The notes beneath the pieces were generated by a model. It was not told the origin of the DNA and searched no databases. It saw nothing but the letters and a program-made list of their open reading frames with translations. From NCBI RefSeq assembly GCF_037031285.1, contig NZ_JAYEZO010000001.1, positions 1,426,001 through 1,490,000 on the forward strand: a DNA stretch of 64,000 nt. The letters run 5' to 3'. The translations under genes and the position numbers were made by a program. Below, piece after piece: positions 1-64,000 of the stretch. Each line of letters begins with the position of its first letter. Position 1 is the first letter of the stretch. The stretch comes from Halobellus sp. LT62. GTDB taxonomy: Archaea; Halobacteriota; Halobacteria; Halobacteriales; Haloferacaceae.

Positions 1-590
1 AACGCCCTTACCTCCTTCAGGTTCTCATGAAGCCGGAGAACAGACTCTCTGCACTCATACTCAACGGCATACCTCCACACCTCACGATAATACCCGAGGA
101 ATGTGTCGATAAGATTACTGCTCTTAGCCAGCCTGTCGACGCTGTCAACCTTTTCGAAATTCTGTGCAATCCCCCGTTGATTAACGTTCAACCTTTCGAA
201 AAAGTCCTCTAAGGCCTCGTCGAAACCAGGATTAGGAAATGAGCGGATGTAACAATTGACAAGTGCGTTAAGTAGCTGGTCGAAGGCCTCCAAGTCGTTC
301 GACTGTCTGGCATATCTAACGTTCACAGATATCGAATTGAAAATGCTCGATCTCAAATCCTCGTCAGCACCGTTCTCAAGCACGTCGTTGTAAAGCTGTA
401 GGTATCGACGTCTGCAGAAGGCGTAGATAGACCTGAACCGGGTTGGGGAGTCTACTTCTCTGTTGATCAGTTCACCGATTAGTTCCGCGATGTGAGAGAG
501 GTTATCTGAAAGCTCCTGACCTTTTCCTTCCCGGATAGCGGCCTCCGCATCTGTGAAGAAGTGCTCCAAGTAGTCTTCGTAGTTGGGCAT
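1..590 (-). CDS. Hypothetical helical protein, C-terminus cut by window edge
   Basis: An open frame runs without a stop from an ATG at 590 to base 1, at least 196 codons, so the gene continues beyond the left edge. It begins MPNYEDYLEHFF. The protein is hydrophilic, charged and Leu/Arg/Asn-rich, as in an all-alpha cytoplasmic protein, and I see no membrane segment or catalytic motif. Its ATG shares one base with the TGA of the membrane-protein gene upstream (TGATG), so the two are translationally coupled and probably act together. Base composition is clearly AT-richer than the core genes to the right. I do not recognise the family. Confidence 0.75.
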   Translation of the reverse strand, partial: MPNYEDYLEHFFTDAEAAIREGKGQELSDNLSHIAELIGELINREVDSPTRFRSIYAFCRRRYLQLYNDVLENGADEDLRSSIFNSISVNVRYARQSNDLEAFDQLLNALVNCYIRSFPNPGFDEALEDFFERLNVNQRGIAQNFEKVDSVDRLAKSSNLIDTFLGYYREVWRYAVEYECRESVLRLHENLKEVRA

Positions 591-1726
591 CAGTTCTCCC
601 TCCGTGTCCGTATCCCTCGACGTAGTTGTCGTTCGATCTCCTCCAAGGCTTCCTCAGAGACGTCTCCATCCAAGGAAAGAACTGTGGTGTCTTCAGCCAG
701 CGAGGTACCGACGGAAGGGCTCCGGCCTATACTGACGCCGGGTTCCTCTTCGACGGTTTGAGAGATCCGTCTCATATTCTTTAGGTTGATATCCGTGACA
801 TTGCCGGTCTTGTCTATGTCTCTTGATAGAATAGAGGTTCTTTCCAGTCCAAAATCCATAACTCCCGCTGAGATATGTTCAAATCCGGGTACAGACTCTG
901 AGAGAACTCTGTTCGGATTAGAAAATTCATTCACCATTTCTTTCTCCAAATCTTCCTTTGCGTATACTTTTACTTCTTCGTCAAAATCGGTGTAAAACAG
1001 TAGATCAAGTGCATCCAAGAACCGGGTGGCAACAGCATATATTGAGGAAGCAAACAGTACAGCGGTGACGTATACCGGTAGATAGCCTGCGTTCTCTGCG
1101 GAGGAGTGTACGAAAGCTATGAGGCCTATAAACAGGTTTGAAGTGAATACGAAAGTTACTGTCCAAATAGATCCTATATCTTCGATAAACAGCCTCGTCA
1201 ATTCATCGTTTAACGGGTTACTGTATATTTCTTCCCAGGCAAAGGTCAAAGCAACGAAACTGAAGCCGATGATGACTGCATGGACCTGCCAAGTCGTGGA
1301 CAGCACCCCTCCTTGGACGGTGAAAGGAGGATCTCCGAAGATAACTGACTGTATCAGGTAGATTGAGGCACCTACAACGACGGCCAGAAGAGATCTGAAA
1401 ACTCCTTTGAGGATTTCTACTCGTTTCTTCTCCCGGGATTTGAGCAGCCTAAGCAAGGGGAGTAGGCCCGTGTATCTGTATTTTTGATACAGGGATCTCA
1501 GTCTCAGAGACCAAGGTGATATGAAGATACCTCGCCACCATATCGTTCCTAAGAGGAGTGCCAGGGTAGCGACACTCACCAAGGAGATGATCCACCAGTT
1601 GACGTTGAGAAACTGGTTAAGGAATACGAGTGAAGCGGATAGAACCGCGATAAAGGCCCCGAAGCGCGTCACTGAGGAAACCAGTGACCGAAAGCTCTTG
1701 TTGTATATCTGTCTCCGGGATGGCAT
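590..1726 (-). CDS. Polytopic membrane protein of unknown function
   Basis: A 378-residue protein with about six hydrophobic segments (near 20-40, 44-66, 110-130, 147-165, 190-208 and 217-235) and a soluble, acidic C-terminal half of about 140 residues. No transport or enzyme motif is visible. A basic N-terminus (MPSRRQIYNK) before the first segment fits a cytoplasmic start. It is first in an operon with the helical protein that runs off the left edge (TGATG junction). An integral membrane protein followed by a soluble partner in an AT-rich island next to a recombinase is a layout shared by some defence and conflict systems, but that is inference only. Confidence 0.7.
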   Translation of the reverse strand: MPSRRQIYNKSFRSLVSSVTRFGAFIAVLSASLVFLNQFLNVNWWIISLVSVATLALLLGTIWWRGIFISPWSLRLRSLYQKYRYTGLLPLLRLLKSREKKRVEILKGVFRSLLAVVVGASIYLIQSVIFGDPPFTVQGGVLSTTWQVHAVIIGFSFVALTFAWEEIYSNPLNDELTRLFIEDIGSIWTVTFVFTSNLFIGLIAFVHSSAENAGYLPVYVTAVLFASSIYAVATRFLDALDLLFYTDFDEEVKVYAKEDLEKEMVNEFSNPNRVLSESVPGFEHISAGVMDFGLERTSILSRDIDKTGNVTDINLKNMRRISQTVEEEPGVSIGRSPSVGTSLAEDTTVLSLDGDVSEEALEEIERQLRRGIRTRREN

Positions 1727-1791
1727 TCTTCTTAGAGGGATAATTCAAGGCATCGGTTAAAGAATGACTGTTCTGTTCTCTGATGCCGTCA

Positions 1792-2130
1792 TCAACCGCT
1801 GAAATCGTCAAAACCTGCTTGGACGGTGTTGTCTTCATCTTCTTCGTCTTCTCCCGGGGCTTCCATGTCGTCTCTGTGGTCTGGGACGTGCAGATTCCCG
1901 GCCTCTGAGCTCTACTCGTTGCGGTAGACATCCGCGTCTCCGAGGGCCTTGAAGAACTCGTGGGCGTCGAGGTCGTACTTGTTTTCGAGGTGTTCGACGT
2001 CGCTTGTCGCTGCCCAGCTCACCGTCCTCAGGTCCGTGTAGTCGTCGATCAGGTGTTCGGCCAAGGACTTGTCGACGCCGTCCACGCGAGACAGTTCTAC
2101 GATGAAGTGGTCTTCGGCCAGCTCGTCGGA
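1792..2130 (-). pseudogene. Degraded C-terminal fragment of a helix-hairpin-helix protein
   Basis: One minus-strand frame reads as real protein on both sides of a stop. From 2130 down to 1915 it gives an HhH-like stretch (core GVDKSLAEHLIDDY, then a helix ending DADVYRNE). After TAG at 1912-1914 the same frame continues into an acidic tail ending QAGFDDFSG with TGA at 1792-1794. An in-frame stop (2131-2133) also precedes the fragment and no start is visible, so the N-terminal part is missing. HhH domains bind DNA without sequence specificity. GC is higher than in the genes beside it, so this looks like the residue of an older gene disrupted when island DNA was inserted. Confidence 0.55.
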
Positions 2131-2604
2131 CTACCTTGTTAAGCAGACTGCAAATACTGAGGCCCGCTCTGCTGAACTCAATCTCTATATTCAGCACCTC
2201 GGAGCGATCAGATACAAATGGTTTCTACTGAACCAGAGAAAGTTGACCTTTAAAAGGAGCAACTCAAACTTGAAGACGTTCTCTATTTTCGAAGGGGGGA
2301 TTTCTCCAAATTTCACTACTATATCTACCGATTCAGAATCTGGATGAATTTAGAGGAATGTAGGCAGAATTGGTATCTTTTCTAAAAGTATTCCAGTGGT
2401 AATAGTCGACACCGAACGCTCTCGAAAGCTGTGATGGTGGAAAAATCATACATTTAATCGATACTCACACAAACGGAGAGTTAAACAAACAGATCATACA
2501 GGCACTGACGGCGCGCACGAACTCAATATCGTTCTATTCGGATTACTTTAATAGAAAATATACCGGCCTCTTCTCACGATTACCATTATTTGGCGCATCG
2601 ATCA
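2131..2604. other. AT-rich intergenic stretch
   Basis: No credible gene in either direction. The sequence is markedly AT-rich, with several TTTAA or TATAA-like runs, and separates the HhH remnant from the recombinase gene. It probably holds promoter elements for the recombinase and may include an island junction. Confidence 0.5.
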
Positions 2605-2639
2605 CCAATCCACCAATTCGACCAATCCCAATTAATTGG
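2605..2639. promoter_or_regulatory. CCAAT direct repeats ending in a perfect palindrome
   Basis: CCAAT occurs at 2605-2609, 2613-2617 and 2622-2626 (spacing 8 then 9 bp) and is followed by the perfect 12 bp palindrome CCAATTAATTGG at 2628-2639. This gives four direct copies and one inverted copy of the same pentamer within 35 bp, about 85 bp upstream of the recombinase start. It could be an operator for that gene or an arm-type or accessory site for the recombinase. Role inferred from position only. Confidence 0.5.
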
Positions 2640-2724
2640 ACCGTATTTATTGAAGGCAATAATCGGGTCAGGTGATGGCAGACACAGGCTTGGAACCGCT
2701 CGCGATATTGATGGAGGCGACGCA

Positions 2725-3843
2725 GTGACCGATCGCACTAACAGAACGCCGAAGGTCAAGGACGAGCGTGATACTGAGGAGCTGCTACGGGAATTCCTCG
2801 AAAGCTCGGAATCAGATCTAGAGTCGATTCAACCTGAACGAGCATTAGAGCTCTATTTGGAGGACAAGGCCCGCGAATGCCAGCAGGCGACCATCAGATC
2901 TCACCGGTCTCGTCTGGGATTCTTCGTCGACTGGTGTGACGAGCAGAACACCGAGAATCTAAACGACCTTTCTGCTCGCGATATCCACGAGTTCCGTGTC
3001 TGGCGTCGCGAAGACCTCAACGTCACCAGTGAAAAGACGCAGATGGATACGCTCCGCGTTTTCATCGAGTGGTGCGAGACCATCGACGCTGTGCAGCAGG
3101 GGCTGTTCAAGAAGATCAAGTCGCCAGTCATCCCCGACGGCGGGAACGTCCGCGAGACCACTCTCACGACGGATCGGGCAAACGAGATTCTCGACTATCT
3201 AGAGAGATACGAGTACGCCACTGTCGAGCACGTGACCTTGCTCATTTTAGTCGAGACGGGTATGCGTATGGGAGGCGCTCACGGGCTTGACGTTGACGAC
3301 TACCGGCGCGATGACGAGCACCCACACCTCCAACTCCACCACCGGCCGGACACCGATACGTCTCTCAAGAACGGCCCCAAAGGAGAGCGACCGGTCAGCA
3401 TCTCTTCCGACGCATGTGATATCATCGACGACTACCTTGAAAATCGACGACCGGACGTAATAGACGATCACAGTCGTGAACCGCTACTCGCCTCCTCACA
3501 GGGCCGGATCACGAAGTCGACCATCCGGAAGTACGTCTACAAGTGGTCCCGTCCCTGCGTGGTTGGTCTGGAGTGTCCCCACGATCAGGATCCGGATGAG
3601 TGTGACGCTGCAAATGAGATCGACCAGGCCTCGAAGTGTCCATCGAGCGTGACGCCGCATCCCATCCGTCGGGGCTACATTACAAGACTCCTGAAAGCAG
3701 GCGTTTCTATGGAGGTCATCAGCGACCGGTGTAACGTCTCTCCAGTGGTTATCGACGAGCACTACGATGTCCGGTCCGAGGACGAGAAGATGCAGCAGCG
3801 CCAAGAAGTCCTTCGTGAGGCGTTAGACGAGACCGGCGATTGA
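2725..3843 (+). CDS. Tyrosine recombinase/integrase (island integrase 1)
   Basis: A 372-residue haloarchaeal phage-integrase-type recombinase. The N-terminal SAM-like core-binding domain spans about 35-125 (TIRSHRSRLGFFVDWC). The catalytic domain has Arg181 in TGMRMGGAHGLD, a Lys near 216, His312-x-x-Arg315 in PHPIRRG and the nucleophile Tyr347 in DEHYD. The usual second His (LGH box) is Cys/Asn here (SDRCNVS). An inserted CPH...CPSS segment at 285-307 may bind zinc. I chose GTG 2725 because the family begins near here and the longer TTG-started frame adds an unlikely N-terminus. A 17-codon frame (ATG 2675) ends in a TGA overlapping this GTG. A paralogue lies at 8632-9642 in the opposite orientation. 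Confidence 0.88.
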   Translation: MTDRTNRTPKVKDERDTEELLREFLESSESDLESIQPERALELYLEDKARECQQATIRSHRSRLGFFVDWCDEQNTENLNDLSARDIHEFRVWRREDLNVTSEKTQMDTLRVFIEWCETIDAVQQGLFKKIKSPVIPDGGNVRETTLTTDRANEILDYLERYEYATVEHVTLLILVETGMRMGGAHGLDVDDYRRDDEHPHLQLHHRPDTDTSLKNGPKGERPVSISSDACDIIDDYLENRRPDVIDDHSREPLLASSQGRITKSTIRKYVYKWSRPCVVGLECPHDQDPDECDAANEIDQASKCPSSVTPHPIRRGYITRLLKAGVSMEVISDRCNVSPVVIDEHYDVRSEDEKMQQRQEVLREALDETGD

Positions 3844-3973
3844 CGGCGTTAGGTTCGGTTCTCACAAGGCGTGGATCGTGATCAAGTAGCGATGAAACAA
3901 TCAGGGACCGTGAACCGCCTCCCGTGGCGAGGAACCTGGAATCCTATTATGATTCACGTGCAGCAGGCCTACA

Positions 3974-4333
3974 ATGCCCGTATCCTTCGAGAGGTACACG
4001 CCTGAAGATAGACGGATTGACCTCACGGAGGAGACGAACGCCCCCACCTTGCTGTCGTTTCTCGTCGAGCATCCGGACGTCGGATTCACGCCCGCGGAAT
4101 TGTACGAGCAAACGAACGTTCCCCGCGGAACCATCAATCCAACAGACTCGAACGCGCCGACTCGTCCGTCACAAGGGCGACTACTGGGCGGCCGCGGACG
4201 ACGACCGGCTCGTCGCAGCTAGGCTGCGGTCCTCGGAGTCCAGGCCGCACACGAGGCGCACAGCGACGATTGGTATGCACAGAACTCGGATTGAGCTGGC
4301 GAACTCGACGCCCTCCGCGACGAGGAGGAGTAG
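3974..4333 (+). pseudogene. Frameshifted MarR-like winged-helix regulator (antitoxin position)
   Basis: The first frame begins MPVSFERYTPEDRRIDL and reads through a winged-helix start (FLVEHPDVGFTPAELYEQ, then VPRGTIN), as in small haloarchaeal MarR-type regulators. After about 4140 homology moves to another frame (RLVRHKGDYWAAADDDRL), then to a third that carries its own internal stop and ends DALRDEEE with TAG at 4331-4333. At least two frameshifts and one stop make it non-functional. Intact relatives usually precede a MazF/PemK-like gene, and the following remnant matches that arrangement. Confidence 0.65.
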
Positions 4334-4338
4334 CATAG

Positions 4339-4760
4339 ATGCCATATCCCCTTAGCGGGGTCGTAGTCGCTTATGATCCATTCGGTGCGGGTAGCAAGCG
4401 CCCGTATATCCTTCTATCGGACGACTGCCACTCGTTCCACGGCCAGGAGTGCATTGCCGCCGTCGTGACGACGACCGGCCGAGAGAATGCAATCCCCTGA
4501 AAGCTGACTCGTTGGAAGAAGGATCGCTTCCACGCCGGTCGTACGTCTCGTTATGGAATTCGCATCTATCCATGCATCCATCCAGCTGTACACTGGCCCC
4601 CAAAATAGTAGCAAGATATTCGAGATTAACGAGATGGGGGCCAAGGAGACGGAACGATGACGTACGAATTGGCTGTGTGGTCTCAAGAAGTTCACCTTGG
4701 ATTTGGTGGTCAATGTCACAGCTGGACTGGCATAACAGGGCGTCTTCGGCCAGGTCTATC
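4339..4760 (+). pseudogene. Decayed MazF/PemK-like toxin remnant
   Basis: ATG 4339 opens MPYPLSGVVVAYDPFG and then SKRPYILLSDDCHSF, which fits the first strands of haloarchaeal PemK/MazF-type growth inhibitors (endoribonuclease fold, with the typical RPYL..SDD motif). The frame meets TGA at about 4498. Similarity resumes one base shifted (EEGSLPRRSYVSLWNS, compare the usual GLP..SYVSPW) and then fades through further shifts. The gene is therefore inactivated. It lies 5 bp after the broken MarR-like gene, so both members of a type II toxin-antitoxin pair have decayed. Confidence 0.55.
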
Positions 4761-4769
4761 ATATCGTAG

Positions 4770-5249
4770 GGCGCGCCCGAGTCCCACTTCCAAGCGCAAA
4801 CGATATATTCTGAGTGATATGCGCTATATATTCTGCACGCCTCTGAGAACTATCATAAATTGATATTTTCAACAAGGTCGACCATCCTTAGGGGAGTACA
4901 CGGGATCTTGGTCGCATTTTTCTATGTCTACATCTACACCCCTATCTCACCCTGCAATTAATTCTAACCCTGAGAAGGGCACTCCAGGCGGCTAAATTCA
5001 GTCGTTATTGAGATCTGTGCTACGGGCCAAATCCGTAACCGCTGGGGTAGTGGCGTAAGAGATCACCCGTTAAAGCCAGAGGATATAGAAAGAATACGGC
5101 AGATCTTTAAAATATCATTCGCCGCCATTCAGGCTCATAAGCCCGATATTCGGCTCATTCTGAGGAGTAGTTCGTTCGGATTTGCTCTGATGTCGCAAGA
5201 GACTAGAAAATCCGGAACACTCTTCTAAAGAGTTCTCGAGATTCAGTGT
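4770..5249. other. AT-rich non-coding stretch
   Basis: No convincing gene, RNA gene or long repeat. The sequence is AT-rich with short frames only. It lies downstream of both the toxin remnant and the three-gene minus-strand operon, so it may hold the terminator of the latter and more decayed island DNA. Confidence 0.45.
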
Positions 5250-6161
5250 CTACTCGAACATTTCGGGTAAACTTGGCAGTTCTATCTCGAAACCGATTTC
5301 TGGTGGTTCAAAGTCCGGTAGTAGCCGTTCGATGGGTCCTTCTTTCTCCTGCGGAAGGACGCCCACCGCTCCACCAGCTCCCTCAGACTCAACAAGGTCC
5401 CGAATCTCTTCGTAGGAGCGGTCCAGGTCGATGTCGTAGTCCCACTCCTCGGCATCCTCCTGTAGACCCTGGATCTCCTCCCATACGAATTGGACGCGAT
5501 TCTCGGTCACGCCGTGACCGTAGACGGACGCCCGGATCGCCCAGTGGATCTCGCTCATGAGGAAGGCAACACAACCGCTGCAACCGTGACGAGCGAAGCG
5601 GAGGAACGTTCGATTCGCGATGAAGCGCGTCCCCGACCACGCCATCTGATACGGAGCGCCGATGGTCCAGAGGGCGACCTCGATTCCAAAGGCGATCGAC
5701 GAGTAGATGAAGTCCGTTACTGCCTCGGGGTCTGGGTCGGGTGTTTCGACGGCACACGCTGACTCTAGGATATTATTGAAACTCCCCAGCAACGGCATAT
5801 ACTGAGTTGCCCTATCGATATTTCGACGTCCCGTCTCAATCATCGACTCGTCGATGGCGTCCGTCAGGTTGTATTCGGTGAGAATCCGTACTCCGAACTG
5901 AGCGCGACGGACAGCATCGTCAACCGACCCACCTCCCTCGACGATGGCGTCTATCTCGTCGCTTGAGATGGGTTTGGTCGCTTTACACAGCTCGTTAGCG
6001 CACCCGACCACTGCGTCATTTCTCTCGGTCTTTTCGTCGGGGAGTGCGTCGAAGAAGTTCTCGGCGAGATCCTCAAAATCCACGTCATCCTCGCTCGCCG
6101 CTACGGGAGTCGCAACTAATGGGGTGGCTGCCGTCGCCTTGAGGAACGTCCGTCGTTTCAT
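5250..6161 (-). CDS. Tat-exported cysteine-containing protein, family unknown
   Basis: A 303-residue protein with a clear twin-arginine signal (MKRRTFLKATAATPLVATPVAAS, RR motif followed by a short hydrophobic stretch ending in AxA). The mature part is acidic, with a more hydrophobic central region (about 155-215) that contains IANRTFLRFARHGCSGC. Cysteines occur as GCANELC, SACAV and CSGC, which may form disulfides outside the cell. No catalytic signature is visible. Its ATG directly abuts the TAG of the preceding gene, so it is the last gene of a three-gene operon. A secreted, Cys-containing product made with two cytosolic partners on an integrase-bracketed island could be an effector or bacteriocin-like (halocin) molecule, but it does not resemble the halocins I know. 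Confidence 0.75.
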   Translation of the reverse strand: MKRRTFLKATAATPLVATPVAASEDDVDFEDLAENFFDALPDEKTERNDAVVGCANELCKATKPISSDEIDAIVEGGGSVDDAVRRAQFGVRILTEYNLTDAIDESMIETGRRNIDRATQYMPLLGSFNNILESACAVETPDPDPEAVTDFIYSSIAFGIEVALWTIGAPYQMAWSGTRFIANRTFLRFARHGCSGCVAFLMSEIHWAIRASVYGHGVTENRVQFVWEEIQGLQEDAEEWDYDIDLDRSYEEIRDLVESEGAGGAVGVLPQEKEGPIERLLPDFEPPEIGFEIELPSLPEMFE

Positions 6162-6629
6162 CTAATCTCGCAGGTGTGAATCCTCAACCCGAACCAGCCG
6201 GAGCGACGGGAATGGGGCGAACGGCACCTCGTCCTCGACCAACTGTTCGAGGGGAATGGCCGCCTCCCGTGTATCCCAGTCGGGCATGTAGTCTTCGAGC
6301 ACCCCGATCGGTGTGACGACTATCACATCATCATCGTCCGGACACTTCGGGTTGCGGTCGGCCAATGTCTCTCCGTCTTCAAATTCCCACTCCAATGCGA
6401 TCAGACCGGGAACGTTCACTACGGCGAGTGCGATCGGCTCATCGGCCTCGGTGTCGTGGACGATGTCGCCATAGATGAAGTCCGGTTCGTTGTCGCTTTC
6501 GTCACTTAACTCGACTTCCAGGACCAAATCGAGCGTTCGCTGAAGTGACTCGTCCGATCCGGGGTCTTGCCAGGGCTCTTCCTCTTTTCGTCCTTCCGGT
6601 GGTCCACGGGGACCTCCTTTTCGTGTCAT
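6162..6629 (-). CDS. Acidic protein of unknown function, middle gene of island operon
   Basis: A 155-residue, very acidic, soluble protein. The first 25 residues are Gly/Pro/Arg-rich (MTRKGGPRGPPEGRK) and disordered-looking. The rest alternates short hydrophobic strands with acidic loops (FIYGDIVHDTEADEP, VIVVTPIGVLEDYMP), suggesting a small beta-rich domain. ATG 6629 was preferred over the longer frame because it lies 2 bp after the upstream stop, as expected for coupled genes. Its TAG abuts the ATG of the Tat-exported protein. With that spacing it may serve as chaperone, immunity or processing partner of the exported protein. That is inferred from context, and I recognise no family. Confidence 0.65.
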   Translation of the reverse strand: MTRKGGPRGPPEGRKEEEPWQDPGSDESLQRTLDLVLEVELSDESDNEPDFIYGDIVHDTEADEPIALAVVNVPGLIALEWEFEDGETLADRNPKCPDDDDVIVVTPIGVLEDYMPDWDTREAAIPLEQLVEDEVPFAPFPSLRLVRVEDSHLRD

Positions 6630-6631
6630 GG

Positions 6632-7465
6632 TTAGAATTGTGTTAGTTTCGCTTGCCACTTGTTGATCTCGGGGATCCGCTTCTCGATGCTCGCACCCAG
6701 CAGGTCTCGGTGGTGGATATCGTTTGCATCTCGAATCTCTTCGAGAATGCTATACTTGCCCGAGAAGGCCACGACCGACCTCGGCATGAGTCGGAGGTGA
6801 CTCGGGGCGACAGTGCCGTTCACGAAGATCCGCTTCGGACCGACGACGTCTTCGAGGGTGTCCAACTGCTCCTTCTTGTCGTACTTCGAGTTGATCTGCG
6901 TCGTGTCGAAGGCGACGGAGTCGTTGATCTCCAGGAGTGGACGGCACCGCTCGAAGTGCCAGTTCTCCCAACCGAGGAAGGCCGGGATAAGCGTCATGTC
7001 AACGTTCTTATCGTGGAGTCCGTCGTAGATGGTCAGCTGCCTGTGGACGCTGTCCTCGATCTCTTTCGCGACCTCGCGCCGAGACATCGAGTCGTAGTCG
7101 TAGGTGAACCGGTCGCCGGGAATCGCCGCGTCCGCGATGCCCTCGAGTTCAGTGTACCGCTCGATCTCGTCGTCGGGTGTTCGCCCTACGATGTGCTCGT
7201 CTTGCTCGTAGGTTATGACGAGGAGCTTCTGTTCCGGGCTCAGAAACGCCTCTCGCGGGTGATTTACGAACCAAGTCGAACGGTGGAACTTGCACGCGAC
7301 CCACTCGGCATGCTCCGGATTGTGGCCGAATACTGCTTGGTCCACGTGGTGACTCGGTTGTATCTTCGCCACGAAGTCGCTCGGGAACGGATCTTCCTGC
7401 ATGTCGTGTCGCCCAGGTACTGTGTTCTTCAGTGGTACCTGTCCTCCACTACGAGACGAGTGCAT
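6632..7465 (-). CDS. Uncharacterised protein, first gene of island operon
   Basis: About 277 residues from ATG 7465. A second possible start is ATG 7402. The C-terminal half has a regular strand-helix pattern: DMTLIPAFLGWENWHFERC, then DSVAFDTTQINSKYD, GPKRIFVNG and SVVAFSGKYSILEEI. This reads like the late strands of a TIM barrel and is faintly reminiscent of tRNA-guanine transglycosylase-like folds. I would not assign that activity without a structure match. The first part contains conserved-looking Trp/His positions. Upstream of 7465 there is an AT-rich box (AATAAATG) about 25 nt away and no Shine-Dalgarno site, which fits a leaderless transcript. The CARF-wHTH gene is divergent across a 141 bp gap. 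Confidence 0.65.
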   Translation of the reverse strand: MHSSRSGGQVPLKNTVPGRHDMQEDPFPSDFVAKIQPSHHVDQAVFGHNPEHAEWVACKFHRSTWFVNHPREAFLSPEQKLLVITYEQDEHIVGRTPDDEIERYTELEGIADAAIPGDRFTYDYDSMSRREVAKEIEDSVHRQLTIYDGLHDKNVDMTLIPAFLGWENWHFERCRPLLEINDSVAFDTTQINSKYDKKEQLDTLEDVVGPKRIFVNGTVAPSHLRLMPRSVVAFSGKYSILEEIRDANDIHHRDLLGASIEKRIPEINKWQAKLTQF

Positions 7466-7606
7466 AAAAGTATGTTGGACATTTATTCTACACCGTGGCA
7501 TCTCGGGTGACAATATGCCACCGTTTTAGGCGTGCCGAAAGCCATCCGTCAGACGAATGGGCCTCATAACGAAGCCCTTTAACATAGTTGTGGGTGAGTA
7601 TGAACT

Positions 7607-8518
7607 ATGAGTGACCGGGTCCATTTCATCCCTGTTGGATTCGACTTTGACCGTCTGATTCGGCCAATCGCGAAGGGGGAGCTGGAGGCCGACCGTGTTA
7701 TTCTTCTGACTCACGAGGGGACACCCGAGGACGACCCGACCGATCGTGCCGCGAAACTCGCGTCGAATATGACCGAGAAGTTGGAGCGCACCTTCGACCT
7801 GATCGACGTCGAGCCCGAGGTCGAGGGGATCAATCTCAAGGAGATGTACGAGTACGAAACGCTCTATCGGCGAGCACACGAGTACATCTTGGAGGAAATT
7901 GAGGATGGGAACGAAGTGTTCGTCAATATTTCGTCGATGCCGCGTACAGTGTCGTTCGCGTTCGCCACGGCGGCTGACTCGTTGATTACGGAACGGCAGG
8001 AAGATATAGGGGACATCCGTGAGCGGCTCCACACGTACTACGTCGCTCCGAAGGAGTATCTGGTCCTGGAAATGCTCGACGTGTTGGAGAGTGCAGCTGA
8101 GACGTTTGACGACCTGAAGGAGTACGAGGATCTTCGAGTACACCAACAGTACGAGGACATCCTGGACATCCTGGACCGCGTCGACGAGAGCGGTGTGACT
8201 GAGGGGACGCGAGAAAATCTGGACGGGAAAGGACGAATGTACGTCGAGTTCCCCTCGTCTCCGGCAAGCAACGTCGAGGGATTCGAGGAGGACATCCTTC
8301 GATTCCTGAAGGGGAAGGGTGCGTTCAAGTCGACGTCTGAGCTCGCGGAACAGATGGCGGAAGAATTCAACGAAGAGTATGACGAGTCGTTCAGAAGCCG
8401 AGTGCAGTACAACGTGTCGAAGTTGGATAAGAAGGGATACGTGTCCCGGACGGAGATCGGAAATCGGCACGAGACAGAACTCTCTACTATGGGGCGAATG
8501 TGGGTGGAGACCCACTAA
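7607..8518 (+). CDS. CARF-like/winged-helix transcriptional regulator (HFX_2341 type)
   Basis: A 303-residue protein with a Rossmann-like N-terminal domain typical of haloarchaeal HFX_2341/DUF6293 proteins, related to CARF sensors. Visible are the first strand HFIPVGFDFDRL, the second strand ADRVILLTHEG and the ligand-site loop NISSMPRTVSFAFATAAD. A linker helix region follows, then a C-terminal winged helix (about 235-303, DILRFLKGKGAFKS..ELAEQM). CARF domains often bind cyclic oligonucleotides or related nucleotides and control effectors or transcription. No nuclease domain is attached, so it is probably a ligand-responsive transcription factor. It is divergent from the three-gene operon and lies inside the recombinase-bracketed segment, so that operon is its likeliest target. 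Confidence 0.82.
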   Translation: MSDRVHFIPVGFDFDRLIRPIAKGELEADRVILLTHEGTPEDDPTDRAAKLASNMTEKLERTFDLIDVEPEVEGINLKEMYEYETLYRRAHEYILEEIEDGNEVFVNISSMPRTVSFAFATAADSLITERQEDIGDIRERLHTYYVAPKEYLVLEMLDVLESAAETFDDLKEYEDLRVHQQYEDILDILDRVDESGVTEGTRENLDGKGRMYVEFPSSPASNVEGFEEDILRFLKGKGAFKSTSELAEQMAEEFNEEYDESFRSRVQYNVSKLDKKGYVSRTEIGNRHETELSTMGRMWVETH

Positions 8519-8631
8519 TCGGGATTTACAACTTCGGTGTATGAAGGGCATATGTCCAGCACGCCATATGTGTAAAATATTTGTATTGATAGAGAGAGTG
8601 TTCCGATGGCGCTGCCACTATGTTCGAATCT

Positions 8632-9642
8632 TTACAACTGATCCAAATACTGCCTCCGTTGCTCCATCTTCTCCCGCTGCGTCCGTCGGTCGTAGTGCTG
8701 CTCAAGCACCCGCTGACTGACGTTGGCCCGCCCACTTACAGCCGTCTCCGGGATATCCTTCTTCAGATGGTGCGTTATACTCCCACGACGGATCGCGTGC
8801 GGACTGATCGAAGACGGACACTTCGACGCGTGTCCCTGCTCCACCGCTTCACAGTCTTCCGGACTGCGCCCGTGCGGACACTCCGCCCCGTACGCACAGG
8901 GCCGCGACCACCGGTAGGCATACTTCGGGATCGTCGTCCTAGACGGGCGTCCGTACTGTGTCGCGAGTAATGGTTCGCGCCCGTAGTCGTCCGTCACGTC
9001 AGGCCGGCGATCCCGCAGCCAGTCGTCGAGCAGCTGGCACAGCCACCCGGACAACCCGATGAAGCGCTCGCCGTCGATTCCGTTCTTGATTGGCGTGTCC
9101 GAGTCCGGTCGGTGGTGGAGCTCGAGACACTGCTCTTCGGGGTAATAGTCGTCGACGTCAAGCGCCCTCGCTGCGCCCCGACGCATCATCGTGTGCCAGA
9201 GCAACGCGATAGTGACGTGCGGTCGCGACGCGTACTCGTACGTCTCGAGGTGCGCGAGAATCGCTTCCGCGTCCTCGGCGTCGAGTTTCACGTCGCGGCT
9301 GTTCTCGTCCGGGGTGACGTCCGGCGAGATCACCTTGACGTGCAGGTCGGGGTCGACCGCGTCGATGGTCCCGAGCCACCGGACGAAGACACGGAGCGTG
9401 TCTATCTGGGTCTTCACGCTTACCTTACAGAGGTCGCCGTCGTTGCGTCGCCAGAGACGAAACTCCTGGAGCTTTCGTCCGGTCAGCTCGTTCAGGTTAG
9501 TGATGTCACGCTCGTCGCACCACCGAACGAAGTGACCGAGTCGAGACTGGTGCGACCGAATGGTCGATTTGGACAACTCCATTTCTTTTTCTGCGATGTA
9601 CAATTCCAGCGCCGTTTCGGGGTCGATTGGTTCCAGTTCCAT
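8632..9642 (-). CDS. Tyrosine recombinase/integrase (island integrase 2)
   Basis: A 336-residue paralogue of the recombinase at 2725-3843, sharing the same order of motifs: TIRSHQSRLGHFVRWCDE, Arg154 in TMMRRGAARALD, His282-x-x-Arg285 in PHAIRRG, Tyr317 in EQHYD, and the same Cys-rich insertion (ECPHG...CPSS). As in the first copy, the LGH-box His is replaced (SGRANVS). ATG 9642 (MELEPIDPETALELY) aligns with the conserved N-terminus, and the 13 extra codons upstream look spurious. It points toward integrase 1 across about 4.8 kb. One copy of a 165 bp repeat starts about 115 bp upstream of its start codon. Confidence 0.88.
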   Translation of the reverse strand: MELEPIDPETALELYIAEKEMELSKSTIRSHQSRLGHFVRWCDERDITNLNELTGRKLQEFRLWRRNDGDLCKVSVKTQIDTLRVFVRWLGTIDAVDPDLHVKVISPDVTPDENSRDVKLDAEDAEAILAHLETYEYASRPHVTIALLWHTMMRRGAARALDVDDYYPEEQCLELHHRPDSDTPIKNGIDGERFIGLSGWLCQLLDDWLRDRRPDVTDDYGREPLLATQYGRPSRTTIPKYAYRWSRPCAYGAECPHGRSPEDCEAVEQGHASKCPSSISPHAIRRGSITHHLKKDIPETAVSGRANVSQRVLEQHYDRRTQREKMEQRRQYLDQL

Positions 9643-9756
9643 GGTTCGATCTGATGCGAACCATTCGATTTTGAGCCCCAATCCAGACCGGTTCGTGAAA
9701 CACCGAAATGGCCGGATTTGTGTGTCTCACCATTGTTCCCGGGCAGATCCCGGTTT

Positions 9757-9924
9757 CCTGCAGCGCCCATATTTTTAAGGGGCGTAATCGCCCGACAGCA
9801 ACGGGATGATCCGCCAATCGAACGCTGCGCTGTTGCTTTCGTTCGGCGGTCGAACGACGAGTGATTTTCCCTAGGGTTCACGTACAGCCAAACTGGTCTC
9901 CTCCGAGAAAATCAATTGCCGATT
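9757..9924. repeat. Long direct repeat, copy 1
   Basis: A 168 bp segment repeated in the same orientation at 11170-11334. Both copies start CCTGCAGCGCCCAT, contain TTTTTAAGGGGCGTAA followed by CGCCCGACAGC (a short hairpin), share CGCCAATCGAACGC and GTCGAACGACG, and end in ACAGCCAAACTGGTC and AGAAAATCAAT. Identity by eye is roughly four-fifths with a few indels. Nothing coding is convincing inside it. It may be a MITE-like element or a duplicated insertion target. Confidence 0.75.
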
Positions 9925-10078
9925 GACCCATCAATTCCGACGGAAACGTGGTGCCGAGTACAGAGGCTGTATCTCGCGATATCCCACCGAACTCCAAGCA
10001 GTTATCCCCGGAGTGTGGGTATCTATGGATCAATCCTCGGAATCAAGCGAACCGCGCCAGTAGCTTTCGCTTACCGCT

Positions 10079-10987
10079 TCACTCGACGATCTCTACATCG
10101 AACTTCGAACGCCATCGATAGCGGCGGCCCCCCCAGACGAAAGTCCGCCGGGACAGAGCGTACGCGAAGAGCGGCACCTGCACGAGTGTTGCGGGGTACG
10201 CCAGCAGGAACGTCCATCGACGTACCCCGAAGGTCATGTAGATCCCGAGTTGAATCAGTGTTAGTAGTATCAGCGCGGGAAGGGGGTAGAGGAGCGCTCC
10301 GACTGTCGATAACGATCCGATCGCGCTCATCACCGCAAACCCCGCTGGATCGTGCCACCGGACGATCTGGGTGAATCGGACGTGCCGTTCAGCAGTGTCG
10401 CGTAGAGAACCACCCATCGGAACGATTCGCGTCCGGCGGAGCGGCGTAACGTCGAGATACTCGGTGAGAATACCGTCGTCACTCACCGATCGGCGGAGGT
10501 CACGCAGGAACGAGTCCACGTCTATATCGTCGCGGTCGAACATCACAGCGCCACCCCACACGATGTCCCCCTGGTACGTTCCGAACGTGCCTCCGATGGC
10601 ATAAATCGGCTCCAACAGGGTAGCTAGCGGGTCACGTCCAACGAAGAACGGCAGCTCAGTTACCGGACCACGTTGCTCGTAATCCCTGTGGAGATCTGCC
10701 AGCCAATCAGGCGGATGCTCGAAGTCGTCGTCGGTCCAGACAATTCGGTCGTTGGCGGCAGCCTCCACGCCGGCGGCAACTGCGTTCGCCTTGCCCGAAC
10801 AGCCACTTGGATCACCAGCGATGACCAGTCTTGTATTTGGAGACTCAGCGACGTGTTCCGCCACGGGCGCCGTCTCATCGTCACAAATAATCAGTAGTTC
10901 ATCGGAGGCGGTCAGTTGTGCAGTCAGTTCTTCGATGACTGGCGACCGATTGTTTGTTGGGAGGAGGACGCTTGTTGGCGGGGCCAT
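10079..10987 (-). CDS. Family 2 glycosyltransferase with C-terminal membrane segments
   Basis: A 302-residue GT-A type glycosyltransferase. The nucleotide-sugar core begins TSVLLPTNN and includes GCSGKANAVAAGVEAA, the metal-binding D-x-D-like IVWTDDDFEHPPDW and the acceptor-side GGAVMFDRDDID. Two or three hydrophobic segments lie near 225-285, before an Arg-rich tail (GGRRYRWRSK). It is probably a membrane-bound transferase acting on a lipid-linked or cell-surface glycan. ATG 10987 (MAPPTSVLL) is chosen over a longer frame because a TATA-like AATTTATTTC lies about 35 nt upstream and family members begin here. The gene sits alone between the two copies of a 165 bp direct repeat, suggesting it travels as a cassette. 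Confidence 0.82.
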   Translation of the reverse strand: MAPPTSVLLPTNNRSPVIEELTAQLTASDELLIICDDETAPVAEHVAESPNTRLVIAGDPSGCSGKANAVAAGVEAAANDRIVWTDDDFEHPPDWLADLHRDYEQRGPVTELPFFVGRDPLATLLEPIYAIGGTFGTYQGDIVWGGAVMFDRDDIDVDSFLRDLRRSVSDDGILTEYLDVTPLRRTRIVPMGGSLRDTAERHVRFTQIVRWHDPAGFAVMSAIGSLSTVGALLYPLPALILLTLIQLGIYMTFGVRRWTFLLAYPATLVQVPLFAYALSRRTFVWGGRRYRWRSKFDVEIVE

Positions 10988-11169
10988 CAACCTGTGGAAG
11001 TATGCCTTCCCAGAAATAAATTCGTATGGCCTACTGCTCACTTCGCACATCTCATTCAGCACTATCCAACAAACCGAACCGATATCCGCCAAGAAAGTTA
11101 GATTTCAGTCCCCTCGAATTCAGGCACCTTACGCCCGAAAGGACGATTCGTTTGACAGTCGAACGCAAG

Positions 11170-11334
11170 CCTGCAGCGCCCATGTTTTTAAGGGGCGTAA
11201 ACGCCCGACAGCGTCGCGGTGGCTCGCCAATCGAACGCAGCGCCATTGCATTCGTTCGATCGTCGAACGACGGGTGATTTCCACCGAATTCGCGTACAGC
11301 CAAACTGGTCGGCAGGGAGAAAATCAATCGCCGA
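11170..11334. repeat. Long direct repeat, copy 2
   Basis: Second copy of the repeat at 9757-9924, in the same orientation. The internal hairpin GGGCGT-AA-ACGCCC is perfect here, whereas in copy 1 one base differs (GGGCG-TAAT-CGCCC). The pair encloses about 1.25 kb that contains only the glycosyltransferase gene. Confidence 0.75.
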
Positions 11335-11445
11335 ATGATGGGGGTCCCGAACGTTCATCAGACGCACATAGGTCCTAGGCACAGTAGCCCGAGATCGTCT
11401 ACTCGTTTCAAGCGACTCACTAACTTCGAGCAATCGAAGCCGATT

Positions 11446-11485
11446 CTATACTTCGGACTTGACAGTATAAACACTTCGAATATAG
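11446..11485 (+). promoter_or_regulatory. Promoter/operator of the merB operon
   Basis: CTATACTTCG (11446-11455) and CGAATATAG (11477-11485) form an inverted repeat around a TATA box (GTATAAAC, 11465-11472), 13 bp before merB. A 30 bp segment from 11442 to 11471 matches 12937-12966 at 29 positions, upstream of the CC-motif gene. This marks a common operator, most simply for the HxlR regulator encoded between the two promoters. Confidence 0.7.
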
Positions 11486-11497
11486 ATGTATTGGTGC

Positions 11498-12157
11498 ATG
11501 TCGAAGCAAGATTGCAACTGCGCCGACCTAACGGTTGACCAAGCAACTGAACAGACCTCGAAGTCAGACAGCTGGATAGCCGAGCGTCCAGTGAAGACTG
11601 CGGAACTCCCGGAGACCGTGGCAGAGAACATAAGTCGGTTCTACGGTGAGTCAATCGAATCCTTCGACGGCATGGTCGCAGCAATTCGGAACGTGGTCGA
11701 AGGAGATGGAATTGCCATTGACGAACTCTGCCACGTCGGGGGAGAAACTCCCCACTACGCGAAGACGGATGGCGAGACCTACTACTTCCGGTGTTTCTAC
11801 GACGGAATCGCACTTGCACATCTCGTGGACAAACCCGTGGAGATCCGGACTGAAGCTCCTACGAACGGCTCTATTGAGATGCGGATGTCGCCTCAAGGCG
11901 ATATTGATGTCATTCCGTCGGACGCGGTCATGTCGTTCGGCGTGGCAACTGATACCGACGTCCCTCCCGGCGATGTGCCAACCGCCCAAGAAATCTACGA
12001 GGCTGTCTGCCCGTACGTGAAGGCATTCCACACGCGTGCTGACTACGAACGCTGGTCGGAGGACGTGGCTGCCACCACGATCGGGATTCCGTTGGAAGCT
12101 GGAGTCCCGATAGCCGCTGCACTGACGGCGACGTCACCGTCAGAGGTTACAGAATGA
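11498..12157 (+). CDS. merB: Organomercurial (alkylmercury) lyase MerB-like
   Basis: A 219-residue MerB-family protein, which cleaves C-Hg bonds to give a hydrocarbon and Hg(II). The catalytic set is visible: Cys99 and Asp102 in FRCFYDGIAL (equivalent to Cys96/Asp99 of the R831b enzyme) and Cys171 in EAVCPYVKAFH (equivalent to Cys159). The N-terminal domain is short, with an added Cys pair (MSKQDCNCADL). ATG 11498 is preferred over ATG 11486: the TATA box ends near 11471, and the paired promoter upstream of 12996 has the same spacing to its ATG, which fits a leaderless mRNA. The stop overlaps the next gene (ATGA). No mercuric reductase (merA) is in the window, so Hg(II) would need another fate. 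Confidence 0.85.
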   Translation: MSKQDCNCADLTVDQATEQTSKSDSWIAERPVKTAELPETVAENISRFYGESIESFDGMVAAIRNVVEGDGIAIDELCHVGGETPHYAKTDGETYYFRCFYDGIALAHLVDKPVEIRTEAPTNGSIEMRMSPQGDIDVIPSDAVMSFGVATDTDVPPGDVPTAQEIYEAVCPYVKAFHTRADYERWSEDVAATTIGIPLEAGVPIAAALTATSPSEVTE

Positions 12158-12522
12158 CCTTTGGGAACGTCGCAATCCTCGGCTTTCAAGCCGTCCTCGG
12201 ACTTGTTGGTCTCGGTGTCGGAGGGGCGAAGGTCACCCACCAGGAAGACCAGGTGGAAGATTTCCAGCGGTTCGGGTATCCACAGTGGTTCCGGATCGTT
12301 ACTGGCCTGGTTGAAATCGGGGCCGGGATCGGTCTGCTCGTGGGACTGCTATGGAGGCCTGAATTAGCGTGGGTAGGCGGCCTCCTTCTCAGTGGAGTTA
12401 TGGTTGGAGCAGTGGTGACCCACATTCGCACCGGTGATCCACCGTCAAAGACAGCTATTCCTGCGGTCCTGTTTCTCCTCACAGCAGGGATGCTGACAAT
12501 CCGCTATTTCGTTCCAGTATAG
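12154..12522 (+). CDS. DoxX-like small membrane protein
   Basis: A 122-residue protein with four hydrophobic segments (about 5-24, 45-65, 70-88 and 98-118) and a DoxX-type layout, including the GGAKVTHQEDQVEDFQRFG loop after the first helix and GYPQWFRIVTGLVEIGAG. DoxX-like proteins are often linked with thiol or redox stress, but their biochemistry is poorly defined. Its ATG overlaps the merB TGA by four bases (ATGA), so both are made from one mRNA under the shared operator. A role in membrane handling of mercury or thiols is inferred from this coupling alone. Confidence 0.8.
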   Translation: MTFGNVAILGFQAVLGLVGLGVGGAKVTHQEDQVEDFQRFGYPQWFRIVTGLVEIGAGIGLLVGLLWRPELAWVGGLLLSGVMVGAVVTHIRTGDPPSKTAIPAVLFLLTAGMLTIRYFVPV

Positions 12523-12532
12523 ATTATGGAAC

Positions 12533-12916
12533 CTATTCCTGACTGGTCGAGATCTCCTCTTCATCAATTTCTTCTACCCACTTGAGAAGCGGTTCCAGAT
12601 GTTGACCTAACTCTTCCCCGGTTTCTGTGAGTTCATATTCGACCCGTGGAGGGATTTCCGCATACTGTTCACGGGTGAGAATCCCGGCCTCAACCAGCTC
12701 GTCAAGTCTCGTTGAGAGTGTCGAGCTACTCACTCCATCGAACGTCTCTTCGATGTCCCCATATCGAGCTGGACCGATCGCACCGACTACGCAGATGAGT
12801 TGCATCGCGTAGCGACGGCTGAGGAGATCCATCACCCCATCCAAGGGACAGAGACAGTCGAGATCGATATCTGAGGAGGTAGGCGTCTCAGTTACTGTGT
12901 CGGGGGTATCTGCCAT
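12533..12916 (-). CDS. HxlR-family winged-helix regulator of the mercury module
   Basis: A 127-residue HxlR-type regulator. After a short acidic tail come LDCLCPLDGVMDLLSRRYAMQLI, the recognition region YGDIEETFDGVSSSTLSTRLDEL and the wing PPRVEYELTETG. A Cys-x-Cys pair at the start of the first helix (DCLC) is well placed to sense a thiophilic metal or oxidant, although HxlR proteins generally sense thiol stress. It lies between, and opposite to, two plus-strand promoters that share an inverted repeat. Its own start is 25 bp from one repeat arm, so autoregulation is likely. I infer that it binds both operators. Confidence 0.82.
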   Translation of the reverse strand: MADTPDTVTETPTSSDIDLDCLCPLDGVMDLLSRRYAMQLICVVGAIGPARYGDIEETFDGVSSSTLSTRLDELVEAGILTREQYAEIPPRVEYELTETGEELGQHLEPLLKWVEEIDEEEISTSQE

Positions 12917-12940
12917 AGCTTTCGTTCACCACACTTGATT

Positions 12941-12988
12941 CTATACTTTGGACTTGACAGTATAAATAATTCGGTGTTCAAAGTATAG
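12941..12988. promoter_or_regulatory. Divergent promoter/operator between hxlR and the CC-motif gene
   Basis: CTATACTTTG (12941-12950) and CAAAGTATAG (12979-12988) are a perfect 10 bp inverted repeat flanking the TATA box GTATAAATA (12960-12968). The opposite strand reads TATTTATAC, so the same core can serve the hxlR gene. The segment 12937-12966 is almost identical to the merB promoter (11442-11471). ATG 12996 follows eight bases after the right arm, as for a leaderless or very short leader transcript. Confidence 0.72.
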
Positions 12989-12995
12989 GTGTACT

Positions 12996-13352
12996 ATGAG
13001 TCAAAACGACTCAGCACGAGAGGTTGCGTGTACGCTCACTGAGGAACAGGAAGCAGACCGATCAGAGGAAGTTCAAGAACTTCTCATCTCGCACTATCTT
13101 GGATATCAGGACTCCGAAGACGGCGTCGAGATCCGATTCGAAGGCACCGATGAGTCACTCCGGGCGCTCGCTCAGTTTACTGCAGACGAGTTGCAATGCT
13201 GTTCGTTCGCCGAATACACGATTACCGTGTCGCCCCCGTACGAAGAAACGGTGCTGACTGTCACTGGCCCCGAAGGAACACGACAGATGTTCCGCGAGGG
13301 GTTTGTAGAAAAACTGGGGGAAGAGTCGGCGTCGGTCGGTCGATCCGCTTGA
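12996..13352 (+). CDS. Small protein with conserved CC motif, mercury-module partner
   Basis: A 118-residue soluble protein. The central ELQCCSFAEYTITVSPPYEE followed by LTVTGPEGTRQMF matches the ECCPF-type domain found alone or fused to MerR-like regulators in bacterial metal-resistance operons, where the vicinal Cys pair is thought to bind a soft metal. It is expressed from a promoter that is nearly a copy of the merB promoter, so it belongs to the same regulon. It could be a Hg(II) scavenger or carrier that takes the product of MerB. Function not proven for the family. Confidence 0.72.
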   Translation: MSQNDSAREVACTLTEEQEADRSEEVQELLISHYLGYQDSEDGVEIRFEGTDESLRALAQFTADELQCCSFAEYTITVSPPYEETVLTVTGPEGTRQMFREGFVEKLGEESASVGRSA

Positions 13353-13639
13353 ACCACCGCAACACCGAGCGATGAGACCGTCCTAGCAGGCGGATTCGTC
13401 CGAATTTTCCGCAGGTCGAAGATACGTTTTCCCCCCCTCTTCGAGTGAGTTGATCACGGGCTCCAGTGACTGGCCACTTCTTTCCGATCACGTCCATCGC
13501 ACAGGTGACCGCACACTAGTCGTCGCCCGCACACCACACTGCCAAGAATTCGTCTTCCGGAACCTCTGTCGCGTTGCTCATACCTGCCTGTTGAATAGCA
13601 ACACAGAAAGTAGTACCTCATCGATATGTAGTATACAAA
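13353..13639. other. Intergenic stretch without recognisable gene
   Basis: No coding pattern stands out on either strand. The segment separates the mercury module from the SelW-like gene. Its last ~85 bases become AT-rich and hold promoter-like sequence for the SelW gene. Confidence 0.5.
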
Positions 13640-13655
13640 CGAAACCACGGTTTCG
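13640..13655. promoter_or_regulatory. Perfect inverted repeat upstream of the SelW-like gene
   Basis: CGAAACC-AC-GGTTTCG, a 7 bp perfect inverted repeat, is followed by a third half-site CGAAACC at 13660-13666 and by an AT-rich TATA-like stretch (CATATAATTG near 13678). ATG 13724 lies about 45 bp further on. The layout suits an operator for a dimeric repressor or activator of the SelW/glutaredoxin pair. Confidence 0.5.
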
Positions 13656-13723
13656 CCGACGAAACCACATTTCATAGCATATAATTGACACTTATGCATC
13701 GGGCGCTCCTTGACTGAATTGCA

Positions 13724-13972
13724 ATGACGGAAGTCAACATCGAGTACTGTGTCCCGTGCAGCCCCCTCGAATACGCCGTCGAGACGCAGGAAACGTTACT
13801 CGAAGAGTTCGGCCAGGACCTCGACGGGGTTCGGCTCCAACCCGGTCACAGCGGCGTGTTCAAAGTCCATACTGACGACGACCTGATTTGGGACAAAGAC
13901 GACCACGACGGCGAGATCGACTTGGAGACTATCACCGAGGCCGTCTACGACCGCGCGCACGCTCACGCCTAA
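13724..13972 (+). CDS. SelW/SelT/SelH (Rdx) family thioredoxin-like protein
   Basis: An 82-residue Rdx-family protein with the redox motif Cys-x-x-Cys in VNIEYCVPCSPLEYA, where selenoprotein W has CxxU. It continues with the typical helix and the strands around GVRLQPGHSGVFKVHTDDDLIWDK. Rdx proteins are thioredoxin-fold reductants of uncertain substrate. It is followed 29 bp later by a glutaredoxin-like gene, making a small thiol-redox pair beside the mercury module. That is a plausible functional link, since thiol reductants are the targets of Hg(II). Confidence 0.85.
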   Translation: MTEVNIEYCVPCSPLEYAVETQETLLEEFGQDLDGVRLQPGHSGVFKVHTDDDLIWDKDDHDGEIDLETITEAVYDRAHAHA

Positions 13973-14001
13973 CTCCACGCAGCCCTCCATTCACGCTACC
14001 T

Positions 14002-14421
14002 ATGTTAGAACTCTACCAAGCAGAGGGGTGTGGCTACTCGGCGAAAGTGCGCAAGACGTTGACCGACCTCGGCATCTCGTACGTCATCCACAATCCCCAC
14101 TCTGCCGCCGGCGAGACGCGCAACGAACAGACTCACAACCAGCTCCGCACCCTCGGTGGCGAGGACCAGATTCCGTTCCTCGTCGATCACCAGCGCGGCG
14201 TGACGATGTACGAATCCGACGACATCATCGTGGAGGCCGATGCGATCGGCGCGAAAGAACTGCGTTTGGCGTACGAGACAGAGGCATCGCGGTCGAAATC
14301 GCCGGTAATGAGACGGCGGTATCTGGACTCGCTGGAGCGGTACGGACTGAGCAAGCAGCGCGGAGCGGCACGTGATACGAGGTACTGCGTTGCGGACTCC
14401 GAAGTACGGATACCGCAGTGA
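14002..14421 (+). CDS. Glutaredoxin/GST-N-like protein with atypical C-terminus
   Basis: A 139-residue frame from ATG 14002. Residues 1-75 are a clear glutaredoxin or GST N-terminal domain: MLELYQAEGCGYSAKVRKTL (active-site CGYS, monothiol type), then QIPFLVDHQRGVTMYESDDII with the cis-Pro motif. Relatives normally end soon after DDIVEYL. Here the frame runs on into a basic, low-complexity tail (SRSKSPVMRRRYLD) that looks unlike haloarchaeal protein. The alternative frame across 14270-14370 reads IAVEIAGNETAVSGLAGAV, which looks more natural. The 3' end has therefore probably been replaced or frameshifted. The redox domain itself appears intact. Confidence 0.7.
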   Translation: MLELYQAEGCGYSAKVRKTLTDLGISYVIHNPHSAAGETRNEQTHNQLRTLGGEDQIPFLVDHQRGVTMYESDDIIVEADAIGAKELRLAYETEASRSKSPVMRRRYLDSLERYGLSKQRGAARDTRYCVADSEVRIPQ

Positions 14422-14513
14422 GCGCCGCCGATCTATGCCGTTGACCGGGTGATGTCGTCGCGGAGCGCTCCGTGAGTGCTTATTTCAAATCAAAAGCCGA
14501 GTCCAACCGAGAT

Positions 14514-14849
14514 TCAGTACGTAACGACTTCCAGCCCTTCGACGTCCAGAAAGTCGGTATCGTTCGAGACGACAGGCTCGTCGAGCAACAGTCCGTGAGC
14601 GGCGACAACGGAATCGGCTCCATCGAGGTTTTTCAGTTCATCAGAGGCCGCGTGTTTGCCCCGAAGCGTCCCCGATCGGCGGGCAACCGTCTCGTCGTCG
14701 GTCATCTTCCCGAGGCCGTAGAAGAGCTCTGCGACGACGGCCGAGGGGATTCGCCGCGGAGATCCGGTGGATTCGATCTCTTCGGCCAATTCTCGGGCGT
14801 CCGGATCTTGGACGGCCAACTGTCCGAGATACTGCGTATCGAGAATCAC
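14514..14849 (-). CDS. vapC: VapC-type PIN-domain ribonuclease toxin
   Basis: A 111-residue PIN-domain protein. Acidic metal-binding residues occur at the expected places: Asp4 (MILDTQYL), Glu41 (SAVVAELFYG), Asp near 81 (GADSVVAAHG) and Asp near 98 (VSNDTDFLDVEGLEVVTY). VapC toxins are Mg-dependent ribonucleases, often cutting tRNA or rRNA, held inactive by VapB. The start is GTG, overlapping the TGA of vapB in GTGA, so toxin synthesis is coupled to antitoxin translation. All expected acidic residues are present and the gene looks intact. Confidence 0.88.
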   Translation of the reverse strand: MILDTQYLGQLAVQDPDARELAEEIESTGSPRRIPSAVVAELFYGLGKMTDDETVARRSGTLRGKHAASDELKNLDGADSVVAAHGLLLDEPVVSNDTDFLDVEGLEVVTY

Positions 14850-15085
14850 GGGAGCTGTTCCTCAAGCTCCTCGCGGTTCTCCTCGTCGGACTCCTCAAGC
14901 GCGGTTTCGAGTTCGTCCGGATCCCAATGATCCTCGCGCAGTTCAGCCATATCGTCGGCGAACTCGAGGAGCGTGTAGTCGTCGACCAGTCGTTCGAGCG
15001 CGTCACTCAGCGTCTCTCCCGGTCGTTTCTCCGATTCGATCCGCGCGTAGAGGTCTTCGCTCACCCGGATCTGTTTCGTTCCCAT
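14846..15085 (-). CDS. vapB: VapB-type antitoxin
   Basis: A 79-residue antitoxin. The N-terminus MGTKQIRVSEDLYARIESEKRP is a ribbon-helix-helix-like DNA-binding strand and helix. It is followed by LSDALERLVDDY and a highly acidic C-terminal tail that would wrap around VapC. It is the first gene of the vapBC pair (GTGA overlap). Such antitoxins usually repress their own promoter, which would lie in 15086-15200. There the direct repeat ATTCGTTCA-TT-ATTCGTTCA (about 15204-15223) is a possible operator, though it is somewhat distant. Confidence 0.85.
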   Translation of the reverse strand: MGTKQIRVSEDLYARIESEKRPGETLSDALERLVDDYTLLEFADDMAELREDHWDPDELETALEESDEENREELEEQLP

Positions 15086-15440
15086 ACCTGCGCGTTGACG
15101 CCGTTGACAGGAAAATGTACCGTCGATGGGCGCGTTCTACAGTGAGAGACCGACTCGTTGTCGTAGCGACTCGAATCGTCCGCTGCAGCGGATTCGCTCA
15201 TCATTCGTTCATTATTCGTTCACTCGCGAGTGCCGGATCGAACGCCGCTGGAGCACGATTTCGCCGAACAGGTCCACTTTCGCTCACGGCCCCACCAGCG
15301 GTATTTCGGTATCGGTCGTCGAGATCGCGTCCCGAACGCAACGCGTCCGATCACGAGCATCTTCCCGAGGACTTCTCGGGATTTGACGACTGTGTTCACG
15401 GATACCGGAGAACGATGCAGCGTCCCCAAGAAGCCACACG
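15086..15440. other. Intergenic region between vapB and a phosphatase gene
   Basis: No gene I can support. It contains the short tandem repeat ATTCGTTCA twice near 15204-15223 and otherwise GC-rich sequence with several overlapping open but unconvincing frames. It marks the edge between the accessory stretch and core genes. Confidence 0.4.
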
Positions 15441-16100
15441 TCAGTCTCCACCCCTTCGAGCCTCGTATTCGTCGAGCATCGTCGTCACGCAGTCGTCGAT
15501 AGCTGCATAAACACGCTCGAACGTCGATTCGTCTGACCCGTGAGGATCGATGATCTGCATCTCGTGACCCGGTTCCACGATGCGGAGCAGAAACAGCCGA
15601 TCGACCGCCTCGGGGTATCGGGTCGCGTATGTGTGGTAGTTTCGATAGTCCATCACGAACAGCAGATCTGCGGTTTCGATCGCTTCGTCCGTCGATTTCA
15701 TCGCCCGATGGGAGGAGAGGCCCACACCGAACTCCGCCGCAACGGCGCGGGCGTTCGACGGCGAGCGGGGGTCGTCCAACTCGACGCTCCCGGCGGAAGC
15801 GACTTCGAGGGGAGCGAGGCCGCGGTCGACCAGTCGGTGTCGCAGCAATCGCTCCGCGAACGGGCTCCGGCAGACGTTTCCGTGGCACAGGAACAGCACC
15901 GACTCGGCCTCGCTGAGCCGATCGAGCGCGGCGCGACGGCGACGCCGTCGAGCGGTGGGAGTCGCGTGGAGCCGGCCCCAGTAGAACGCCCCGATCGCAC
16001 GGAATCGAAGGAGCTCTGAGGCGAACTGCGGGGCCAACCGGAGCAGATCTCCGAGCGATTTCCCCCGCAGCCGGCTCAGAAACGCCTTCGTTGCTGACAT
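15441..16100 (-). CDS. Low-molecular-weight protein-tyrosine phosphatase family
   Basis: A 219-residue protein with an LMW-PTP domain at about 67-215. The P-loop is VLFLCHGNVCRSPFAERLL (nucleophile Cys72, Arg78). The general-acid region is IIDPHGSDESTF near the C-terminus, with SSHRAMKS and LLFVMDYRNYHTY between. An extra basic N-terminal segment of about 60 residues (RRRRRRAALDRL) precedes it. Such enzymes dephosphorylate Tyr-P proteins or, in related ArsC forms, reduce arsenate. The single CX5R loop without the additional ArsC cysteines favours phosphatase. ATG 16100 begins MSATKAFLSRLRGK. It is divergent from a flavin reductase gene across 108 bp. Confidence 0.85.
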   Translation of the reverse strand: MSATKAFLSRLRGKSLGDLLRLAPQFASELLRFRAIGAFYWGRLHATPTARRRRRRAALDRLSEAESVLFLCHGNVCRSPFAERLLRHRLVDRGLAPLEVASAGSVELDDPRSPSNARAVAAEFGVGLSSHRAMKSTDEAIETADLLFVMDYRNYHTYATRYPEAVDRLFLLRIVEPGHEMQIIDPHGSDESTFERVYAAIDDCVTTMLDEYEARRGGD

Positions 16101-16208
16101 ACCCGTGCAAGGGACCGCGATGGGATTGTTAGGCACCGACAAACCGAGAGCCAGCGGTCCGCTGGTAGACGGCGGTGGCTTCTTGGGATATCGGAGCGAG
16201 CGGACCGT

Positions 16209-16808
16209 ATGTCCGATCAGCGGTCGTCCTCGGCGGTCGATGTCGTCGCCGTCTGCGGGAGCCTCCGCGACGAGAGCTACACGCGCCGCGCGCTCGAACG
16301 CGCGCTCGACGGCGTCCGCGACGCGGGCGGCACCGGCGAGGTGCTCGACCTCCGGGCGTACGACCTGCCGGTGTTTGACGCCGATCGGGACACCCAAGGC
16401 GACAGCGCGGCCGTCGTGCGTCGGATCCGAGAGGCCGACGCGGTGCTGTTGGGAACGCCGATGTACCACGGGTCGTACTCGGGCGTGCTGAAGAACGCGC
16501 TCGATTACTGCGGCTTCGACGAGTTCGAGGGCAAGACCGTGGGGCTGCTGGCGGTCGCCGGCGGCGGCTTTCCGGTCTCGGCGCTGGAGCATCTTCGATC
16601 CGTCTGTCGCGCTCTCGACGCGTGGGTCCTCCCGCACCAAGCGGCGCTGCCGAACGTCTCGAAGCGCTTCGACGGCGACGACATCGTCGACGAGGGCCTC
16701 GACGAGCGGGTTCGCGTGCTCGGCCGGCGCGTCGTCGAGTACGCGCGAATCGAACCGGATCCCTCGACCTTCGAGGCCGACGAGAACGTCGGCGGCGAGG
16801 GACGGTAG
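16209..16808 (+). CDS. NAD(P)H-dependent FMN reductase family
   Basis: A 199-residue flavodoxin-like reductase of the SsuE/ArsH/WrbA-related group. The phosphate-binding loop is VDVVAVCGSLRDESYTRRALE. Next come EADAVLLGTPMYHGSYSGVLKNALDYC, the flavin-binding GTP-x-Y-x-x-S motif, and GLLAVAGGGFPVSALEHLR. It transfers electrons from NAD(P)H to FMN or reduces quinones. The tail (DPSTFEADENVGGEGR) is acidic. It is a lone gene between the divergent phosphatase and thymidine kinase. Confidence 0.88.
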   Translation: MSDQRSSSAVDVVAVCGSLRDESYTRRALERALDGVRDAGGTGEVLDLRAYDLPVFDADRDTQGDSAAVVRRIREADAVLLGTPMYHGSYSGVLKNALDYCGFDEFEGKTVGLLAVAGGGFPVSALEHLRSVCRALDAWVLPHQAALPNVSKRFDGDDIVDEGLDERVRVLGRRVVEYARIEPDPSTFEADENVGGEGR

Positions 16809-16899
16809 CGCGCGGACGCCGATCCCGACTCCGGCGCGGGGATCGTCGGAGTCGACCGAAGAACAACGATTTTGACCCTCCATCACGCTCGGACATCGT

Positions 16900-17487
16900 A
16901 TGCACGCCATCACGAACAGCGGGTGGATCGAAGTCGTCACGGGGTCGATGTTCTCGGGGAAGACCGAGGAGGTCCTCCGGCGACTTCGGCGCGCGGAGAT
17001 CGCGGGCCAAGAGGTCGCGGTGTTCAAGCCCGGCATCGACGACCGCTACGGGGAGACCACCGTCGGGTCGCACGCGGGTCGCCAGTGGGACGCGAGCGTC
17101 GTTGCCAACGAGGGCGACGACGTCTGGGAGATCCGAGAGCACCTCAACGGCGAAGACGTCGTCGCGATCGACGAGGCGAACTTCTTCGCCCCGGAGCTCG
17201 TCGACGTCTGCCAGCAGTTGGCCGCCGACGGCCGTCGCGTCATCGTTTCGGGCATCGACCAGACCTACCGGGGAGAGCCGTTCGATCCCCTCCCGCAGCT
17301 GATGGCCGTCGCCGAGTACGTCGACAAGTTGCAGGCGATCTGCGCGCTGTGCGGTGAACCCGCGACGCGGAACCAGCGCCTCGTCGACGGCGAACCCGCA
17401 CACGTCGACGAACCGACCATCGTCGTCGGGGCCGACGAGTCCTACGAGGCGCGGTGCCGGAACTGTCATACCCTCCGGCGCGACTAG
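16900..17487 (+). CDS. tdk: Thymidine kinase
   Basis: A 195-residue type II thymidine kinase. The P-loop is VVTGSMFSGKTEEVLRRLR, the Walker B-type region EDVVAIDEANFFAPEL, and the lasso region GIDQTYRGEPFDPL. The zinc site is ICALCGEPATRNQR with a second pair CRNCHTLRRD. It phosphorylates thymidine for salvage to dTMP. Length and motif order match family members. The next gene begins 12 bp downstream and may be co-transcribed. Confidence 0.95.
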   Translation: MHAITNSGWIEVVTGSMFSGKTEEVLRRLRRAEIAGQEVAVFKPGIDDRYGETTVGSHAGRQWDASVVANEGDDVWEIREHLNGEDVVAIDEANFFAPELVDVCQQLAADGRRVIVSGIDQTYRGEPFDPLPQLMAVAEYVDKLQAICALCGEPATRNQRLVDGEPAHVDEPTIVVGADESYEARCRNCHTLRRD

Positions 17488-17499
17488 TTCGAATCGAAC

Positions 17500-18102
17500 G
17501 TGACGACGTGGGTCGAGAATCCGAGCGGCGGACGCGAGCGCGGACCGCGGGGACTCGCGCGGGCGTGGGTCGAAGTCCTCCTCCGACCGGAACAGTTCTT
17601 CCGAAACGGCGTCGCTCCCGGCGATCAGGCACCCGGCTTGGTCTTCGCTGTCGCCGTCGCCGTCGCGTACGCGATCGGTCTTTTCGCGTTCGTACCCGGG
17701 CGGATCCCCTCTCTCGCGGGCGGACGGGTGGTGTCGGCCGTCGTCGCTCTCGCGGTCGTGGCGCTGGTCATCGCGCCGGCGGTGCTGCACCTGACCGCCG
17801 CGCTCCAGACGGTGATCCTGATCCTCGCGGTCCGCGACCGCGCGGGGATTAGCGAGACCGTGCAGGTGATCGCGTACGCGACGGCCCCCTGCGCCGTCGC
17901 CGGGATCCCGTCGCCGTGGCTCCGATTCGCCTGTGCGCTGTACGGGACCGCGCTGCTCGTCGTCGGGCTTCGAGCGGTTCACGGGACGACGACGACCCGT
18001 GCGGTCGTTGCGGCCGCGGTCCCGGCGGCGCTACTGTTCGGCACCGCGTTCGGCGGCATCGACGCCGGCAGGGCCGTACTCCGTGCGCTGGGGCTGATCT
18101 GA
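17500..18102 (+). CDS. Yip1-like integral membrane protein
   Basis: A 200-residue protein with five hydrophobic segments (about 45-65, 78-102, 108-125, 138-155 and 165-185). The N-terminal soluble stretch contains VEVLLRPEQFFRNGVAPGDQAPGL, the opening typical of haloarchaeal YIP1-family proteins. The start is GTG 17500 (MTTWVENPSGG). Function in archaea is unknown, and eukaryotic Yip1 relatives act in membrane trafficking. The 12 bp gap from tdk suggests one transcript. Confidence 0.8.
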   Translation: MTTWVENPSGGRERGPRGLARAWVEVLLRPEQFFRNGVAPGDQAPGLVFAVAVAVAYAIGLFAFVPGRIPSLAGGRVVSAVVALAVVALVIAPAVLHLTAALQTVILILAVRDRAGISETVQVIAYATAPCAVAGIPSPWLRFACALYGTALLVVGLRAVHGTTTTRAVVAAAVPAALLFGTAFGGIDAGRAVLRALGLI

Positions 18103-18211
18103 GCGACGCCCGTTCGGCGATGATCGGGCGGTGCGCGGGTCGGTGACAACTGTTCGCTCGACCAGCAGGAATTCGACAGTCGTTTTAGGCGCGACCCATT
18201 TTACTCTCGCA

Positions 18212-20356
18212 ATGGATTGGATTACGCACGACGAAGATGTCTGGTTCGATTTCAGGGGAAATTCCCCAAAACAACTCACGCCGGGGCGGTTTTATAAGGG
18301 TACCGTCGATGGATTCGCGGATTTCGGCGTTTTCGTCGATCTCGCGCCCGGGGTCACCGGGCTCCTACACCGCAGCGAACTCGACCGTCGCCTCGAAAGC
18401 CTCGATTGGGACTCGGGCGACACCGTCTTCGTCCAAGTGAAGAACGTCCGAAGCAACGGGAACATCGACCTCGGCTGGTCGATCCGGCAGTCCGAATCGG
18501 AGTTCCGCGGCGCTCGCGTCCACGACCCCGAGGGCGACGCCGACGGCGACGCAATCGAAACAGACGAGAACGACGGGCCGGACCCGGTGAAAAAGAAACC
18601 GAAGGGAGCCTCGACGAAGTCCCGAACGGGAAACGGGACTGAGGCGGCGGCGAAAGGGGGGCCGTCGACCGCTGAGAACGAGACCGGAAATGACGAGTCA
18701 GAAGGGAGCTCGGGAGACGCCACAGAGGGCGCGTTCGAGTTCGACAGCGAGACCGCAGACGACGAGACCGCAGACGAGGACGAGGCCGCAGGCGAAGAGC
18801 GCGACGCGGCGGGCTCGGACGACGTTGAGGACGAGGTCCCGAGCGAGGACGACGAGGAGCCCGAACGCGTCTCCGTCGATTCGCTGGGCGACCGCGTCGG
18901 CGACCTCGTCCGCATCGAGGGCGAAATCGTGGGCGCGCGCCAGACCGGCGGCCCGACGATCTTCGAGATCCGAGACGAGACCGGCGTCGTCGACTGCGCG
19001 GCGTTCGTTGAGGCGGGCGTCCGCGCCTACCCCGAGATCGACGAGGGCGACGTCGTCCGGCTCGACGGCGAGGTCGAACTCCGACGGGGCGAACTGCAAG
19101 TCGAGACCGAGGACCTGACCGAACTCACCGACGACGAGGCCGACGCGGTCGCCCAGCGGCTCGAGGACGCCCTCTCCGAAAAGGCGCGTCCCGAGTCGGT
19201 CGAACCGCTCGCCGAGGACGACGCCGTCGACGCCATCACCGAGCAGCTCGCCGACGCCGCCGAGGCGATCCGCGCGGCCGTGTTGGAGTCGCGACCGATC
19301 GTCGTCCGCCACGCCGCCACCGCCGACGGCTACGTCGCCGGCGCGGCCATCGAGCGGGCAGTGCTCCCGCTCATCCGCGAGGAGCACGCCCGCGCGGACG
19401 CGGAGTATCACTTCTTCACGCGCCGGCCGCTCGACGACCCCGTCTACGGGATGGACGCGGCGACGAACGACGTGACGCGGATGCTACAGGACAACGAGAG
19501 ACACGACGAGAAGCTCCCGCTCGTCGTCCTCGTCGGCGTCGGCGGCACGACCGACTCCCTCGACGGCCTCGGACTGCTCGGCGTCTACGGCGCGTCCAAG
19601 GTCGTCATCGACGCCGAGGCGGTCGACGCGGAGATCGAAGACGAGGCGAGCGTGCTCGTCTCGCCGAGTCTCGCCGAGGTCGACGCGGCCGACCTCTCGA
19701 CGGGCGCGCTCGGCGCGAACGTCGCCGGGGCCGTCAACGCCGACGTGACAGACGACCTCGCACACCTCCCCGCCGTGAGCTACTGGGAGGGCGCACCGCA
19801 GGCCTACCTCGATCTCGCGGACGGCGCGGGATACGACGCCGACCGGACCCGCGAACTCCGCGAGGCCGTCGCGCTCGAAGCGTACTACCAGTCCTACCAG
19901 GACAAGCGAGAGCTCATCACCGACCTCCTGTTCGAGGACGACGGCGGCCTCGCCGGACACGTCTCCGAGCAGTACCGGATCAAACTCGACGACGAGGTCG
20001 AAACAGCCGAGGCGAATCTCGAATCCCGCGAAATCGATGGTGTCGACGTCGCCGTCCTCGACGCCGACTCCTACAGCCACCAGTTCGACTTCCCGCCGAC
20101 GTCGCTGCTCGCCGACGCGCTGCACCGGCAGGCCGAGGACGAACGGTCGGTGACGGTCGTCTACTCGACGGACGAACTGTTCGTCCGCTCGGACGCCGAC
20201 GTCGACGTCCGCGCCGCGGCCGCTGACGCCCGGGAAGCGGTTCCGGAGGGCGGAATCACGGCGGTCGGGATCCGACAGAACCGCGTCGAGTTCCTCTCTG
20301 GTGCGCGCGAGGACGTCGTCGACGCCGTCACCGAGGCGGTCGTCGACCAGCTCTGA
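18212..20356 (+). CDS. S1-OB-DHH domain protein (RecJ-like family, DHH motif not seen)
   Basis: A 714-residue multidomain protein. An S1 RNA-binding domain lies at about 22-90 (RFYKGTVDGFADFGVFVDL). A very acidic linker spans about 100-215. An OB fold lies near 230-310 (VRIEGEIVGARQTGGPTIFEIRD). A DHH/RecJ-like region starts at VVRHAATADGYVAGAAIE and ends in a DHHA1-like part. The usual HADADG is HAATADG, and where a DHH triad is expected the sequence reads KVVIDAEAVDAE, so phosphoesterase activity is doubtful. ATG 18212 fits a promoter TTTTAGGC about 28 nt upstream and a leaderless mRNA. Haloarchaeal homologues keep this domain order. A nucleic-acid-binding role, possibly replication or RNA processing, is likely. 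Confidence 0.85.
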   Translation: MDWITHDEDVWFDFRGNSPKQLTPGRFYKGTVDGFADFGVFVDLAPGVTGLLHRSELDRRLESLDWDSGDTVFVQVKNVRSNGNIDLGWSIRQSESEFRGARVHDPEGDADGDAIETDENDGPDPVKKKPKGASTKSRTGNGTEAAAKGGPSTAENETGNDESEGSSGDATEGAFEFDSETADDETADEDEAAGEERDAAGSDDVEDEVPSEDDEEPERVSVDSLGDRVGDLVRIEGEIVGARQTGGPTIFEIRDETGVVDCAAFVEAGVRAYPEIDEGDVVRLDGEVELRRGELQVETEDLTELTDDEADAVAQRLEDALSEKARPESVEPLAEDDAVDAITEQLADAAEAIRAAVLESRPIVVRHAATADGYVAGAAIERAVLPLIREEHARADAEYHFFTRRPLDDPVYGMDAATNDVTRMLQDNERHDEKLPLVVLVGVGGTTDSLDGLGLLGVYGASKVVIDAEAVDAEIEDEASVLVSPSLAEVDAADLSTGALGANVAGAVNADVTDDLAHLPAVSYWEGAPQAYLDLADGAGYDADRTRELREAVALEAYYQSYQDKRELITDLLFEDDGGLAGHVSEQYRIKLDDEVETAEANLESREIDGVDVAVLDADSYSHQFDFPPTSLLADALHRQAEDERSVTVVYSTDELFVRSDADVDVRAAAADAREAVPEGGITAVGIRQNRVEFLSGAREDVVDAVTEAVVDQL

Positions 20357-20405
20357 AACGATCGTCGACCAGCGCCGAGAACGAGCATCGACCAGCTCTG
20401 AAACG
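20343..20405. repeat. 18 bp direct repeat at the DHH gene 3' end
   Basis: TCGACCAGCTCTGAAACG occurs at 20343-20360, covering the stop codon, and again at 20388-20405. The shorter GTCGACCAGC lies between them near 20364. The 45 bp period suggests a local duplication of the gene's 3' end. It may have been driven by replication slippage and has no obvious function. Confidence 0.6.
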
Positions 20406-20504
20406 CCGTTCGGGTCGTTTTCGACACTTCTCTCTCGACACACGTTTCGACTCACAGGCTCCGGAGCGACACGCTTAACCGCGAAACGCGACGAACAGGC
20501 GGTA

Positions 20505-20546
20505 ATGACTCGCTCGTCGCAACCGCCGGAGGTGAGCCCTCCGTGA
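20505..20546 (+). promoter_or_regulatory. Possible 13-residue upstream ORF coupled to elp3
   Basis: ATG 20505 opens a 13-codon frame (MTRSSQPPEVSPP) whose TGA overlaps the GTG start of elp3 (GTGA). A TTAACC box about 30 nt upstream would start a transcript close to this ATG, and GGAGGTGA inside the frame is a strong Shine-Dalgarno site for the elp3 GTG. It may be either a coupled leader peptide or simply a short leader. Confidence 0.35.
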
Positions 20547-22231
20547 GCACCGACGCCGACGCAGAAGGCGGGGACGCCGAAGCGGAGCCCACCGAAACGG
20601 AGGCGTTCCGGCGCACCTGCGAAGACCTCGTCGAGCGGATCCTCGACGGGGACGTCGGCCGCGACGACCTCGAATCGGCGAAGCTCGACGCCTGCTCGAC
20701 GCATTCCTCGCCGAAGGTCCCGAAGAACGTCGAGATACTCCAACACGCGCCGAAGGGCCGACGCGAGGAGGTCAAGGAAGTCGTCCGACGCAAACCCGTC
20801 CGGACCGCCTCGGGCGTCTCGCCGGTCGCGATAATGACCTCTCCGCATATGTGCCCGCACGGGAAGTGCCTGTACTGTCCCGGCGGCCCGGCCTCGGAGT
20901 TCGACTCCTCGCAGTCCTACACCGGCCACGAGCCCGCCGCCGCCCGCGGCGAGCAGAACGAGTACGATCCGTACGGGCAGGTGACGCTCCGACTCGAACA
21001 ACTCAGACACATCGGCCACCCCGTCGACAAGGTCGAACTCATCCTGATGGGCGGAACGATGACCGCGCGGAGTCACGACTACCAAGAGTGGTTCGTCAAG
21101 CGCGCGCTGGAGGCGCTGAACGACTACGACCTCGGTTCGGAGCCGCGGCCCGCGGAGGATCAGTCGTTCAAGCCCGATCCCGCGGACGTCGACTTCCGCT
21201 ACGTCGAGGATGTCATCGCCGAGAACGAGACGGCCGACATCCGCAACATCGGCACGACCTTCGAGACGAAGCCCGACTGGTGCGACCCCGAGCAGATCGA
21301 CCGAATGCTCGGTCTCGGAGCGACGAAGGTCGAAGTCGGCGTGCAGACGACCTACGAGCGGATCAACAGAGAGATGCACCGCGGCCACGGCGTGCAGGCG
21401 TCGATCGACGCGAACCGTCGGCTCCGAGACTCCGGGTTCAAGGTCGGCTTCCATATGATGCCGGGACAGCCGGGGATGACCAAGGAGATGATTCTGGAGG
21501 ACTTCCGGCAGCTCTTCGAGCGGGAGGAGTACCGCCCGGACTACCTCAAGATTTACCCGACGCTCGTCGTCCGCGGGACGCGCGTGTACGACCAGTGGCG
21601 GCGCAACGAGTTCGACCCCCTCGGCAACGAGGAGGCCGCCGAGATCGTTGCCGAGGTTATGGGGATGATCCCCGAGTACACGCGCCTGCAGCGGGTCCAG
21701 CGCGATATCCCCGCCGATTTCATCGACGCGGGAGTTTGGAAATCGAATCTCCGACAGCTCGCCCAGCAGCGCGCCGACGAACAAGGGATCGAAGTGCGGG
21801 ACATCCGCGCCCGCGAGGCCGGGATGAACGACGCAGACCCCGACCCCGAGCGGGTCGAGTTGAACGTCAAGACGTACGACGTCGCCGGCGGTACCGAGCA
21901 CTTCCTCGCGTTCGAGGACTCAGTCGAGGACCTGCTCGTCGGCTTCTGTCGGCTCCGCTTCCCGAACGATCCCGTTCGCCGCGAACTCGAAGACGCCGCG
22001 ATCGTCCGAGAACTCCACGTCTACGGTAGCGAGGCCGGAATCGGTAGCGGCGAGGGCGAGTGGCAGCACAAGGGCTACGGACGCCGCCTGATCCGTCGCG
22101 CGGAGGAGCTCGCCGCCGACGCGGGCTACCGTGACCTCGCGATCATCTCCGGCATCGGTGCGCGAGAGTACTACCGCGAGAAGCTGGGCTACCATCAGGA
22201 CGGTCCCTACGTCTCGAAGCGACTGTCCTGA
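20543..22231 (+). CDS. elp3: Elp3: tRNA wobble-uridine carboxymethylation radical-SAM/acetyltransferase
   Basis: A 562-residue Elp3. The radical-SAM domain holds the iron-sulfur motif Cys104-x4-Cys109-x2-Cys112 in HMCPHGKCLYCPGG. It continues with ILMGGTMTARSHDYQEWFVK, VEVGVQTTYERINREMHRGH and the PGQPGMTKEM region. The C-terminal GNAT domain is about 400-562 (LHVYGSEAGIGSGEGEWQHKGYGRRL acetyl-CoA site). It makes the cm5U-type modification at tRNA U34. GTG 20543 is preceded by a strong GGAGGTGA eight bases away. Length and both domains are normal. It follows the DHH protein with a 186 bp gap and has its own TATA-like box. Confidence 0.95.
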   Translation: MSTDADAEGGDAEAEPTETEAFRRTCEDLVERILDGDVGRDDLESAKLDACSTHSSPKVPKNVEILQHAPKGRREEVKEVVRRKPVRTASGVSPVAIMTSPHMCPHGKCLYCPGGPASEFDSSQSYTGHEPAAARGEQNEYDPYGQVTLRLEQLRHIGHPVDKVELILMGGTMTARSHDYQEWFVKRALEALNDYDLGSEPRPAEDQSFKPDPADVDFRYVEDVIAENETADIRNIGTTFETKPDWCDPEQIDRMLGLGATKVEVGVQTTYERINREMHRGHGVQASIDANRRLRDSGFKVGFHMMPGQPGMTKEMILEDFRQLFEREEYRPDYLKIYPTLVVRGTRVYDQWRRNEFDPLGNEEAAEIVAEVMGMIPEYTRLQRVQRDIPADFIDAGVWKSNLRQLAQQRADEQGIEVRDIRAREAGMNDADPDPERVELNVKTYDVAGGTEHFLAFEDSVEDLLVGFCRLRFPNDPVRRELEDAAIVRELHVYGSEAGIGSGEGEWQHKGYGRRLIRRAEELAADAGYRDLAIISGIGAREYYREKLGYHQDGPYVSKRLS

Positions 22232-22531
22232 GTTGATACGTTCTGACCGCTTTCAGATGGATCTCTGAGTGTCGAGATGGCGAACAGTCGGCACCCGCTT
22301 GCGACTCGCGACGACGTCCCCACCAGCGTCGTCGCCGTCGCTCCCCACGTCGACGTGCCGAGCCTCACCGAGTTTGCAAGGCTGTAGCCATCGATCGCAC
22401 GATGACGTGCGATCGGATGCAACAACAGTTGCAAACGCGGTGAGACCGCGACCCGACGCGGGGTCGTTCTCAGATCACGGGGTTGCTGGCCTCGTCATCG
22501 TATAAAACCGTTCGCGGGACAGGTGGAAGCG
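22232..22531. other. Intergenic region after elp3
   Basis: No supported gene. A 36-codon frame at 22277-22387 has no recognisable features. The segment holds the hairpin at 22392-22415 and, just after it, the small inverted repeat GCAAC-AACA-GTTGC (near 22418-22433). A TATA-like CGTATAAAACCG lies near 22498-22509. Confidence 0.45.
22392..22415. other. Perfect 9 bp hairpin
   Basis: CGATCGCAC (22392-22400) and GTGCGATCG (22407-22415) pair perfectly around a six-base loop. It lies about 160 bp after elp3 and 115 bp beyond the end of the GNAT gene read from the other side. It could be a terminator for either transcript or a protein site. No T-run follows directly. Confidence 0.5.
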
Positions 22532-23068
22532 CTACGGCAGGTCCTTCTCCATCTCGATATGCGGAATTCCGGCCTCCTCGAACTCCTCGCCGAAGGCGTC
22601 GTAGCCGAGTCGCTCGTAGAATTCTCGAACGTGTGTCTGCGCGTGTAGCGCGAGGCGTTCGACGGATTGCTCGCGCGCGTACGACTCGAGAGCGTCCATC
22701 AGTTCCCGACCCCAGTCTTCGCCGCGTCTGTCGGCTGCGACGGCGACGCGCTCGACCTTTCCCGTCGTCCCCTCGGCAGCGTCCGCGCGAGCTGGTTCGT
22801 CGCCGTCGACGACTCTGAAGCGCGCCGCGCCGACGACGTCGCCGTCGTCGTAGGCGACGAAGTGCGTCGCGTCGGCGTCCGGTTCGTCGTGTTCGTCCCA
22901 CTCGATTTCCTCGTCGACCCCCTGTTCGTCGACGAAAACCGCGCGCCGGACGGCGAACGCGTCGCGGCGTTCGGTGTCGGAAGCGACGACGAATACGCCG
23001 GTTCGACCCGCGCGGCTGGATTGCTCGGGGTCCGTGTGCGTCGTGTCCGGGTTGCGCTCGGAGTTCAC
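22532..23068 (-). CDS. GNAT-family N-acetyltransferase
   Basis: A 178-residue protein with an ElaA/YjcF-type GNAT domain. The start of the fold is FAVRRAVFVDEQGVDEEIEWD, the core strands are ATHFVAYDDGDVVGAARFRVV, the acetyl-CoA pyrophosphate loop is VERVAVAADRRGEDWGRELM, and the C-terminal ALHAQTHVREFYERLGYDAFG. The first ~25 residues are a low-complexity acidic extension. The substrate cannot be told from sequence. The gene stands alone. Confidence 0.88.
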   Translation of the reverse strand: MNSERNPDTTHTDPEQSSRAGRTGVFVVASDTERRDAFAVRRAVFVDEQGVDEEIEWDEHDEPDADATHFVAYDDGDVVGAARFRVVDGDEPARADAAEGTTGKVERVAVAADRRGEDWGRELMDALESYAREQSVERLALHAQTHVREFYERLGYDAFGEEFEEAGIPHIEMEKDLP

Positions 23069-23207
23069 GCGCGATGCAACGCGAGCCGAGAGAGTGAGTA
23101 TTTCGAATTGTACAGACCATCGACCGTAGTGAAACCGCTAGTCGTCACTGGAAGAAAGAAGCCGTGACCTGCGAGAATTGACGCGTCGCTGCGTCACGTT
23201 GCATTTC

Positions 23208-23225
23208 GCCCGAGCGAACTCGGGC
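23208..23225. terminator. Stable hairpin between cspA and the GNAT gene
   Basis: GCCCGAG-CGAA-CTCGGGC is a 7 bp perfect stem with a stable tetraloop, 50 bp downstream of the cspA stop on the minus strand. No U-run follows on that strand, so termination is only a suggestion. Confidence 0.35.
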
Positions 23226-23274
23226 AGAATGAAAAGCCGTCTACTGTCGCCGCAGAGGGCGACTGAAGTCGGTA

Positions 23275-23469
23275 TTAGTTACGAACGAGGTTCGTCGCGC
23301 GCGGTCCCTTGGGCGAGGATTCGATCTCGAAGTCGACGTCCTGTCCCTCTTCGAGGTCCGGGCCACCGACATCCTCCATGTGGAAGAAAACGTCGTCGTC
23401 AGCGTCGTCCGTCGAAATGAAACCGTAACCGCCAGTGTCGTTGAAGAAATCAACCTTACCGTTTGCCAT
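23275..23469 (-). CDS. cspA: Cold-shock domain protein
   Basis: A 64-residue single cold-shock domain beginning MANGKVDFFNDTGGYGFI (RNP1-like GYGFI) with RNP2-like DVFFHMEDV, then GQDVDFEIESSPKGPRATN. Haloarchaeal Csp proteins bind single-stranded RNA or DNA and act as RNA chaperones. The true start is ATG 23469. A longer open frame continues upstream but is not CSD-like. Length is normal for the family. Confidence 0.93.
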   Translation of the reverse strand: MANGKVDFFNDTGGYGFISTDDADDDVFFHMEDVGGPDLEEGQDVDFEIESSPKGPRATNLVRN

Positions 23470-23605
23470 TGCAAACAAACGTACATCCCCGTTACGGATA
23501 AGACTTGTGAGGGTCGCGGTACCACGACCATCGGGACCGACGACGCGAGGTTCCCGATCCCGCGTTGTCGGCGAGATCGTTGTCGGGAGGATTCGTGTGC
23601 AGGCG

Positions 23606-24376
23606 TTAGAGGGATTCTTCGCCGTGATCAGCGGAGGCTGCGGTCTCAGGTTCCGAGTCATCGGTGTCGTCGCGAAGCTGTAGATACGACGCCGCCATCA
23701 TTCCGTACAGGAAGACGAAGAGGACGGTGCCGAACGTATTGGTGACGAGTTCGGCGAGGACCGGAACCGCCGCGAGGTCGAGGACGGTTCCGAGGATCCC
23801 GATGATCCCGCCGATCACACCGCTGAAAATCACGATCACGGAAAGCTTCAGCCGATTACCGCGAGAGAGGCCCCAACTCCGCCTGAGCGCGCCGACGGTG
23901 CCGCGATCCTCGACGCCGACGGCGAAGATGAAACACAGAAAACACGCGCCGAGGAAGATACCGGGGAGTAAGAACAACAACAGGCCGATCCAAACCGAGA
24001 TGCCGACGACGAATCCGCCGAGAAGCATCGAGAGCGACGCGCGGCCGAGTCGACGCCTCCAGAGTTCCGCCGGGACCGTCGATAGCTCGTTTTTCGGGCG
24101 AGTGAGCGCCCGAGAGAGACCCACGAAGTAGGGCAGGCTGAGCAGGGTCGCGACGAGAAAGAGGACCGCACCCACCGTCCCCGAAACGGGCAGCGTGAGG
24201 CCGAGACTTCCGACCTGATCCGCGGCTTCGGGTGGGATCAATCCGACGACAGCGGTGTTGAGCGAGATTTGGACGAGAAACTGGAGGAGAAGTAACCCGA
24301 CGAATAGGACTGCTCCGGTGCGAGTGAGTATCCGCCTGATACCGTCGCCGACAGCTCGCGTGAGGTGAAACGCCAT
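23606..24376 (-). CDS. Polytopic membrane protein (haloarchaeal DUF7847-like)
   Basis: A 256-residue protein with about six hydrophobic segments (around 20-45, 66-88, 110-140, 142-160, 180-205 and 210-235) and a short acidic tail after 240. The GALRRSWGLSRGNRLKL loop is characteristic of a haloarchaeal family related to the membrane domain of glycerophosphodiester phosphodiesterases (DUF7847-like). Function unknown. It starts at ATG 24376, and only 113 bp separate it from the sod stop, so a shared transcript is possible. Confidence 0.75.
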   Translation of the reverse strand: MAFHLTRAVGDGIRRILTRTGAVLFVGLLLLQFLVQISLNTAVVGLIPPEAADQVGSLGLTLPVSGTVGAVLFLVATLLSLPYFVGLSRALTRPKNELSTVPAELWRRRLGRASLSMLLGGFVVGISVWIGLLLFLLPGIFLGACFLCFIFAVGVEDRGTVGALRRSWGLSRGNRLKLSVIVIFSGVIGGIIGILGTVLDLAAVPVLAELVTNTFGTVLFVFLYGMMAASYLQLRDDTDDSEPETAASADHGEESL

Positions 24377-24489
24377 AGTGGATTACGGGCGATCCGAAGA
24401 ATAAGGCTACGGGAGACTCACACCGGGATTTCACTCACGGCTGCGGGTTCACGGCTCGTCGAAAAATATCGGGGTGTGCGCGTCGTCGC

Positions 24490-25089
24490 TTACTCGAAGA
24501 GTTCGACAGCCTGCTCGTAGCGGGCGCTGGGTTCCTCCCAGTCGACGACCTCGAAGAAGTTCTCGACGAAGTCGCCGCGGGCCGGGCCGTAGTCGTGGTA
24601 GTACGAGTGCTCCCAGACGTCCAGCGCGAGGACCGGATGGCTGCCCCAGAGCGCGCCCTGGTCGTGCTTGTCGACGACCACGTTGCGCAGCTGGTTCGAG
24701 AACGAGTCGTAGACGAGAAGCGCCCAGCCGCCGGCGGCGGACGCCGCGGCCTCGAACTCGCCCTTCCAAGCCTCGTAGGAGCCGAAGTCCTCCTCGATGC
24801 GGTCGGCGAGCGCGCCGGTCGGCGCATCGCCGCCCTCCGGCGACATCGAATTCCAGAAGAGGTCGTGGAGGACGTGACCGCTGCCGTTGTGGGTCACGTT
24901 CCGGATCGCGCCGGCCGACGAGGAGAAGTCGCCCGCCTCGCGGTTCGCTTCGAGCGTCTCCTCGGCCGAATTCCAGCCGTTCACGTAGCCCTGATGGTGG
25001 GTGTCGTGGTGCCACGTGAGGACCTGCTCGGAGATGTGCGGTTCCAGCGCGTCGTAGTCGTACGGAAGGGGATCGAGTTCGTAGCTCAT
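24490..25089 (-). CDS. sod: Superoxide dismutase (Fe/Mn family)
   Basis: A 199-residue Fe/Mn superoxide dismutase, converting superoxide to O2 and H2O2 in the cytosol. All four metal ligands are present: His27 (LTWHHDTHHQGY), His75 (HVLHDLFWNSM), Asp157 and His161 (LALDVWEHSYYHDY). Haloarchaeal members are Mn-type. The tail is acidic. A consensus Shine-Dalgarno GGAGGA lies six bases before ATG 25089, unusual here since many genes look leaderless, and a TATA-like AACCATATAAC lies just upstream of it. A 13 bp palindrome at 25160-25172 may be an operator. Confidence 0.95.
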   Translation of the reverse strand: MSYELDPLPYDYDALEPHISEQVLTWHHDTHHQGYVNGWNSAEETLEANREAGDFSSSAGAIRNVTHNGSGHVLHDLFWNSMSPEGGDAPTGALADRIEEDFGSYEAWKGEFEAAASAAGGWALLVYDSFSNQLRNVVVDKHDQGALWGSHPVLALDVWEHSYYHDYGPARGDFVENFFEVVDWEEPSARYEQAVELFE

Positions 25090-25159
25090 ATGTAATTCCT
25101 CCGCTCTGTTATATGGTTAGGAACTTGTTAAAGGTTGAGGAGCCATATGGTAGCAATCA

Positions 25160-25172
25160 CCACAAATTGTGG
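25160..25172. promoter_or_regulatory. Palindrome upstream of sod
   Basis: CCACAA-A-TTGTGG is a perfect 13 bp palindrome 71 bp upstream of the sod ATG, near a second palindrome CCATATGG (25143-25150). It lies just beyond the likely core promoter, so it could be a regulator site for oxidative-stress control. Confidence 0.4.
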
Positions 25173-25277
25173 CGAATTTCTTGCCGATACCTGCGCTATC
25201 TTGCGAATACGAAAGCCATCGCATAGAGATCATACGGCCGCCACGTAACCGCTTTCGAAGTCACCTATCAGGAAACG

Positions 25278-25895
25278 TTACTTTCTAGCGTACGGATCGG
25301 TTCGGCGATCGTACTCCATCACCGTCGCGGTTGCCTCGGCGATCGCCGCGCCGAACTCGCGTTCGACGATGTGCAGCGCGAGATCGATGCCCGAGGTGAC
25401 TCCGCCGGCGGTGACGATATCGCCGTCGTCGACGACCCGCCGACGGACGATTTCGGCACCGGATTCCGCGAGTTCGCCGATCGCGCCGCCGTGCGTTATC
25501 GCGCGCTGTCCGTCGATCACGCCGGCGGCCGCGAGCAGCATTCCGCCGGTGCAGACGGCGGCGAGCGTCGCGCCCGACTCGTGATACGAAGCGATCGCGT
25601 CCGGGAGAGCACCCTTCTGCGCCTCCGCCCACGCGCTCGCCTCCGGCGGCTTGGCGACCCAGCCGCCGCCCGGAACGACGAGTAGCTCGGGGCGGTCATC
25701 CGCGTCTGCGGGAGGTAGCACCCCGTCGACGCCGACGCGAAGTCCGTGGCTCGCGGTCACCCACTCCCGTTCGTCGAGCGCGTACAGCGTCACCGTGGCG
25801 TCTGCGCCGTTCGAGAGGGCGTACTCGAACACCTCGTACGGCCCGATCGCGTCGAGTTCGTCGAACCCATCGTACAGCACGATCCCGATTTCCAT
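25278..25895 (-). CDS. DJ-1/PfpI family protein (isonitrile hydratase-like)
   Basis: A 205-residue DJ-1/PfpI-fold protein. The first strand is MEIGIVLYDGFDELDAIGPYEVF (with the conserved Glu), and the nucleophile elbow is LAAVCTGGMLLAAAGVIDGQRAITH (Cys in VCTGG). C-terminal IVTAGGVTSGIDLALHIVEREFG is typical of the InhA/isonitrile-hydratase-like group and of the sensor domain of GATase1-AraC regulators. No DNA-binding domain is attached. It lies upstream of sod in the same orientation with a 188 bp gap that carries the sod promoter. Confidence 0.88.
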   Translation of the reverse strand: MEIGIVLYDGFDELDAIGPYEVFEYALSNGADATVTLYALDEREWVTASHGLRVGVDGVLPPADADDRPELLVVPGGGWVAKPPEASAWAEAQKGALPDAIASYHESGATLAAVCTGGMLLAAAGVIDGQRAITHGGAIGELAESGAEIVRRRVVDDGDIVTAGGVTSGIDLALHIVEREFGAAIAEATATVMEYDRRTDPYARK

Positions 25896-26000
25896 AGGCC
25901 ACAGACGCGTACTGACGGCAAAAGTCGATCGTCGACCGACGGCGGTCTCACTCGGTCTTTGCCGGATAGCAAATTCGGTCAGTCCTCACCACGGGTTCGG

Positions 26001-27458
26001 TCAGTCTCCGCCGCGGGCCGCCTCGAACATCTCCAACGCGGCCTCCCGGCGCTCGCCGTGGTCGACGATCGGGGCAGGATACGACTCGGCGGTTCGGGCG
26101 CGCTGCGTCGGCGACAGCTCGTGCCACTCGTGGATCAGCCCGGCGTCGACGTCGCGCAGTTCGGGCACGTACGTTTTGATGTACTCCGCGTCGGGATCGT
26201 ATCGCTCGCCCTGCGTCATCGGATTGAAGATGCGGAAGTACGGCTGCGCGTCCGTCCCCGTGGAGGCGGCCCACTGCCAGCCGCCGTTGTCGTTGGCGGT
26301 GTCGTGATCGGCGAGGTGGGATCGAAAGTGGTCGTACCCCTCGCGCCAGTCGACGAGGAGGTCCTTCGTGAGAAAGGACGCGACGATCATCCGGACGCGG
26401 TTGTGTATGTACGCCTCGGCCTTCAGCTGTCGCATCCCGGCGTCGACGATCGGATAGCCGGTCTCGCCCGCTTTCCACGCGCGCAACTCCTCGGGATCGT
26501 TCCACCACTCGATGTCGTGTTCGTACTCTCGGAAGTTCTCCGTGACAACTTCCGGGTTGTAAAAGAGCACGTGTGCATAGAACTCCCGCCACGCGAGTTG
26601 CGATTGGAACTCCTCGACCGACGCTGACTCGGCGTCGTCATCGGCCGCCGCGGCCGCGTCTTCGGTCGCCGCGTACACCTCTCGGATCCCGATGGTGCCG
26701 AACTTCAGATCCGGAGATAGGTGCGACACCGCCCCCCGAGTCGGGTAGTCGCGGTCCTCCTCGTATCGGAAGATGCCGTCCGCACAGAAGTCGGCGAGTC
26801 GCTCCCGCGCGGCCTCGGTCCCCGCCGCTTGGACGTCGGCGTCGGGGTCTTCGAATCCGAGATCCCCGATGGTCGGGAGCGACTCGCTGACGGCGTCAAT
26901 ACTCGATTTATCCGGGGCTGGCGCAAGCGCGTCGGCGTCGGGCGCGGGAAGCGGATCCGGCTTCTCGCGATCGCGCCACTTCTTCCAGAAGTACGTGAAC
27001 ACGGAGTAGTACTCGCCCTCGTTCGTCGTGATCGATCCCGGTTCGTGGAAGATCGCGTCGTGAAACGATTTCCGGGCGACGTCGACCTCGTCGAGCGCCC
27101 GCCGGACGTCGGCGTCGCGCTCGGTGGCGAGCCCGGAGTAGTCGGCGTTCCAGATCACGCGGTCGGCGTCGCACTCGACGGCGAGGTCGGGGATGACGTC
27201 CCGCGGGTCCCCGTGTGCGACGACGAGATCCGATCCGCGATCGCGGTACCACTCGCGCAGTTTTGCGAGCGAATCGAGCAGGTACCGGACGCGGGCCGGG
27301 GCGGCGTGTTCGAGCACGTCGTCGTCGAAGACGAAGACCGGGAGAACCGGGCCGCCGGGGGCGTCAACGGGGTCTTCGGGGTTGACTGCCTTGGCCGCCG
27401 CCGCGAGCGCACGGTTGTCAGACGCCCGGAGGTCCCTGCGGTGCCAGTGGATCTGCAT
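26001..27458 (-). CDS. phr2: Deoxyribodipyrimidine photolyase
   Basis: A 485-residue class I CPD photolyase, which repairs UV dimers in light using FAD and an antenna chromophore. The N-terminal antenna domain opens MQIHWHRRDLRASDNRALAA. The FAD-binding half contains ETGYPIVDAGMRQLK, HNRVRMIVASFLTKDLLVDW, HDTANDNGGWQWAASTGTDAQPY and FRIFNPMTQGERYDP. ATG 27458 is chosen because the antenna-domain strand starts there. The 22 codons further upstream are not photolyase-like. It lies downstream of mptE (62 bp gap) and could share its transcript. Confidence 0.95.
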   Translation of the reverse strand: MQIHWHRRDLRASDNRALAAAAKAVNPEDPVDAPGGPVLPVFVFDDDVLEHAAPARVRYLLDSLAKLREWYRDRGSDLVVAHGDPRDVIPDLAVECDADRVIWNADYSGLATERDADVRRALDEVDVARKSFHDAIFHEPGSITTNEGEYYSVFTYFWKKWRDREKPDPLPAPDADALAPAPDKSSIDAVSESLPTIGDLGFEDPDADVQAAGTEAARERLADFCADGIFRYEEDRDYPTRGAVSHLSPDLKFGTIGIREVYAATEDAAAAADDDAESASVEEFQSQLAWREFYAHVLFYNPEVVTENFREYEHDIEWWNDPEELRAWKAGETGYPIVDAGMRQLKAEAYIHNRVRMIVASFLTKDLLVDWREGYDHFRSHLADHDTANDNGGWQWAASTGTDAQPYFRIFNPMTQGERYDPDAEYIKTYVPELRDVDAGLIHEWHELSPTQRARTAESYPAPIVDHGERREAALEMFEAARGGD

Positions 27459-27520
27459 ACGAGTCGGTCGGGCGCACGCCTTCTCAACGTAACGGCAGTC
27501 TCGGTCCGCGTCCCCACCTA

Positions 27521-28204
27521 TCACTCGATGGGAATCGGTTCGATCGCGTCGCGGCGACCGTCGAGAATCGAAAACCGTTCCTCGCGGAGGCGTTCGAGGA
27601 GGTGGAGTAGGCGCTCGGCCCAGCGAAGTTTCCTCGCTTTCGCCGGCGAGACGTCCGGATCGTCGAAGTCCCAGCCGACGAACCGGAGCTCCGACGCGCC
27701 GAGGATATCAGCGAGGAAAGCGGCCCGATCGCCGTCGGTGAACCCGCCGAAGTTGTAGACGGCGGCGACCGGTTCCGCCTGCGTCGTCGCGATGACCTGC
27801 GAGGATTCGAACCGGGGGACCCACTCTTCGATCAGCGGGATGTTATCTCCGTGTGCGTGCGCGGCAACGGGCGTCCCGTCGCGCGTCAACGACCGAGCGG
27901 TCTCGGGGTTCTTGTCCAGATCGGTGACCATCAGATCGACGTCGAATCCCGCGTCGCTGACGACGTCTGCCGCCGTCGAGGCCGCGAAGACCCGGTCGGC
28001 GTCGGCGACGCGGTCGACCTCGGACGGGAGCGACGGCGCAGCGCCGACGACCGCGACGCTCCGGCCCGAACAGTCGAGCCGGTCGAAGTCGAACGGTCTC
28101 GCGTAGGCGGCGATAGCGTCGCGAGCGCGCTCGTCGCCGTCTCGGGGGTAGCCGAAGTCGGCGAGGATCGACTCGTAGATCGGTTCCCATATCTCGAAGT
28201 TCAT
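27521..28204 (-). CDS. mptE: 6-hydroxymethyl-7,8-dihydropterin pyrophosphokinase MptE
   Basis: A 227-residue MptE (DUF115) family enzyme, which transfers pyrophosphate to 6-hydroxymethyldihydropterin in pterin/folate synthesis. Recognisable are VAVVGAAPSLPSEVDRV, VFAASTAADVVSDAGFDVDLMVTDLD, DGTPVAAHAHGDNIPLI (HAHGDN motif) and VYNFGGFTDGDRAAFLA. Its product is the substrate of dihydropteroate synthase, encoded next upstream on the same strand (28421-29719), so the pair catalyses consecutive steps. The 216 bp between them holds a TATA-like GGTTTAAATC and a leader that can form a long hairpin. Confidence 0.92.
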   Translation of the reverse strand: MNFEIWEPIYESILADFGYPRDGDERARDAIAAYARPFDFDRLDCSGRSVAVVGAAPSLPSEVDRVADADRVFAASTAADVVSDAGFDVDLMVTDLDKNPETARSLTRDGTPVAAHAHGDNIPLIEEWVPRFESSQVIATTQAEPVAAVYNFGGFTDGDRAAFLADILGASELRFVGWDFDDPDVSPAKARKLRWAERLLHLLERLREERFSILDGRRDAIEPIPIE

Positions 28205-28233
28205 AGCTGTCGCTCCCGGGCGTTACGGTACGA

Positions 28234-28296
28234 GCCGGAATGGCACCAAGTACCCCTACCCGCGTGCCCTTCCGGCTTCCACCTGTCCGGTTTAAA
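28234..28296 (-). promoter_or_regulatory. Structured leader and TATA box of mptE
   Basis: On the minus strand a TATA-like TTTAAA (about 28289-28294) is followed by an imperfect inverted repeat. GCCGGAA plus GGCAC (28234-28246) pairs with GTGCC plus TTCCGGC (28264-28276), a 12 bp stem with one mismatch and a 17-base loop. The transcript would start near the hairpin's 5' arm and reach ATG 28204 about 30 nt after it. A structured 5' leader is unusual for this genome. Confidence 0.45.
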
Positions 28297-28420
28297 TCGA
28301 TCCGTCATAAGCTTTCCCGTGTTCACTCGCGTCTGACAGGGTAATAGGAGGTGTCTGACGCTCGATATCGGGACAATCGTCGGTTCTCCCGACCGCGCGA
28401 AGACGGGTTTATCACGGATT

Positions 28421-29719
28421 TCAGACACCGGTCGCGATCGTTTCGAGCGACGCGCGGAGGCCGTCGTCGTGCTCGAATTCGCGAACGAGCGCTTCGAGGT
28501 CGTCGAACGCGCGCGGCGTGCCGAAGAGGAGAGCGACCCGACCCGAGGCGGCGTTTGCCCGGTCACGGCCGCCACCGTCGGTCTTCGCCCCTGCCACCGC
28601 CGTCGGGGTCGATACGACCGTCACGCCGGCGTCGGCGGCGGCCGTCGAGAGCCGACCGACAGCCGCATCCGACAGTCCAGACAGCTCGAACGCGCGCACG
28701 ACCGCTTCGTTCGACGCCGACGTCGACTCGACACCGATACGTTCGAGGTGTCGTTCGGCCTCTCGCGTCGTCGTCACGTCGAGTTCCTCGACGGCGATGT
28801 GGGCGTCGTCACGTTCGGATGACTTCCGAACCCGCGGGCGGGCGAACTCGTAGCCGATGAGCGCGGCGTCGCGCGTCTCCGTGACGTCGTGGGTCCGGAT
28901 CACGCGCGCGCCGCGTTCGACCGCCATCGACGTCGCGGCGAGCGAAACCGAGAGCGCGTCCTCCGTCGAGCGCCCGGCGATTTCACGGAGGAAGTTCTTC
29001 CGATTGATCGAGACGAGGATCGGATATCCGAGTCCGCGGAACTCCCGGAGTCGGCGGAACGTCTCTCGGTCGTCGTCGAGCGTCTTCTCCTCGGACCACC
29101 CCCCGAAGGCGGGATCGACGATCGTCTTGTCGGTGAACCCGTTCAGTGAGAGGGCATCGTAGACGTCGTCCGCGTAGCTACGGCTACGTTCCCGTTCGGT
29201 GCCGTTACGTGCCGCCCAGCCGTCGGCGTTACTCGCCGCCCAGTCGACGGACTCGACCGCGCCCGGCCGGGAGAGATCCGGCGGGGAAGCCATCTTCGCG
29301 ACCGCGACGTCGTGGTCCTCGCAGACGCGCGGCATCTCGGGGTCCGCGAAGCCGCAGATGTCGTTGACCATCTCGAAACCGCGGGAGAGCGCCGCGTCCG
29401 CCACCTCGTGATACCGCGTTTCGATCGAGAAGACGGCGTCGCCGGAGACGCTCTCGATCGTTTCGATCGCCGTGTCGAGACGGTCGAGTTCCTGTTCGGC
29501 CGAGAGTACCTCGAAGCGCTTGTTCGCGGATTCCAGCCCGATGTCGACGATGTCGGCACCCTCGTCGATGAGTTCGCGGTCGACGTATTCGGCGGCGTCT
29601 CCGGGGTCGTCGAAAACGCTCGGGTCGTAGGGGGACTCTTTCGAGACGTTCAGCACGCCCATAATTCGCGGCGGATGTTCGTCGCCGATCTCCAGTCCGG
29701 CGGCGTCCACAGTTCGCAT
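28421..29719 (-). CDS. folP: Dihydropteroate synthase with extended C-terminus
   Basis: A 432-residue protein. Residues 1-275 are a dihydropteroate synthase TIM barrel: PPRIMGVLNVSKESPYDPSVF (first strand), GADIVDIGLESANKRF, AVFSIETRYHEVADAAL, FEMVNDICGFAD, KTIVDPAFGGWSEEKT, PILVSINRKNFLREIAGR and GARVIRTHDVTETRDA. Bacterial DHPS normally ends near 280. The extra ~150 residues (DDAHIAVEELDVTTTREAERHL onward) form a separate acidic domain seen in haloarchaeal DHPS. ATG 29719 (MRTVDAAGLEIG) fits the family start. It condenses dihydropterin pyrophosphate with pABA and precedes mptE. Confidence 0.92.
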   Translation of the reverse strand: MRTVDAAGLEIGDEHPPRIMGVLNVSKESPYDPSVFDDPGDAAEYVDRELIDEGADIVDIGLESANKRFEVLSAEQELDRLDTAIETIESVSGDAVFSIETRYHEVADAALSRGFEMVNDICGFADPEMPRVCEDHDVAVAKMASPPDLSRPGAVESVDWAASNADGWAARNGTERERSRSYADDVYDALSLNGFTDKTIVDPAFGGWSEEKTLDDDRETFRRLREFRGLGYPILVSINRKNFLREIAGRSTEDALSVSLAATSMAVERGARVIRTHDVTETRDAALIGYEFARPRVRKSSERDDAHIAVEELDVTTTREAERHLERIGVESTSASNEAVVRAFELSGLSDAAVGRLSTAAADAGVTVVSTPTAVAGAKTDGGGRDRANAASGRVALLFGTPRAFDDLEALVREFEHDDGLRASLETIATGV

Positions 29720-29826
29720 ACTCGGCCCTGGGACGGCGGACACATATACTGACTGGCAGCGTGGTTTCGTTGCGGTCGTCGCAGAGACTCGACGGAACTT
29801 TTCACGTCCGCGGACAACGTACTTCT

Positions 29827-30132
29827 ATGCCGAAACCGAAGTCCGCCTTCGAGACGCTCTATCCCTACCGACTGTACGAACCCGAAGACGTACTCGATCC
29901 CGAGAAGATGTACACCGTGCCGGAGATCGCCAGACTGCTGCAGGGCCTCGATCCCGACGCGCAGTTGGACGCGGACACCGAAGACCGAGTGGTCGTGTGG
30001 ACGATCCCGTGGCTGATGGCCCACGCCGAGGAGTTGGTGATCAACGACCCCGTCGGCGACGAGCCCGGGTATTTCGGCGTCGCAAGCGACGATCGACCGC
30101 CGCAGGAGATCCCCGAGAACGCGGACGAGTGA
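29827..30132 (+). CDS. Small conserved haloarchaeal protein (DUF5827-like)
   Basis: A 101-residue acidic soluble protein opening MPKPKSAFETLYPYRLYEPEDVLD, followed by EKMYTVPEIARLLQGLDPDAQ and VVWTIPWLMAHAEELVINDP. The order matches the haloarchaeal DUF5827 family, and I know of no function. ATG 29827 is the family start, while an in-frame upstream GTG adds an unlikely basic segment. A TTTTCACGTCC-type box lies about 25 nt upstream. It is divergent from folP across 107 bp. Confidence 0.8.
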   Translation: MPKPKSAFETLYPYRLYEPEDVLDPEKMYTVPEIARLLQGLDPDAQLDADTEDRVVVWTIPWLMAHAEELVINDPVGDEPGYFGVASDDRPPQEIPENADE

Positions 30133-30165
30133 CGCCCGGCGGCGGCGAAAACGGGTCGGTTCGAC

Positions 30166-30702
30166 TTACGAAAGCCGGTTTAGGTAGACCCACCGACGCG
30201 ACCAGAGTTGATACAACGTCGAGCCGGCCAACGCGGCGAGCGCGACCGTCGCAATGACCAGCGGACCGACCGCGGAAACGATCGGTGCCTCCACGAGTGC
30301 GAGGACGACCAGAAACAGCGAGGACACGCCGAGCGTCCGGTAAAGCGACGCCCACGTCATCCCGTACTTCGTGACGACTTCCATATAGACGTCGACCGTG
30401 CGCGCGTGCTCACGGAGTGCGATCGTCTTTCGGTCGCGGTCGTAGTCGACGACGCGGGCGTCGTCGAGTTTAGGGAGGTGACTCTGATGCAGCGAGATGT
30501 ACACGCTGTCGCGGATGTTCCGCGGAGCCGGTGACTCCCCCGTTTCCCGCTCTGCGATCTCTTCGGCGAGGTCGCGCAGCATCACTTCTCGCCCCTGCGA
30601 CTGCAGACACTTGATCGTTTGTCGACGTCGGTCGTTTCTGAGGAGATCGTGAATATCCGTCTCCGAAAGGCTCTGCCCGCCCTGTATCGCTGGATAACTC
30701 AT
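30166..30702 (-). CDS. Membrane-anchored winged-helix regulator (DUF7344 type)
   Basis: A 178-residue protein. The N-terminal winged-helix domain (about 15-105) contains LSETDIHDLLRNDRRRQTIKC, EVMLRDLAEEIAERE, YISLHQSHLPKLDDARVVDYD and RDRKTIALREHA, the haloarchaeal DUF7344 wHTH pattern. Two hydrophobic segments follow (about 125-142 and 145-165), ending WSRRWVYLNRLS. It is thus a membrane-tethered transcription factor. It is divergent from the TasA-like gene cluster that begins at 31127, making it a good candidate regulator of that cluster. That link is inferred from position. ATG 30702 is used. Confidence 0.78.
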   Translation of the reverse strand: MSYPAIQGGQSLSETDIHDLLRNDRRRQTIKCLQSQGREVMLRDLAEEIAERETGESPAPRNIRDSVYISLHQSHLPKLDDARVVDYDRDRKTIALREHARTVDVYMEVVTKYGMTWASLYRTLGVSSLFLVVLALVEAPIVSAVGPLVIATVALAALAGSTLYQLWSRRWVYLNRLS

Positions 30703-31075
30703 ATATGGCTCCCATACTCTCGCTAACGAGATGACAATATAGTAATGAGTTAGACTAATTTTCGGCCGTTCGATTGAACCCCACGTTAATCGCGGTAGGA
30801 GATTGGTTACCGAGCGGTCGTCTCGTGGTATAGGGTGACTTCTATCGACGCGTACCCGGTACTGTTCGCGTACTTCTACGCACACCTATCTACCATCTAA
30901 TACGTAGTAAGTAGCCTTTTTGAGCTATCTACGGCGATAAAACGGGTCATTAGCCGTATGAGATCATCATTAGATCAGCAAACTCGCAATTAGCTATGGG
31001 AGTCTCTACGGTGGTGTTGGGTGTGGACGACCCACACCGGATCCGTGTCTGCTCCACCATCGAGGCCGACGCGGC
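30703..31075. other. Intergenic promoter region of the fibre cluster
   Basis: No gene seen. It is AT-rich near 30715-30960, with TATA-like boxes for both the wHTH regulator and the first TasA-like gene. A perfect 7 bp hairpin, GGTGTGG-ACGAC-CCACACC, lies at 31020-31038, shortly before the conserved tandem-hairpin element at 31076. Confidence 0.5.
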
Positions 31076-31116
31076 GGCGGTTCGACTCCGCCAGTGGGTT
31101 TCCCCCAGATGGGGGG
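31076..31116 (+). promoter_or_regulatory. Tandem-hairpin leader element, copy 1
   Basis: Hairpin 1 is GGCGG (31076-31080), loop TTCGACT, CCGCC (31088-31092). The linker is AGTGGGTTT. Hairpin 2 is CCCCC (31102-31106), loop AGAT, GGGGG (31111-31115). GGAG at 31115-31118, eight bases before ATG 31127, begins inside the right arm of hairpin 2, so folding would compete with ribosome binding. Three more copies precede the next three TasA-like genes. The TTCGAYT loop matches a T-loop. Confidence 0.75.
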
Positions 31117-31126
31117 AGAGCAAACC

Positions 31127-32083
31127 ATGACAGAGAAGTTCGAGATATCGCGGCGGAAAGCACTGACCGGACTCGGAACCATCGGCGTCGCGTCGGCGGG
31201 CGCTGGACTCGGCACGAGCGCGCTGTTCAGTGACACGGAATCGTTCGAGGACAACACCATCCAAGCGGGATCCTTCTCGATGACGGTCGAGTTGCTGGAC
31301 CTCCCGGATGCGGTCGATCAGGACGGAATGGGGCCCGACGAGGATGACTGGTATTCGGAGGGTACCGACAATGGCGGAATGGTGGGCGCGAGCCTCAATA
31401 TCTCCGACCTCAAGCCCGGAGACACCTACAAGTTCTGCTGGTGCATCCGCATCCACGACAACCCCGGCGTCGTGCGGGCGTACATCCCGTGGAACTCAGT
31501 CTCTCACGCCACCGGTCACGATAACCTCGGGCTCGAGGCCAGCGATCTCCCGGGCGTCGATACCAACAGCGACTTCGAGACGCTGCTTGGCTCGGAGGAC
31601 ATCACGGTCAAAAAGAACCTATTCGTCTGTGAGGAGGAAAACGGAGATCCCGTCAAGGGAGCTCAGATTCTCGAGAACGACATCACCTACGACCCGGACG
31701 ACTCCGACACCTACGCCCACGACGGCGGGCTCGGCAACTGGGTCACCAGCCTCTCTGACAACGAGTTCACGAGCCAAGACGGCGTCCCGATCGGCGGCCA
31801 CGACGGCGTCGGTTCGAAGGTCGATGGAGATCTCGACGAGGGCGATTCCGACTACATCGTCATCGGCCCGAGCGACTACGAATCGACGCACTTCGAGGCG
31901 GTCGCCTACTGTATGGAGATCAAGGTCTCCAAAGACGCGGGCAACGAACTCCAAGGTGCGTCGGCTTCCTTCGACCTCCAGTTCCGCGGCGAGCAGGCGC
32001 GGCACAACGACCACCCATTCAGCTCTGATCTCGCCACGCGACCGTGGGACGATCATTCCGACTGGGACGACCTCCCGAGCTAA
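31127..32083 (+). CDS. TasA/camelysin-like fibre protein 1 (SipW-type signal)
   Basis: A 318-residue exported protein. The leader MTEKFEISRRKALTGLGTIG carries a twin-arginine motif. It continues GVASAGAGLGTSALFSDTESF, the region where Bacillus TasA reads LALVGGGTWAAFND, and then DNTIQAGSF. The middle has LNISDLKPGDTYKFC, as in TasA NLSNLKPGD. The end has GNELQGASASFDLQF..EQARHN, as in TasA YQGNSIKLQFSFEATQWN. It is therefore a TasA/archaeal-bundling-pilin type beta-sandwich that probably polymerises by donor-strand exchange after signal-peptidase cleavage. It is the first of four consecutive paralogues, each with its own tandem-hairpin leader. Confidence 0.85.
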   Translation: MTEKFEISRRKALTGLGTIGVASAGAGLGTSALFSDTESFEDNTIQAGSFSMTVELLDLPDAVDQDGMGPDEDDWYSEGTDNGGMVGASLNISDLKPGDTYKFCWCIRIHDNPGVVRAYIPWNSVSHATGHDNLGLEASDLPGVDTNSDFETLLGSEDITVKKNLFVCEEENGDPVKGAQILENDITYDPDDSDTYAHDGGLGNWVTSLSDNEFTSQDGVPIGGHDGVGSKVDGDLDEGDSDYIVIGPSDYESTHFEAVAYCMEIKVSKDAGNELQGASASFDLQFRGEQARHNDHPFSSDLATRPWDDHSDWDDLPS

Positions 32084-32143
32084 AGACTCGACGAGCGGCT
32101 CGTACCGCTCTCATCCACCTCGGATCCGCATCACGCGATGCGG

Positions 32144-32186
32144 CGGCGGTTCGACTCCGCCGGTGGGTTTTCCCCCGAGTGGGGGG
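32144..32186 (+). promoter_or_regulatory. Tandem-hairpin leader element, copy 2
   Basis: Hairpin 1 is CGGCGG (32144-32149), loop TTCGACT, CCGCCG (32157-32162). The linker is GTGGGTTTT. Hairpin 2 is CCCCC (32172-32176), loop GAGT, GGGGG (32181-32185). An additional perfect 7 bp hairpin, CCGCATC-ACGC-GATGCGG (32126-32143), stacks directly before it. ATG 32230 is 44 bases downstream, with its own GAGG site at 32218-32221. Confidence 0.72.
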
Positions 32187-32229
32187 CAGCGACCGCGGCC
32201 CAGACGGTCACGAACACGAGGACACCACG

Positions 32230-33984
32230 ATGACAGAACACGAATTCGATCTGACGCGGCGCAAAGTGCTCGGCTCCATCGGCGTCATCGGCGCGGCTTC
32301 CGCCGGTGCCGGACTGGGCACGAGCGCGCTGTTCAGCGACACGGAAACGTTCGAGGAAAACACGATTACGGCGGGAACACTGGATCTGAAAGTCGACTGG
32401 GAGGAGCACTACTACGACGGCTCCAGCGGCGGCGAGTACGTCAGCTACAGCGACCCCGGCAACAGCTCCGTCGGCTTCCCCGACCCGGACGATCCCCAGA
32501 TCTGGATCAACGAGGAGGACATTCCGGACTTTATGGATGCGACATCCATCGAGGCGTTCCCGGATCCGAACGGCGACGGCATTCAAGAGATGCAGCACAG
32601 GGATTTCGTGTACGATGCGTGTCAAGACGGCGCAGATCTTCCGAAGCATCTGGATCCCAAATCCGAGGGGGCGCTTCGGACACACAACGACGACACGTAC
32701 GACGAAGAGAATGGGGTCAAACCTCTCATCAGTCTCGACGACGTCAAGCCCGGTGACTTCGGCGAGCTCACGCTGAGCTTCCACCTCTGCGACAACCCCG
32801 GCTACGTGTGGTTGCAGGCGGCGGGCGTCGAACACCTCGGCGGTGAGAACCCCGAGCCCGAAGGAGATAACACGGCCGACCTCGCCGAGAAAATCGAGAC
32901 CGTCTGGTGGTACGACTCCCGCGGCGACAACGTGCTCCAGACGGACTGTGAGGAGCGGCTGTACCTCGTCGACAGCGGGACCGACCCGACGACGCTGTTC
33001 GAGGTCACGCTCGACGACGGGAGCGGCGAGGCCGAGCTGACTGAACTCTTGGGCCCCGGCGACTACGGCGGCGACGGCGACTTCGATCAGACGGACGCGA
33101 TCGCGGCGACGCCCAACGGCGACGAGATCCTGTTCTACGACAAGGAGTCCGGGAACCTCGGAACGTACGACATCGATGGCGACACGTTCACCGACCAAGG
33201 ACCGATTTCGGGCGACCCCGGCGGCATCGTCCTCGCCGGTTACTCGCCCTCCGGAACGCTCTGGGCGGCGAGTCAGGACACCGACGAGCTCTACACCGTC
33301 GATCCGTCTGGACCCTCGGCCACCTCCCAAGGCGACACCGGGATCGATCTCTCGGGAGCCGATCTCGTGTTCTCCTCCGACGGCACGATGTACATCTGGA
33401 CGGCGAACACGGACGCGGACGGTCTCTACAAGGTCGACGATCCGAGCACCGATCCGACCGCAGAGCCGGTCGATTCGAACAACATCGGCGAGAAAGACGA
33501 GCGGATCACCGGTCTCGCGGTGCTCGACGCCGGCACCGGCAACCTCGTCGGATCCGACCGCGATAACGACGAGATTGTCGTCATCGACCGAACGGACGGC
33601 AGTATCACCGACACCTACGAGATGACGCTCGACAGCGAGTCGTACGACTACGACTTCGGCGATATGACCTCCGGAGCGTTCTGCGGGGAGGTGTTCCGCC
33701 GGGGTACGCTCAAGGAGGACCTCGAAGTGCTCGACTCCGGAAACGGCATCCCGCTCGACGGCAACCGAGCCAGTCCATTCGACGAGCTCGAAGACGACGC
33801 GGATAGCGAGGACCGCGAGTGCTTCCCCCCGAGCGTCAACCACTTCGTCGGATTCGCGTGGTGGCTCCCGATCGATGTCGGTAACGAGGTCCAAGGCGAC
33901 TCGGTGAGTTTCGATCTCGGATTCTACACGCAACAGTGCCGCAACAACGACGGCTCCGGGCCGGAAGTGGAGAATTCCACCTGA
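32230..33984 (+). CDS. TasA-like fibre protein 2 with beta-propeller-like insert
   Basis: 584 residues with the cluster leader (LTRRKVLGSIGVIG, then AGLGTSALFSDTETF) and ENTITAGTLDLKVDWEE, typical of TasA-like proteins. ISLDDVKPGDFGELTLSFHLCDNPGYVWL marks the core. The C-terminal strands are LPIDVGNEVQGDSVSFDLGF. Between them, about residues 240-490 carry repeats of the form TPNGDEILFYDKESGNLGTYD, GYSPSGTLWAASQDTDELYTVD, SSDGTMYIWTANTDADGLYKVD and DRDNDEIVVIDRTDG, about 45-60 residues each. This is the pattern of beta-propeller blades. The insert would be displayed from the fibre surface. ATG 32230 has GAGG eight bases upstream. Confidence 0.83.
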   Translation: MTEHEFDLTRRKVLGSIGVIGAASAGAGLGTSALFSDTETFEENTITAGTLDLKVDWEEHYYDGSSGGEYVSYSDPGNSSVGFPDPDDPQIWINEEDIPDFMDATSIEAFPDPNGDGIQEMQHRDFVYDACQDGADLPKHLDPKSEGALRTHNDDTYDEENGVKPLISLDDVKPGDFGELTLSFHLCDNPGYVWLQAAGVEHLGGENPEPEGDNTADLAEKIETVWWYDSRGDNVLQTDCEERLYLVDSGTDPTTLFEVTLDDGSGEAELTELLGPGDYGGDGDFDQTDAIAATPNGDEILFYDKESGNLGTYDIDGDTFTDQGPISGDPGGIVLAGYSPSGTLWAASQDTDELYTVDPSGPSATSQGDTGIDLSGADLVFSSDGTMYIWTANTDADGLYKVDDPSTDPTAEPVDSNNIGEKDERITGLAVLDAGTGNLVGSDRDNDEIVVIDRTDGSITDTYEMTLDSESYDYDFGDMTSGAFCGEVFRRGTLKEDLEVLDSGNGIPLDGNRASPFDELEDDADSEDRECFPPSVNHFVGFAWWLPIDVGNEVQGDSVSFDLGFYTQQCRNNDGSGPEVENST

Positions 33985-34040
33985 GACGACTCCGCGCGGA
34001 GGTCTTACCTTCACTCACGCGGGCGCGGCGCAGTTTGCGC

Positions 34041-34083
34041 CGGGCGGTTCGACTCCGCCCGTGAGTTTTCCCCGGAGGTGGGG
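34041..34083 (+). promoter_or_regulatory. Tandem-hairpin leader element, copy 3
   Basis: Hairpin 1 is CGGGCGG (34041-34047), loop TTCGACT, CCGCCCG (34055-34061). This is a 7 bp stem with an extra G:C pair relative to copies 1, 2 and 4 on both sides. The linker is TGAGTTTT. Hairpin 2 is CCCC (34070-34073), loop GGAGGT, GGGG (34080-34083). GGAG at 34082-34085 lies eight bases before ATG 34094. A further stem CGGCGC-AGTTT-GCGCCG (34026-34042) overlaps the 5' side of hairpin 1, so the two are mutually exclusive in part. Confidence 0.72.
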
Positions 34084-34093
34084 AGTGATCAAA

Positions 34094-34927
34094 ATGACAG
34101 GTGATAGATTCGAACTGACCAGACGAAAGCTGCTCGCGGGCGTCGGGAGCGTCGGCCTCGCATCGGCGGGCGCGGGGCTCGGCACCAGCGCGCTGTTCAG
34201 CGACACGGAATCGTTCGACGACAACAGCTTCACGGCGGGCCAGCTGAATATGGCTGTTTCCGTCGACATCCGTAACAAAAGCGTCGAGCTGCCCGACCCG
34301 GCGATCGAATCCCAGTTGGGGCCGGACGACACCGCAGACGGAAACGTCGTGAGCATCACTGTTTCGGACCTCAAACCGGGCGATTGGTTCCTCCTCGAGT
34401 GGGACCCGGAGGTGTACTTCAACTCCGGCCACGTGCAGGTTACCTCCGTCGACGAGGACTACCAGAATTCCGAAGGCGACAATCCGGAATCCGAGACAGA
34501 CACGGATGCGCCGGGGGACCTCGGTGATCACCTGCTGACTACCGTCTGGGGAGATTTCACCCCCAGCGGCGGGATCGGCGATAACCGCCCGGGGCTCCAC
34601 AACCTCGATCCGACAACCGACAACAACGACAGCGGACTGTCGAGCTACGAGACTCCGGACGTCGACGGCGTCACGACGAGCGGTGCGCATTACACGACGC
34701 TGAACGAAGCCCACGAGGTCTACAAGACGGGCGTCACGGTGCGCGACCCCACGACGGGCGATCCGCTCGTCGTCGGCTACGACGGCGACTCAGCGACGTT
34801 CTACCAGCTGTTCGAACTTCCGATCGACGTCGGCAACGACGTCCAAGGCGATTCGGTGACGTTCACGCTCCGGTTCGACGCCGAGCAGGCGAGACACAAC
34901 GACAACCCGTTCACCAGCGGTGCGTAG
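34094..34927 (+). CDS. TasA-like fibre protein 3
   Basis: A 277-residue TasA-like protein with leader FELTRRKLLAGVGSVGL and AGLGTSALFSDTESFDDN, followed by FTAGQLNMAVSVDI. VSDLKPGDWFLLEWDPEVYF corresponds to the TasA LKPGD segment, and the end reads LPIDVGNDVQGDSVTFTLRFD and AEQARHNDNPF. It is the smallest of the four paralogues and has no obvious inserted domain, so it may be the main structural subunit. It is preceded by copy 3 of the hairpin element with GGAG eight bases from ATG. Secretion by Tat with SipW-like cleavage is inferred from the leader and from the peptidase gene downstream. Confidence 0.85.
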   Translation: MTGDRFELTRRKLLAGVGSVGLASAGAGLGTSALFSDTESFDDNSFTAGQLNMAVSVDIRNKSVELPDPAIESQLGPDDTADGNVVSITVSDLKPGDWFLLEWDPEVYFNSGHVQVTSVDEDYQNSEGDNPESETDTDAPGDLGDHLLTTVWGDFTPSGGIGDNRPGLHNLDPTTDNNDSGLSSYETPDVDGVTTSGAHYTTLNEAHEVYKTGVTVRDPTTGDPLVVGYDGDSATFYQLFELPIDVGNDVQGDSVTFTLRFDAEQARHNDNPFTSGA

Positions 34928-34999
34928 CGGAGCGATCAACCCCACAGTGGCACTCGTCGCCGGCTTCGCGGCCCTTCCGGGACCCGACACCGGGGGACG

Positions 35000-35040
35000 C
35001 GGCGGTTCGATTCCGCCGGTGGGTTTCCCCAAGATTGGGG
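35000..35040 (+). promoter_or_regulatory. Tandem-hairpin leader element, copy 4
   Basis: Hairpin 1 is CGGCGG (35000-35005), loop TTCGATT, CCGCCG (35013-35018). The linker is GTGGGTTT. Hairpin 2 is CCCCA (35027-35031), loop AGAT, TGGGG (35036-35040). Compared with copy 1 the closing C:G pair of hairpin 2 is A:T, with the AGAT loop kept, a compensatory change that supports an RNA stem. ATG 35075 is 34 bases downstream without a clear Shine-Dalgarno site. Confidence 0.72.
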
Positions 35041-35074
35041 ATCGATCGCTCGACGGTCGATCAATCAGACAGCT

Positions 35075-36694
35075 ATGTCCACAGACGAATTCGAACTGAC
35101 CCGACGGAACGTATTGGCAGGCATCGGTGGCATCGGCGTCGCCTCAGCGGGCGCTGGCCTCGGCACGAGCGCCTTCTTTAGCGACACCGAGAGCTTCGAG
35201 AACAACACGATCACGGCGGGAACGCTCGATCTCAAAGTCGACTGGGAGGAGCATTACTCGTATCCACAGGTATACGGCTTCGACGATCCGACTGACGGGC
35301 TCGACGTGACGCGCACGGAACCGTCGGATACGGCGGGGTACGTCGGACTCCCGGATCCCGAGAACCCGGTCGTCTGGGTCGCGGAGGGTGACCTCGACGC
35401 GTATCTGGAACGGACGTCGATCGAGGCGTATCCCGACGTCGACGACGACGGCGTGCAAGACGCCTTCGCCGCCGAGCCCGAAGCGACGACTGAGGACGGA
35501 GTCGGCTACGTCTGCGTCGACGGCGCGGACACGAGTGAGGATATGGATCCCACCGTTGACGGAGCACTTCGGACGAATAACGACGACACGTACGACGAGG
35601 AGAACGGGGAAGCAAAACCGCTCATCAGCCTCGACGACGTCAAGCCGGGAGACTTCGGCGAGCTGACGCTGAGTTATCATCTATGTGACAATCCCGGCTA
35701 CGTGTGGCTCAGCGGTTCGCTCGTCTCGAACGACGAGAACGGCGTCTCCGAGGTCGAAGACACGTCCGACGAGGAAGACGGCACCGTCGACGAACCCGGG
35801 ACCGACGGTGAACTCCTCGACGCCATCCGCACTCGGCTCTGGTACGACGACGGCGACAACGTCGTCGAAGTCGACGGCGAGCAGCCGGACGACGCCGGCT
35901 ATCTGACCCCGGAGCTCTCACTGGCCGAACTGCTCTTGTTCCTCGAAAGCGGAGAGGGCGTCCAGCTCTGTCCCGGTGGCGGAAACGGAGCGGTCGTCGA
36001 ACCACCGGCCGGCGACTGTCCGGAGGAGAAGGACTACGACAGCCTGCACCAGACCGGAGAGGAAGTCACGGTCGAAACCCCGCAGACCGACGGACCGGTC
36101 GAACACACGATCGGATTCAACCCTCGGTGTGCGGATTTCGGACTCGTGCAGGGGCTCAAGACCGACGAAGCACCGGAGGGACCGCTCGAAGAGACCGGGG
36201 AGAAGACCTACAGCACCCCCTACGGCGACATCACTGTCACGACGGATCTCCTCGACAACGGAGAAGAGGGCGTCGAGACCGTGACCGAGTGGTCGATCGA
36301 CAGCGACGACTACTGCGTGGCGAAGGTCATCGTGAAGGGCGGTAACGAGGGTGCGAACGTCTACAGCTACGACAACGAGGACGGCGACGACGATTTCACC
36401 GACGACGAGGCCGTCGGCGCGATGAGCGACGAAGACACCGCGCTTCAGACGCCGACCGGTCAAGAGATCAGCCACGTCGACTTCTGTCTCGCGGTGTCGA
36501 CCGACGGCGGGAACGGGGACGGCGAACCGATGCCGGAGAACTGCTGCTTCGAGGCCTCAACCGACCACTACATCGGCCTCGCGTGGTGGCTCCCGACGGA
36601 CGTCGGCAACGAGGTCCAAAGCGACAGCGTGGCGTTCGATCTCGGGTTCCACGCCGAGCAGTGCCGCCACAACGAACCGTCAGTGCCCGTGTGA
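35075..36694 (+). CDS. TasA-like fibre protein 4 with cysteine-rich insert
   Basis: 539 residues. It has the cluster leader (LTRRNVLAGIGGIGV, AGLGTSAFFSDTESF), then NNTITAGTLDLKVDWEEHY, ISLDDVKPGDFGELTLSYHLCDNPGYVWL and the C-terminal LPTDVGNEVQSDSVAFDLGFH. About 300-480 is an inserted module with several Cys and the pattern VAKVIVKGGNEGANVYSYD ... ALQTPTGQEISHVDFCL. This module recurs in many secreted surface proteins, where it is probably a small beta domain. The first 200 residues are close to those of fibre protein 2, indicating duplication or gene conversion. It is preceded by hairpin copy 4. The next operon starts 479 bp later. Confidence 0.83.
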   Translation: MSTDEFELTRRNVLAGIGGIGVASAGAGLGTSAFFSDTESFENNTITAGTLDLKVDWEEHYSYPQVYGFDDPTDGLDVTRTEPSDTAGYVGLPDPENPVVWVAEGDLDAYLERTSIEAYPDVDDDGVQDAFAAEPEATTEDGVGYVCVDGADTSEDMDPTVDGALRTNNDDTYDEENGEAKPLISLDDVKPGDFGELTLSYHLCDNPGYVWLSGSLVSNDENGVSEVEDTSDEEDGTVDEPGTDGELLDAIRTRLWYDDGDNVVEVDGEQPDDAGYLTPELSLAELLLFLESGEGVQLCPGGGNGAVVEPPAGDCPEEKDYDSLHQTGEEVTVETPQTDGPVEHTIGFNPRCADFGLVQGLKTDEAPEGPLEETGEKTYSTPYGDITVTTDLLDNGEEGVETVTEWSIDSDDYCVAKVIVKGGNEGANVYSYDNEDGDDDFTDDEAVGAMSDEDTALQTPTGQEISHVDFCLAVSTDGGNGDGEPMPENCCFEASTDHYIGLAWWLPTDVGNEVQSDSVAFDLGFHAEQCRHNEPSVPV

Positions 36695-37173
36695 GACGCG
36701 ATTCGGAGAGACGAGATGCGATCACAAAGGAGGAGGAGAATGGTTCACCGACGTCAACGACGCGGCAGCGGTCGGACGGCCGAAGCTCGGACTGCCGAGC
36801 CGCGCGGCTCATGGAGAAGACGACGGGGGCAGCCTGTGACACACCCCGTCGCAAGTGACAGCGCCACCTTGCGGAGATCGGGGCGGAAGTTCGTTCCACG
36901 CAGAGAGCTTAACGCGTCGTTACCCCGTCGTCATAAAAAACGTGCAGTGGAGCCACGGCGCGTTTCGTCCGGTAAACACCCGTTTATCGCGGGACGATCG
37001 CGGGCTAATCGGTGGATAGCTAAGCCCGATACCGCGGTTCGGACTCGTGTGAACGGGGAATACTGGGACGTCGGCGGGCCGAAGTCGATCGCAAGTCGAG
37101 CGGACGCTCCGAGCGCTGTGAATGCGAACGCCGGTCGGGAGGAGGCATCCGAACGCCGGCGGGGTGGAGACCA
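36695..37173. other. Intergenic region before the signal-peptidase operon
   Basis: No supported gene, although several GC-rich frames stay open. AT-rich promoter-like boxes (TCATAAAAAACG near 36930, CCGTTTATCGCG near 36979) would serve the signal-peptidase operon. The tandem-hairpin element of the four upstream genes is not repeated here. GGTGGAG lies about seven bases before ATG 37174. Confidence 0.5.
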
Positions 37174-38241
37174 ATGAGCCTGCGTGATCGCGAGGACGTT
37201 CGAAGGGCGGCCAACGTCGTCGGGCTCCTGCTCTTGATCGCCGCGGTGGTCCCCTTCGTCGTCTACGGGGCCCCGCAGGTCGTCGGAGCCGACCACGGCT
37301 TCGTCGTTCTCTCCGGCAGTATGGAACCGGCGATGTCGCCCGGCGACGCGATCATCGTCCGCGAGGCGTCCCCCGAGGAGATCGAAGAACGAGACATCAT
37401 CACCTACCGGACCGACAGCGACACGCCGACGACGCACCGCGTGGTCGACGTGGTCGAGCAGGACGGGAGCGTCGCGTACGCGACAAAGGGTGACGCGAAC
37501 GAGGACGCAGATCCCGGATCGATCGCGCACGAGCAGGTGATCGGCGAGGTGCTGTTCGTCATCCCGCTCTTGGGATACGTCGTCCAGTTCGTCAACACAA
37601 CCGTCGGGTTCGCCGCCCTCGTCGTCCTCCCGCTGCTGTTGTTCACGCTCTCGGAACTCAGAGCGCTCCTGCGCTCGGTCGACGACGAGACCAACCCGAA
37701 CGAAGCAGCGGCGGACGGCGGCCAGCGCGACGCGCCAACACCTGAGACCCCCGACTCGGAGAAACCAGTGGCTGAGGACGAACCCGAAAGCGGCGGGTCG
37801 ATCACGCTGACGAGATCGAGTCTCCAGTTGCTCGGACTCGTCTTCGCGCTGTATCTCCCCTACAGCGCCTACGTCGCGTACACGACGAGAGCGGCGTGGT
37901 CGATCACGGTTGCGGTCGCGACCGGCATCGCACTGCTGTTCGTCGGTGGTCTGTACGCGGGAAGCGGCGGACAAGCGTCGACGAGCGATGAGCAACCGGC
38001 GACGAGCGATGAACAAGCGGCAGGGGATGGTTCGTACGATGGACTCGCCGACGGCGGGTCCGGAACCGACTCGTCGGTGTCTCCGAAACGCAGCGTCGAA
38101 CCCGACGGCGGCGAGCGCGTGTCTCACACGGACGGTCGCGGCGACTCCGACGGCGACTCAGCGCGCGGAACCAGCGCTCCCGAAGCCTCCGCCGTCGAGG
38201 ACGCCGGGAGACCGGGTTCGGGAGGGATCGACGATGGCTGA
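37174..38241 (+). CDS. Signal peptidase I, ER/SipW type, with C-terminal membrane extension
   Basis: A 355-residue peptidase. The N-terminal membrane anchor is about 15-35. The catalytic Ser is Ser49 in VVLSGSMEPAMSPGD. His88 in DTPTTHRVVDVVE stands in place of the bacterial Lys, and Asp107/Asp111 lie in TKGDANEDADPG. That Ser-His-Asp set is the Sec11/SipW type. Further membrane helices follow (about 138-160, 218-236 and 242-262) and an acidic Ser/Thr-rich tail with repeats such as TSDEQPATSDEQ. SipW cleaves TasA in Bacillus, so this enzyme probably processes the TasA-like proteins around it. It overlaps the next gene by 8 bases. Confidence 0.9.
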   Translation: MSLRDREDVRRAANVVGLLLLIAAVVPFVVYGAPQVVGADHGFVVLSGSMEPAMSPGDAIIVREASPEEIEERDIITYRTDSDTPTTHRVVDVVEQDGSVAYATKGDANEDADPGSIAHEQVIGEVLFVIPLLGYVVQFVNTTVGFAALVVLPLLLFTLSELRALLRSVDDETNPNEAAADGGQRDAPTPETPDSEKPVAEDEPESGGSITLTRSSLQLLGLVFALYLPYSAYVAYTTRAAWSITVAVATGIALLFVGGLYAGSGGQASTSDEQPATSDEQAAGDGSYDGLADGGSGTDSSVSPKRSVEPDGGERVSHTDGRGDSDGDSARGTSAPEASAVEDAGRPGSGGIDDG

Positions 38242-39376
38242 CTCAGGACCCGAACGCTCGAATCGGCTCGAGCTCTCCCGACGGGGGGTCCTGTACGGCG
38301 TCGCGGCCGCCGGTGCGGCGGCGACCTCCGGAAGCGGCGTCGCTGCGTTTCTCACCGACGAGGAGCGCGCCGGCGCGACGTTCACCGCCGGGACGTTGGA
38401 TCTCGACGTGGAGGTGCAACAGCCGAAATCGTGGCGCGACGGAACGTACAGCGGCTCGATCGGCGTCCACGAGACGAAACACGCGGAGTTCGAGCTGTCG
38501 ATCGATTCTAATCCCGCGTTCGTCTGGCTGCTCAGTCCGTGTCCAACGTGCGAGCCCGTCGAACAGCGCCTCGACGTGCGCTTGGAACTGACTCGGTCCG
38601 GGCGGGAGCCGTTCACGCTCTTCGACGGGACGCTCAGGGCGTTCCGCGAGAACTTCAGCGGCGGCGAGTTGCTCTCGACGGACGCGCTCGCAACCGACGA
38701 GACGTGGACGCTCTCGCTTTCGTGGACGTTGTTCGCTCCCGTCGACGACGACGTCGAGTTCGATTTCAGCTTCCGAGCGGTGCAGGCGCGACACCTCGAA
38801 ACGCCGCAGGAGTACGATTTCGACCGGCCGGCCTGCGAGGACTGCCCAGACGACCCGCCGGTCGAGTGCGGCAAAGACATCAGCTTCGTGGCGTTTTGCA
38901 GCGATCAAGAGATCGACGAGGCCGATGTCGCCTTCTCGAGGAAGGAGTGCGGCGACACCGGCCGAACGGCGACGCTCGAAGTCACCGACATCCCCGACCA
39001 CGTCGACGAGGTGCTCCTGAAGTACGCGACGAATCTGGACGTCTTCGAGTACGACGGTGAGCCGACGCTGTTCAGCGTCACCACCGGCGGACACAGCGAC
39101 GATCTCTCGTTCGTCGCCACGTACGAACAACAGGGCAACGAATACCCCGAAAGCGGCGACCCGCCGCGACGCAACAGCGACCCGTGTCCCGGAAAGTACT
39201 GGCTCAAATCCGAGGCCGATGGAGGGATCGAAACGGGTGACCCGGGGCAGAGCGACGGTCCGCCCGGGCAAAGCGACGATGGTCCGCCGGGCCAAGGCGA
39301 GGACGATCCGCCCGGGCAGAACAGCCTCAGCGGGTTGGATCACGAACCGTCCGGTGAGCCGGAGGTGAGCCGATGA
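38234..39376 (+). CDS. TasA-like protein 5 with PGQ-repeat tail
   Basis: A 380-residue protein starting at ATG 38234 inside the end of the peptidase gene. The leader LELSRRGVLYGVAAAGAAAT has a twin-arginine motif, then GVAAFLTDEERAGATFTAGTLDLDVEV, the TasA-type start. The body contains HAEFELSIDSNPAFVWLLS and FDFSFRAVQARHLETP (C-terminal TasA strands). A second, Cys-containing domain follows (CGKDISFVAFCSDQEIDEA, then CPGKYWLKSEADG). The last ~60 residues are a flexible repeat region (DPGQSDGPPGQSDDGPPGQG). No hairpin element precedes it, and it is translated by coupling. It may be an accessory or tip subunit. Confidence 0.8.
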   Translation: MADSGPERSNRLELSRRGVLYGVAAAGAAATSGSGVAAFLTDEERAGATFTAGTLDLDVEVQQPKSWRDGTYSGSIGVHETKHAEFELSIDSNPAFVWLLSPCPTCEPVEQRLDVRLELTRSGREPFTLFDGTLRAFRENFSGGELLSTDALATDETWTLSLSWTLFAPVDDDVEFDFSFRAVQARHLETPQEYDFDRPACEDCPDDPPVECGKDISFVAFCSDQEIDEADVAFSRKECGDTGRTATLEVTDIPDHVDEVLLKYATNLDVFEYDGEPTLFSVTTGGHSDDLSFVATYEQQGNEYPESGDPPRRNSDPCPGKYWLKSEADGGIETGDPGQSDGPPGQSDDGPPGQGEDDPPGQNSLSGLDHEPSGEPEVSR

Positions 39377-40473
39377 CACGACCTCGCTGGCTTCCGATCG
39401 ACCGCTCGCAGGCGATCGCAGCGGTGCTGGCACTCGCGCTCGTCGCGTCCGCCTCCGGAGCGGCGACCACCGCGCTGTTGTCCGACCGAGAGGACGTGAG
39501 CGTCGAGTTGGCGGTCGAGCGGTCGCCGGTCTCGTCGTTCCACGTCGAGCCGATCCGTGTATGTGAGCCCACGACTGCGGAGAACGGGGTCGATCCACAA
39601 CTGATAGAGCAGTTCGAAGTCGAGGGCGACGGCTGCGCGAACATCTCGATCTGGGTCTCGCAATCGTGGGTCGAACAGTCCGCCGGCGACGTCGACAACG
39701 TCGTGATCGGCCACGACGGCGGATCGGGGTGGACGTTCTTCGAGACGACGGTCGCCGCCGAGCGAGACGGCTGGTACAAACTCCGAGCGACGACCGACGG
39801 GTTCAGCCCGTTCGGCCTGTTCGTCGCCAACGAGTCGGTCGCGGGGACCGAAGCCGGATCGGCCGTGATCAACGAGTCCGATGCGACCAACGAGTCCGAG
39901 TTCAACGGAACCGATGCGACCAACGAATCCGCAGTCACCGACGGCGGCCTCAACGAGAGTACGGACGGAAACGGAACGGCGACGGCGAACGAGTCGACAG
40001 AAAACAACGCCACGGCGCAGAACGGCACCGAAAGCCCGCCGGATACTGCGAATGGTACACAGAACGGCTCCGCTTGGAAGACAGGAGACAATACGTCGTC
40101 ACCGGCTAACACCAGCCAGTCATCGACGAGCGATGACGAATCGACCACCGAGGGGGGAGCGAGCCCCAACGGCAGCGCGACGAACGACGAGGCGACCGAC
40201 CAGACACCCGATGCAACCGATGGCGAAAACGAGTCGACAACCACCAGTACCCCCGACGGTGAATCGGAATCGAAACCGACTGACGATGGCGACGACGCGG
40301 AGAACTCGTCATCGGAGTCAGAAACGGACAGTGAAACGCCAACGACCGCCCAACCGACCGAAGCGGAGAGCGAATCAACGGAACGCACGCCCACGGAGGA
40401 CGAATCGACGGAGAACGAGTCGACGCCGACCGACGAATCGGCGTCGCTCTCACGCGTGGTGATGAGCCGATGA
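39373..40473 (+). CDS. Secreted Asn/Thr/Ser-rich protein, possible fibre anchor or stalk
   Basis: A 366-residue protein. A hydrophobic signal (about 14-33, AIAAVLALALVASASGAATT) leads to LLSDREDVSVELAVE. Residues 75-150 contain a PGF-pre-PGF-like segment (SQSWVEQSAGDVDNVVIG, GWYKLRATTDGFSPFGLFVA). From about 160 on it is a highly acidic low-complexity stalk with many N-x-S/T sites (NESDATNESEFNGTDATNES), well suited to S-layer-style N-glycosylation. There is no obvious C-terminal membrane helix. Its ATG overlaps the preceding TGA (ATGA), so it is in the peptidase operon and probably a partner that links fibres to the surface. Confidence 0.75.
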   Translation: MTRPRWLPIDRSQAIAAVLALALVASASGAATTALLSDREDVSVELAVERSPVSSFHVEPIRVCEPTTAENGVDPQLIEQFEVEGDGCANISIWVSQSWVEQSAGDVDNVVIGHDGGSGWTFFETTVAAERDGWYKLRATTDGFSPFGLFVANESVAGTEAGSAVINESDATNESEFNGTDATNESAVTDGGLNESTDGNGTATANESTENNATAQNGTESPPDTANGTQNGSAWKTGDNTSSPANTSQSSTSDDESTTEGGASPNGSATNDEATDQTPDATDGENESTTTSTPDGESESKPTDDGDDAENSSSESETDSETPTTAQPTEAESESTERTPTEDESTENESTPTDESASLSRVVMSR

Positions 40474-41789
40474 GCGCCGCCGACCTCCCGGTCTCGATTA
40501 CGGGGACGCAAATGCTCGTCGTCGCCGTCGCAGCGCTGGCGGTCGTCGGCGCGGGGCCGGGGCTCATCTCCGATGCGCTATCGGGCGGGCCAGACCAACT
40601 TGCACCGCCCGGTGTGAGCGACTCGCGCGGGCCGACCGCCGAGATCGGTGTGACCACAGCCGACCCGCCGAACGTCAGAAACGACGAGGGGACAGCCGGC
40701 GTCGTTGCCGGAACGGTCGGCGGTTCGTTGATGCTCGACCAACCGGCCGATCGCGTCGATCTCGTGGTCCGGAGCCGGCTTCCGAACGGTAGCTGGACAG
40801 TCCAGCACCGGACCTCGATCGAACCTGTCGACGCACGGGAAATCGCACTCGACGAGGCGCTCGGTCCGCGATTCACCTACCTCGACGGAGACCAATCGAA
40901 CGGCTTCGACGTCGACACGCCCGGTTCGAGCGTGCGGCGAACCGGGGCGATCTCCGTCACCGCTCGGCTGTTCGTCGACGGCGAGGAAATCGAATCCGTG
41001 ACCGACACGGACGAGTACGGTTTCTTTGTCGACCGCCCCGCGGCGACGACGACCGATACGACGGCCGACGAAAGGGAGTCGTCCGGATCGGAGGACGAGG
41101 GCGACGAATCCCGGAGTTCGCAGTCGTCGACGTCGGAGACGGACGTGCGGTCTGCGGGTGACGGGCCAGCGAAATCAGACGGTACCGTCGGCGGCAGTGG
41201 AGACAGTGGCGACGGCGGAGACGGAGACGAATCACCCGACGTCGGCGACGCCGGTGATTCCGTTAGAGACGACGACGCCGGAGACGACAGCAGCGAGGAC
41301 GAAGCGGACCGTCGGACGCTGCTGTTCGGGACCGACAACGCGCTTCCCGGGAGCACGGGAGAAGACACCGTGACCGTCTCGAACCCCGCGGACGAAGCGG
41401 TGACGGCGACCGTCGCGGTCGGCGCGCCGATTGACGAGGAGAACGGGCTGACAGAGCCCGAATCCGAGGTTGACGAGACGCCTGAGGTCGGCGAACTCTC
41501 CGAGTACCTCGACGTGAAGATCTGGGTCGAAACCGAAGACGGGCGGCAGCGAAACGTCGTCGGCGGCGACGGAAACGTCATCGGCGGCAACGGGTACGTC
41601 CCGCTCGCCGACGCGGCCGAGTCCTCGAAGTCGTTGGATCTCGATCCGGACGAATCAGTCACGGTCGTCGTCGAGTGGCGGATCGCCGGTGACGTCGGCA
41701 ACGAGATCCAATCTGACAGCACGACGCTGTCTGTACACTGCTCGTTCGAGTCGACGACGACCCTCTCCTCGCCGATCCCGCTTTTATAG
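40470..41789 (+). CDS. Membrane-anchored protein with C-terminal TasA-like domain
   Basis: 439 residues. An N-terminal hydrophobic segment (about 12-36, GTQMLVVAVAALAVVGAGPG) has no twin-arginine motif, so it may remain as an anchor. A first beta-rich domain (about 55-190) is followed by an acidic Ser/Asp linker (about 200-290). The last ~150 residues resemble the TasA-like proteins (LLFGTDNALPGSTGEDTVTVSN, LDVKIWVETEDG, RIAGDVGNEIQSDSTTLSV). ATGA overlap with the preceding gene makes it the last gene of the four-gene operon. A cell-proximal subunit that nucleates the fibre is a reasonable inference. Confidence 0.75.
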   Translation: MSAADLPVSITGTQMLVVAVAALAVVGAGPGLISDALSGGPDQLAPPGVSDSRGPTAEIGVTTADPPNVRNDEGTAGVVAGTVGGSLMLDQPADRVDLVVRSRLPNGSWTVQHRTSIEPVDAREIALDEALGPRFTYLDGDQSNGFDVDTPGSSVRRTGAISVTARLFVDGEEIESVTDTDEYGFFVDRPAATTTDTTADERESSGSEDEGDESRSSQSSTSETDVRSAGDGPAKSDGTVGGSGDSGDGGDGDESPDVGDAGDSVRDDDAGDDSSEDEADRRTLLFGTDNALPGSTGEDTVTVSNPADEAVTATVAVGAPIDEENGLTEPESEVDETPEVGELSEYLDVKIWVETEDGRQRNVVGGDGNVIGGNGYVPLADAAESSKSLDLDPDESVTVVVEWRIAGDVGNEIQSDSTTLSVHCSFESTTTLSSPIPLL

Positions 41790-41808
41790 ACCCGTTCGAC
41801 CCCCGTTG

Positions 41809-43092
41809 CTACCACTCTGAGAGCTGATTCAGCACCGAGATAATCCGCAGAATCGAGCCCGCATCACCGGGGTCGTAGATCAGTTCGTCCGTCGAGCGGA
41901 CGTGTTCGAGGACGGATTCGGAGGCGTGTTCCGGTGCCGCCGCGAGCCCCGCGTCAGACGCTTCGGCCCACTCCATAATCCGGAGGTCCGATTTGCTGTC
42001 GCCCATCACGAGACAGAACGGATCGTCGATGTCTAAGACGTCGAGTGCGCTCTGTACGCCGGTCGGCTTATCGAGGTCGAGCGAGCCGATCTCCGCGGCG
42101 TCGGCGTGATAATAGGCGACGTCGATGCGGTCGAATCGGGATCGGATCTCTGTCGGGATTCGCTCGACGTCGCAGTCGGGCGTCGCATCCTGCTCTGCGA
42201 GCACGGCATCGATTTCCGGGTCGGCGGCGGCGTAGTACGCGCGTGCCCAGTCGATCGATCGACCGGAAGAGTCTGCCGGTGCGTCGCGCGCTTCGATGCC
42301 GACGTTCTCGACGCCCTCGACGGTTTCGACGACCGCCTGTCCGAGCAGGTCGATCAGATAGACGAGGCCCTCGTCGATGACCTCCTCGGCGGCGTCGCTG
42401 CCGACGTCGAAGTTCGGCTTCAGCGTCACGTTGAACTCGTTTCCTTGGAGGTGCAGCGAGCGTCGCAACTCCGCCGGGGCGGCGGTGAGCACGCGGGAGC
42501 GGACCAGCGAGAAGACCTCTTGAATCTCCTCGTCGAGCGTCTCATAGAGGAGTCGCTTCGTGTCGGATCCGTGACCCGGGGTGAACACCCCGGTCCCGGC
42601 CTCGTAGACGATGCTGAACGAACCCGAGTGGACCAACTCTGTCCCGAGTCCCTGAATCATAAATCCCTTCACGTTTTCGAGGGTCTGACCCGTGCAGATC
42701 ACGATCGGGATCCCCGTTTCGTGCAGTTCCGTCAGGAGGTGCAGCGTCTCCCGCGGAATCTCGTTGTCGGTTCGACCCGCAGAACGGAGCGTCTCGTCGA
42801 CGTCGAGGACGAGCGCGTTCACCGATCGCCCGTACTTCGAGTGGAGATCGAGCGCGGAGAACGTCTGCTCGCGCGTCGCGCGGGCGGCGATTTCGGCCAT
42901 CGTCTCGCCCGCTGCGAACGACTGCGCGATCTCGCGCTTTCGGCCGTCGAGCTCGTCGCTCGCGTCCTGCCAATACTCGAGTGCGACGCGGGAGTCGACC
43001 GGCGGAAAGAGATCGACGAAGTTCTGCAGATCGCGGAGCGTGTCCGTCTCGTACTCCTCGTAGAGTCGATAGAGGAGATCGTACCGATCCAT
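41809..43092 (-). CDS. HAD-superfamily phosphatase with N-terminal helical domain
   Basis: A 427-residue protein. Residues 1-95 are helical (MDRYDLLYRLYEEYETDTLRD). The HAD domain then starts with motif I NALVLDVDETLRSAG (nucleophile Asp in DVDET), motif II IPIVICTGQTLENVKGF, and motif IV CLVMGDSKSDLRIMEWA, giving the metal-binding Asp pair. The cap region is long. Substrate unknown, and relatives include sugar-phosphate phosphatases. ATG 43092 fits, because an upstream in-frame extension of 52 codons is not family-like. It is convergent with the fibre operon, with only 19 bp between stops. Confidence 0.85.
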   Translation of the reverse strand: MDRYDLLYRLYEEYETDTLRDLQNFVDLFPPVDSRVALEYWQDASDELDGRKREIAQSFAAGETMAEIAARATREQTFSALDLHSKYGRSVNALVLDVDETLRSAGRTDNEIPRETLHLLTELHETGIPIVICTGQTLENVKGFMIQGLGTELVHSGSFSIVYEAGTGVFTPGHGSDTKRLLYETLDEEIQEVFSLVRSRVLTAAPAELRRSLHLQGNEFNVTLKPNFDVGSDAAEEVIDEGLVYLIDLLGQAVVETVEGVENVGIEARDAPADSSGRSIDWARAYYAAADPEIDAVLAEQDATPDCDVERIPTEIRSRFDRIDVAYYHADAAEIGSLDLDKPTGVQSALDVLDIDDPFCLVMGDSKSDLRIMEWAEASDAGLAAAPEHASESVLEHVRSTDELIYDPGDAGSILRIISVLNQLSEW

Positions 43093-43189
43093 ACCGAGTT
43101 CCCGTCCCCCGTCGGTAAAAACACACTCCTCGAACGCGACGCCGGATCTGAGGGAAACGCTCAAACCGTCGACTGACCAACGGACGGGT

Positions 43190-43630
43190 ATGGCAGACTG
43201 GACCGACAGCATCGTCGGGGATCGAATGGCTGTCGACCGCGAGTTCAACGACCAAGTGGAACACTCCGAGTTCTCGAGTCAGGAGTGGGGGCTCATCATG
43301 ACGGCGACCGAACTAGATATCGAACACGCCGACGACCCCGAGCACGCGCGGATTGTCGCCGAAACCGAGAAGCTGCCACAGATTATGCCGGAGCTGGATA
43401 ACGTCCGCAAACAGATGGCGCAGATGGGCGGCGGCGATCAATCGAGCGGTGGCAGCGGCATCCTCGACTCGCTGAAGGGGGCGCTTGGTCTGGGGAACGG
43501 CACCGGACAGTCCGACCAAGAGCGCCTCGAAGCGGCCGAGCGACTGACGCAGGCGTACGCCGACGCGCTGCAGTCGCACTTGGAATCGAACGGCAAGTGG
43601 GAGCAGGTCCGGATCGCCTACCAAGAGTAA
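43190..43630 (+). CDS. Conserved haloarchaeal protein (DUF5799-like)
   Basis: A 146-residue soluble acidic protein. It opens MADWTDSIVGDRMAVDREFNDQV, continues FSSQEWGLIMTATELDIEHA, has a Gly/Ser-rich linker near 80-110 and ends in a helix (RLTQAYADALQSHLESNGKWEQ). This matches the haloarchaeal DUF5799 family. The EWGLIMTATEFEI-type segment is its hallmark. No function is known. It is divergent from the HAD gene and 101 bp upstream of rtcB. Confidence 0.82.
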   Translation: MADWTDSIVGDRMAVDREFNDQVEHSEFSSQEWGLIMTATELDIEHADDPEHARIVAETEKLPQIMPELDNVRKQMAQMGGGDQSSGGSGILDSLKGALGLGNGTGQSDQERLEAAERLTQAYADALQSHLESNGKWEQVRIAYQE

Positions 43631-43731
43631 CCGGCCGACGACTCGGCGGACCGACCGCGACGGCCGGCGATGTCCGTCTATCGGCCGCACCGAAGGGAAC
43701 CCTTTCCTCCCGGGCCCTCGTTGCACGTTGT

Positions 43732-45264
43732 ATGACCGAACACGCTGACGACAGCGGCGGCGAAGTCCGCGAATACGACGGAATCCGACTCGAACGCGTC
43801 CGCGAGTACGTCTGGGAGATTCCGCGCGACGGTGAGATGCGGGTCCCCGCGCGGGTGCTGGCGAGCGAGGCGCTGCTCGACCAGATCGGCGGCGACAAAA
43901 CGCTCCAGCAACTCCGCAACGCGACGCATCTCCCGGGGATCGCCGAACACGCGATCTGTATGCCCGACGGCCACCAAGGCTACGGGTTCCCCGTCGGCGG
44001 CGTCGGCGCGACGGACGTCGAGACCGGCTGTATCTCACCGGGCGCGATCGGCTACGACATCAACTGCGGCGTCAGGATGATGCGGACGAACCTGACGTAC
44101 GACGACCTCGTCGGTCACGAGGAGGAACTCGTCGACACGCTCTTCGCGAACATCCCTTCCGGACTCGGCGGCGGTGGCATCGTCGAAGCCGATCGCGACA
44201 CGCTCGAAGCGATTCTGGATCGCGGCGTCGACTGGGCGCTCGAACACGGCTACGCCGTCGAGGACGACCTCGCTCACTGCGAAGACGAGGGGATGCGCCC
44301 GGACGCCGATCCGAATGCCGTATCACAGAAGGCCAAAGACCGGGGGAAGAACCAGATCGGGAGCCTCGGCTCGGGGAATCACTTCCTCGAAGTCCAGCGG
44401 GTCACCGACATCTACCGTCCGGAAGTGGCCGCGGAGTTCGGACTCGAAGAAGAGCAGATCGTCGTCCTCATCCACTGCGGCTCCCGCGGACTCGGCCACC
44501 AGATCTGTTCGGACTACCTGCGAGAGATCGAGAAGCGCCACGGCGACCTCCTCGCGGAGCTCCCGGACCGGGAGTTGGCGGCCGCGCCCGCCGGCTCGGA
44601 GTTGGCGGAGGAGTACTACGGCGCGATGTGCGCGGCGATCAACTTCGCGTGGGTGAACCGCCAGCTGATCATGCACCGGACTCGGCGCGTCTTCCAGCGC
44701 GTCTTCGGCAGAGACTGGGAGGAAATGGAGATGGAACTCCTCTACGACGTCGCGCACAACATCGGCAAAAAAGAGATTCACGAGGTCGGCGTCGACGAGG
44801 ACGGCCGTCCCGCCAGTCCCGACGAAGCGGTCGAGCGGGCAGAGCGGGAGCTCTACGTCCACCGAAAGGGGGCGACCCGCGCGTTCCCCGCGGGTCGACC
44901 GGAGCTTCCCGCGGCGTACCGCGACGTGGGCCAGCCCGTCATCATCCCCGGGAGTATGGGTGCGGGCTCGTACGTCCTCCGCGGCGGCGAACACTCTCTC
45001 GACGTCTCCTTCGGCTCGACGGCCCACGGCGCGGGCCGGACGATGAGTCGGACGCGGGCAAAGAAGGAGTACTGGGGCGAGACAGTGCGAGAAGAGCTCC
45101 GCGATCAACAGAAGATCTACGTGAAGGCGCAGTCGGGCGCGACGGTCGCCGAGGAGGCACCCGGCGTCTACAAGGACATCGACGAGGTGGTTCGCGTCTC
45201 CGACGAGTTGGGCATCGGCGACAAGGTCGCACGGACGTTCCCGGTCTGCAACATCAAGGGGTAG
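43732..45264 (+). CDS. rtcB: RNA ligase RtcB
   Basis: A 510-residue RtcB, the tRNA-splicing ligase that joins 2',3'-cyclic phosphate and 5'-OH ends using GTP and Mn. Metal and guanylate residues are all visible: YDINCGVRMM (Cys), GSLGSGNHFLEVQ, VLIHCGSRGLGHQ, YDVAHNIGKKE, IIPGSMGAGSYVL and the guanylated-His segment STAHGAGRTMSRTRAKK. It ends VARTFPVCNIKG, as expected for the family. No intein interrupts it. ATG 43732 begins an acidic haloarchaeal N-terminus. A lone gene. Archaeal homologues also take part in RNA repair. Confidence 0.95.
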   Translation: MTEHADDSGGEVREYDGIRLERVREYVWEIPRDGEMRVPARVLASEALLDQIGGDKTLQQLRNATHLPGIAEHAICMPDGHQGYGFPVGGVGATDVETGCISPGAIGYDINCGVRMMRTNLTYDDLVGHEEELVDTLFANIPSGLGGGGIVEADRDTLEAILDRGVDWALEHGYAVEDDLAHCEDEGMRPDADPNAVSQKAKDRGKNQIGSLGSGNHFLEVQRVTDIYRPEVAAEFGLEEEQIVVLIHCGSRGLGHQICSDYLREIEKRHGDLLAELPDRELAAAPAGSELAEEYYGAMCAAINFAWVNRQLIMHRTRRVFQRVFGRDWEEMEMELLYDVAHNIGKKEIHEVGVDEDGRPASPDEAVERAERELYVHRKGATRAFPAGRPELPAAYRDVGQPVIIPGSMGAGSYVLRGGEHSLDVSFGSTAHGAGRTMSRTRAKKEYWGETVREELRDQQKIYVKAQSGATVAEEAPGVYKDIDEVVRVSDELGIGDKVARTFPVCNIKG

Positions 45265-45480
45265 GCGTCGCTACCGACGCCGAGGGGAGACGCCACTACC
45301 GACTCCAAGGGAGAATTTCCGTGGTTTCGGGGGCAAACAGGCGGCGCATCGACTCGGACCGCGACGGCGCGCCGCGCACCCGCCGTGACCGTCGCGGTCG
45401 ACGTTCAACTCACGGGGGCGTTGGCCTCGCCTTCCGATAAAAAGGCTCGTGCGGAAGGGCCGTCGGTCGCCCCGGCCGCG

Positions 45481-45843
45481 TTACTCCAGTTCCTCGATGA
45501 GTTCGACGTGATAGCCCTCGGGGTCGGTGATGAAAGCGAGACGAACTTCGTCGCCGATGACTTGCGGCTCCATCACGACGGTACTGCCCCACTCCGCCTG
45601 CGCTTTTTCGACTGTCGCCGCGGCGTCGTCGACGGCGATAGCGACGTGATCGATCCCCTCGGGATCCACCGGTTCGTCGACCACGAGGAACTGAATCTCC
45701 GCGCCCCCGTCGCTGCCGACGAACACCATCCGTTGCCCGTCCAATTCGGCCTCCCTCGTCCGTTCGAGGTCGAGAAGCGATTCGTAGAAGTCGAGCGTCG
45801 CGTCGATATCGCTGACGTTCAGCGCCGCGTGAAGTACGTCCAT
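45481..45843 (-). CDS. VOC-fold protein (glyoxalase/bleomycin-resistance family)
   Basis: A 120-residue two-repeat VOC protein. The first module is MDVLHAALNVSDIDATLDFYESLLDLERTRE, the second is IDHVAIAVDDAAATVEKAQ, ending AFITDPEGYHVELIEELE. The metal-binding set His5, Glu near 71 (AEIQFLVV), His near 84 (IDHVAI) and Glu near 116 is consistent with lactoylglutathione-lyase-like proteins. The haloarchaeal thiol substrate is unknown. ATG 45843 is chosen because the VOC strand begins there. Confidence 0.85.
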   Translation of the reverse strand: MDVLHAALNVSDIDATLDFYESLLDLERTREAELDGQRMVFVGSDGGAEIQFLVVDEPVDPEGIDHVAIAVDDAAATVEKAQAEWGSTVVMEPQVIGDEVRLAFITDPEGYHVELIEELE

Positions 45844-45990
45844 CGAACGTAGTTGCACGGCATCAACCGATAAAGGTACGGCACGTCTCCGATCAGCTGT
45901 CGGGCTGACTCCTCGATCGGCTCTTCTTCTCCTCGGTCGAATCTTATTCTCCCCGATTGATCCTTCGTCAGTCGTACAGTCGGGCACGAT

Positions 45991-46224
45991 TCAACCGTGT
46001 GTGCACACGAGGAGCCGATCCGACTCGCGGGTCACGCAGAGTCGGTCGGCGTCGGAAAGGTCGAACGAATGCGACCGCTGCTCAGTGAGGAGAATCCGTC
46101 CGAACGGATCACCACAAGCGGGACAGGAGACGTCGTCTCGGTTCGCGTAGAGCGTGACTTCGCCGTCCGAGCGGAGCAGTTTCATCCGATGCCGGACCGC
46201 GTGCTGGTCGAATCTCTCTCCCAT
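45991..46224 (-). CDS. Small zinc-ribbon-like haloarchaeal protein (DUF7385-like)
   Basis: A 77-residue protein beginning MGERFDQHAVRHRMKLLRSDG. One Cys-x-x-Cys pair occurs in DVSCPACGDPF, with single Cys residues later (RLCVTRES, LLVCTHG) that could complete a metal site. It ends in the conserved ESDRLLVCTHG. Family DUF7385, sometimes labelled flagella-cluster protein, fits by pattern, but the assignment is from memory. The neighbour upstream also carries a zinc ribbon. Confidence 0.72.
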   Translation of the reverse strand: MGERFDQHAVRHRMKLLRSDGEVTLYANRDDVSCPACGDPFGRILLTEQRSHSFDLSDADRLCVTRESDRLLVCTHG

Positions 46225-46319
46225 CGGAAGAACGGTGCGTCGCCGCCCGGCAAAACCGTTGTCGTCGGAGGAATTGGAGCGGTCAGAGGCGTCCGAGTCG
46301 TCGGAGGCGCTGTTCAGGC

Positions 46320-47033
46320 TCAGTCCATCTGCGAGAGCCGCTCTTCGGTCCTGACCAGCGCCGTCTCATCGTCCTCGGTCAGATAGGCGACGAGATCTCG
46401 CGACGCCCGCACGAGCCGATCGGACTCCGCGACCGGCACGTCTCCCTGAATCGCCTCGATACGTCGAAGGTGCGTTTCGAGCGTCTCACGGACGCGGCCC
46501 GCGGCCGCGTCCGGGTGGTCGTCGAGCCACGCGCCGAGGTCGCTACAGAAGGTCGAAAGGACCTCGGCGTACGCCAGCCCGCGGGCGGCGGTCATCGAGT
46601 CGGGAACCGACGACGGGTCCGTCCGCTCGCCGTCGTCGGCACCGCGGAGCAGTTCGAGGACGTACAGACGCGCGTCATCGGTGGGATCGCGGGCGCGAAC
46701 CAAGACGTCGACGGCGTGCAGTAGCTCCGCGGCCGCGAGCACCGTGTCGTCGACGGGCCGCAGGGCACCGCCGCGGACGAACCCCCGCTGTCGGACGTAG
46801 TCTCGCAGCGTCGCCTTCAGTTCCTCGGCGACGTCTTCGAGATCGGTGTTGTCGTCGAGTTCGGCGCGGTGCGGAGACAGATCGAGCGTGACAGCGCTGT
46901 CGGTGTGGCGCTCGCGCTCACCGACGCCGACGCTCCGGAGGCTCCCGCAGTCGGGGCAGTTCACCGTCCCCGTCTCGAAGTACGACCACTCGCGCTCGCA
47001 CTCTTTGCAGCGGCGGTGGCCACGAATTCGCAT
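46320..47033 (-). CDS. Zinc-ribbon protein with helical C-terminal domain (haloarchaeal, unknown)
   Basis: A 237-residue protein. The N-terminal zinc ribbon has two Cys-x-x-Cys pairs (RRCKECEREW and NCPDCGSLRSVGVG). A long helical region follows (EDVAEELKATLRDYVRQR, DDTVLAAAELLHAVDVLVRA, LAYAEVLSTFCSDLGAWLDD), with SDRLVRASRDLVAYLTEDDE near the end. It resembles the haloarchaeal DUF7117 family; no function known. ATG 47033 starts MRIRGHRRCKEC. The AT-rich box TAAATATATC 84-92 bp upstream may be its promoter, although the same box can be read from the other strand. Confidence 0.75.
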   Translation of the reverse strand: MRIRGHRRCKECEREWSYFETGTVNCPDCGSLRSVGVGERERHTDSAVTLDLSPHRAELDDNTDLEDVAEELKATLRDYVRQRGFVRGGALRPVDDTVLAAAELLHAVDVLVRARDPTDDARLYVLELLRGADDGERTDPSSVPDSMTAARGLAYAEVLSTFCSDLGAWLDDHPDAAAGRVRETLETHLRRIEAIQGDVPVAESDRLVRASRDLVAYLTEDDETALVRTEERLSQMD

Positions 47034-47145
47034 ATCTGATTCTCGGGGCCGACTCGGAAAAGCGCGTCGCGAACGGCAGCGGTCGTCCGAGACACCGAAC
47101 CGTCTCGCCGTGGCCGATATATTTATGTGTGGCAGTCGGCTACCT

Positions 47146-47240
47146 CCGGGTGACGCTTCGCTTTGGAGGGCCGAAGCGTCAGCGGGGACCAATTCAGGGC
47201 GGCAAGCATCCGCGTGTTTTCGCGCGGCTTGCTTCCTTTT
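47146..47240 (+). ncRNA. Candidate structured RNA (about 95 nt)
   Basis: Downstream of an AT-rich box (GATATATTTATG, 47117-47126) lies a perfect 10 bp hairpin, TGACGCTTCG (47151-47160) with CGAAGCGTCA (47172-47181). Then comes a second hairpin, GCAAGC (47202-47207) with GCTTGC (47227-47232) enclosing CGCG/CGCG pairs, followed directly by TTCCTTTT, a terminator-like end. No convincing protein is encoded across it. The AT-rich box could instead be the promoter of the divergent zinc-ribbon gene, so an RNA gene is plausible but unproven. Confidence 0.4.
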
Positions 47241-47510
47241 CGATGCGCACTGTTGTAGAGAGCCACGTGAGTCGAGACTTCAGCGGCGAAACCGTGTCGA
47301 GGTGCAGTCGTCTCCGCATCGTCACGGGTAGGAAATATATCAACGCAGACATATTTGTACACTGACGACGGAGTGGTAAATTGGTAGATATATTCGCGTA
47401 GAGCCCTCCCACCGATACCGACGCTTTCCGTCAATAATGAACGCTCCACGTACTACAGCGGGTCGATATGTTTATTTTGGAGAACACTAATATACAAGTA
47501 GAATACTACA
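47241..47510. other. Intergenic and promoter region before the PadR/RosR-like gene
   Basis: No supported gene. The last ~60 bases before ATG 47511 are AT-rich, with TATA-like ATGTTTATTTTGG (47469-47481) and TAATATACAAG (47488-47498). The small inverted repeat GTAG-AATA-CTAC lies at 47498-47509, ending one base before ATG 47511, and could be an autoregulatory site. Confidence 0.45.
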
Positions 47511-47807
47511 ATGTACGACTTGACAGGATTTCAGCGCGACTTGCTGTACGTAATCGCCGGTCTCGAAGAACCCCACGGGCTCGCGATCAAAGAGGAACTC
47601 GAAGAATACTACGAAAAGGAGATCCACCACGGGCGGCTGTACCCGAACCTCGACACCCTCGTCGAAAAGGGGCTCGTCGACAAAGGTCAGCGCGACCGGC
47701 GGACGAACTACTACACGCTCACGCGACGCGGCCGACGCGAAATCGCGGCGCGAAAGGACTGGGAAGGCAACTACATCAACGTCTCCTTCGAGGGCATCGA
47801 CGACTGA
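47511..47807 (+). CDS. PadR-family winged-helix regulator, RosR-like
   Basis: A 98-residue single-domain PadR regulator. MYDLTGFQRDLLYVIAGLEEPHGLAIKEEL leads into the recognition helix and wing (HHGRLYPNLDTLVEKGLVDKGQ, RRTNYYTLTRRGRREI). The sequence is close to what I know of Halobacterium RosR, the regulator of the oxidative-stress response, but several haloarchaeal PadR proteins share this core. The AT-rich promoter with a GTAG/CTAC inverted repeat close to the start suggests autoregulation. It is convergent with the AI-2E transporter gene (6 bp between stops). Confidence 0.85.
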   Translation: MYDLTGFQRDLLYVIAGLEEPHGLAIKEELEEYYEKEIHHGRLYPNLDTLVEKGLVDKGQRDRRTNYYTLTRRGRREIAARKDWEGNYINVSFEGIDD

Positions 47808-47813
47808 GACCAC

Positions 47814-49142
47814 TCATCGAGGGCGCGAGGAGAGATCGCCGTCGAACTCGAAGCCGCCGGTCTCATCACGCGTCTCGGTTCCGCCGTCCGCCTCGGTGCC
47901 CGTGCGCTCTCTCGACGATTCATCGCTCCGTCCCGAGCGCTGCTGCTGTTCTCGTTGGCCCGCCGTCTCGCGGGTGTCTGACCCGGTTGCTGCCGGAGAC
48001 GTGTCCGGATCAGACACCGGACGAACGGAGTCGTCCGACACGATGGCACCGGGATCGACCGCGTAAGGGACGAGCGACTCCCGCGCGATCAACACCGGCA
48101 GCACGTGCCGCGCAAAGTTGACAACCAGCACGAGGATGATCGGTCCCAGAAAGATCCCGTACCAGCCGAAGAGCAGTGGGCCCAGCGTGTAGGCGATCAT
48201 GACCGCGCCGACGTGGAGGTTGCGCCCGGAGACGTACGGTCTGAGCACCAGATCCGGAATCGTGTCGACGAGAATGAACGAGACGGCGACGAACGCCGCG
48301 GTGAACCACAGCGTTGTCGGATCGACGAGATACGAGGTGACGCCGAGATAGATGGCGACGGGGACGTAGACGAGTTTCATCCCGACGACGGGAACGAGGC
48401 TCGCCACCCCGGCGAAGAGACCGACGAGCGCCGCCACGGGGATCGCCACGCCGGAGGGTGCAAACAGGTTCAATATCGAGTAGGCGATGACGCCGATCGT
48501 CCCGGTGAGCACCGCGTTGAGGATGTTCCCGAAGAAGATGTTCGTGAAGTCGCGATCGACCGCGCCGAGGAACGCCTCCATCACGCCTCTGTCGTCGGCG
48601 ACGCGGGCGCGCGCCCACCGCGAGAGCTTCCGGTCGTCTCTGAGCAGGTAAAACGCCAGGGCGATCATCGCGAACAGGTGGACGAGCCCGATGCCGATAA
48701 AGCCGAGAACGTCGGTCGCCGATCCGAGCGACGAGAGCATCTGCTGGGCCCGTTCGGCGGTGATCGACTCGAGTTCGAGGTTGACGAGCCGCTCGATGTC
48801 GGTTAGCCGCGCCAGTTGCTCCGAGGAGATCGGATACCGCGAGAGGTCGAACAGTCCCGTGTTCGTCAGCCGAATGAGCTCGCTCACGGCGATCGCCCCG
48901 GTGTAGGTGACGAGCGCGAGCACGGGGAGTGCCAACAGGAAGAGCGCGACCGCCGCGGCGAGGCTGGGCGGTCGGATCCGCGTCTTGATCCGCCGGTAGA
49001 TCGGTCGCGTCGCGTAGTAGATGAAGAGTCCGAAGACGAACGTTCCGATAAAGGAGTAGATGACGAACGACAGCGCCGCTCCGAGGGCGAGCCCGACTGC
49101 CCACCACGAGAGCCGCGAGCGGCCCATCCCGAGAACGGACAT
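47814..49142 (-). CDS. AI-2E (PerM/TqsA) family transporter
   Basis: A 442-residue membrane protein with about eight helices. The first pair is about 12-42 (WWAVGLALGAALSFVIYSFIG). The central helices include LGFIGIGLVHLFAMIALAFYLL, and the hallmark re-entrant part is GNILNAVLTGTIGVIAYSIL followed by GLFAGVASLVPVVGMKLVYVP. Later come LHVGAVMIAYTLGPLLFGWYG and ILVLVVNFARHVLPVL. The last ~90 residues are a hydrophilic tail rich in Ser/Glu/Gln. Family members export small molecules (AI-2 in some bacteria) or act as Na+/H+ antiporters. Substrate unknown here. Confidence 0.88.
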   Translation of the reverse strand: MSVLGMGRSRLSWWAVGLALGAALSFVIYSFIGTFVFGLFIYYATRPIYRRIKTRIRPPSLAAAVALFLLALPVLALVTYTGAIAVSELIRLTNTGLFDLSRYPISSEQLARLTDIERLVNLELESITAERAQQMLSSLGSATDVLGFIGIGLVHLFAMIALAFYLLRDDRKLSRWARARVADDRGVMEAFLGAVDRDFTNIFFGNILNAVLTGTIGVIAYSILNLFAPSGVAIPVAALVGLFAGVASLVPVVGMKLVYVPVAIYLGVTSYLVDPTTLWFTAAFVAVSFILVDTIPDLVLRPYVSGRNLHVGAVMIAYTLGPLLFGWYGIFLGPIILVLVVNFARHVLPVLIARESLVPYAVDPGAIVSDDSVRPVSDPDTSPAATGSDTRETAGQREQQQRSGRSDESSRERTGTEADGGTETRDETGGFEFDGDLSSRPR

Positions 49143-49206
49143 ACCGAACGGGGGTCGCGACGAGACAAAAATCTACCGTGCGGCAGGGTCGGCTCGAATC
49201 GCCCCG

Positions 49207-49842
49207 TCACCGCAGCGTTGCTGACTCCGTCCGCGATTCCGACACCGCGTCGGCGGTTCCAGTCCCGTGGCTCGTCTGCGCGGCGTCGGTCTCCGTCGCT
49301 GTGGCGGAATACTCGTCGGCGCACGCAACGGCCGTCGAAACGACGCGGGCTCGCACGCTGCCGTCGGGGCGGACCGCGACGTGCGTGGCCGACTCGTTGC
49401 AGTCGACGAAGTCCTCGCGGATTCCGAGACGGCGTCTCTCCGCCGTCGGCGGATCGACCGCGAGGACGTAGTCGGACGGCCGGAACACGTCGATGCGGAA
49501 TACGCCGTAGGCCGGAAACGTCGGGGATTCCTCGACAACGGTGTTGGTGTCGGGTTCGGCGTCGATGTCGACGCGGGAGAGTCGGATGCTGACCGCTCGC
49601 CGGTCCGAGTCGTCGTTCCAGACCACCGCCCGGTGAGAGGTCGACGCCGACGCCTGACCGACGCGCCGCGTCTCGAACGGGTCCCCCGCGTCGAACTCCG
49701 AGAGCGCCCCGTCGCCGCTCTCCGGCAGCGGCGAGGGAGTCGGAGAGTCAGTCGTTTCACTTGTCGACGACAGCGAGAGGCAGCCAGTCAGCGGCGCGAG
49801 AGAGACCGCCGGGAGGGTCGAGAGGAAGCGGCGACGACGCAT
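49207..49842 (-). CDS. Tat lipoprotein, unknown function
   Basis: A 211-residue predicted lipoprotein. MRRRRFLSTLPAVSLAPLTGCLSLSS has a twin-arginine motif and a lipobox LTGC (Cys21), typical of haloarchaeal Tat-exported, lipid-anchored proteins. The mature part starts with a Ser/Thr/Pro linker, then an Ig-like beta pattern (HRAVVWNDDSDRRAVSIRLSRVD, YGVFRIDVFRPSDYVLAVD), and has a Cys pair (FVDCNES, VACADEYS). It ends in a Thr/Ser-rich tail. It lies outside the membrane, function not recognised. Confidence 0.78.
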   Translation of the reverse strand: MRRRRFLSTLPAVSLAPLTGCLSLSSTSETTDSPTPSPLPESGDGALSEFDAGDPFETRRVGQASASTSHRAVVWNDDSDRRAVSIRLSRVDIDAEPDTNTVVEESPTFPAYGVFRIDVFRPSDYVLAVDPPTAERRRLGIREDFVDCNESATHVAVRPDGSVRARVVSTAVACADEYSATATETDAAQTSHGTGTADAVSESRTESATLR

Positions 49843-49995
49843 CGTCTCGGGGTACGAACGAGGCCGTTATACTGGTTCGGATAGGTCGAACGCGCGTTTG
49901 AGTTATCCGCGGAGTTCGAGTCGATTCGCGCCTGCGGTATCGCTGGCGACGTGGGCAGTCCGGGTCGATTTCGACGCCCCGATTCGGAATCGCAA

Positions 49996-50976
49996 TCAGG
50001 TCCACTCGTCGAGGCCCGTCTGAACGAGCGAGGACTCGATGCGCTCGAAGCCGCGGTCGACTTCGTCGGCGGCGACGCCCCACTCGTCGACGACGTACGC
50101 CCGCGCGGCGTCGATGTCGGGCGAGATGTCGGTGTCGAACGCGTAGTCGTCCGTCACCGGCGGATCGAGGAACAGTTCGCGGACGCGGTCGGCGTTCTCG
50201 ATGTACGCCTCCCGCGCGTCGAGGACGGCCCAGAGGTCGCCGTGCTCGCGCACGTCTGAGAGCGCCGTCTTCGGGCCGACGCCCGAGAGCCCCTCGTTGA
50301 AGTCCGTTCCACAGAGGATCGCCACGTCGACGAGCTGTTCGCGGGTGATCTCGTGCTCGGCGAGCGTCGCTTCGAGGTCCATCAACTCCGGGTTTCCCTT
50401 CGAGGTGAGTTGCCGGAGCGTGTAGGGCGCGCCGAACAGCAGCGTGTCGTAGTCCTCGCTGCCGACGTAGTCGACGTCACCGCGGAGCGCCATATGCGAC
50501 GCCTGCGCTTCGCCCTCCGCGGGGGCCTCGATCATCGGTACGTCGAGCAGGTCGAGCAGGTCGCGCGTCGTCTCGTGGATCACGTCCGTCAATCGCTGCG
50601 TTCGGGCCTCGAGCCGGGCGGCGGCGACCGCGTCGCCGCGCTCTTCGGCGTCGGCTTTCAGTTCCTCGGCCTTCTCTCTGGCGGCGCGGCGCTCGGCCAC
50701 CTCGTCGTCTTTGAGTTCGGTGACGCCGCCGTCGAAGACGAACACGGGAACGAGGTCGTGCTCGAAGAACTTCGGCAGTCCCTGCACGAGTCCGAGAAGG
50801 TTCGCGACCTCCTCGCCCGACTCGGTCGTGTACGCCTCCTCGCGCGTGAACTTGACCGTCGTCGTCAGGTAGCGGTACAGCCAGTTGTGCGCGTCGACGG
50901 CGACGACGCTCCCGGCGATCTCCTCGAAGGAGACCTCAGACAGCGCGGCGAGACTCCGTAGATCTGCGTTTCCCAT
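49996..50976 (-). CDS. fen: Flap endonuclease FEN-1
   Basis: A 326-residue FEN-1. The N-terminal (XPG-N) part has [19 protein letters not shown] and [16 protein letters not shown]. The internal (XPG-I) part has [33 protein letters not shown], with the acidic metal residues. The H3TH segment reads [27 protein letters not shown]. The C-terminus QTGLDEWT is a PCNA-interacting (PIP) box. It removes 5' flaps during Okazaki-fragment maturation and repair. All catalytic acidic residues I can check are present. ATG 50976 starts [12 protein letters not shown]. Confidence 0.95.
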
Positions 50977-51040
50977 TGGTGTGACGTGGGTATCGGGGCG
51001 ATTTAATGCTCGGGGTTACTGTCCCGCCCCGACCGCGCTG

Positions 51041-51682
51041 TCACGCGCCGGGGACGTCGCACAGAGCGGGCGGATCCGCCCCGACGCGCTCGCGGAGGAA
51101 CGACGCCTCGGGGTCGCCGAGGTCCCGCGCTCGGTAGCGGTCGAGTCCGGACTGATACGCCCTCATCGGGTCGCATTCGGGCGTCGCCGACGCGACGTCC
51201 AGACTCGCGGGCCGTTCGAGCACCAGCTCCGCCACCCCCGTCTCCTCGCCCGTCCACGCGAACCCCGCCTTGTACATCGCCTCGTAGGCGAAGGGGTTGT
51301 TGACGGCGATTCTGAGCCGCTCGTAGCCGCGATCGGCCGCGCGCGGGGCGACGAACGCCGCCAGTTTCGGCCCCAACAGCGACCCCTTGGCGTCGGATCG
51401 AACGGTGACGTAGCGGTACCAGAGGATCGATCCGTCGGTCCGGTCCGCGTTGAACGCGAGCGCAGCCACGATGTCGGTATCGTAGTCGCCCTCGGTTGCA
51501 GCGTCATCGTCGGCGATAACTGCAGTCGCTCCCGCGTCGGCCCCGGCGACACCGACGTCGGACTCGCGGACGACGGCTTTCCCCGTGTTCGACATCACGA
51601 ACTTCCCCGCGTAGGCGAAACGCCGGTAATCCAACCGGAGCGTTGGCCCGTCGGGCGGCCACCCGAGCACGACGAACTCCAT
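51041..51682 (-). CDS. GNAT-like acetyltransferase family protein
   Basis: A 213-residue protein. The first strands are MEFVVLGWPPDGPTLRLDYRRFAYAGKF, then VVRESDV and DIVAALAFNADRTDGSILWYRYVTVRSDAKG. The last of these followed by SLLGPKLAAFVAPRAADRGYERLRIAVNNPFAYEAMYKAGFAW is the GNAT acetyl-CoA loop and C-terminal pattern. Haloarchaeal orthologues are annotated as N-acetyltransferases. The P-loop is unusual (RSDAKGSLLGPKL instead of R/QxxGxG/A). Substrate unknown. It is divergent from a methyltransferase gene. Confidence 0.75.
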   Translation of the reverse strand: MEFVVLGWPPDGPTLRLDYRRFAYAGKFVMSNTGKAVVRESDVGVAGADAGATAVIADDDAATEGDYDTDIVAALAFNADRTDGSILWYRYVTVRSDAKGSLLGPKLAAFVAPRAADRGYERLRIAVNNPFAYEAMYKAGFAWTGEETGVAELVLERPASLDVASATPECDPMRAYQSGLDRYRARDLGDPEASFLRERVGADPPALCDVPGA

Positions 51683-51759
51683 CGGGACGCGATACGTCGG
51701 GGAAACCCAAGAGTCGAGTGGTTCGATAGGCCCTTTTCGCTCGGGATCGTACGGCTGGT

Positions 51760-52353
51760 ATGGCCTCGCGCTTCGGTCCCGGCGACGTCCGCTTCTTCGA
51801 TCGACTGGCGCGGCTCTACGACCTCGCGATGCCGCCCGCGCGGGTGCGGCCGCTCCGCGACGGGTTCGCCTTCGCCGACCGACCGATCGAGCGGGTGCTG
51901 GATCTCGCCGGCGGGACGGGGCGGGCCTCGCACGGATTCCGAGGGGTCGGCTTCGACCCCGTGGTCGTCGATATCTCCGCCGGGATGCTCGCCCGCGCCC
52001 GCGACGCGGGCCACGAGGTCGTCCGAGGCGACGTCGGCCGTCTTCCCGTCGCCGAGGACGCCGTCGACGCCGCAGTCGTCGTCGACGCGCTGCATCACCT
52101 TCCGGATCCCGAGGCGGGCCTGCGCGAGGCCGCGCGCGTCATCACTCCCGGCGGCGTTCTCGTCGTCCAAGAGTTCCATCCGCGGACGCTGCTCGGGAGC
52201 GCGTTAGTCGCCGGCGAGCGGGCCATCGGGTTCGACTCGACGTTCTGGACGCCCGAAGAGCTCTGCGCGGCGCTGTCTGACGCGGGATTCGAATCGCGGA
52301 TCGTCCGCGAGGGGTTCGAGTACGTCGTTGTCGGGCGGGTTCCGCGGAAATAG
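51760..52353 (+). CDS. Class I SAM-dependent methyltransferase
   Basis: A 197-residue Methyltransf_11-type enzyme. The SAM-binding motif I is RVLDLAGGTGRASHGFRG, the acidic loop follows (DPVVVDISAGMLARARDAG), motif II is VVRGDVGRLPVAEDAVDAAVVVDALHHL, and motif III is ARVITPGGVLVVQEF. This is the UbiE/menaquinone-like small-molecule group. It starts MASRFGPGDVRFFDRLARLYD. The substrate is not evident. Confidence 0.88.
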   Translation: MASRFGPGDVRFFDRLARLYDLAMPPARVRPLRDGFAFADRPIERVLDLAGGTGRASHGFRGVGFDPVVVDISAGMLARARDAGHEVVRGDVGRLPVAEDAVDAAVVVDALHHLPDPEAGLREAARVITPGGVLVVQEFHPRTLLGSALVAGERAIGFDSTFWTPEELCAALSDAGFESRIVREGFEYVVVGRVPRK

Positions 52354-52458
52354 GCCGTCGTTCGAGTCGAGCGTGTTTCTCGGAGCGACGCGGGTCGACG
52401 ACGGGACACCGCGGTCGAAATTCGAGAAAGCCTTTAGGATGCGTCCGAATGCCCGTGT

Positions 52459-52881
52459 ATGTCACCCTCTGAGGAGTCGTTCCTCTCGCGACGTATCGAC
52501 GCCAGCGCCGCGCCGCTCGCCGTCGTCGACGTGCTGGCGCTCGCGGCCGTGCTCACGATCGGCGTCATCAACCACAACGGGGTCGAGTACCTCTCGACCG
52601 CACCGGTCGCGTGGCTCTTGACCCTCGTCCCGTTCCTCGTCGGCTGGGTGGTCGCAGCACCGCTCATCGGCGCGTACTCCGCCGGGGCGGCCGAGTCCTC
52701 GAAGTCCGCGATTCCGCTCGCGATCCGGGCGTGGGTCCCCGCGGCGATCATCGGGTTCGTACTCCGCGCGTCCCCGCTGTTCCCGGGGGGGTTTCAGCTC
52801 TCGTTCGGCGTCGTGATATTCCTCACCGGCGGGGTCGCGCTGGTCGTCGGCCGCTGGCTCTTCTTCCGACTCTTCGGGTAG
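52459..52881 (+). CDS. DUF3054 membrane protein
   Basis: A 140-residue protein with four hydrophobic helices (about 22-42, 52-72, 85-105 and 113-135), the DUF3054 pattern of archaea and actinobacteria. Recognisable are LAVVDVLALAAVLTIGVINHNG, LVPFLVGWVVAAPLIGAY and GGVALVVGRWLFFRLFG. Function unknown. ATG 52459 follows a short AT-rich box (AAAGCCTTTAGGAT) about 25 nt upstream, a likely promoter. It is convergent with the MFS gene (13 bp between stops). Confidence 0.85.
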   Translation: MSPSEESFLSRRIDASAAPLAVVDVLALAAVLTIGVINHNGVEYLSTAPVAWLLTLVPFLVGWVVAAPLIGAYSAGAAESSKSAIPLAIRAWVPAAIIGFVLRASPLFPGGFQLSFGVVIFLTGGVALVVGRWLFFRLFG

Positions 52882-52894
52882 GTTCGCGGGCGCG

Positions 52895-54241
52895 TCAGTT
52901 TCGTCGACCGCGACGACGCCGCAGCAGGTAGAGACCGACGCCGGACCCGACCGCACCGAACCCCGCCAGCGTCGCGAACAACACCGCTGGCGTGGCGTAC
53001 GTCAAGAGGCCGCCGGCGATCGCCCCGCCGAGCGCCCCGACGCCGAACACGCCGAGGTACGTGAATCCGTAGGAAAGACCGCGCGTCCCCGCCGGAGAGT
53101 ACTCCGCGACGGTCGCCTGATAGAGCGGTTGGACCAAGAAGAGCGCACAGCCGAGGACCGCGCCGACGACGAGCAGCGGCGTTAGACCGGCGTTCGCGGC
53201 CGGGAGGAAGACGACCGCGAGCACGGCCAGCAGTCCGAATCCGCCGACGAGTCCGGCCTCGACCGGAATGCGGTCGCTGAGCTTCCCCCCGATGTACTGA
53301 CCCAGCACGCCGATCATCAACAGCCCCGAGTAGAAGTACCGCTCGGGGTTGATCGCGCGGTCGGATCCCGCCTCGACGCCGAGGGCGTCTGTCACCTCGA
53401 CGGGGAGCACGGATGTCAGCGGGATGGGTTCGAATCCCGGGAGCGATTCGAGGAGGTTCGGCAGGAAGGTGAGCACGCCGCGGTAGTACAACCCCGACGC
53501 CATCACGACCACGAACACGAGTGCGAAGCCGCCGACGAACAGCCGTCGAGACTCGGTGACGAACTCGGCCAGCGAGCGGACGTTCGTCGACCCCCTGTCG
53601 TCGCCTCCGTCCTCGCCGTCCCCACCGTCGTTTCGGGTCGTCGCGGCGTCGACGGCGGCCGTTTCGTCGAACTCCGCGCGCATCGCGTATACGCCGGCGA
53701 CGAGCGCTGGCACGGCCAGCATCATCGCCACGACGGTCCAGTCGACGAACAGCAGGAGAATGGCGGTCGCGAGCGGGCCGAGCCCCGTCCCGACGTTTCC
53801 GGCGATGCCGTGGTACGCGAAGCCCGTCCCACGCGCGGAGACGCCCTTCGAGAGGAGAGTGAGTCCTGCCGGGTGATAGACGCTCGCGGCGACGCCCCAG
53901 AGGAGCAACGCGACGGCGACGACCAGCAGATTCGGCGAGAGACCGAGGAGGACGAACGAACCCGCCATTCCGAACAGACAGAGCGTGATGAGCCGATCGG
54001 AGCCGATGCGGTCGACGAGCACGCCGCCCGGGAGCGCGCCGACGCCGAACAAGCCGTAGCCGACCGTCACGATCAGGCCCAGCGTCGCCTGTGTGACGGG
54101 AATTTCCGTGATGCCGAGCGACAACACGTCGAACTCGGTCAACCAGATCGATACGAAGATCGGTATCGAAAGCTCGTAGGTGTGGACCATCCCGTGGGCC
54201 AACGACACCAACGCGACGATCGACCGATCGTTCGAGTTCAC
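52895..54241 (-). CDS. Major facilitator superfamily transporter
   Basis: A 448-residue MFS protein with 12 predicted helices. The first half has ATLGLIVTVGYGLFGVGALPGGVLVDRIGSDRLI (the loop-2 motif G-x-L-x-D-R-x-G-x-x) and YHPAGLTLLSKGVSARG. A long loop (about 195-230) with an acidic insert (RNDGGDGEDGGDDRG) separates it from the second half, which contains LMIGVLGQYIGGKLSDRIPVE. GTG 54241 is the start. The YHPAGLTL segment is typical of the fosmidomycin-resistance-like/MFS group, but the substrate is not assignable. Confidence 0.88.
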   Translation of the reverse strand: MNSNDRSIVALVSLAHGMVHTYELSIPIFVSIWLTEFDVLSLGITEIPVTQATLGLIVTVGYGLFGVGALPGGVLVDRIGSDRLITLCLFGMAGSFVLLGLSPNLLVVAVALLLWGVAASVYHPAGLTLLSKGVSARGTGFAYHGIAGNVGTGLGPLATAILLLFVDWTVVAMMLAVPALVAGVYAMRAEFDETAAVDAATTRNDGGDGEDGGDDRGSTNVRSLAEFVTESRRLFVGGFALVFVVVMASGLYYRGVLTFLPNLLESLPGFEPIPLTSVLPVEVTDALGVEAGSDRAINPERYFYSGLLMIGVLGQYIGGKLSDRIPVEAGLVGGFGLLAVLAVVFLPAANAGLTPLLVVGAVLGCALFLVQPLYQATVAEYSPAGTRGLSYGFTYLGVFGVGALGGAIAGGLLTYATPAVLFATLAGFGAVGSGVGLYLLRRRRGRRN

Positions 54242-54456
54242 GTTCGAACATCCGAACAGACGCAGTTCAACACTCCGATCTCGGACGACCCTCGAACGGA
54301 TTTACCACCATCTTTTGCCATTTTTCCGTGCGAGAGGGACCCACGCACGGAAATTCAGCCATAAGTTATGGGTATCATTTACCGCTGTGATGCCACATAT
54401 ATCAGTCATTGATGGAAAACAATTATATGGCGTACTCCCGTAGTATGTAGTATATT

Positions 54457-54699
54457 ATGACAGGGTACTACGACTACGTTCTCGGCCTGATCCCACTGAC
54501 ACTCTTCGGTCTCACCGGTGGACTCGTACAGACGAGCCTCTCGCTCACGCAGGCCGTCCCCATCGCGGCCGCCGTCGCCGCGGTCATCGTCGGTCACGCT
54601 CTGTTCGTCCGCGCGCCCGTGAACGGCAGCTCTCCCGCACACGCGGTCGCCGAGACGATGGACACGAGCGGCCCCACCCAACTGCAGAACGCGGACTGA
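54457..54699 (+). CDS. Small two-helix membrane protein
   Basis: An 80-residue protein: MTGYYDYVLGLIPLTLFGLTGGLVQ (first helix) and LTQAVPIAAAVAAVIVGHALFVRAP (second helix), then a hydrophilic tail (VAETMDTSGPTQLQNAD). Small proteins of this kind are conserved among haloarchaea with no known role. An AT-rich promoter (AACAATTATATGG, near 54418-54430) lies about 30 nt upstream of ATG 54457, and AGTATGTAGTATAT just before it. The gene is monocistronic. Confidence 0.75.
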   Translation: MTGYYDYVLGLIPLTLFGLTGGLVQTSLSLTQAVPIAAAVAAVIVGHALFVRAPVNGSSPAHAVAETMDTSGPTQLQNAD

Positions 54700-54708
54700 A
54701 CTCCCCGT

Positions 54709-54750
54709 TTTCGCTTCGTTTCGACTCGTCTGCTTTCGCTTCGTTTCGAC
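54709..54750. repeat. 17 bp tandem direct repeat
   Basis: TTTCGCTTCGTTTCGAC occurs at 54709-54725 and 54734-54750 (25 bp period), in the 123 bp between the small membrane protein and the ornithine-cyclodeaminase-family gene. It could be an operator with two sites one full turn-pair apart or a slippage duplication. Confidence 0.6.
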
Positions 54751-54822
54751 CCGACCAATTTCGTGTGACCCCGACCGTCCGAGCCCCGCACGTTCTTACT
54801 GTTGGCCGTCGAATCCGCTCGT

Positions 54823-55821
54823 ATGACAGAGACGCTGTTCCTGACGAGCGCCGACGTCGACGGGCTCGCGACGCCCGGAGAGTTCGTCTCGGCCGTCCGC
54901 GAGGGCTATCGACAGCGCGGCAACGGCGCGCCCGCCGAGCCGCGAACGAAGCTCACGAACGCCGATCCGCCGGGCTTTCTCACGACCTACGCGGCCGTGC
55001 TCCCGGAGACGGGCACGATGGGCGGCTATCTGTACTCCGCGGGCTTCGGGGCGAAAGACGCGTGGTTCACGACTCCGCTTTTCGACGCCGAGTCGGGCGC
55101 ACCGATCGCGATGATCGACGGTGCGAGTATGAACCCGTTCAAGACGGGTGCGACGGGCGCGGTCGCGGCCGACGAGTTGGCGAGAGCGGGCGCCACGTCG
55201 GCGGCGATCATCGGCAGCGGACCGCAGGCACGCGGTCAGTTGCGCGCGTTGGCGACGGTGCGTGACCTAGAGACGGTGTGGGTGTATTCGCCGACGAAAG
55301 AGCACCGCGAGTCGTTCGCGGGTGAGATGGACCGCCGCCTCGGCGCCAGCGTCGCCGCTGTCGCCTCCGCCGCCGCGGCCATCGAGGACGCTGACGTCGT
55401 CGTGACTGCCACCAACGCCGACGAGCCGGTGTTCGACGGCGACGCGCTCGAACCCGGGACGCACGTGACCGCGATGGGCCAGTACGACCCCGCAAAGCGC
55501 GAACTCGATGCCACGACTATCGAGCGGGCGACGTACGTTCCGGACCTGAAAAAGCGGGCCCTGCAAGACGCCGGGTCGTTCCTCCACGCGCTGGAGGAGG
55601 GCGTCGTCGACGAGGATCACATCCATGGCGAGCTCGGCGACATCGTCGCCGGCAACGTCCCCGGGCGGCAGTCCGACGAGGAGATCACGCTATTCGACAG
55701 CGGCGGGACCGGCATCGAGACGGTCGCGGCCGCGACGCTTCTCTACGAGCGGGCCCGCGAGGAGGGCTTGGGACAGACGATCGACTTCGCGCCCGGGAGC
55801 GAGGCGCTGACCGGCGACTAA
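54823..55821 (+). CDS. Ornithine cyclodeaminase/alanine dehydrogenase family protein
   Basis: A 332-residue OCD/mu-crystallin family enzyme. The N-terminal half has EPRTKLTNADPPGFLTTYAAVLPETGTMGGY and the Lys-containing MNPFKTGATGAVAADEL. The NAD-binding Rossmann part is SAAIIGSGPQARGQLRAL, then VWVYSPTKEHRESFAGEM, and ADVVVTATNADEPVFDGDALEPGTHVTAMG. It could act as an alanine dehydrogenase, ornithine cyclodeaminase or ketimine reductase. Sequence alone does not decide. ATG 54823 is the family start. The stop is 8 bp from the convergent small zinc-ribbon gene. Confidence 0.9.
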   Translation: MTETLFLTSADVDGLATPGEFVSAVREGYRQRGNGAPAEPRTKLTNADPPGFLTTYAAVLPETGTMGGYLYSAGFGAKDAWFTTPLFDAESGAPIAMIDGASMNPFKTGATGAVAADELARAGATSAAIIGSGPQARGQLRALATVRDLETVWVYSPTKEHRESFAGEMDRRLGASVAAVASAAAAIEDADVVVTATNADEPVFDGDALEPGTHVTAMGQYDPAKRELDATTIERATYVPDLKKRALQDAGSFLHALEEGVVDEDHIHGELGDIVAGNVPGRQSDEEITLFDSGGTGIETVAAATLLYERAREEGLGQTIDFAPGSEALTGD

Positions 55822-55829
55822 CGGCACAG

Positions 55830-56018
55830 TTACGGTCGTGGTCCGGCGTACGTGTAATACGTGACCGCTCGTGCACACCGCGAACAGCCGCAGCTGTGGG
55901 TGCCGCTTCGCCCCGTCAGGGAATCGGGATGCGTGATCCGGATGTTGCGGTCGAACCGCTCCGCGAGGTCGTGGTAGCGATCGTACTCCTGCCAGAAGGA
56001 CGAGGCAGCAGTCGACAT
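55830..56018 (-). CDS. Small Cys-containing protein, hypothetical
   Basis: A 62-residue protein, MSTAASSFWQEYDRYHDLAE then FDRNIRITHPD and a C-terminal cluster THSCGCSRCARAVTYYT with three cysteines (C-x-C-x-x-C), possibly binding zinc with His. The composition is natural for a haloarchaeal protein and there is a purine-rich stretch upstream, but the short length leaves doubt. It lies 81 bp upstream (in minus-strand terms, downstream) of the pelota gene, in the same orientation. Confidence 0.55.
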   Translation of the reverse strand: MSTAASSFWQEYDRYHDLAERFDRNIRITHPDSLTGRSGTHSCGCSRCARAVTYYTYAGPRP

Positions 56019-56099
56019 ATCAGTTGAGACGACAGACGAGCACTTAATCGTTGTTTGAGAGACAGTATCGTGTCGTGAGGGGCGATAAGAGGAATTGGA

Positions 56100-57167
56100 C
56101 TACTGGAGTCGGTACCGCAGCAGCGCGGCGATGCCACCGAGGTTCCGCAACTGCTGGCCGGGGTCGAACTCGCCGGAGAATACCGTCACCTCGCCGCCCT
56201 GCCGTTCGACGGTCTGGATGACCTCGTTGACGTCGACGTCCCAGTCGCCGTCGCCCTGCCGCTCCTGTCTGAGGCGGTCGTCGACGACGAGCAGCGTTTC
56301 AACCGCGCCGAACTCCGCGGCCTCGGAGACTTCCTCGATCCCGTAGGCGACCTTCTCGCCGGTCGCGATACCCTCCATCAGGTCGTCGAGCAGTTCGGCC
56401 TCCTTTGAAATCCTCGTCTGAGTCTGCACCTCGTCGACTGCACCGCGCTTCAGCACCTCGTGAACCCCGCGGTCGCCGACGCTCGCGGTGTCGACGACGG
56501 TGATGAGATCCGAGACTTCGGGGTGATTCTCCGCGATGTAGTCCCGGGCGTCCTGCTTCGTGAAGCCCGGCCCCGCGAGGATGATCGCGTCGACGTCCAT
56601 CCGCGCGAGCGCCTTACCCAACTCGGCGAACAGTTCGGAACGCGGCCGCGCGTACTCGCCCTTCCCGGTCGGCGCGGTAAAGGAGAAGCGCTCCTCGGTG
56701 CCGTACTGCGCGACGGTGTGGATGTGCGCTTCGCCCTCCTCGACGGTCGCGATGGCGACGTCGGCGTTCTCGGCGGCCTCTTCTGCGGCCTCGATGCGCT
56801 CGACCTGATCCGGCTTGAAGTGCTTCTCGATGGTGATTTCGTCGTGTTCCTCGACGTTCAGCGTGTGGTGGTGGCCGAGTTGGTCCTCCCGGGAGCAGTC
56901 GATGATCTCGCCGCCGACGCGCAGGCGGTTCGCGAAGCGCGCGAACTCGACGTCCTCGACGACGATCGTCACGAAGAGGTGTTCGCGTTGGCCGCCCGTG
57001 TCGCGGAGGTTCTCGTCGTCGCGCTGGATCCGGCGGGTGGTGTCGCCGGAGACGCGATCACCGGATTCGAGGATGTGTGAGAGGTGCCAGAGGTCGTCGA
57101 CGTTCTCGGGGACCAGCGTCATCCGCTCGCGACCCTCCTCGCCGCGGCCGCGGCTCGAAATTCGCAT
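56100..57167 (-). CDS. pelA: Pelota, ribosome-rescue release-factor homologue
   Basis: A 355-residue archaeal pelota (aPelota/Dom34). The N-terminal Sm-like domain has [23 protein letters not shown] and [28 protein letters not shown]. The central eRF1-like domain has [20 protein letters not shown]. The C-terminal part has [24 protein letters not shown] and [23 protein letters not shown]. It lacks a GGQ motif, as expected. With aEF1A or an ABCE1 partner it dissociates stalled ribosomes. RqcH, which acts next on the released 50S, is encoded 2.5 kb away on the same strand. Confidence 0.95.
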
Positions 57168-57225
57168 ACGATGTGGTCATCGGGGGAGGGAGAAAGGTGC
57201 TGCTATCCCACCTTTTTGACGCGGC

Positions 57226-57263
57226 GGGTTTCCTCGCGGCGCGTTGCGCCGCTACGGGAACCC
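57226..57263. repeat. Long GC-rich hairpin element
   Basis: GGGTTTCC (57226-57233) pairs with GGGAACCC (57256-57263) apart from one G.T, and inside it GCGGCGC (57236-57242) pairs perfectly with GCGCCGC (57246-57252) around a three-base loop. It lies 59 bp upstream of the pelota start, in 303 bp with no gene. The neighbourhood (57264-57345) is also GC-rich and repetitive (CTCGCTCACGGATCGCTCA). Similar intergenic hairpins occur in many haloarchaea. Confidence 0.55.
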
Positions 57264-57470
57264 ACCGCGGAAAAACCTGGAGGGAAAAGCCGCCGAACTC
57301 GCGGCCTGCGGCCGCTCGTCGGCGGTGAACCGCTCGCTCACGGATCGCTCAGTACAGGCCGTGTACCTCGCATATCATAAGTCGACCAGCGAGTATCGAT
57401 GGTGGAGGATTCACCATTACAAGATTTCGTTTCCCGAAAACGATTTTGCGCGGTGCGACCCAAGACAAAT

Positions 57471-57689
57471 ATGAACTGGGTCGCTATCGGCGTCGCACTC
57501 GCATCGTTCGGAGTTGCCGTCTATATTGTCAGCGACCCAATATCGCGGTCGGGTGTGTGGACGTCCGGCGACGAATGGGAAGAGAACCCCGAAAAGGCTC
57601 GTCAGAAGCATTATCGGTGGACGTACATATACGCTGCCGTAATTACTCTTCTCGGGCTCGTGTTTCTCCTCATCGGTTTCTCCGCGTAA
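57471..57689 (+). CDS. Small two-helix membrane protein
   Basis: A 72-residue protein. MNWVAIGVALASFGVAVYIVSD is the first helix. A hydrophilic loop (RSGVWTSGDEWEENPEKARQKHYRW) follows, then YIYAAVITLLGLVFLLIGFSA as the second helix. ATG 57471 opens directly at the helix. Haloarchaeal composition with lower GC than its neighbours. No function known. It is flanked on both sides by hairpin-forming repeats, which may mark a small inserted cassette. Confidence 0.7.
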   Translation: MNWVAIGVALASFGVAVYIVSDPISRSGVWTSGDEWEENPEKARQKHYRWTYIYAAVITLLGLVFLLIGFSA

Positions 57690-57770
57690 CGGGTAGCGTC
57701 GTTCATCGGATTCACAGACGGATTACAGGTCAACGATTGAGCGAATGGAGAGACCAGAATCCGGCGACCT

Positions 57771-57810
57771 TCCGGGCTCTTCGAGCCGCTCGGTCGCCGG
57801 TTCACTCGAC
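57771..57810. repeat. Perfect 9 bp hairpin with inner stem
   Basis: CCGGCGACC (57771-57779) pairs with GGTCGCCGG (57802-57810). Inside, GGCTC (57785-57789) pairs with GAGCC (57793-57797). It is part of a 298 bp gap after the small membrane gene that contains no gene. Confidence 0.6.
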
Positions 57811-57859
57811 GAAGGCGAGGCTAAGAGCCGACCAGCGGGAGGCTCGCAGTACTTTTGGT

Positions 57860-57908
57860 CCAGCTTTTGCGCTGCGGGCCGGCTTTGCCGGCCCTCGGCA
57901 AAAGCTGG
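57860..57908. repeat. Long hairpin, 11 bp outer and 8 bp inner perfect stems
   Basis: CCAGCTTTTGC (57860-57870) pairs with GCAAAAGCTGG (57898-57908). GGGCCGGC (57876-57883) pairs with GCCGGCCC (57887-57894) around TTT. Internal loops are only GCTGC and TCG. This is the most stable hairpin seen in the window, 49 bases 80 bp before the stop of the DUF4013 gene. It resembles intergenic hairpin repeats I recall from other haloarchaea. Confidence 0.65.
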
Positions 57909-57987
57909 GTACGCACGGCTACGCAACGGTTGTTTCACGGCCGACCGAAGTCGAATAAAACCAGAACCAGTAGTGAAACGAGACCGA

Positions 57988-58686
57988 CTAGTACGCCGTC
58001 GCCGTCGAGTCGCCGCGCTTCTCCGCTAGTCCGTCGGCGAAACCGCGCCCGAACAGGTAGTACGTCACGACCTGCACGTAGAACAGGGCGAAAATACCGA
58101 TGAGGACGACGCTGAGAAGGCTCGCGATCGTTCCGAGCACGAGGGCGACGATGATCGCGAGCACCCACGCGGTGAGGTACTCGATCGACGTCACGCCGGC
58201 GATGACCGTCGAGACGTCGAACGCCGCGGCGATGGAGTCCTCGCGGGCGAAGTTAGCGAACATCCCCGGCGCGACGTAGCCGAGAAGCAGCGCGAACGCG
58301 ATGAAAAGCAGGAACCCGACGATGCCGAGCGCTCCGAAGACGCCGCCGACGGCGGCACCCGGATCACCGCCGGCTCCGCCCGCCGAGAGCAGCGATCCGG
58401 CTCCGAAGATCACCGCGACGACTCCCATCGCGAGGAAGACTATCAGTCCGACGACGATGTTCACCGCGAACAGTTTCAGGCCGTCGATGAGGAGGTCAGT
58501 CCAGTCGGTGAACTCCGGCGGATTGGGGTCGTCGTTTGTCACGCCGCGGAGCACGCGAACGTAGTATCCTTGAAGGAAGAATATCGGGATCACGAACACG
58601 GTTAAAAGGCTCAGTAAGCCGCCGATAAGGACCGTTCGGATCCAACTATCACCGTCGAGCGGGTACGAGAGGGCATCTGCGAGCAT
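57988..58686 (-). CDS. DUF4013 membrane protein A
   Basis: About 232 residues from ATG 58686 (MLADALSYPLDGDSWIRTVLIGG), which aligns with the start of the neighbouring paralogue. A TTG 14 codons upstream is the alternative. Five or so helices (about 20-42, 72-100, 108-135, 142-160 and 180-215) follow the DUF4013 plan: WIRTVLIGGLLSLLTVFVIPIFFLQGYYVRVLRG, then FTDWTDLLIDGLKLFAV. Function unknown. It is a tandem paralogue of the next gene, in the same orientation. Confidence 0.85.
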   Translation of the reverse strand: MLADALSYPLDGDSWIRTVLIGGLLSLLTVFVIPIFFLQGYYVRVLRGVTNDDPNPPEFTDWTDLLIDGLKLFAVNIVVGLIVFLAMGVVAVIFGAGSLLSAGGAGGDPGAAVGGVFGALGIVGFLLFIAFALLLGYVAPGMFANFAREDSIAAAFDVSTVIAGVTSIEYLTAWVLAIIVALVLGTIASLLSVVLIGIFALFYVQVVTYYLFGRGFADGLAEKRGDSTATAY

Positions 58687-58797
58687 CGACTCGACCCACT
58701 GCACCCTGACAGGTAACTCTTGCGACAATCAATACGAATAATCGTCCTACGACGGGAACGGGACGAAAATAACCGTTCCGCGAAGCGACGAGTGCGC

Positions 58798-59517
58798 TCA
58801 GACCGCGGGCGACTCCCCCATCGCGTCGTCGTGTTCAGCCACCTCGACCTCGCGGAGTTCGCCCCACGCGTGACCGATCAGGTAGTACGCCGACACCGCG
58901 GCGTAGAAGCCGAGGAAGGCGGTGGCGATCTGTCCGAGAATCGGGATCGCATTCAGGACCCCGGCGATCAGCCCGGCCCCGAACAGGACCGCGATGCCCG
59001 ACACCCACGCGGTGGCGTAGGTGCCCGACGTGAGGACGGGGCGGAGCTCACCGACCGAGAACGCCGAACCCATCCGGTCGGTCTCGGCGAACGCCGCGAT
59101 GGCCGCGGGGATGACGTACGCCGCGAGGAGGCTCAGCACGAGCGCGAGCAGGCTCCCGAGGAGGACGCCGACCATCCCGAGGCCGATGAGGCTCCCGGAC
59201 TCGGAACCGCCGCCGACGACGAAGGAGAGGATCCCCCCGCCGATGACGACCGCGGCGATGATCCCGGGGACGAGCCCGTAGACGAACGCGACGACGAACG
59301 CCTTTACGCCGTCGACGAGGAGGTTACCCCACTCGTCGAAGACCGGCGGGCGATCGTCATCGTGCATCGTTCCACGGACGACCCGGACCAGATAGCCGAG
59401 CACGAGGAACATCGGAACGACGAGGGCGCTCAGCAGGCTGAGGATACCACCGATGAGGACGGTTCTGACCCACCGATCCTCGTCTGTGCGAAGGTATTGT
59501 AACGACTCTTGTATCAT
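58798..59517 (-). CDS. DUF4013 membrane protein B
   Basis: 239 residues from ATG 59517 (MIQESLQYLRTDEDRWVRTVLIGG). It has the same DUF4013 architecture as the gene at 57988-58686: VRTVLIGGILSLLSALVVPMFLVLGYLVRVVRG, FDEWGNLLVDGVKAFVVAFVYG, and a Gly-rich middle segment (FVVGGGSESGSLIGLGMVG). The two lie in tandem 111 bp apart and clearly come from duplication. The upstream in-frame stretch to 59577 is not family-like. A TTATCTC..TATATG promoter-like stretch lies near 59590-59610. Confidence 0.85.
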   Translation of the reverse strand: MIQESLQYLRTDEDRWVRTVLIGGILSLLSALVVPMFLVLGYLVRVVRGTMHDDDRPPVFDEWGNLLVDGVKAFVVAFVYGLVPGIIAAVVIGGGILSFVVGGGSESGSLIGLGMVGVLLGSLLALVLSLLAAYVIPAAIAAFAETDRMGSAFSVGELRPVLTSGTYATAWVSGIAVLFGAGLIAGVLNAIPILGQIATAFLGFYAAVSAYYLIGHAWGELREVEVAEHDDAMGESPAV

Positions 59518-59657
59518 TGTATTCACCGAGCGGGCCGTCAAACGCCGCGACGGCTGAGTTCGCTCAGGGTATCTCATACGTCGTCATCGGAGATAAACAT
59601 ATACTACATACCGACTCGTACGGATACCGTACGAAGTCTGTTCACGGTCCCGCGCCG

Positions 59658-61814
59658 CTATTCGTCGACCAGTTCGCTTCCGCCCGGCGGAAGGAACTCT
59701 TGGATCTTGTCGGGTGTCGCGACCTTCCGGAGGAACTTCTGATCGGCAAATCGGTCGCGGAACTTCCGATACAGCATCTTCGCGGCGTCGTTCTGGGCGT
59801 AGCGCCCCGGTCGAACCGTGATCGACGTCGCCACGCGCTCGTCGATCGCCGCGGGCGGTCCGCCGATCACGCGCGTCTCGCCTTCGCACTGAATGCCGAT
59901 CGAGACCTCCGCGGCGACGTCTCTGAAGTAGGTCCGGTCGCCGCGGATGACGAACGACCCCTTCTCGATGTACTCGCCCGATTCTGGCGTCTTCGAGACC
60001 TGATCGGGCGTGACCAGATACGCCTCGCCGGCGAAGCGGCCCTGCTTCCAGACCGACGAGTACGACACGGCGAACTGCGCGGCTTCTTCCTTCGTCGACT
60101 CGGGGAACTCGACGGCCTCGGACGGCTCGGAGGGCCCCGTCGCCTTCACGATCGTCACCGGTCCGCCGTGCGCCTGCGTGTGGAAGAACAGGTCGTGTTT
60201 GTTCAGGTACTTGGTGACGATCTCCTCGTTCTGGTCGGCGTTGCGCCCGCCGATGACGAGAAATCCGTCGGAGGTGTGGAACCACCGGAAGCGCTCGTAC
60301 CACTGCTCGGAGCTCCGAATCGGAATCGACTCCATCGAGAGCCAGTCGCGGTCTTCGAACTCGTCGTCCGCGCCAGCTTCGTCGTCCTCGTCGTCCTCGT
60401 CGTCGGCCTCCCACTCCTCGCGGCGTCGCTTGACCGCATCCAACTCCTCGCGAGTGTTCTCGATGGCGGTGAGTGCGCCCTCCTTCTTCTCCTCAATCCG
60501 CTTGGCCTCGGTGTAGAGCCGATCGGCGTTCTTCTCGACGCCGGTATCGACGACGACTTCGATCTCGATCCCATCGATTTCGATAGTGACGGTTCCGTCC
60601 GCGCCGTCGACGTCGACGACCGCCTCGGCCGCCGGAATGCCCTGTTCGGCTCCCGCCGCCAGCGTCTCGCGGATCTCGTCCCACGGCACGCCGCTCTCTC
60701 GCGCCTCCCGAACGGTCGAGAGCACCTCGTCGACGAGGTCGTAGTTCGCGTACAACAACTCGGCGCGACGGCGCTCGGTCTCGGCCTGCTGCTCGAAGCC
60801 CTCGATCGCGCCCTCCTGCTGGTCGATGATCCGCTTTTTCTTCTCGATCTCGGCCTCGAAATCCGGCCGACTGCTGCCGGCCTCCTCGGCGTCCTCCCCG
60901 TCGTCGAGTTCCAGCCGGAAGAAGTACTCGTCGAGCGCGTCGTTGAACGTGTCGTAGGCCTCGCTGTTGAGGCCCTTTCGCTCGTGTTCCTCCAGTGGGA
61001 ACGGCGTCGCGTCGACGACCGCGCCGTCGTCGTCAGAAGTGTCGGCACCGCCCGCTCCGTCGGTGTCGTCGGTGTAGACGCGCGGGTCGAAGTCGCCGGA
61101 TCGGAGTCGCGTCCGCAGTTCCTCGATCGCCCCGTGGAGCGCCCGATACTCGTCGTCGCCGGCTTCCTCGATCGGCGTCGTCTTCTCGACGCCAGCGCGG
61201 GTGCAGAGCTCCTCGGCGTAGAGACCGCCGAGGTTCAACTGCGTCGCGAGCGTCCGCACGACGTCGGTGTCGGAGTCCTCCATATTCCGCGCGAACGCCT
61301 CGTAGCTCACGGTGAGCGGGTTGAGCCGCGAGGCGGGGAACTCGTACTGCGAACCGGGCGCGACGGTTCGGGACTTCAATCGCACCGTTTCGAGGCTCTG
61401 GACGACCTCGCCGGTCTCGTCGAGAACGGCGACGTTGCCCTGTCCGAACAGTTCGACGACCAGTCTGGTGTTCTCGTCGTCGCGCTCGAACTCGAAGACG
61501 AGGATGCGGTCGAACTCGAACTGCTCGACGCCCGCGAAATCCGCCCCCGAGAGTCGGTTCCGGAGCATCATCGCGAAGTTCGGCGGGCGGCCGGGCGCGT
61601 CGGGCACGCGCTCCGGGTCCACGAGATGCGCCCGTTTGACGTCGCCGACTTCGAGGAACAGTTCCACCCGGCCGCGGTCGAAATCGCGCATCCGGAAGCG
61701 GAGCAGGTCGTCGCCGTAGAGGTAGGCCTTGTCGACCTTCGCCCCCTCGTACCGGTTCAGTTCGGTGACGAGGGCGGCCAGATCGACGCTCGTGAGCTCC
61801 CGCTTCGGGTCCAT
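59658..61814 (-). CDS. rqcH: RqcH/NEMF (NFACT) ribosome quality-control protein
   Basis: A 718-residue NEMF-family protein. NFACT-N begins MDPKRELTSVDLAALVTELNRYEGAKVDK, with FAMMLRNRLSGADFAGVEQFEFDRIL. A coiled coil spans about 325-375 and 450-490 (EKKKRIIDQQEGAIEGFEQQ). NFACT-R contains WFHTSDGFLVIGGRNADQNE, KYLNKHDLFFHTQAHGGP and SYSSVWKQGRFAGEAYLVTPDQV. It binds obstructed 50S-peptidyl-tRNA and, in bacteria and probably archaea, adds C-terminal Ala tails. Several acidic inserts (EADDEDDEDDEAGADDE) are haloarchaeal adaptations. ATG 61814. Confidence 0.95.
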   Translation of the reverse strand: MDPKRELTSVDLAALVTELNRYEGAKVDKAYLYGDDLLRFRMRDFDRGRVELFLEVGDVKRAHLVDPERVPDAPGRPPNFAMMLRNRLSGADFAGVEQFEFDRILVFEFERDDENTRLVVELFGQGNVAVLDETGEVVQSLETVRLKSRTVAPGSQYEFPASRLNPLTVSYEAFARNMEDSDTDVVRTLATQLNLGGLYAEELCTRAGVEKTTPIEEAGDDEYRALHGAIEELRTRLRSGDFDPRVYTDDTDGAGGADTSDDDGAVVDATPFPLEEHERKGLNSEAYDTFNDALDEYFFRLELDDGEDAEEAGSSRPDFEAEIEKKKRIIDQQEGAIEGFEQQAETERRRAELLYANYDLVDEVLSTVREARESGVPWDEIRETLAAGAEQGIPAAEAVVDVDGADGTVTIEIDGIEIEVVVDTGVEKNADRLYTEAKRIEEKKEGALTAIENTREELDAVKRRREEWEADDEDDEDDEAGADDEFEDRDWLSMESIPIRSSEQWYERFRWFHTSDGFLVIGGRNADQNEEIVTKYLNKHDLFFHTQAHGGPVTIVKATGPSEPSEAVEFPESTKEEAAQFAVSYSSVWKQGRFAGEAYLVTPDQVSKTPESGEYIEKGSFVIRGDRTYFRDVAAEVSIGIQCEGETRVIGGPPAAIDERVATSITVRPGRYAQNDAAKMLYRKFRDRFADQKFLRKVATPDKIQEFLPPGGSELVDE

Positions 61815-61941
61815 ACCCCTCCGTTCTCGCGGGGGAAGGAAAAGCCGCACGTTCCGAGGCGCAGTGGCACGCTTGTCTCCACTGAGGTCCCGGGCCGCCG
61901 AGACACGCTCTTTTTATTCACAGGGGCGCTAGCGTCCGCTA

Positions 61942-62523
61942 ATGGCCAAAGTCAGCATCGGTCTCCGCGGCTGGCGATTCGACGAGAAGGAGGTGTTCAC
62001 CGACGAGGGGGAGTTCCGTCCGCTGGATTCGGTGACCGACGAGACGCGAAAGCGACTCATCCGCCTCACCTATCTGCAGGAGAAGCCCTGCGACGCGTGT
62101 TACCTGCTCCACGGCGAAGCCGAGAAGCGCCGCTGCAATCAGGCGGAGATCGTCTACGGCGAGCCGATGGAGGAGGTACTCCTCTGCTCGGAGCACGAGG
62201 CCGACTTCCTCTACTGGTTCCGCGAGGAAGACGGCTCCGAAGCCGCCGGGACCGAAACCTTTCGAGATCAGTTCCACGAGTGGTTCCTCGACGGCGACCG
62301 CGCGCCCGACGGCTACGGCGGGCTCGAACACGTCGACACCGACCCCGACACGCTCCCGACGCCGCCGGACCCCGCCGAACTGAATCGACGACTCAACGAA
62401 GAGTACGAGGGCGAGCGCAAGCGGATCGACCTCCGGACCGGGGAGATCACGACCGTCGACGACGAGGACGACTCGCCCTCGCTCGGTGACGTCGACCTCG
62501 GCCGAGAGTATCCAACAAAGTAG
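61942..62523 (+). CDS. Conserved haloarchaeal protein with Cys cluster, unknown
   Basis: A 193-residue protein, very acidic in the second half. The first 90 residues contain MAKVSIGLRGWRFDEKEVF, TRKRLIRLTYLQEKPCDACYLLHGE, KRRCNQAEIVYGEP and VLLCSEHEADFLYWFRE, giving a C-x-x-C ... C ... C-x-x-H set that could bind zinc. The C-terminus is a charged linker. It abuts trmJ (the TAG is followed directly by its ATG), so it is co-translated with a tRNA methyltransferase. No function known to me. Confidence 0.8.
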   Translation: MAKVSIGLRGWRFDEKEVFTDEGEFRPLDSVTDETRKRLIRLTYLQEKPCDACYLLHGEAEKRRCNQAEIVYGEPMEEVLLCSEHEADFLYWFREEDGSEAAGTETFRDQFHEWFLDGDRAPDGYGGLEHVDTDPDTLPTPPDPAELNRRLNEEYEGERKRIDLRTGEITTVDDEDDSPSLGDVDLGREYPTK

Positions 62524-63345
62524 ATGTCGGCCGCTGACTCGGACCCCTCTGACCCCGACGCGCGAAACCGAAAGCCGGTCGTCGTCGTCGTCGAACCCGA
62601 GACGCCCGGAAATATCGGTACGATCGCTCGCGCGATGAAGAACTTCGGGCTCTCAGAACTGAAGCTCGTCGACCCGCCGGAACTCTCCAGAGACAGTGAC
62701 GCGTACGGCTTCGCCGGACACGCTCGCGAGGACGTGCTACCGAACGCCGAGGAGGTGACGCTCGATGAAGTCGTCGACGACTACCATACGATCGGGACGA
62801 CGGCGATCACCAACGAAGATAGTCGAAAACACGTCCGCTTTCCGTTCAAGACGCCGGTCGAGGTGCGCGAGAGCCTCGAAACGGTCGAAACGCGGACGGC
62901 GCTGGTGTTCGGTCGCGAGGGGACAGGCCTCGACAACGAGGAACTCGAACGGCTCGACGAAGTGTGTTCGATCCCGGCGAGCGGCGAGTACCCGGTCTTG
63001 AACCTCGGACAGGCCGCGACGATCCTCTTTTACGAACTCCGACCGCTGACCGTTGAGGAGTACCAGCTTCCGGACGTCGAACGCGAGCGCGCCGCCGAGG
63101 CCGACATCGACCGCTTCTACGACTTCTTCGAGACGTTCCACCGCTCGATCGACGGCCGCGAGCACAAACGCGAGAAGACGTCGGTGATGATGCGTCGTCT
63201 CCTCGGGCGCGCACACCCCACCGAGCGCGAAATCACCACGCTCACCGGTATTTTCAGGCGCGCGAACGACCTGCTGGAGGATCGAACGTTCGGCGATCAC
63301 GTGGACGAAGAGCCCGAAGAAGTGCGCGAGAGTCCGAACGACTAG
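62524..63345 (+). CDS. trmJ: TrmJ-type tRNA 2'-O-methyltransferase (SPOUT)
   Basis: A 273-residue SpoU/TrmH-class enzyme. Motif 1 is VEPETPGNIGTIARAMKNFG, motif 2 is ALVFGREGTGLDNEEL, and motif 3 is YPVLNLGQAATILFYEL, forming the SAM-binding trefoil knot. A helical C-terminal extension follows (DIDRFYDFFETFHRSI). Archaeal TrmJ methylates the ribose at tRNA position 32. The N-terminus (MSAADSDPSDPDARNRK) is an acidic tail. The ATG is contiguous with the stop of the preceding gene. Confidence 0.92.
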   Translation: MSAADSDPSDPDARNRKPVVVVVEPETPGNIGTIARAMKNFGLSELKLVDPPELSRDSDAYGFAGHAREDVLPNAEEVTLDEVVDDYHTIGTTAITNEDSRKHVRFPFKTPVEVRESLETVETRTALVFGREGTGLDNEELERLDEVCSIPASGEYPVLNLGQAATILFYELRPLTVEEYQLPDVERERAAEADIDRFYDFFETFHRSIDGREHKREKTSVMMRRLLGRAHPTEREITTLTGIFRRANDLLEDRTFGDHVDEEPEEVRESPND

Positions 63346-63364
63346 TCGACAGGAAAGAACGCGG

Positions 63365-64000
63365 CTACTCGAACTCGAACCGTCCGCCGTCGCCGAACGC
63401 CACGTCGGACTCCGGGCTTTCACTCGGTCGCTGCGGCACCGATCCCGTCCCCGACGACGCGTCGCTCCCGTCGCTCACCTCGAATGCCCCGACGAGCGTC
63501 TGCAGTTCTTCGGCCTGTTCGGCGACGGACCTGACGTTCGAGCTCACCTGTGCGAGCGAGGAGGCCTGCTCTTCGGCGGCCGCGGAAACGCTCTGTGCCT
63601 CGCCCGCCGTCGTCTTGCTGATCTCGGCGACGGCTTCGACCCGCGAGACCGCCTGTTCCGCGCTGACGGCCTGATCGTCCGTCGCGTCGCTGATCTCGTG
63701 GATGCCGCTGTCGGTCTCGTCGACGTTCGCGGCGACCTGCGTGAACGCATCGACGGCGGCCTCGACGGCCTCGACACCGTCGCGCACGTGCTCTTCCGCC
63801 CGCTGTGCCTCCTCGACGGTCGTCGCGGTTTGCGCCTGCGTCTCGTCGATGAGTTGTTCGATCTCGTTCGCGGACTCTTGGGTCTCCTCGGCCAACTGCT
63901 TGATCTCGTCGGCGACGACGGCGAACCCGTCGCCGGTGACTCCCGACCCCGATGCACCGACGCGCGCGGCCTCGATGTTCGCGTTCAGCGCGAGCAGGTT
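63365..64000 (-). CDS. Methyl-accepting chemotaxis protein, C-terminal part, cut by window edge
   Basis: 211 codons of an MCP signalling domain running off the right edge. From the edge inward: [15 protein letters not shown], then [17 protein letters not shown], the highly conserved hairpin tip, and a long coiled coil with methylatable Glu/Gln pairs ([14 protein letters not shown]). It ends in a Ser/Pro-rich tail and GDGGRFEFE. The signal-sensing N-terminal half lies outside the window, so the receptor type (membrane or soluble transducer) is undetermined. Confidence 0.92.

Follow-up and report, generated by a model that had tools for sequence, protein, structure and literature searches.

A putative tandem-dyad operator associated with HxlR-family regulators at haloarchaeal merB and merA loci

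The merB module and its two promoter elements

The window, the whole 64,000-nt stretch of DNA analysed here, is part of a haloarchaeal chromosome, on a 1.95-Mb contig of the 3.23-Mb genome of Halobellus sp. LT62. A merB-like gene lies at 11498..12157 on the plus strand (PF03243, MerB, 1.1e-15) and is followed on the same strand by doxX at 12154..12522 (DoxX_2, 6e-24). For merB the ATG at 11498 is preferred over a start at 11486, based on promoter spacing and the alignment of homologues. Since the start of doxX overlaps the stop of merB by 4 nt, the two genes are regarded as an operon. An hxlR regulator gene occupies 12533..12916 on the minus strand (PF01638, HxlR, 1.2e-19) and encodes a protein with a C21-x-C23 pair and C42. 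Beyond it is a plus-strand gene at 12996..13352, whose product, with C12, C68 and C69, is called the CC protein here. The initial annotation had described these four genes in the same way; Pfam supports HxlR, MerB and DoxX_2 and has no match for the CC protein.

Several neighbours were also identified. Between the CC gene and an Rdx gene is a decayed second HxlR-family gene (13386-13581, minus strand), with an in-frame stop and the middle missing. Intact relatives of this copy precede an Rdx/glutaredoxin pair in loci L035 and L038. The Rdx (SelW-like) and glutaredoxin/GST_N-like genes at 13724-14421 recur near the merB-doxX-hxlR-CC cluster in several genomes. A gene pair at 14514-15085 on the minus strand encodes a PIN toxin and a VapB-type antitoxin. 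A XerC-like tyrosine recombinase gene (8632-9681, minus strand), about 1.8 kb from the module, suggests that the module has a mobile context.

The module contains two copies of one element. Copy 1 is upstream of merB-doxX, and copy 2 lies between the divergent genes hxlR, read on the minus strand, and CC, read on the plus strand. Direct comparison of the 30-mers at 11442-11471 and 12937-12966 confirmed that they are identical at 29/30 bases, with a single mismatch, and the similarity reaches 55 nt at 80% (11442-11496 and 12937-12991). The genome scan proposed in the initial annotation returned only these two known places in the whole 3.23-Mb sequence, both with a 25-mer allowing up to three mismatches and with a looser 21-mer. 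In the cross-species comparison its scores of 25-37 of 37 are far above chance, as shuffled sequence reaches at most 20-24. Both copies had been described as wrapped by an inverted repeat. This is exact in copy 2, where CTATACTTTG (12941-12950) pairs with CAAAGTATAG (12979-12988), but copy 1 has kept its left arm and not its right, which in register reads AGATGTATTG and matches at 7/10 positions. A gapped pattern with a spacer of 18-26 nt had no match in the genome, as the 10-bp arms are in fact separated by 28 nt.

Alignment of the same regions from other genomes gave the conserved unit TACTTCGGACTYGACAGTA-YAAN-TACTTCGNNNNNCGAAGTA. When all axes of symmetry were scanned, the best two were operator positions 10 and 33, which define two 19-bp dyads set 23 bp apart. 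In an independent set of merA loci these two axes again rank within the four best. By comparison of these sequences, the most fitting reading of the element is a tandem pair of 19-bp dyads with a TATA box at the junction. The long inverted repeat noted earlier is the left half of dyad 1 together with the right half of dyad 2, and the claim that the TATA box lies inside the operator was correct, the box being placed where the two dyads meet.

In operator 1, the merB-doxX promoter, the upstream dyad TACTTCGGACTTGACAGTA (11449..11467) has a dyad axis and is conserved in all 21 merB loci that have hxlR. The TATA box TATAAA is at 11466..11471 (plus strand), and transcription presumably starts about 27 nt downstream of it, at the merB ATG at 11498. 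The downstream 19-mer CACTTCGAATATAGATGTA (11472..11490) has an intact left half and a degenerate right half. Operator 2, in the divergent hxlR/CC promoter, consists of dyad 1 TACTTTGGACTTGACAGTA (12944..12962), a junction TATA box that reads TATAAATA / TATTTATA (12961..12968) and dyad 2 TAATTCGGTGTTCAAAGTA (12967..12985). This TATA box could be used by both the CC gene on the plus strand and hxlR on the minus strand.

Co-occurrence of the element with HxlR regulators

The sample comprised 392 genomes of the order, and a MerB relative is encoded in 65 of them (E up to 1e-10). Thirty merB loci were examined, and in 21/30 an HxlR orthologue adjoins merB or lies in the same cluster, in varied gene orders. 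The element was found in 21/21 merB loci with hxlR (25-37 of 37) versus 0/9 without it (16-17 of 37, the shuffled level). The Fisher probability for this co-occurrence is 7e-8, a figure not corrected for shared ancestry. In all nine merB loci without hxlR, merB has an HTH_10-type regulator gene as its neighbour and the promoter is another one; one of the nine regulators was scanned for the HTH_10 domain, and the other eight are its homologues. These loci (L016, L018, L020-L022, L028-L031) share another promoter motif, TTGGGAGTCACNNCGATAG, along with the HTH_10 (Bat-type) regulator gene, and the HTH_10-linked merB genes appear to form a second, different system of merB control.

Because the consensus had been read from the merB loci themselves, the decisive test was a search that started from the element. 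The 21-base core of the element was searched in the 392 genomes and gave 56 sites in 51 genomes; a reversed-pattern control gave no site in the genomes listed. All 51 of the sites checked are beside an hxlR gene of this clade and merB, merA or CC. The remaining 5/56 sites are at the starts of merA (2) or merB (3).

The nearest plasmid relatives of the regulator are about 50-55% identical to it, and one of them is divergent from merA on pNG600 of Haloarcula marismortui. In loci sampled by MerA, a sister HxlR gene is divergent from merA at a distance of about 78 nt in 28/30. A related element accompanies it in these 28 loci (26-36 of 36) and is missing from the two that have no sister HxlR (16-17). 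In a phylogenetic tree the merB-linked HxlR proteins form one clade and the merA-linked proteins another, and the two are grouped together with 99/93 support. Both group within a haloarchaeal clade, in a tree from a short alignment that leaves the deeper forks unresolved.

The identity of the linked MerA proteins was also examined. Three loci were submitted to the TIGR02053 mercury(II) reductase equivalog model, and all passed it (525.9-529.8 bits versus 454.45). The C-terminal end is SCC[IV]E, a vicinal cysteine pair, in 30/30. A gene annotated merA in H. salinarum is reported to have no mercuric reductase activity (PMC7278568). The possibility that haloarchaeal 'MerA' is bis-gamma-glutamylcystine reductase was therefore checked, and the HxlR-linked proteins do carry the C-terminal cysteine pair. 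The closest protein to MerA in the window's genome is without this pair.

The regulator, MerB and the CC protein

The regulator contains the HxlR winged-helix domain (PF01638, 70.4 bits versus a cut-off of 20.8), and its fold matches the structures of HxlR, YodB, QsrR and HypR. There was no MerR match in Pfam or NCBIfam, and the ArsR model NF033788 gave 17.4 bits, below its cut-off of 55. C23 aligns with the CP motif, the conserved N-terminal cysteine of HxlR/DUF24 proteins. C21 and C23 are invariant in 19 orthologues. The initial annotation had drawn attention to a DCLC pair in this gene. The pair is present as C21-x-C23, but it is not a mercury-specific feature because it is common to most archaeal relatives. 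As a mark of mercury sensing the C-x-C pair was rejected, since it occurs across archaeal HxlR proteins; for many of these no merA or merB homologue was detected in the flanking DNA examined. Residue 42 is cysteine in the merB/CC-linked clade but serine in the merA-linked one, and among haloarchaeal sequences C42 is specific to the former. B. subtilis HxlR is an activator, and family membership therefore does not decide between activation and repression. Sensing through the N-terminal cysteine is established in the HxlR family (PMC7835342, PMC6798810, PMC6943732), with formaldehyde sensed by HxlR (PMC7835342) and quinones by YodB and CatR (PMC6798810).

The MerB product is above the PF03243 domain cut-off (58.2 bits versus 27) and far below the cut-off of the NCBIfam MerB equivalog (41.2 bits versus 193). 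PDB searches with MerB, by single sequence and by profile, gave no MerB match. C103-x-x-D106 and C175 (numbered from the 11486 start) are invariant in 20 homologues. The catalytic set given for MerB is C96, D99, C159 and C117 (PMC8261052). Catalytic residues were judged here by family invariance only, and no counterpart of C117 was seen.

The CC protein matched no family model in Pfam, and a fold search gave no significant match. C12, C68 and C69 are invariant among five members. Rhodococcus MerR-family regulators contain a homologue of this protein as their C-terminal part (32% over 98 residues), suggesting a domain that stands alone in haloarchaea and is fused to a regulator in Rhodococcus. 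Two MerR-family regulators with such a C-terminal part (L168 3509-4288 and L169 3497-4288) adjoin SBF-family transporter genes. A further homologue is a small protein in an arsenic cluster of Adhaeribacter. The CC protein likely has a thiol metal-binding role.

No recognisable MerA was found in the window's genome or in the genomes with the closest merB modules. Without MerA, Hg(II) released by MerB would be left without its usual sink. The absence of MerA is not unusual, because about half of MerB-encoding genomes have none (PMC8261052).

Proposed regulation and competing readings

We favour, with a probability of roughly 0.7, a reading in which HxlR is a cysteine-containing repressor that covers the TATA box. 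It would act on its own gene as well as on merB-doxX and the CC gene, and mercury compounds would relieve the repression. The two operator copies would put merB-doxX, the CC gene and hxlR under one HxlR-family repressor. The dyad operator, seen as a comparative footprint, is the predicted binding site of HxlR, and two HxlR dimers side by side on the tandem dyads would block access of TBP/TFB. Occlusion of the TATA box by the two dimers would produce repression and autoregulation until a thiol ligand caused release. With merA and merB as the targets, mercury suggests itself as the signal. Organomercurials or Hg(II) may act on the N-terminal cysteines C21-x-C23, perhaps also C42, to release the repressor and turn the module on. 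In a haloarchaea-wide scheme the sister HxlR clades would serve merB/CC and merA. Comparison among genomes shows that the element exists, how it is built, that it goes with this HxlR clade and that it is confined to these genes; direct HxlR binding, repression and a mercury ligand are what we infer. The initial proposal, in which merB-doxX, the CC gene and hxlR itself answer to HxlR and not to MerR or ArsR, gains support from a linkage kept in rearranged gene orders, the 21/21 versus 0/9 distribution, the element-first search and the sister clade at merA.

HxlR may bind the operators and respond to a different signal. This could be thiol stress in general (electrophiles, hypochlorite or disulfide stress) or a metal(loid) other than mercury, for example arsenic; merB, doxX and CC would then be part of a wider module for thiol protection. 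In known HxlR/DUF24 regulators the N-terminal cysteine is the sensor of quinones, aldehydes and HOCl (PMC6943732, PMC6798810), and catDE, a catechol/quinone-detoxification operon with two CatR boxes, is controlled by the HxlR-family proteins CatR and YodB (PMC6212828). Rdx and glutaredoxin-like genes adjoin the module in several genomes, a CC homologue is in an arsenic cluster, CC proteins are found beside SBF transporters, and the window's genome is without MerA. We nevertheless consider this signal unlikely: the sister HxlR clade is dedicated to a genuine-looking merA, and at every inspected site the target of the haloarchaeal clade is merB, merA or CC.

It is very improbable that the two elements are merely a duplicated or conserved strong core promoter and no operator. 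The element does include the TATA box, and in most loci it lies at promoter distance from the start codon, but merB and merA genes with no HxlR neighbour lack it, and conservation runs through the dyads on both sides of the TATA box. We give equally little credence to binding by a regulator other than the adjacent HxlR. The decayed second HxlR gene at 13386-13581 could be cited in its favour; against it, an hxlR gene of this clade adjoins every inspected site in the 392 genomes in varying gene orders, and hxlR genes of other archaea have related dyads upstream.

The favoured HxlR-mercury reading has partial parallels in known systems. The Bacillus subtilis HxlR/DUF24 regulators YodB and CatR with catDE share with it the family, the fold, the conserved N-terminal cysteine and a small regulator. 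The product of catD is, we assume, a DoxX-type protein. The catDE promoter also has more than one box (PMC6212828). Unlike the module described here, that system has a quinone/catechol signal, a bacterial promoter and no merB or merA. Bacterial mer operons controlled by MerR likewise have a divergent regulator, an operator at the promoter and merA/merB targets, whereas here there is an HxlR protein with no MerR match, an archaeal TATA promoter and tandem 19-bp dyads. The merHAI genes of Sulfolobus solfataricus, with an ArsR-type MerR, are also archaeal mercury genes with a winged-helix regulator. That regulator, however, belongs to the ArsR family and serves one operon, while the present one is an HxlR protein (ArsR model 17.4 bits versus 55).

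The open-access literature searched contained nothing relevant linking HxlR to mercury, and the initial annotation likewise named no HxlR-controlled mercury regulon. A large mer survey reported MerR or ArsR in all but two operons (PMC3466566), and a 2021 survey of MerA and MerB hardly treats regulation (PMC8261052). On balance we lean towards HxlR as a third dedicated family of mercury-responsive regulators, alongside MerR and the ArsR type. In this view it would govern merA and merB throughout haloarchaea by means of tandem dyads placed around the TATA box, and the organomercury branch (with the extra C42) and the Hg(II) reductase branch would each have a sister regulator of their own. If true, a third regulator family would explain haloarchaeal control of mercury genes. 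It would also provide a clear example of a thiol-stress regulator taken over for the response to a heavy metal, and a sensor module working in saturated salt. Genomes with MerB and without MerA would become testable for whether the module responds to organomercury alone.

Similar dyads are found in more distant archaea. TACT-N11-AGTA dyads, many of them weak individually outside haloarchaea, are upstream of hxlR genes in several other archaeal phyla, a number at exactly -53. That a single position recurs points to the 19-bp dyad as the ancestral operator of this HxlR lineage, with the doubling around the TATA box arising in haloarchaea. In loci L057-L097, from diverse archaea, the dyads lie about 50 nt 5' of C-x-C HxlR genes, with -53 as the recurrent position.
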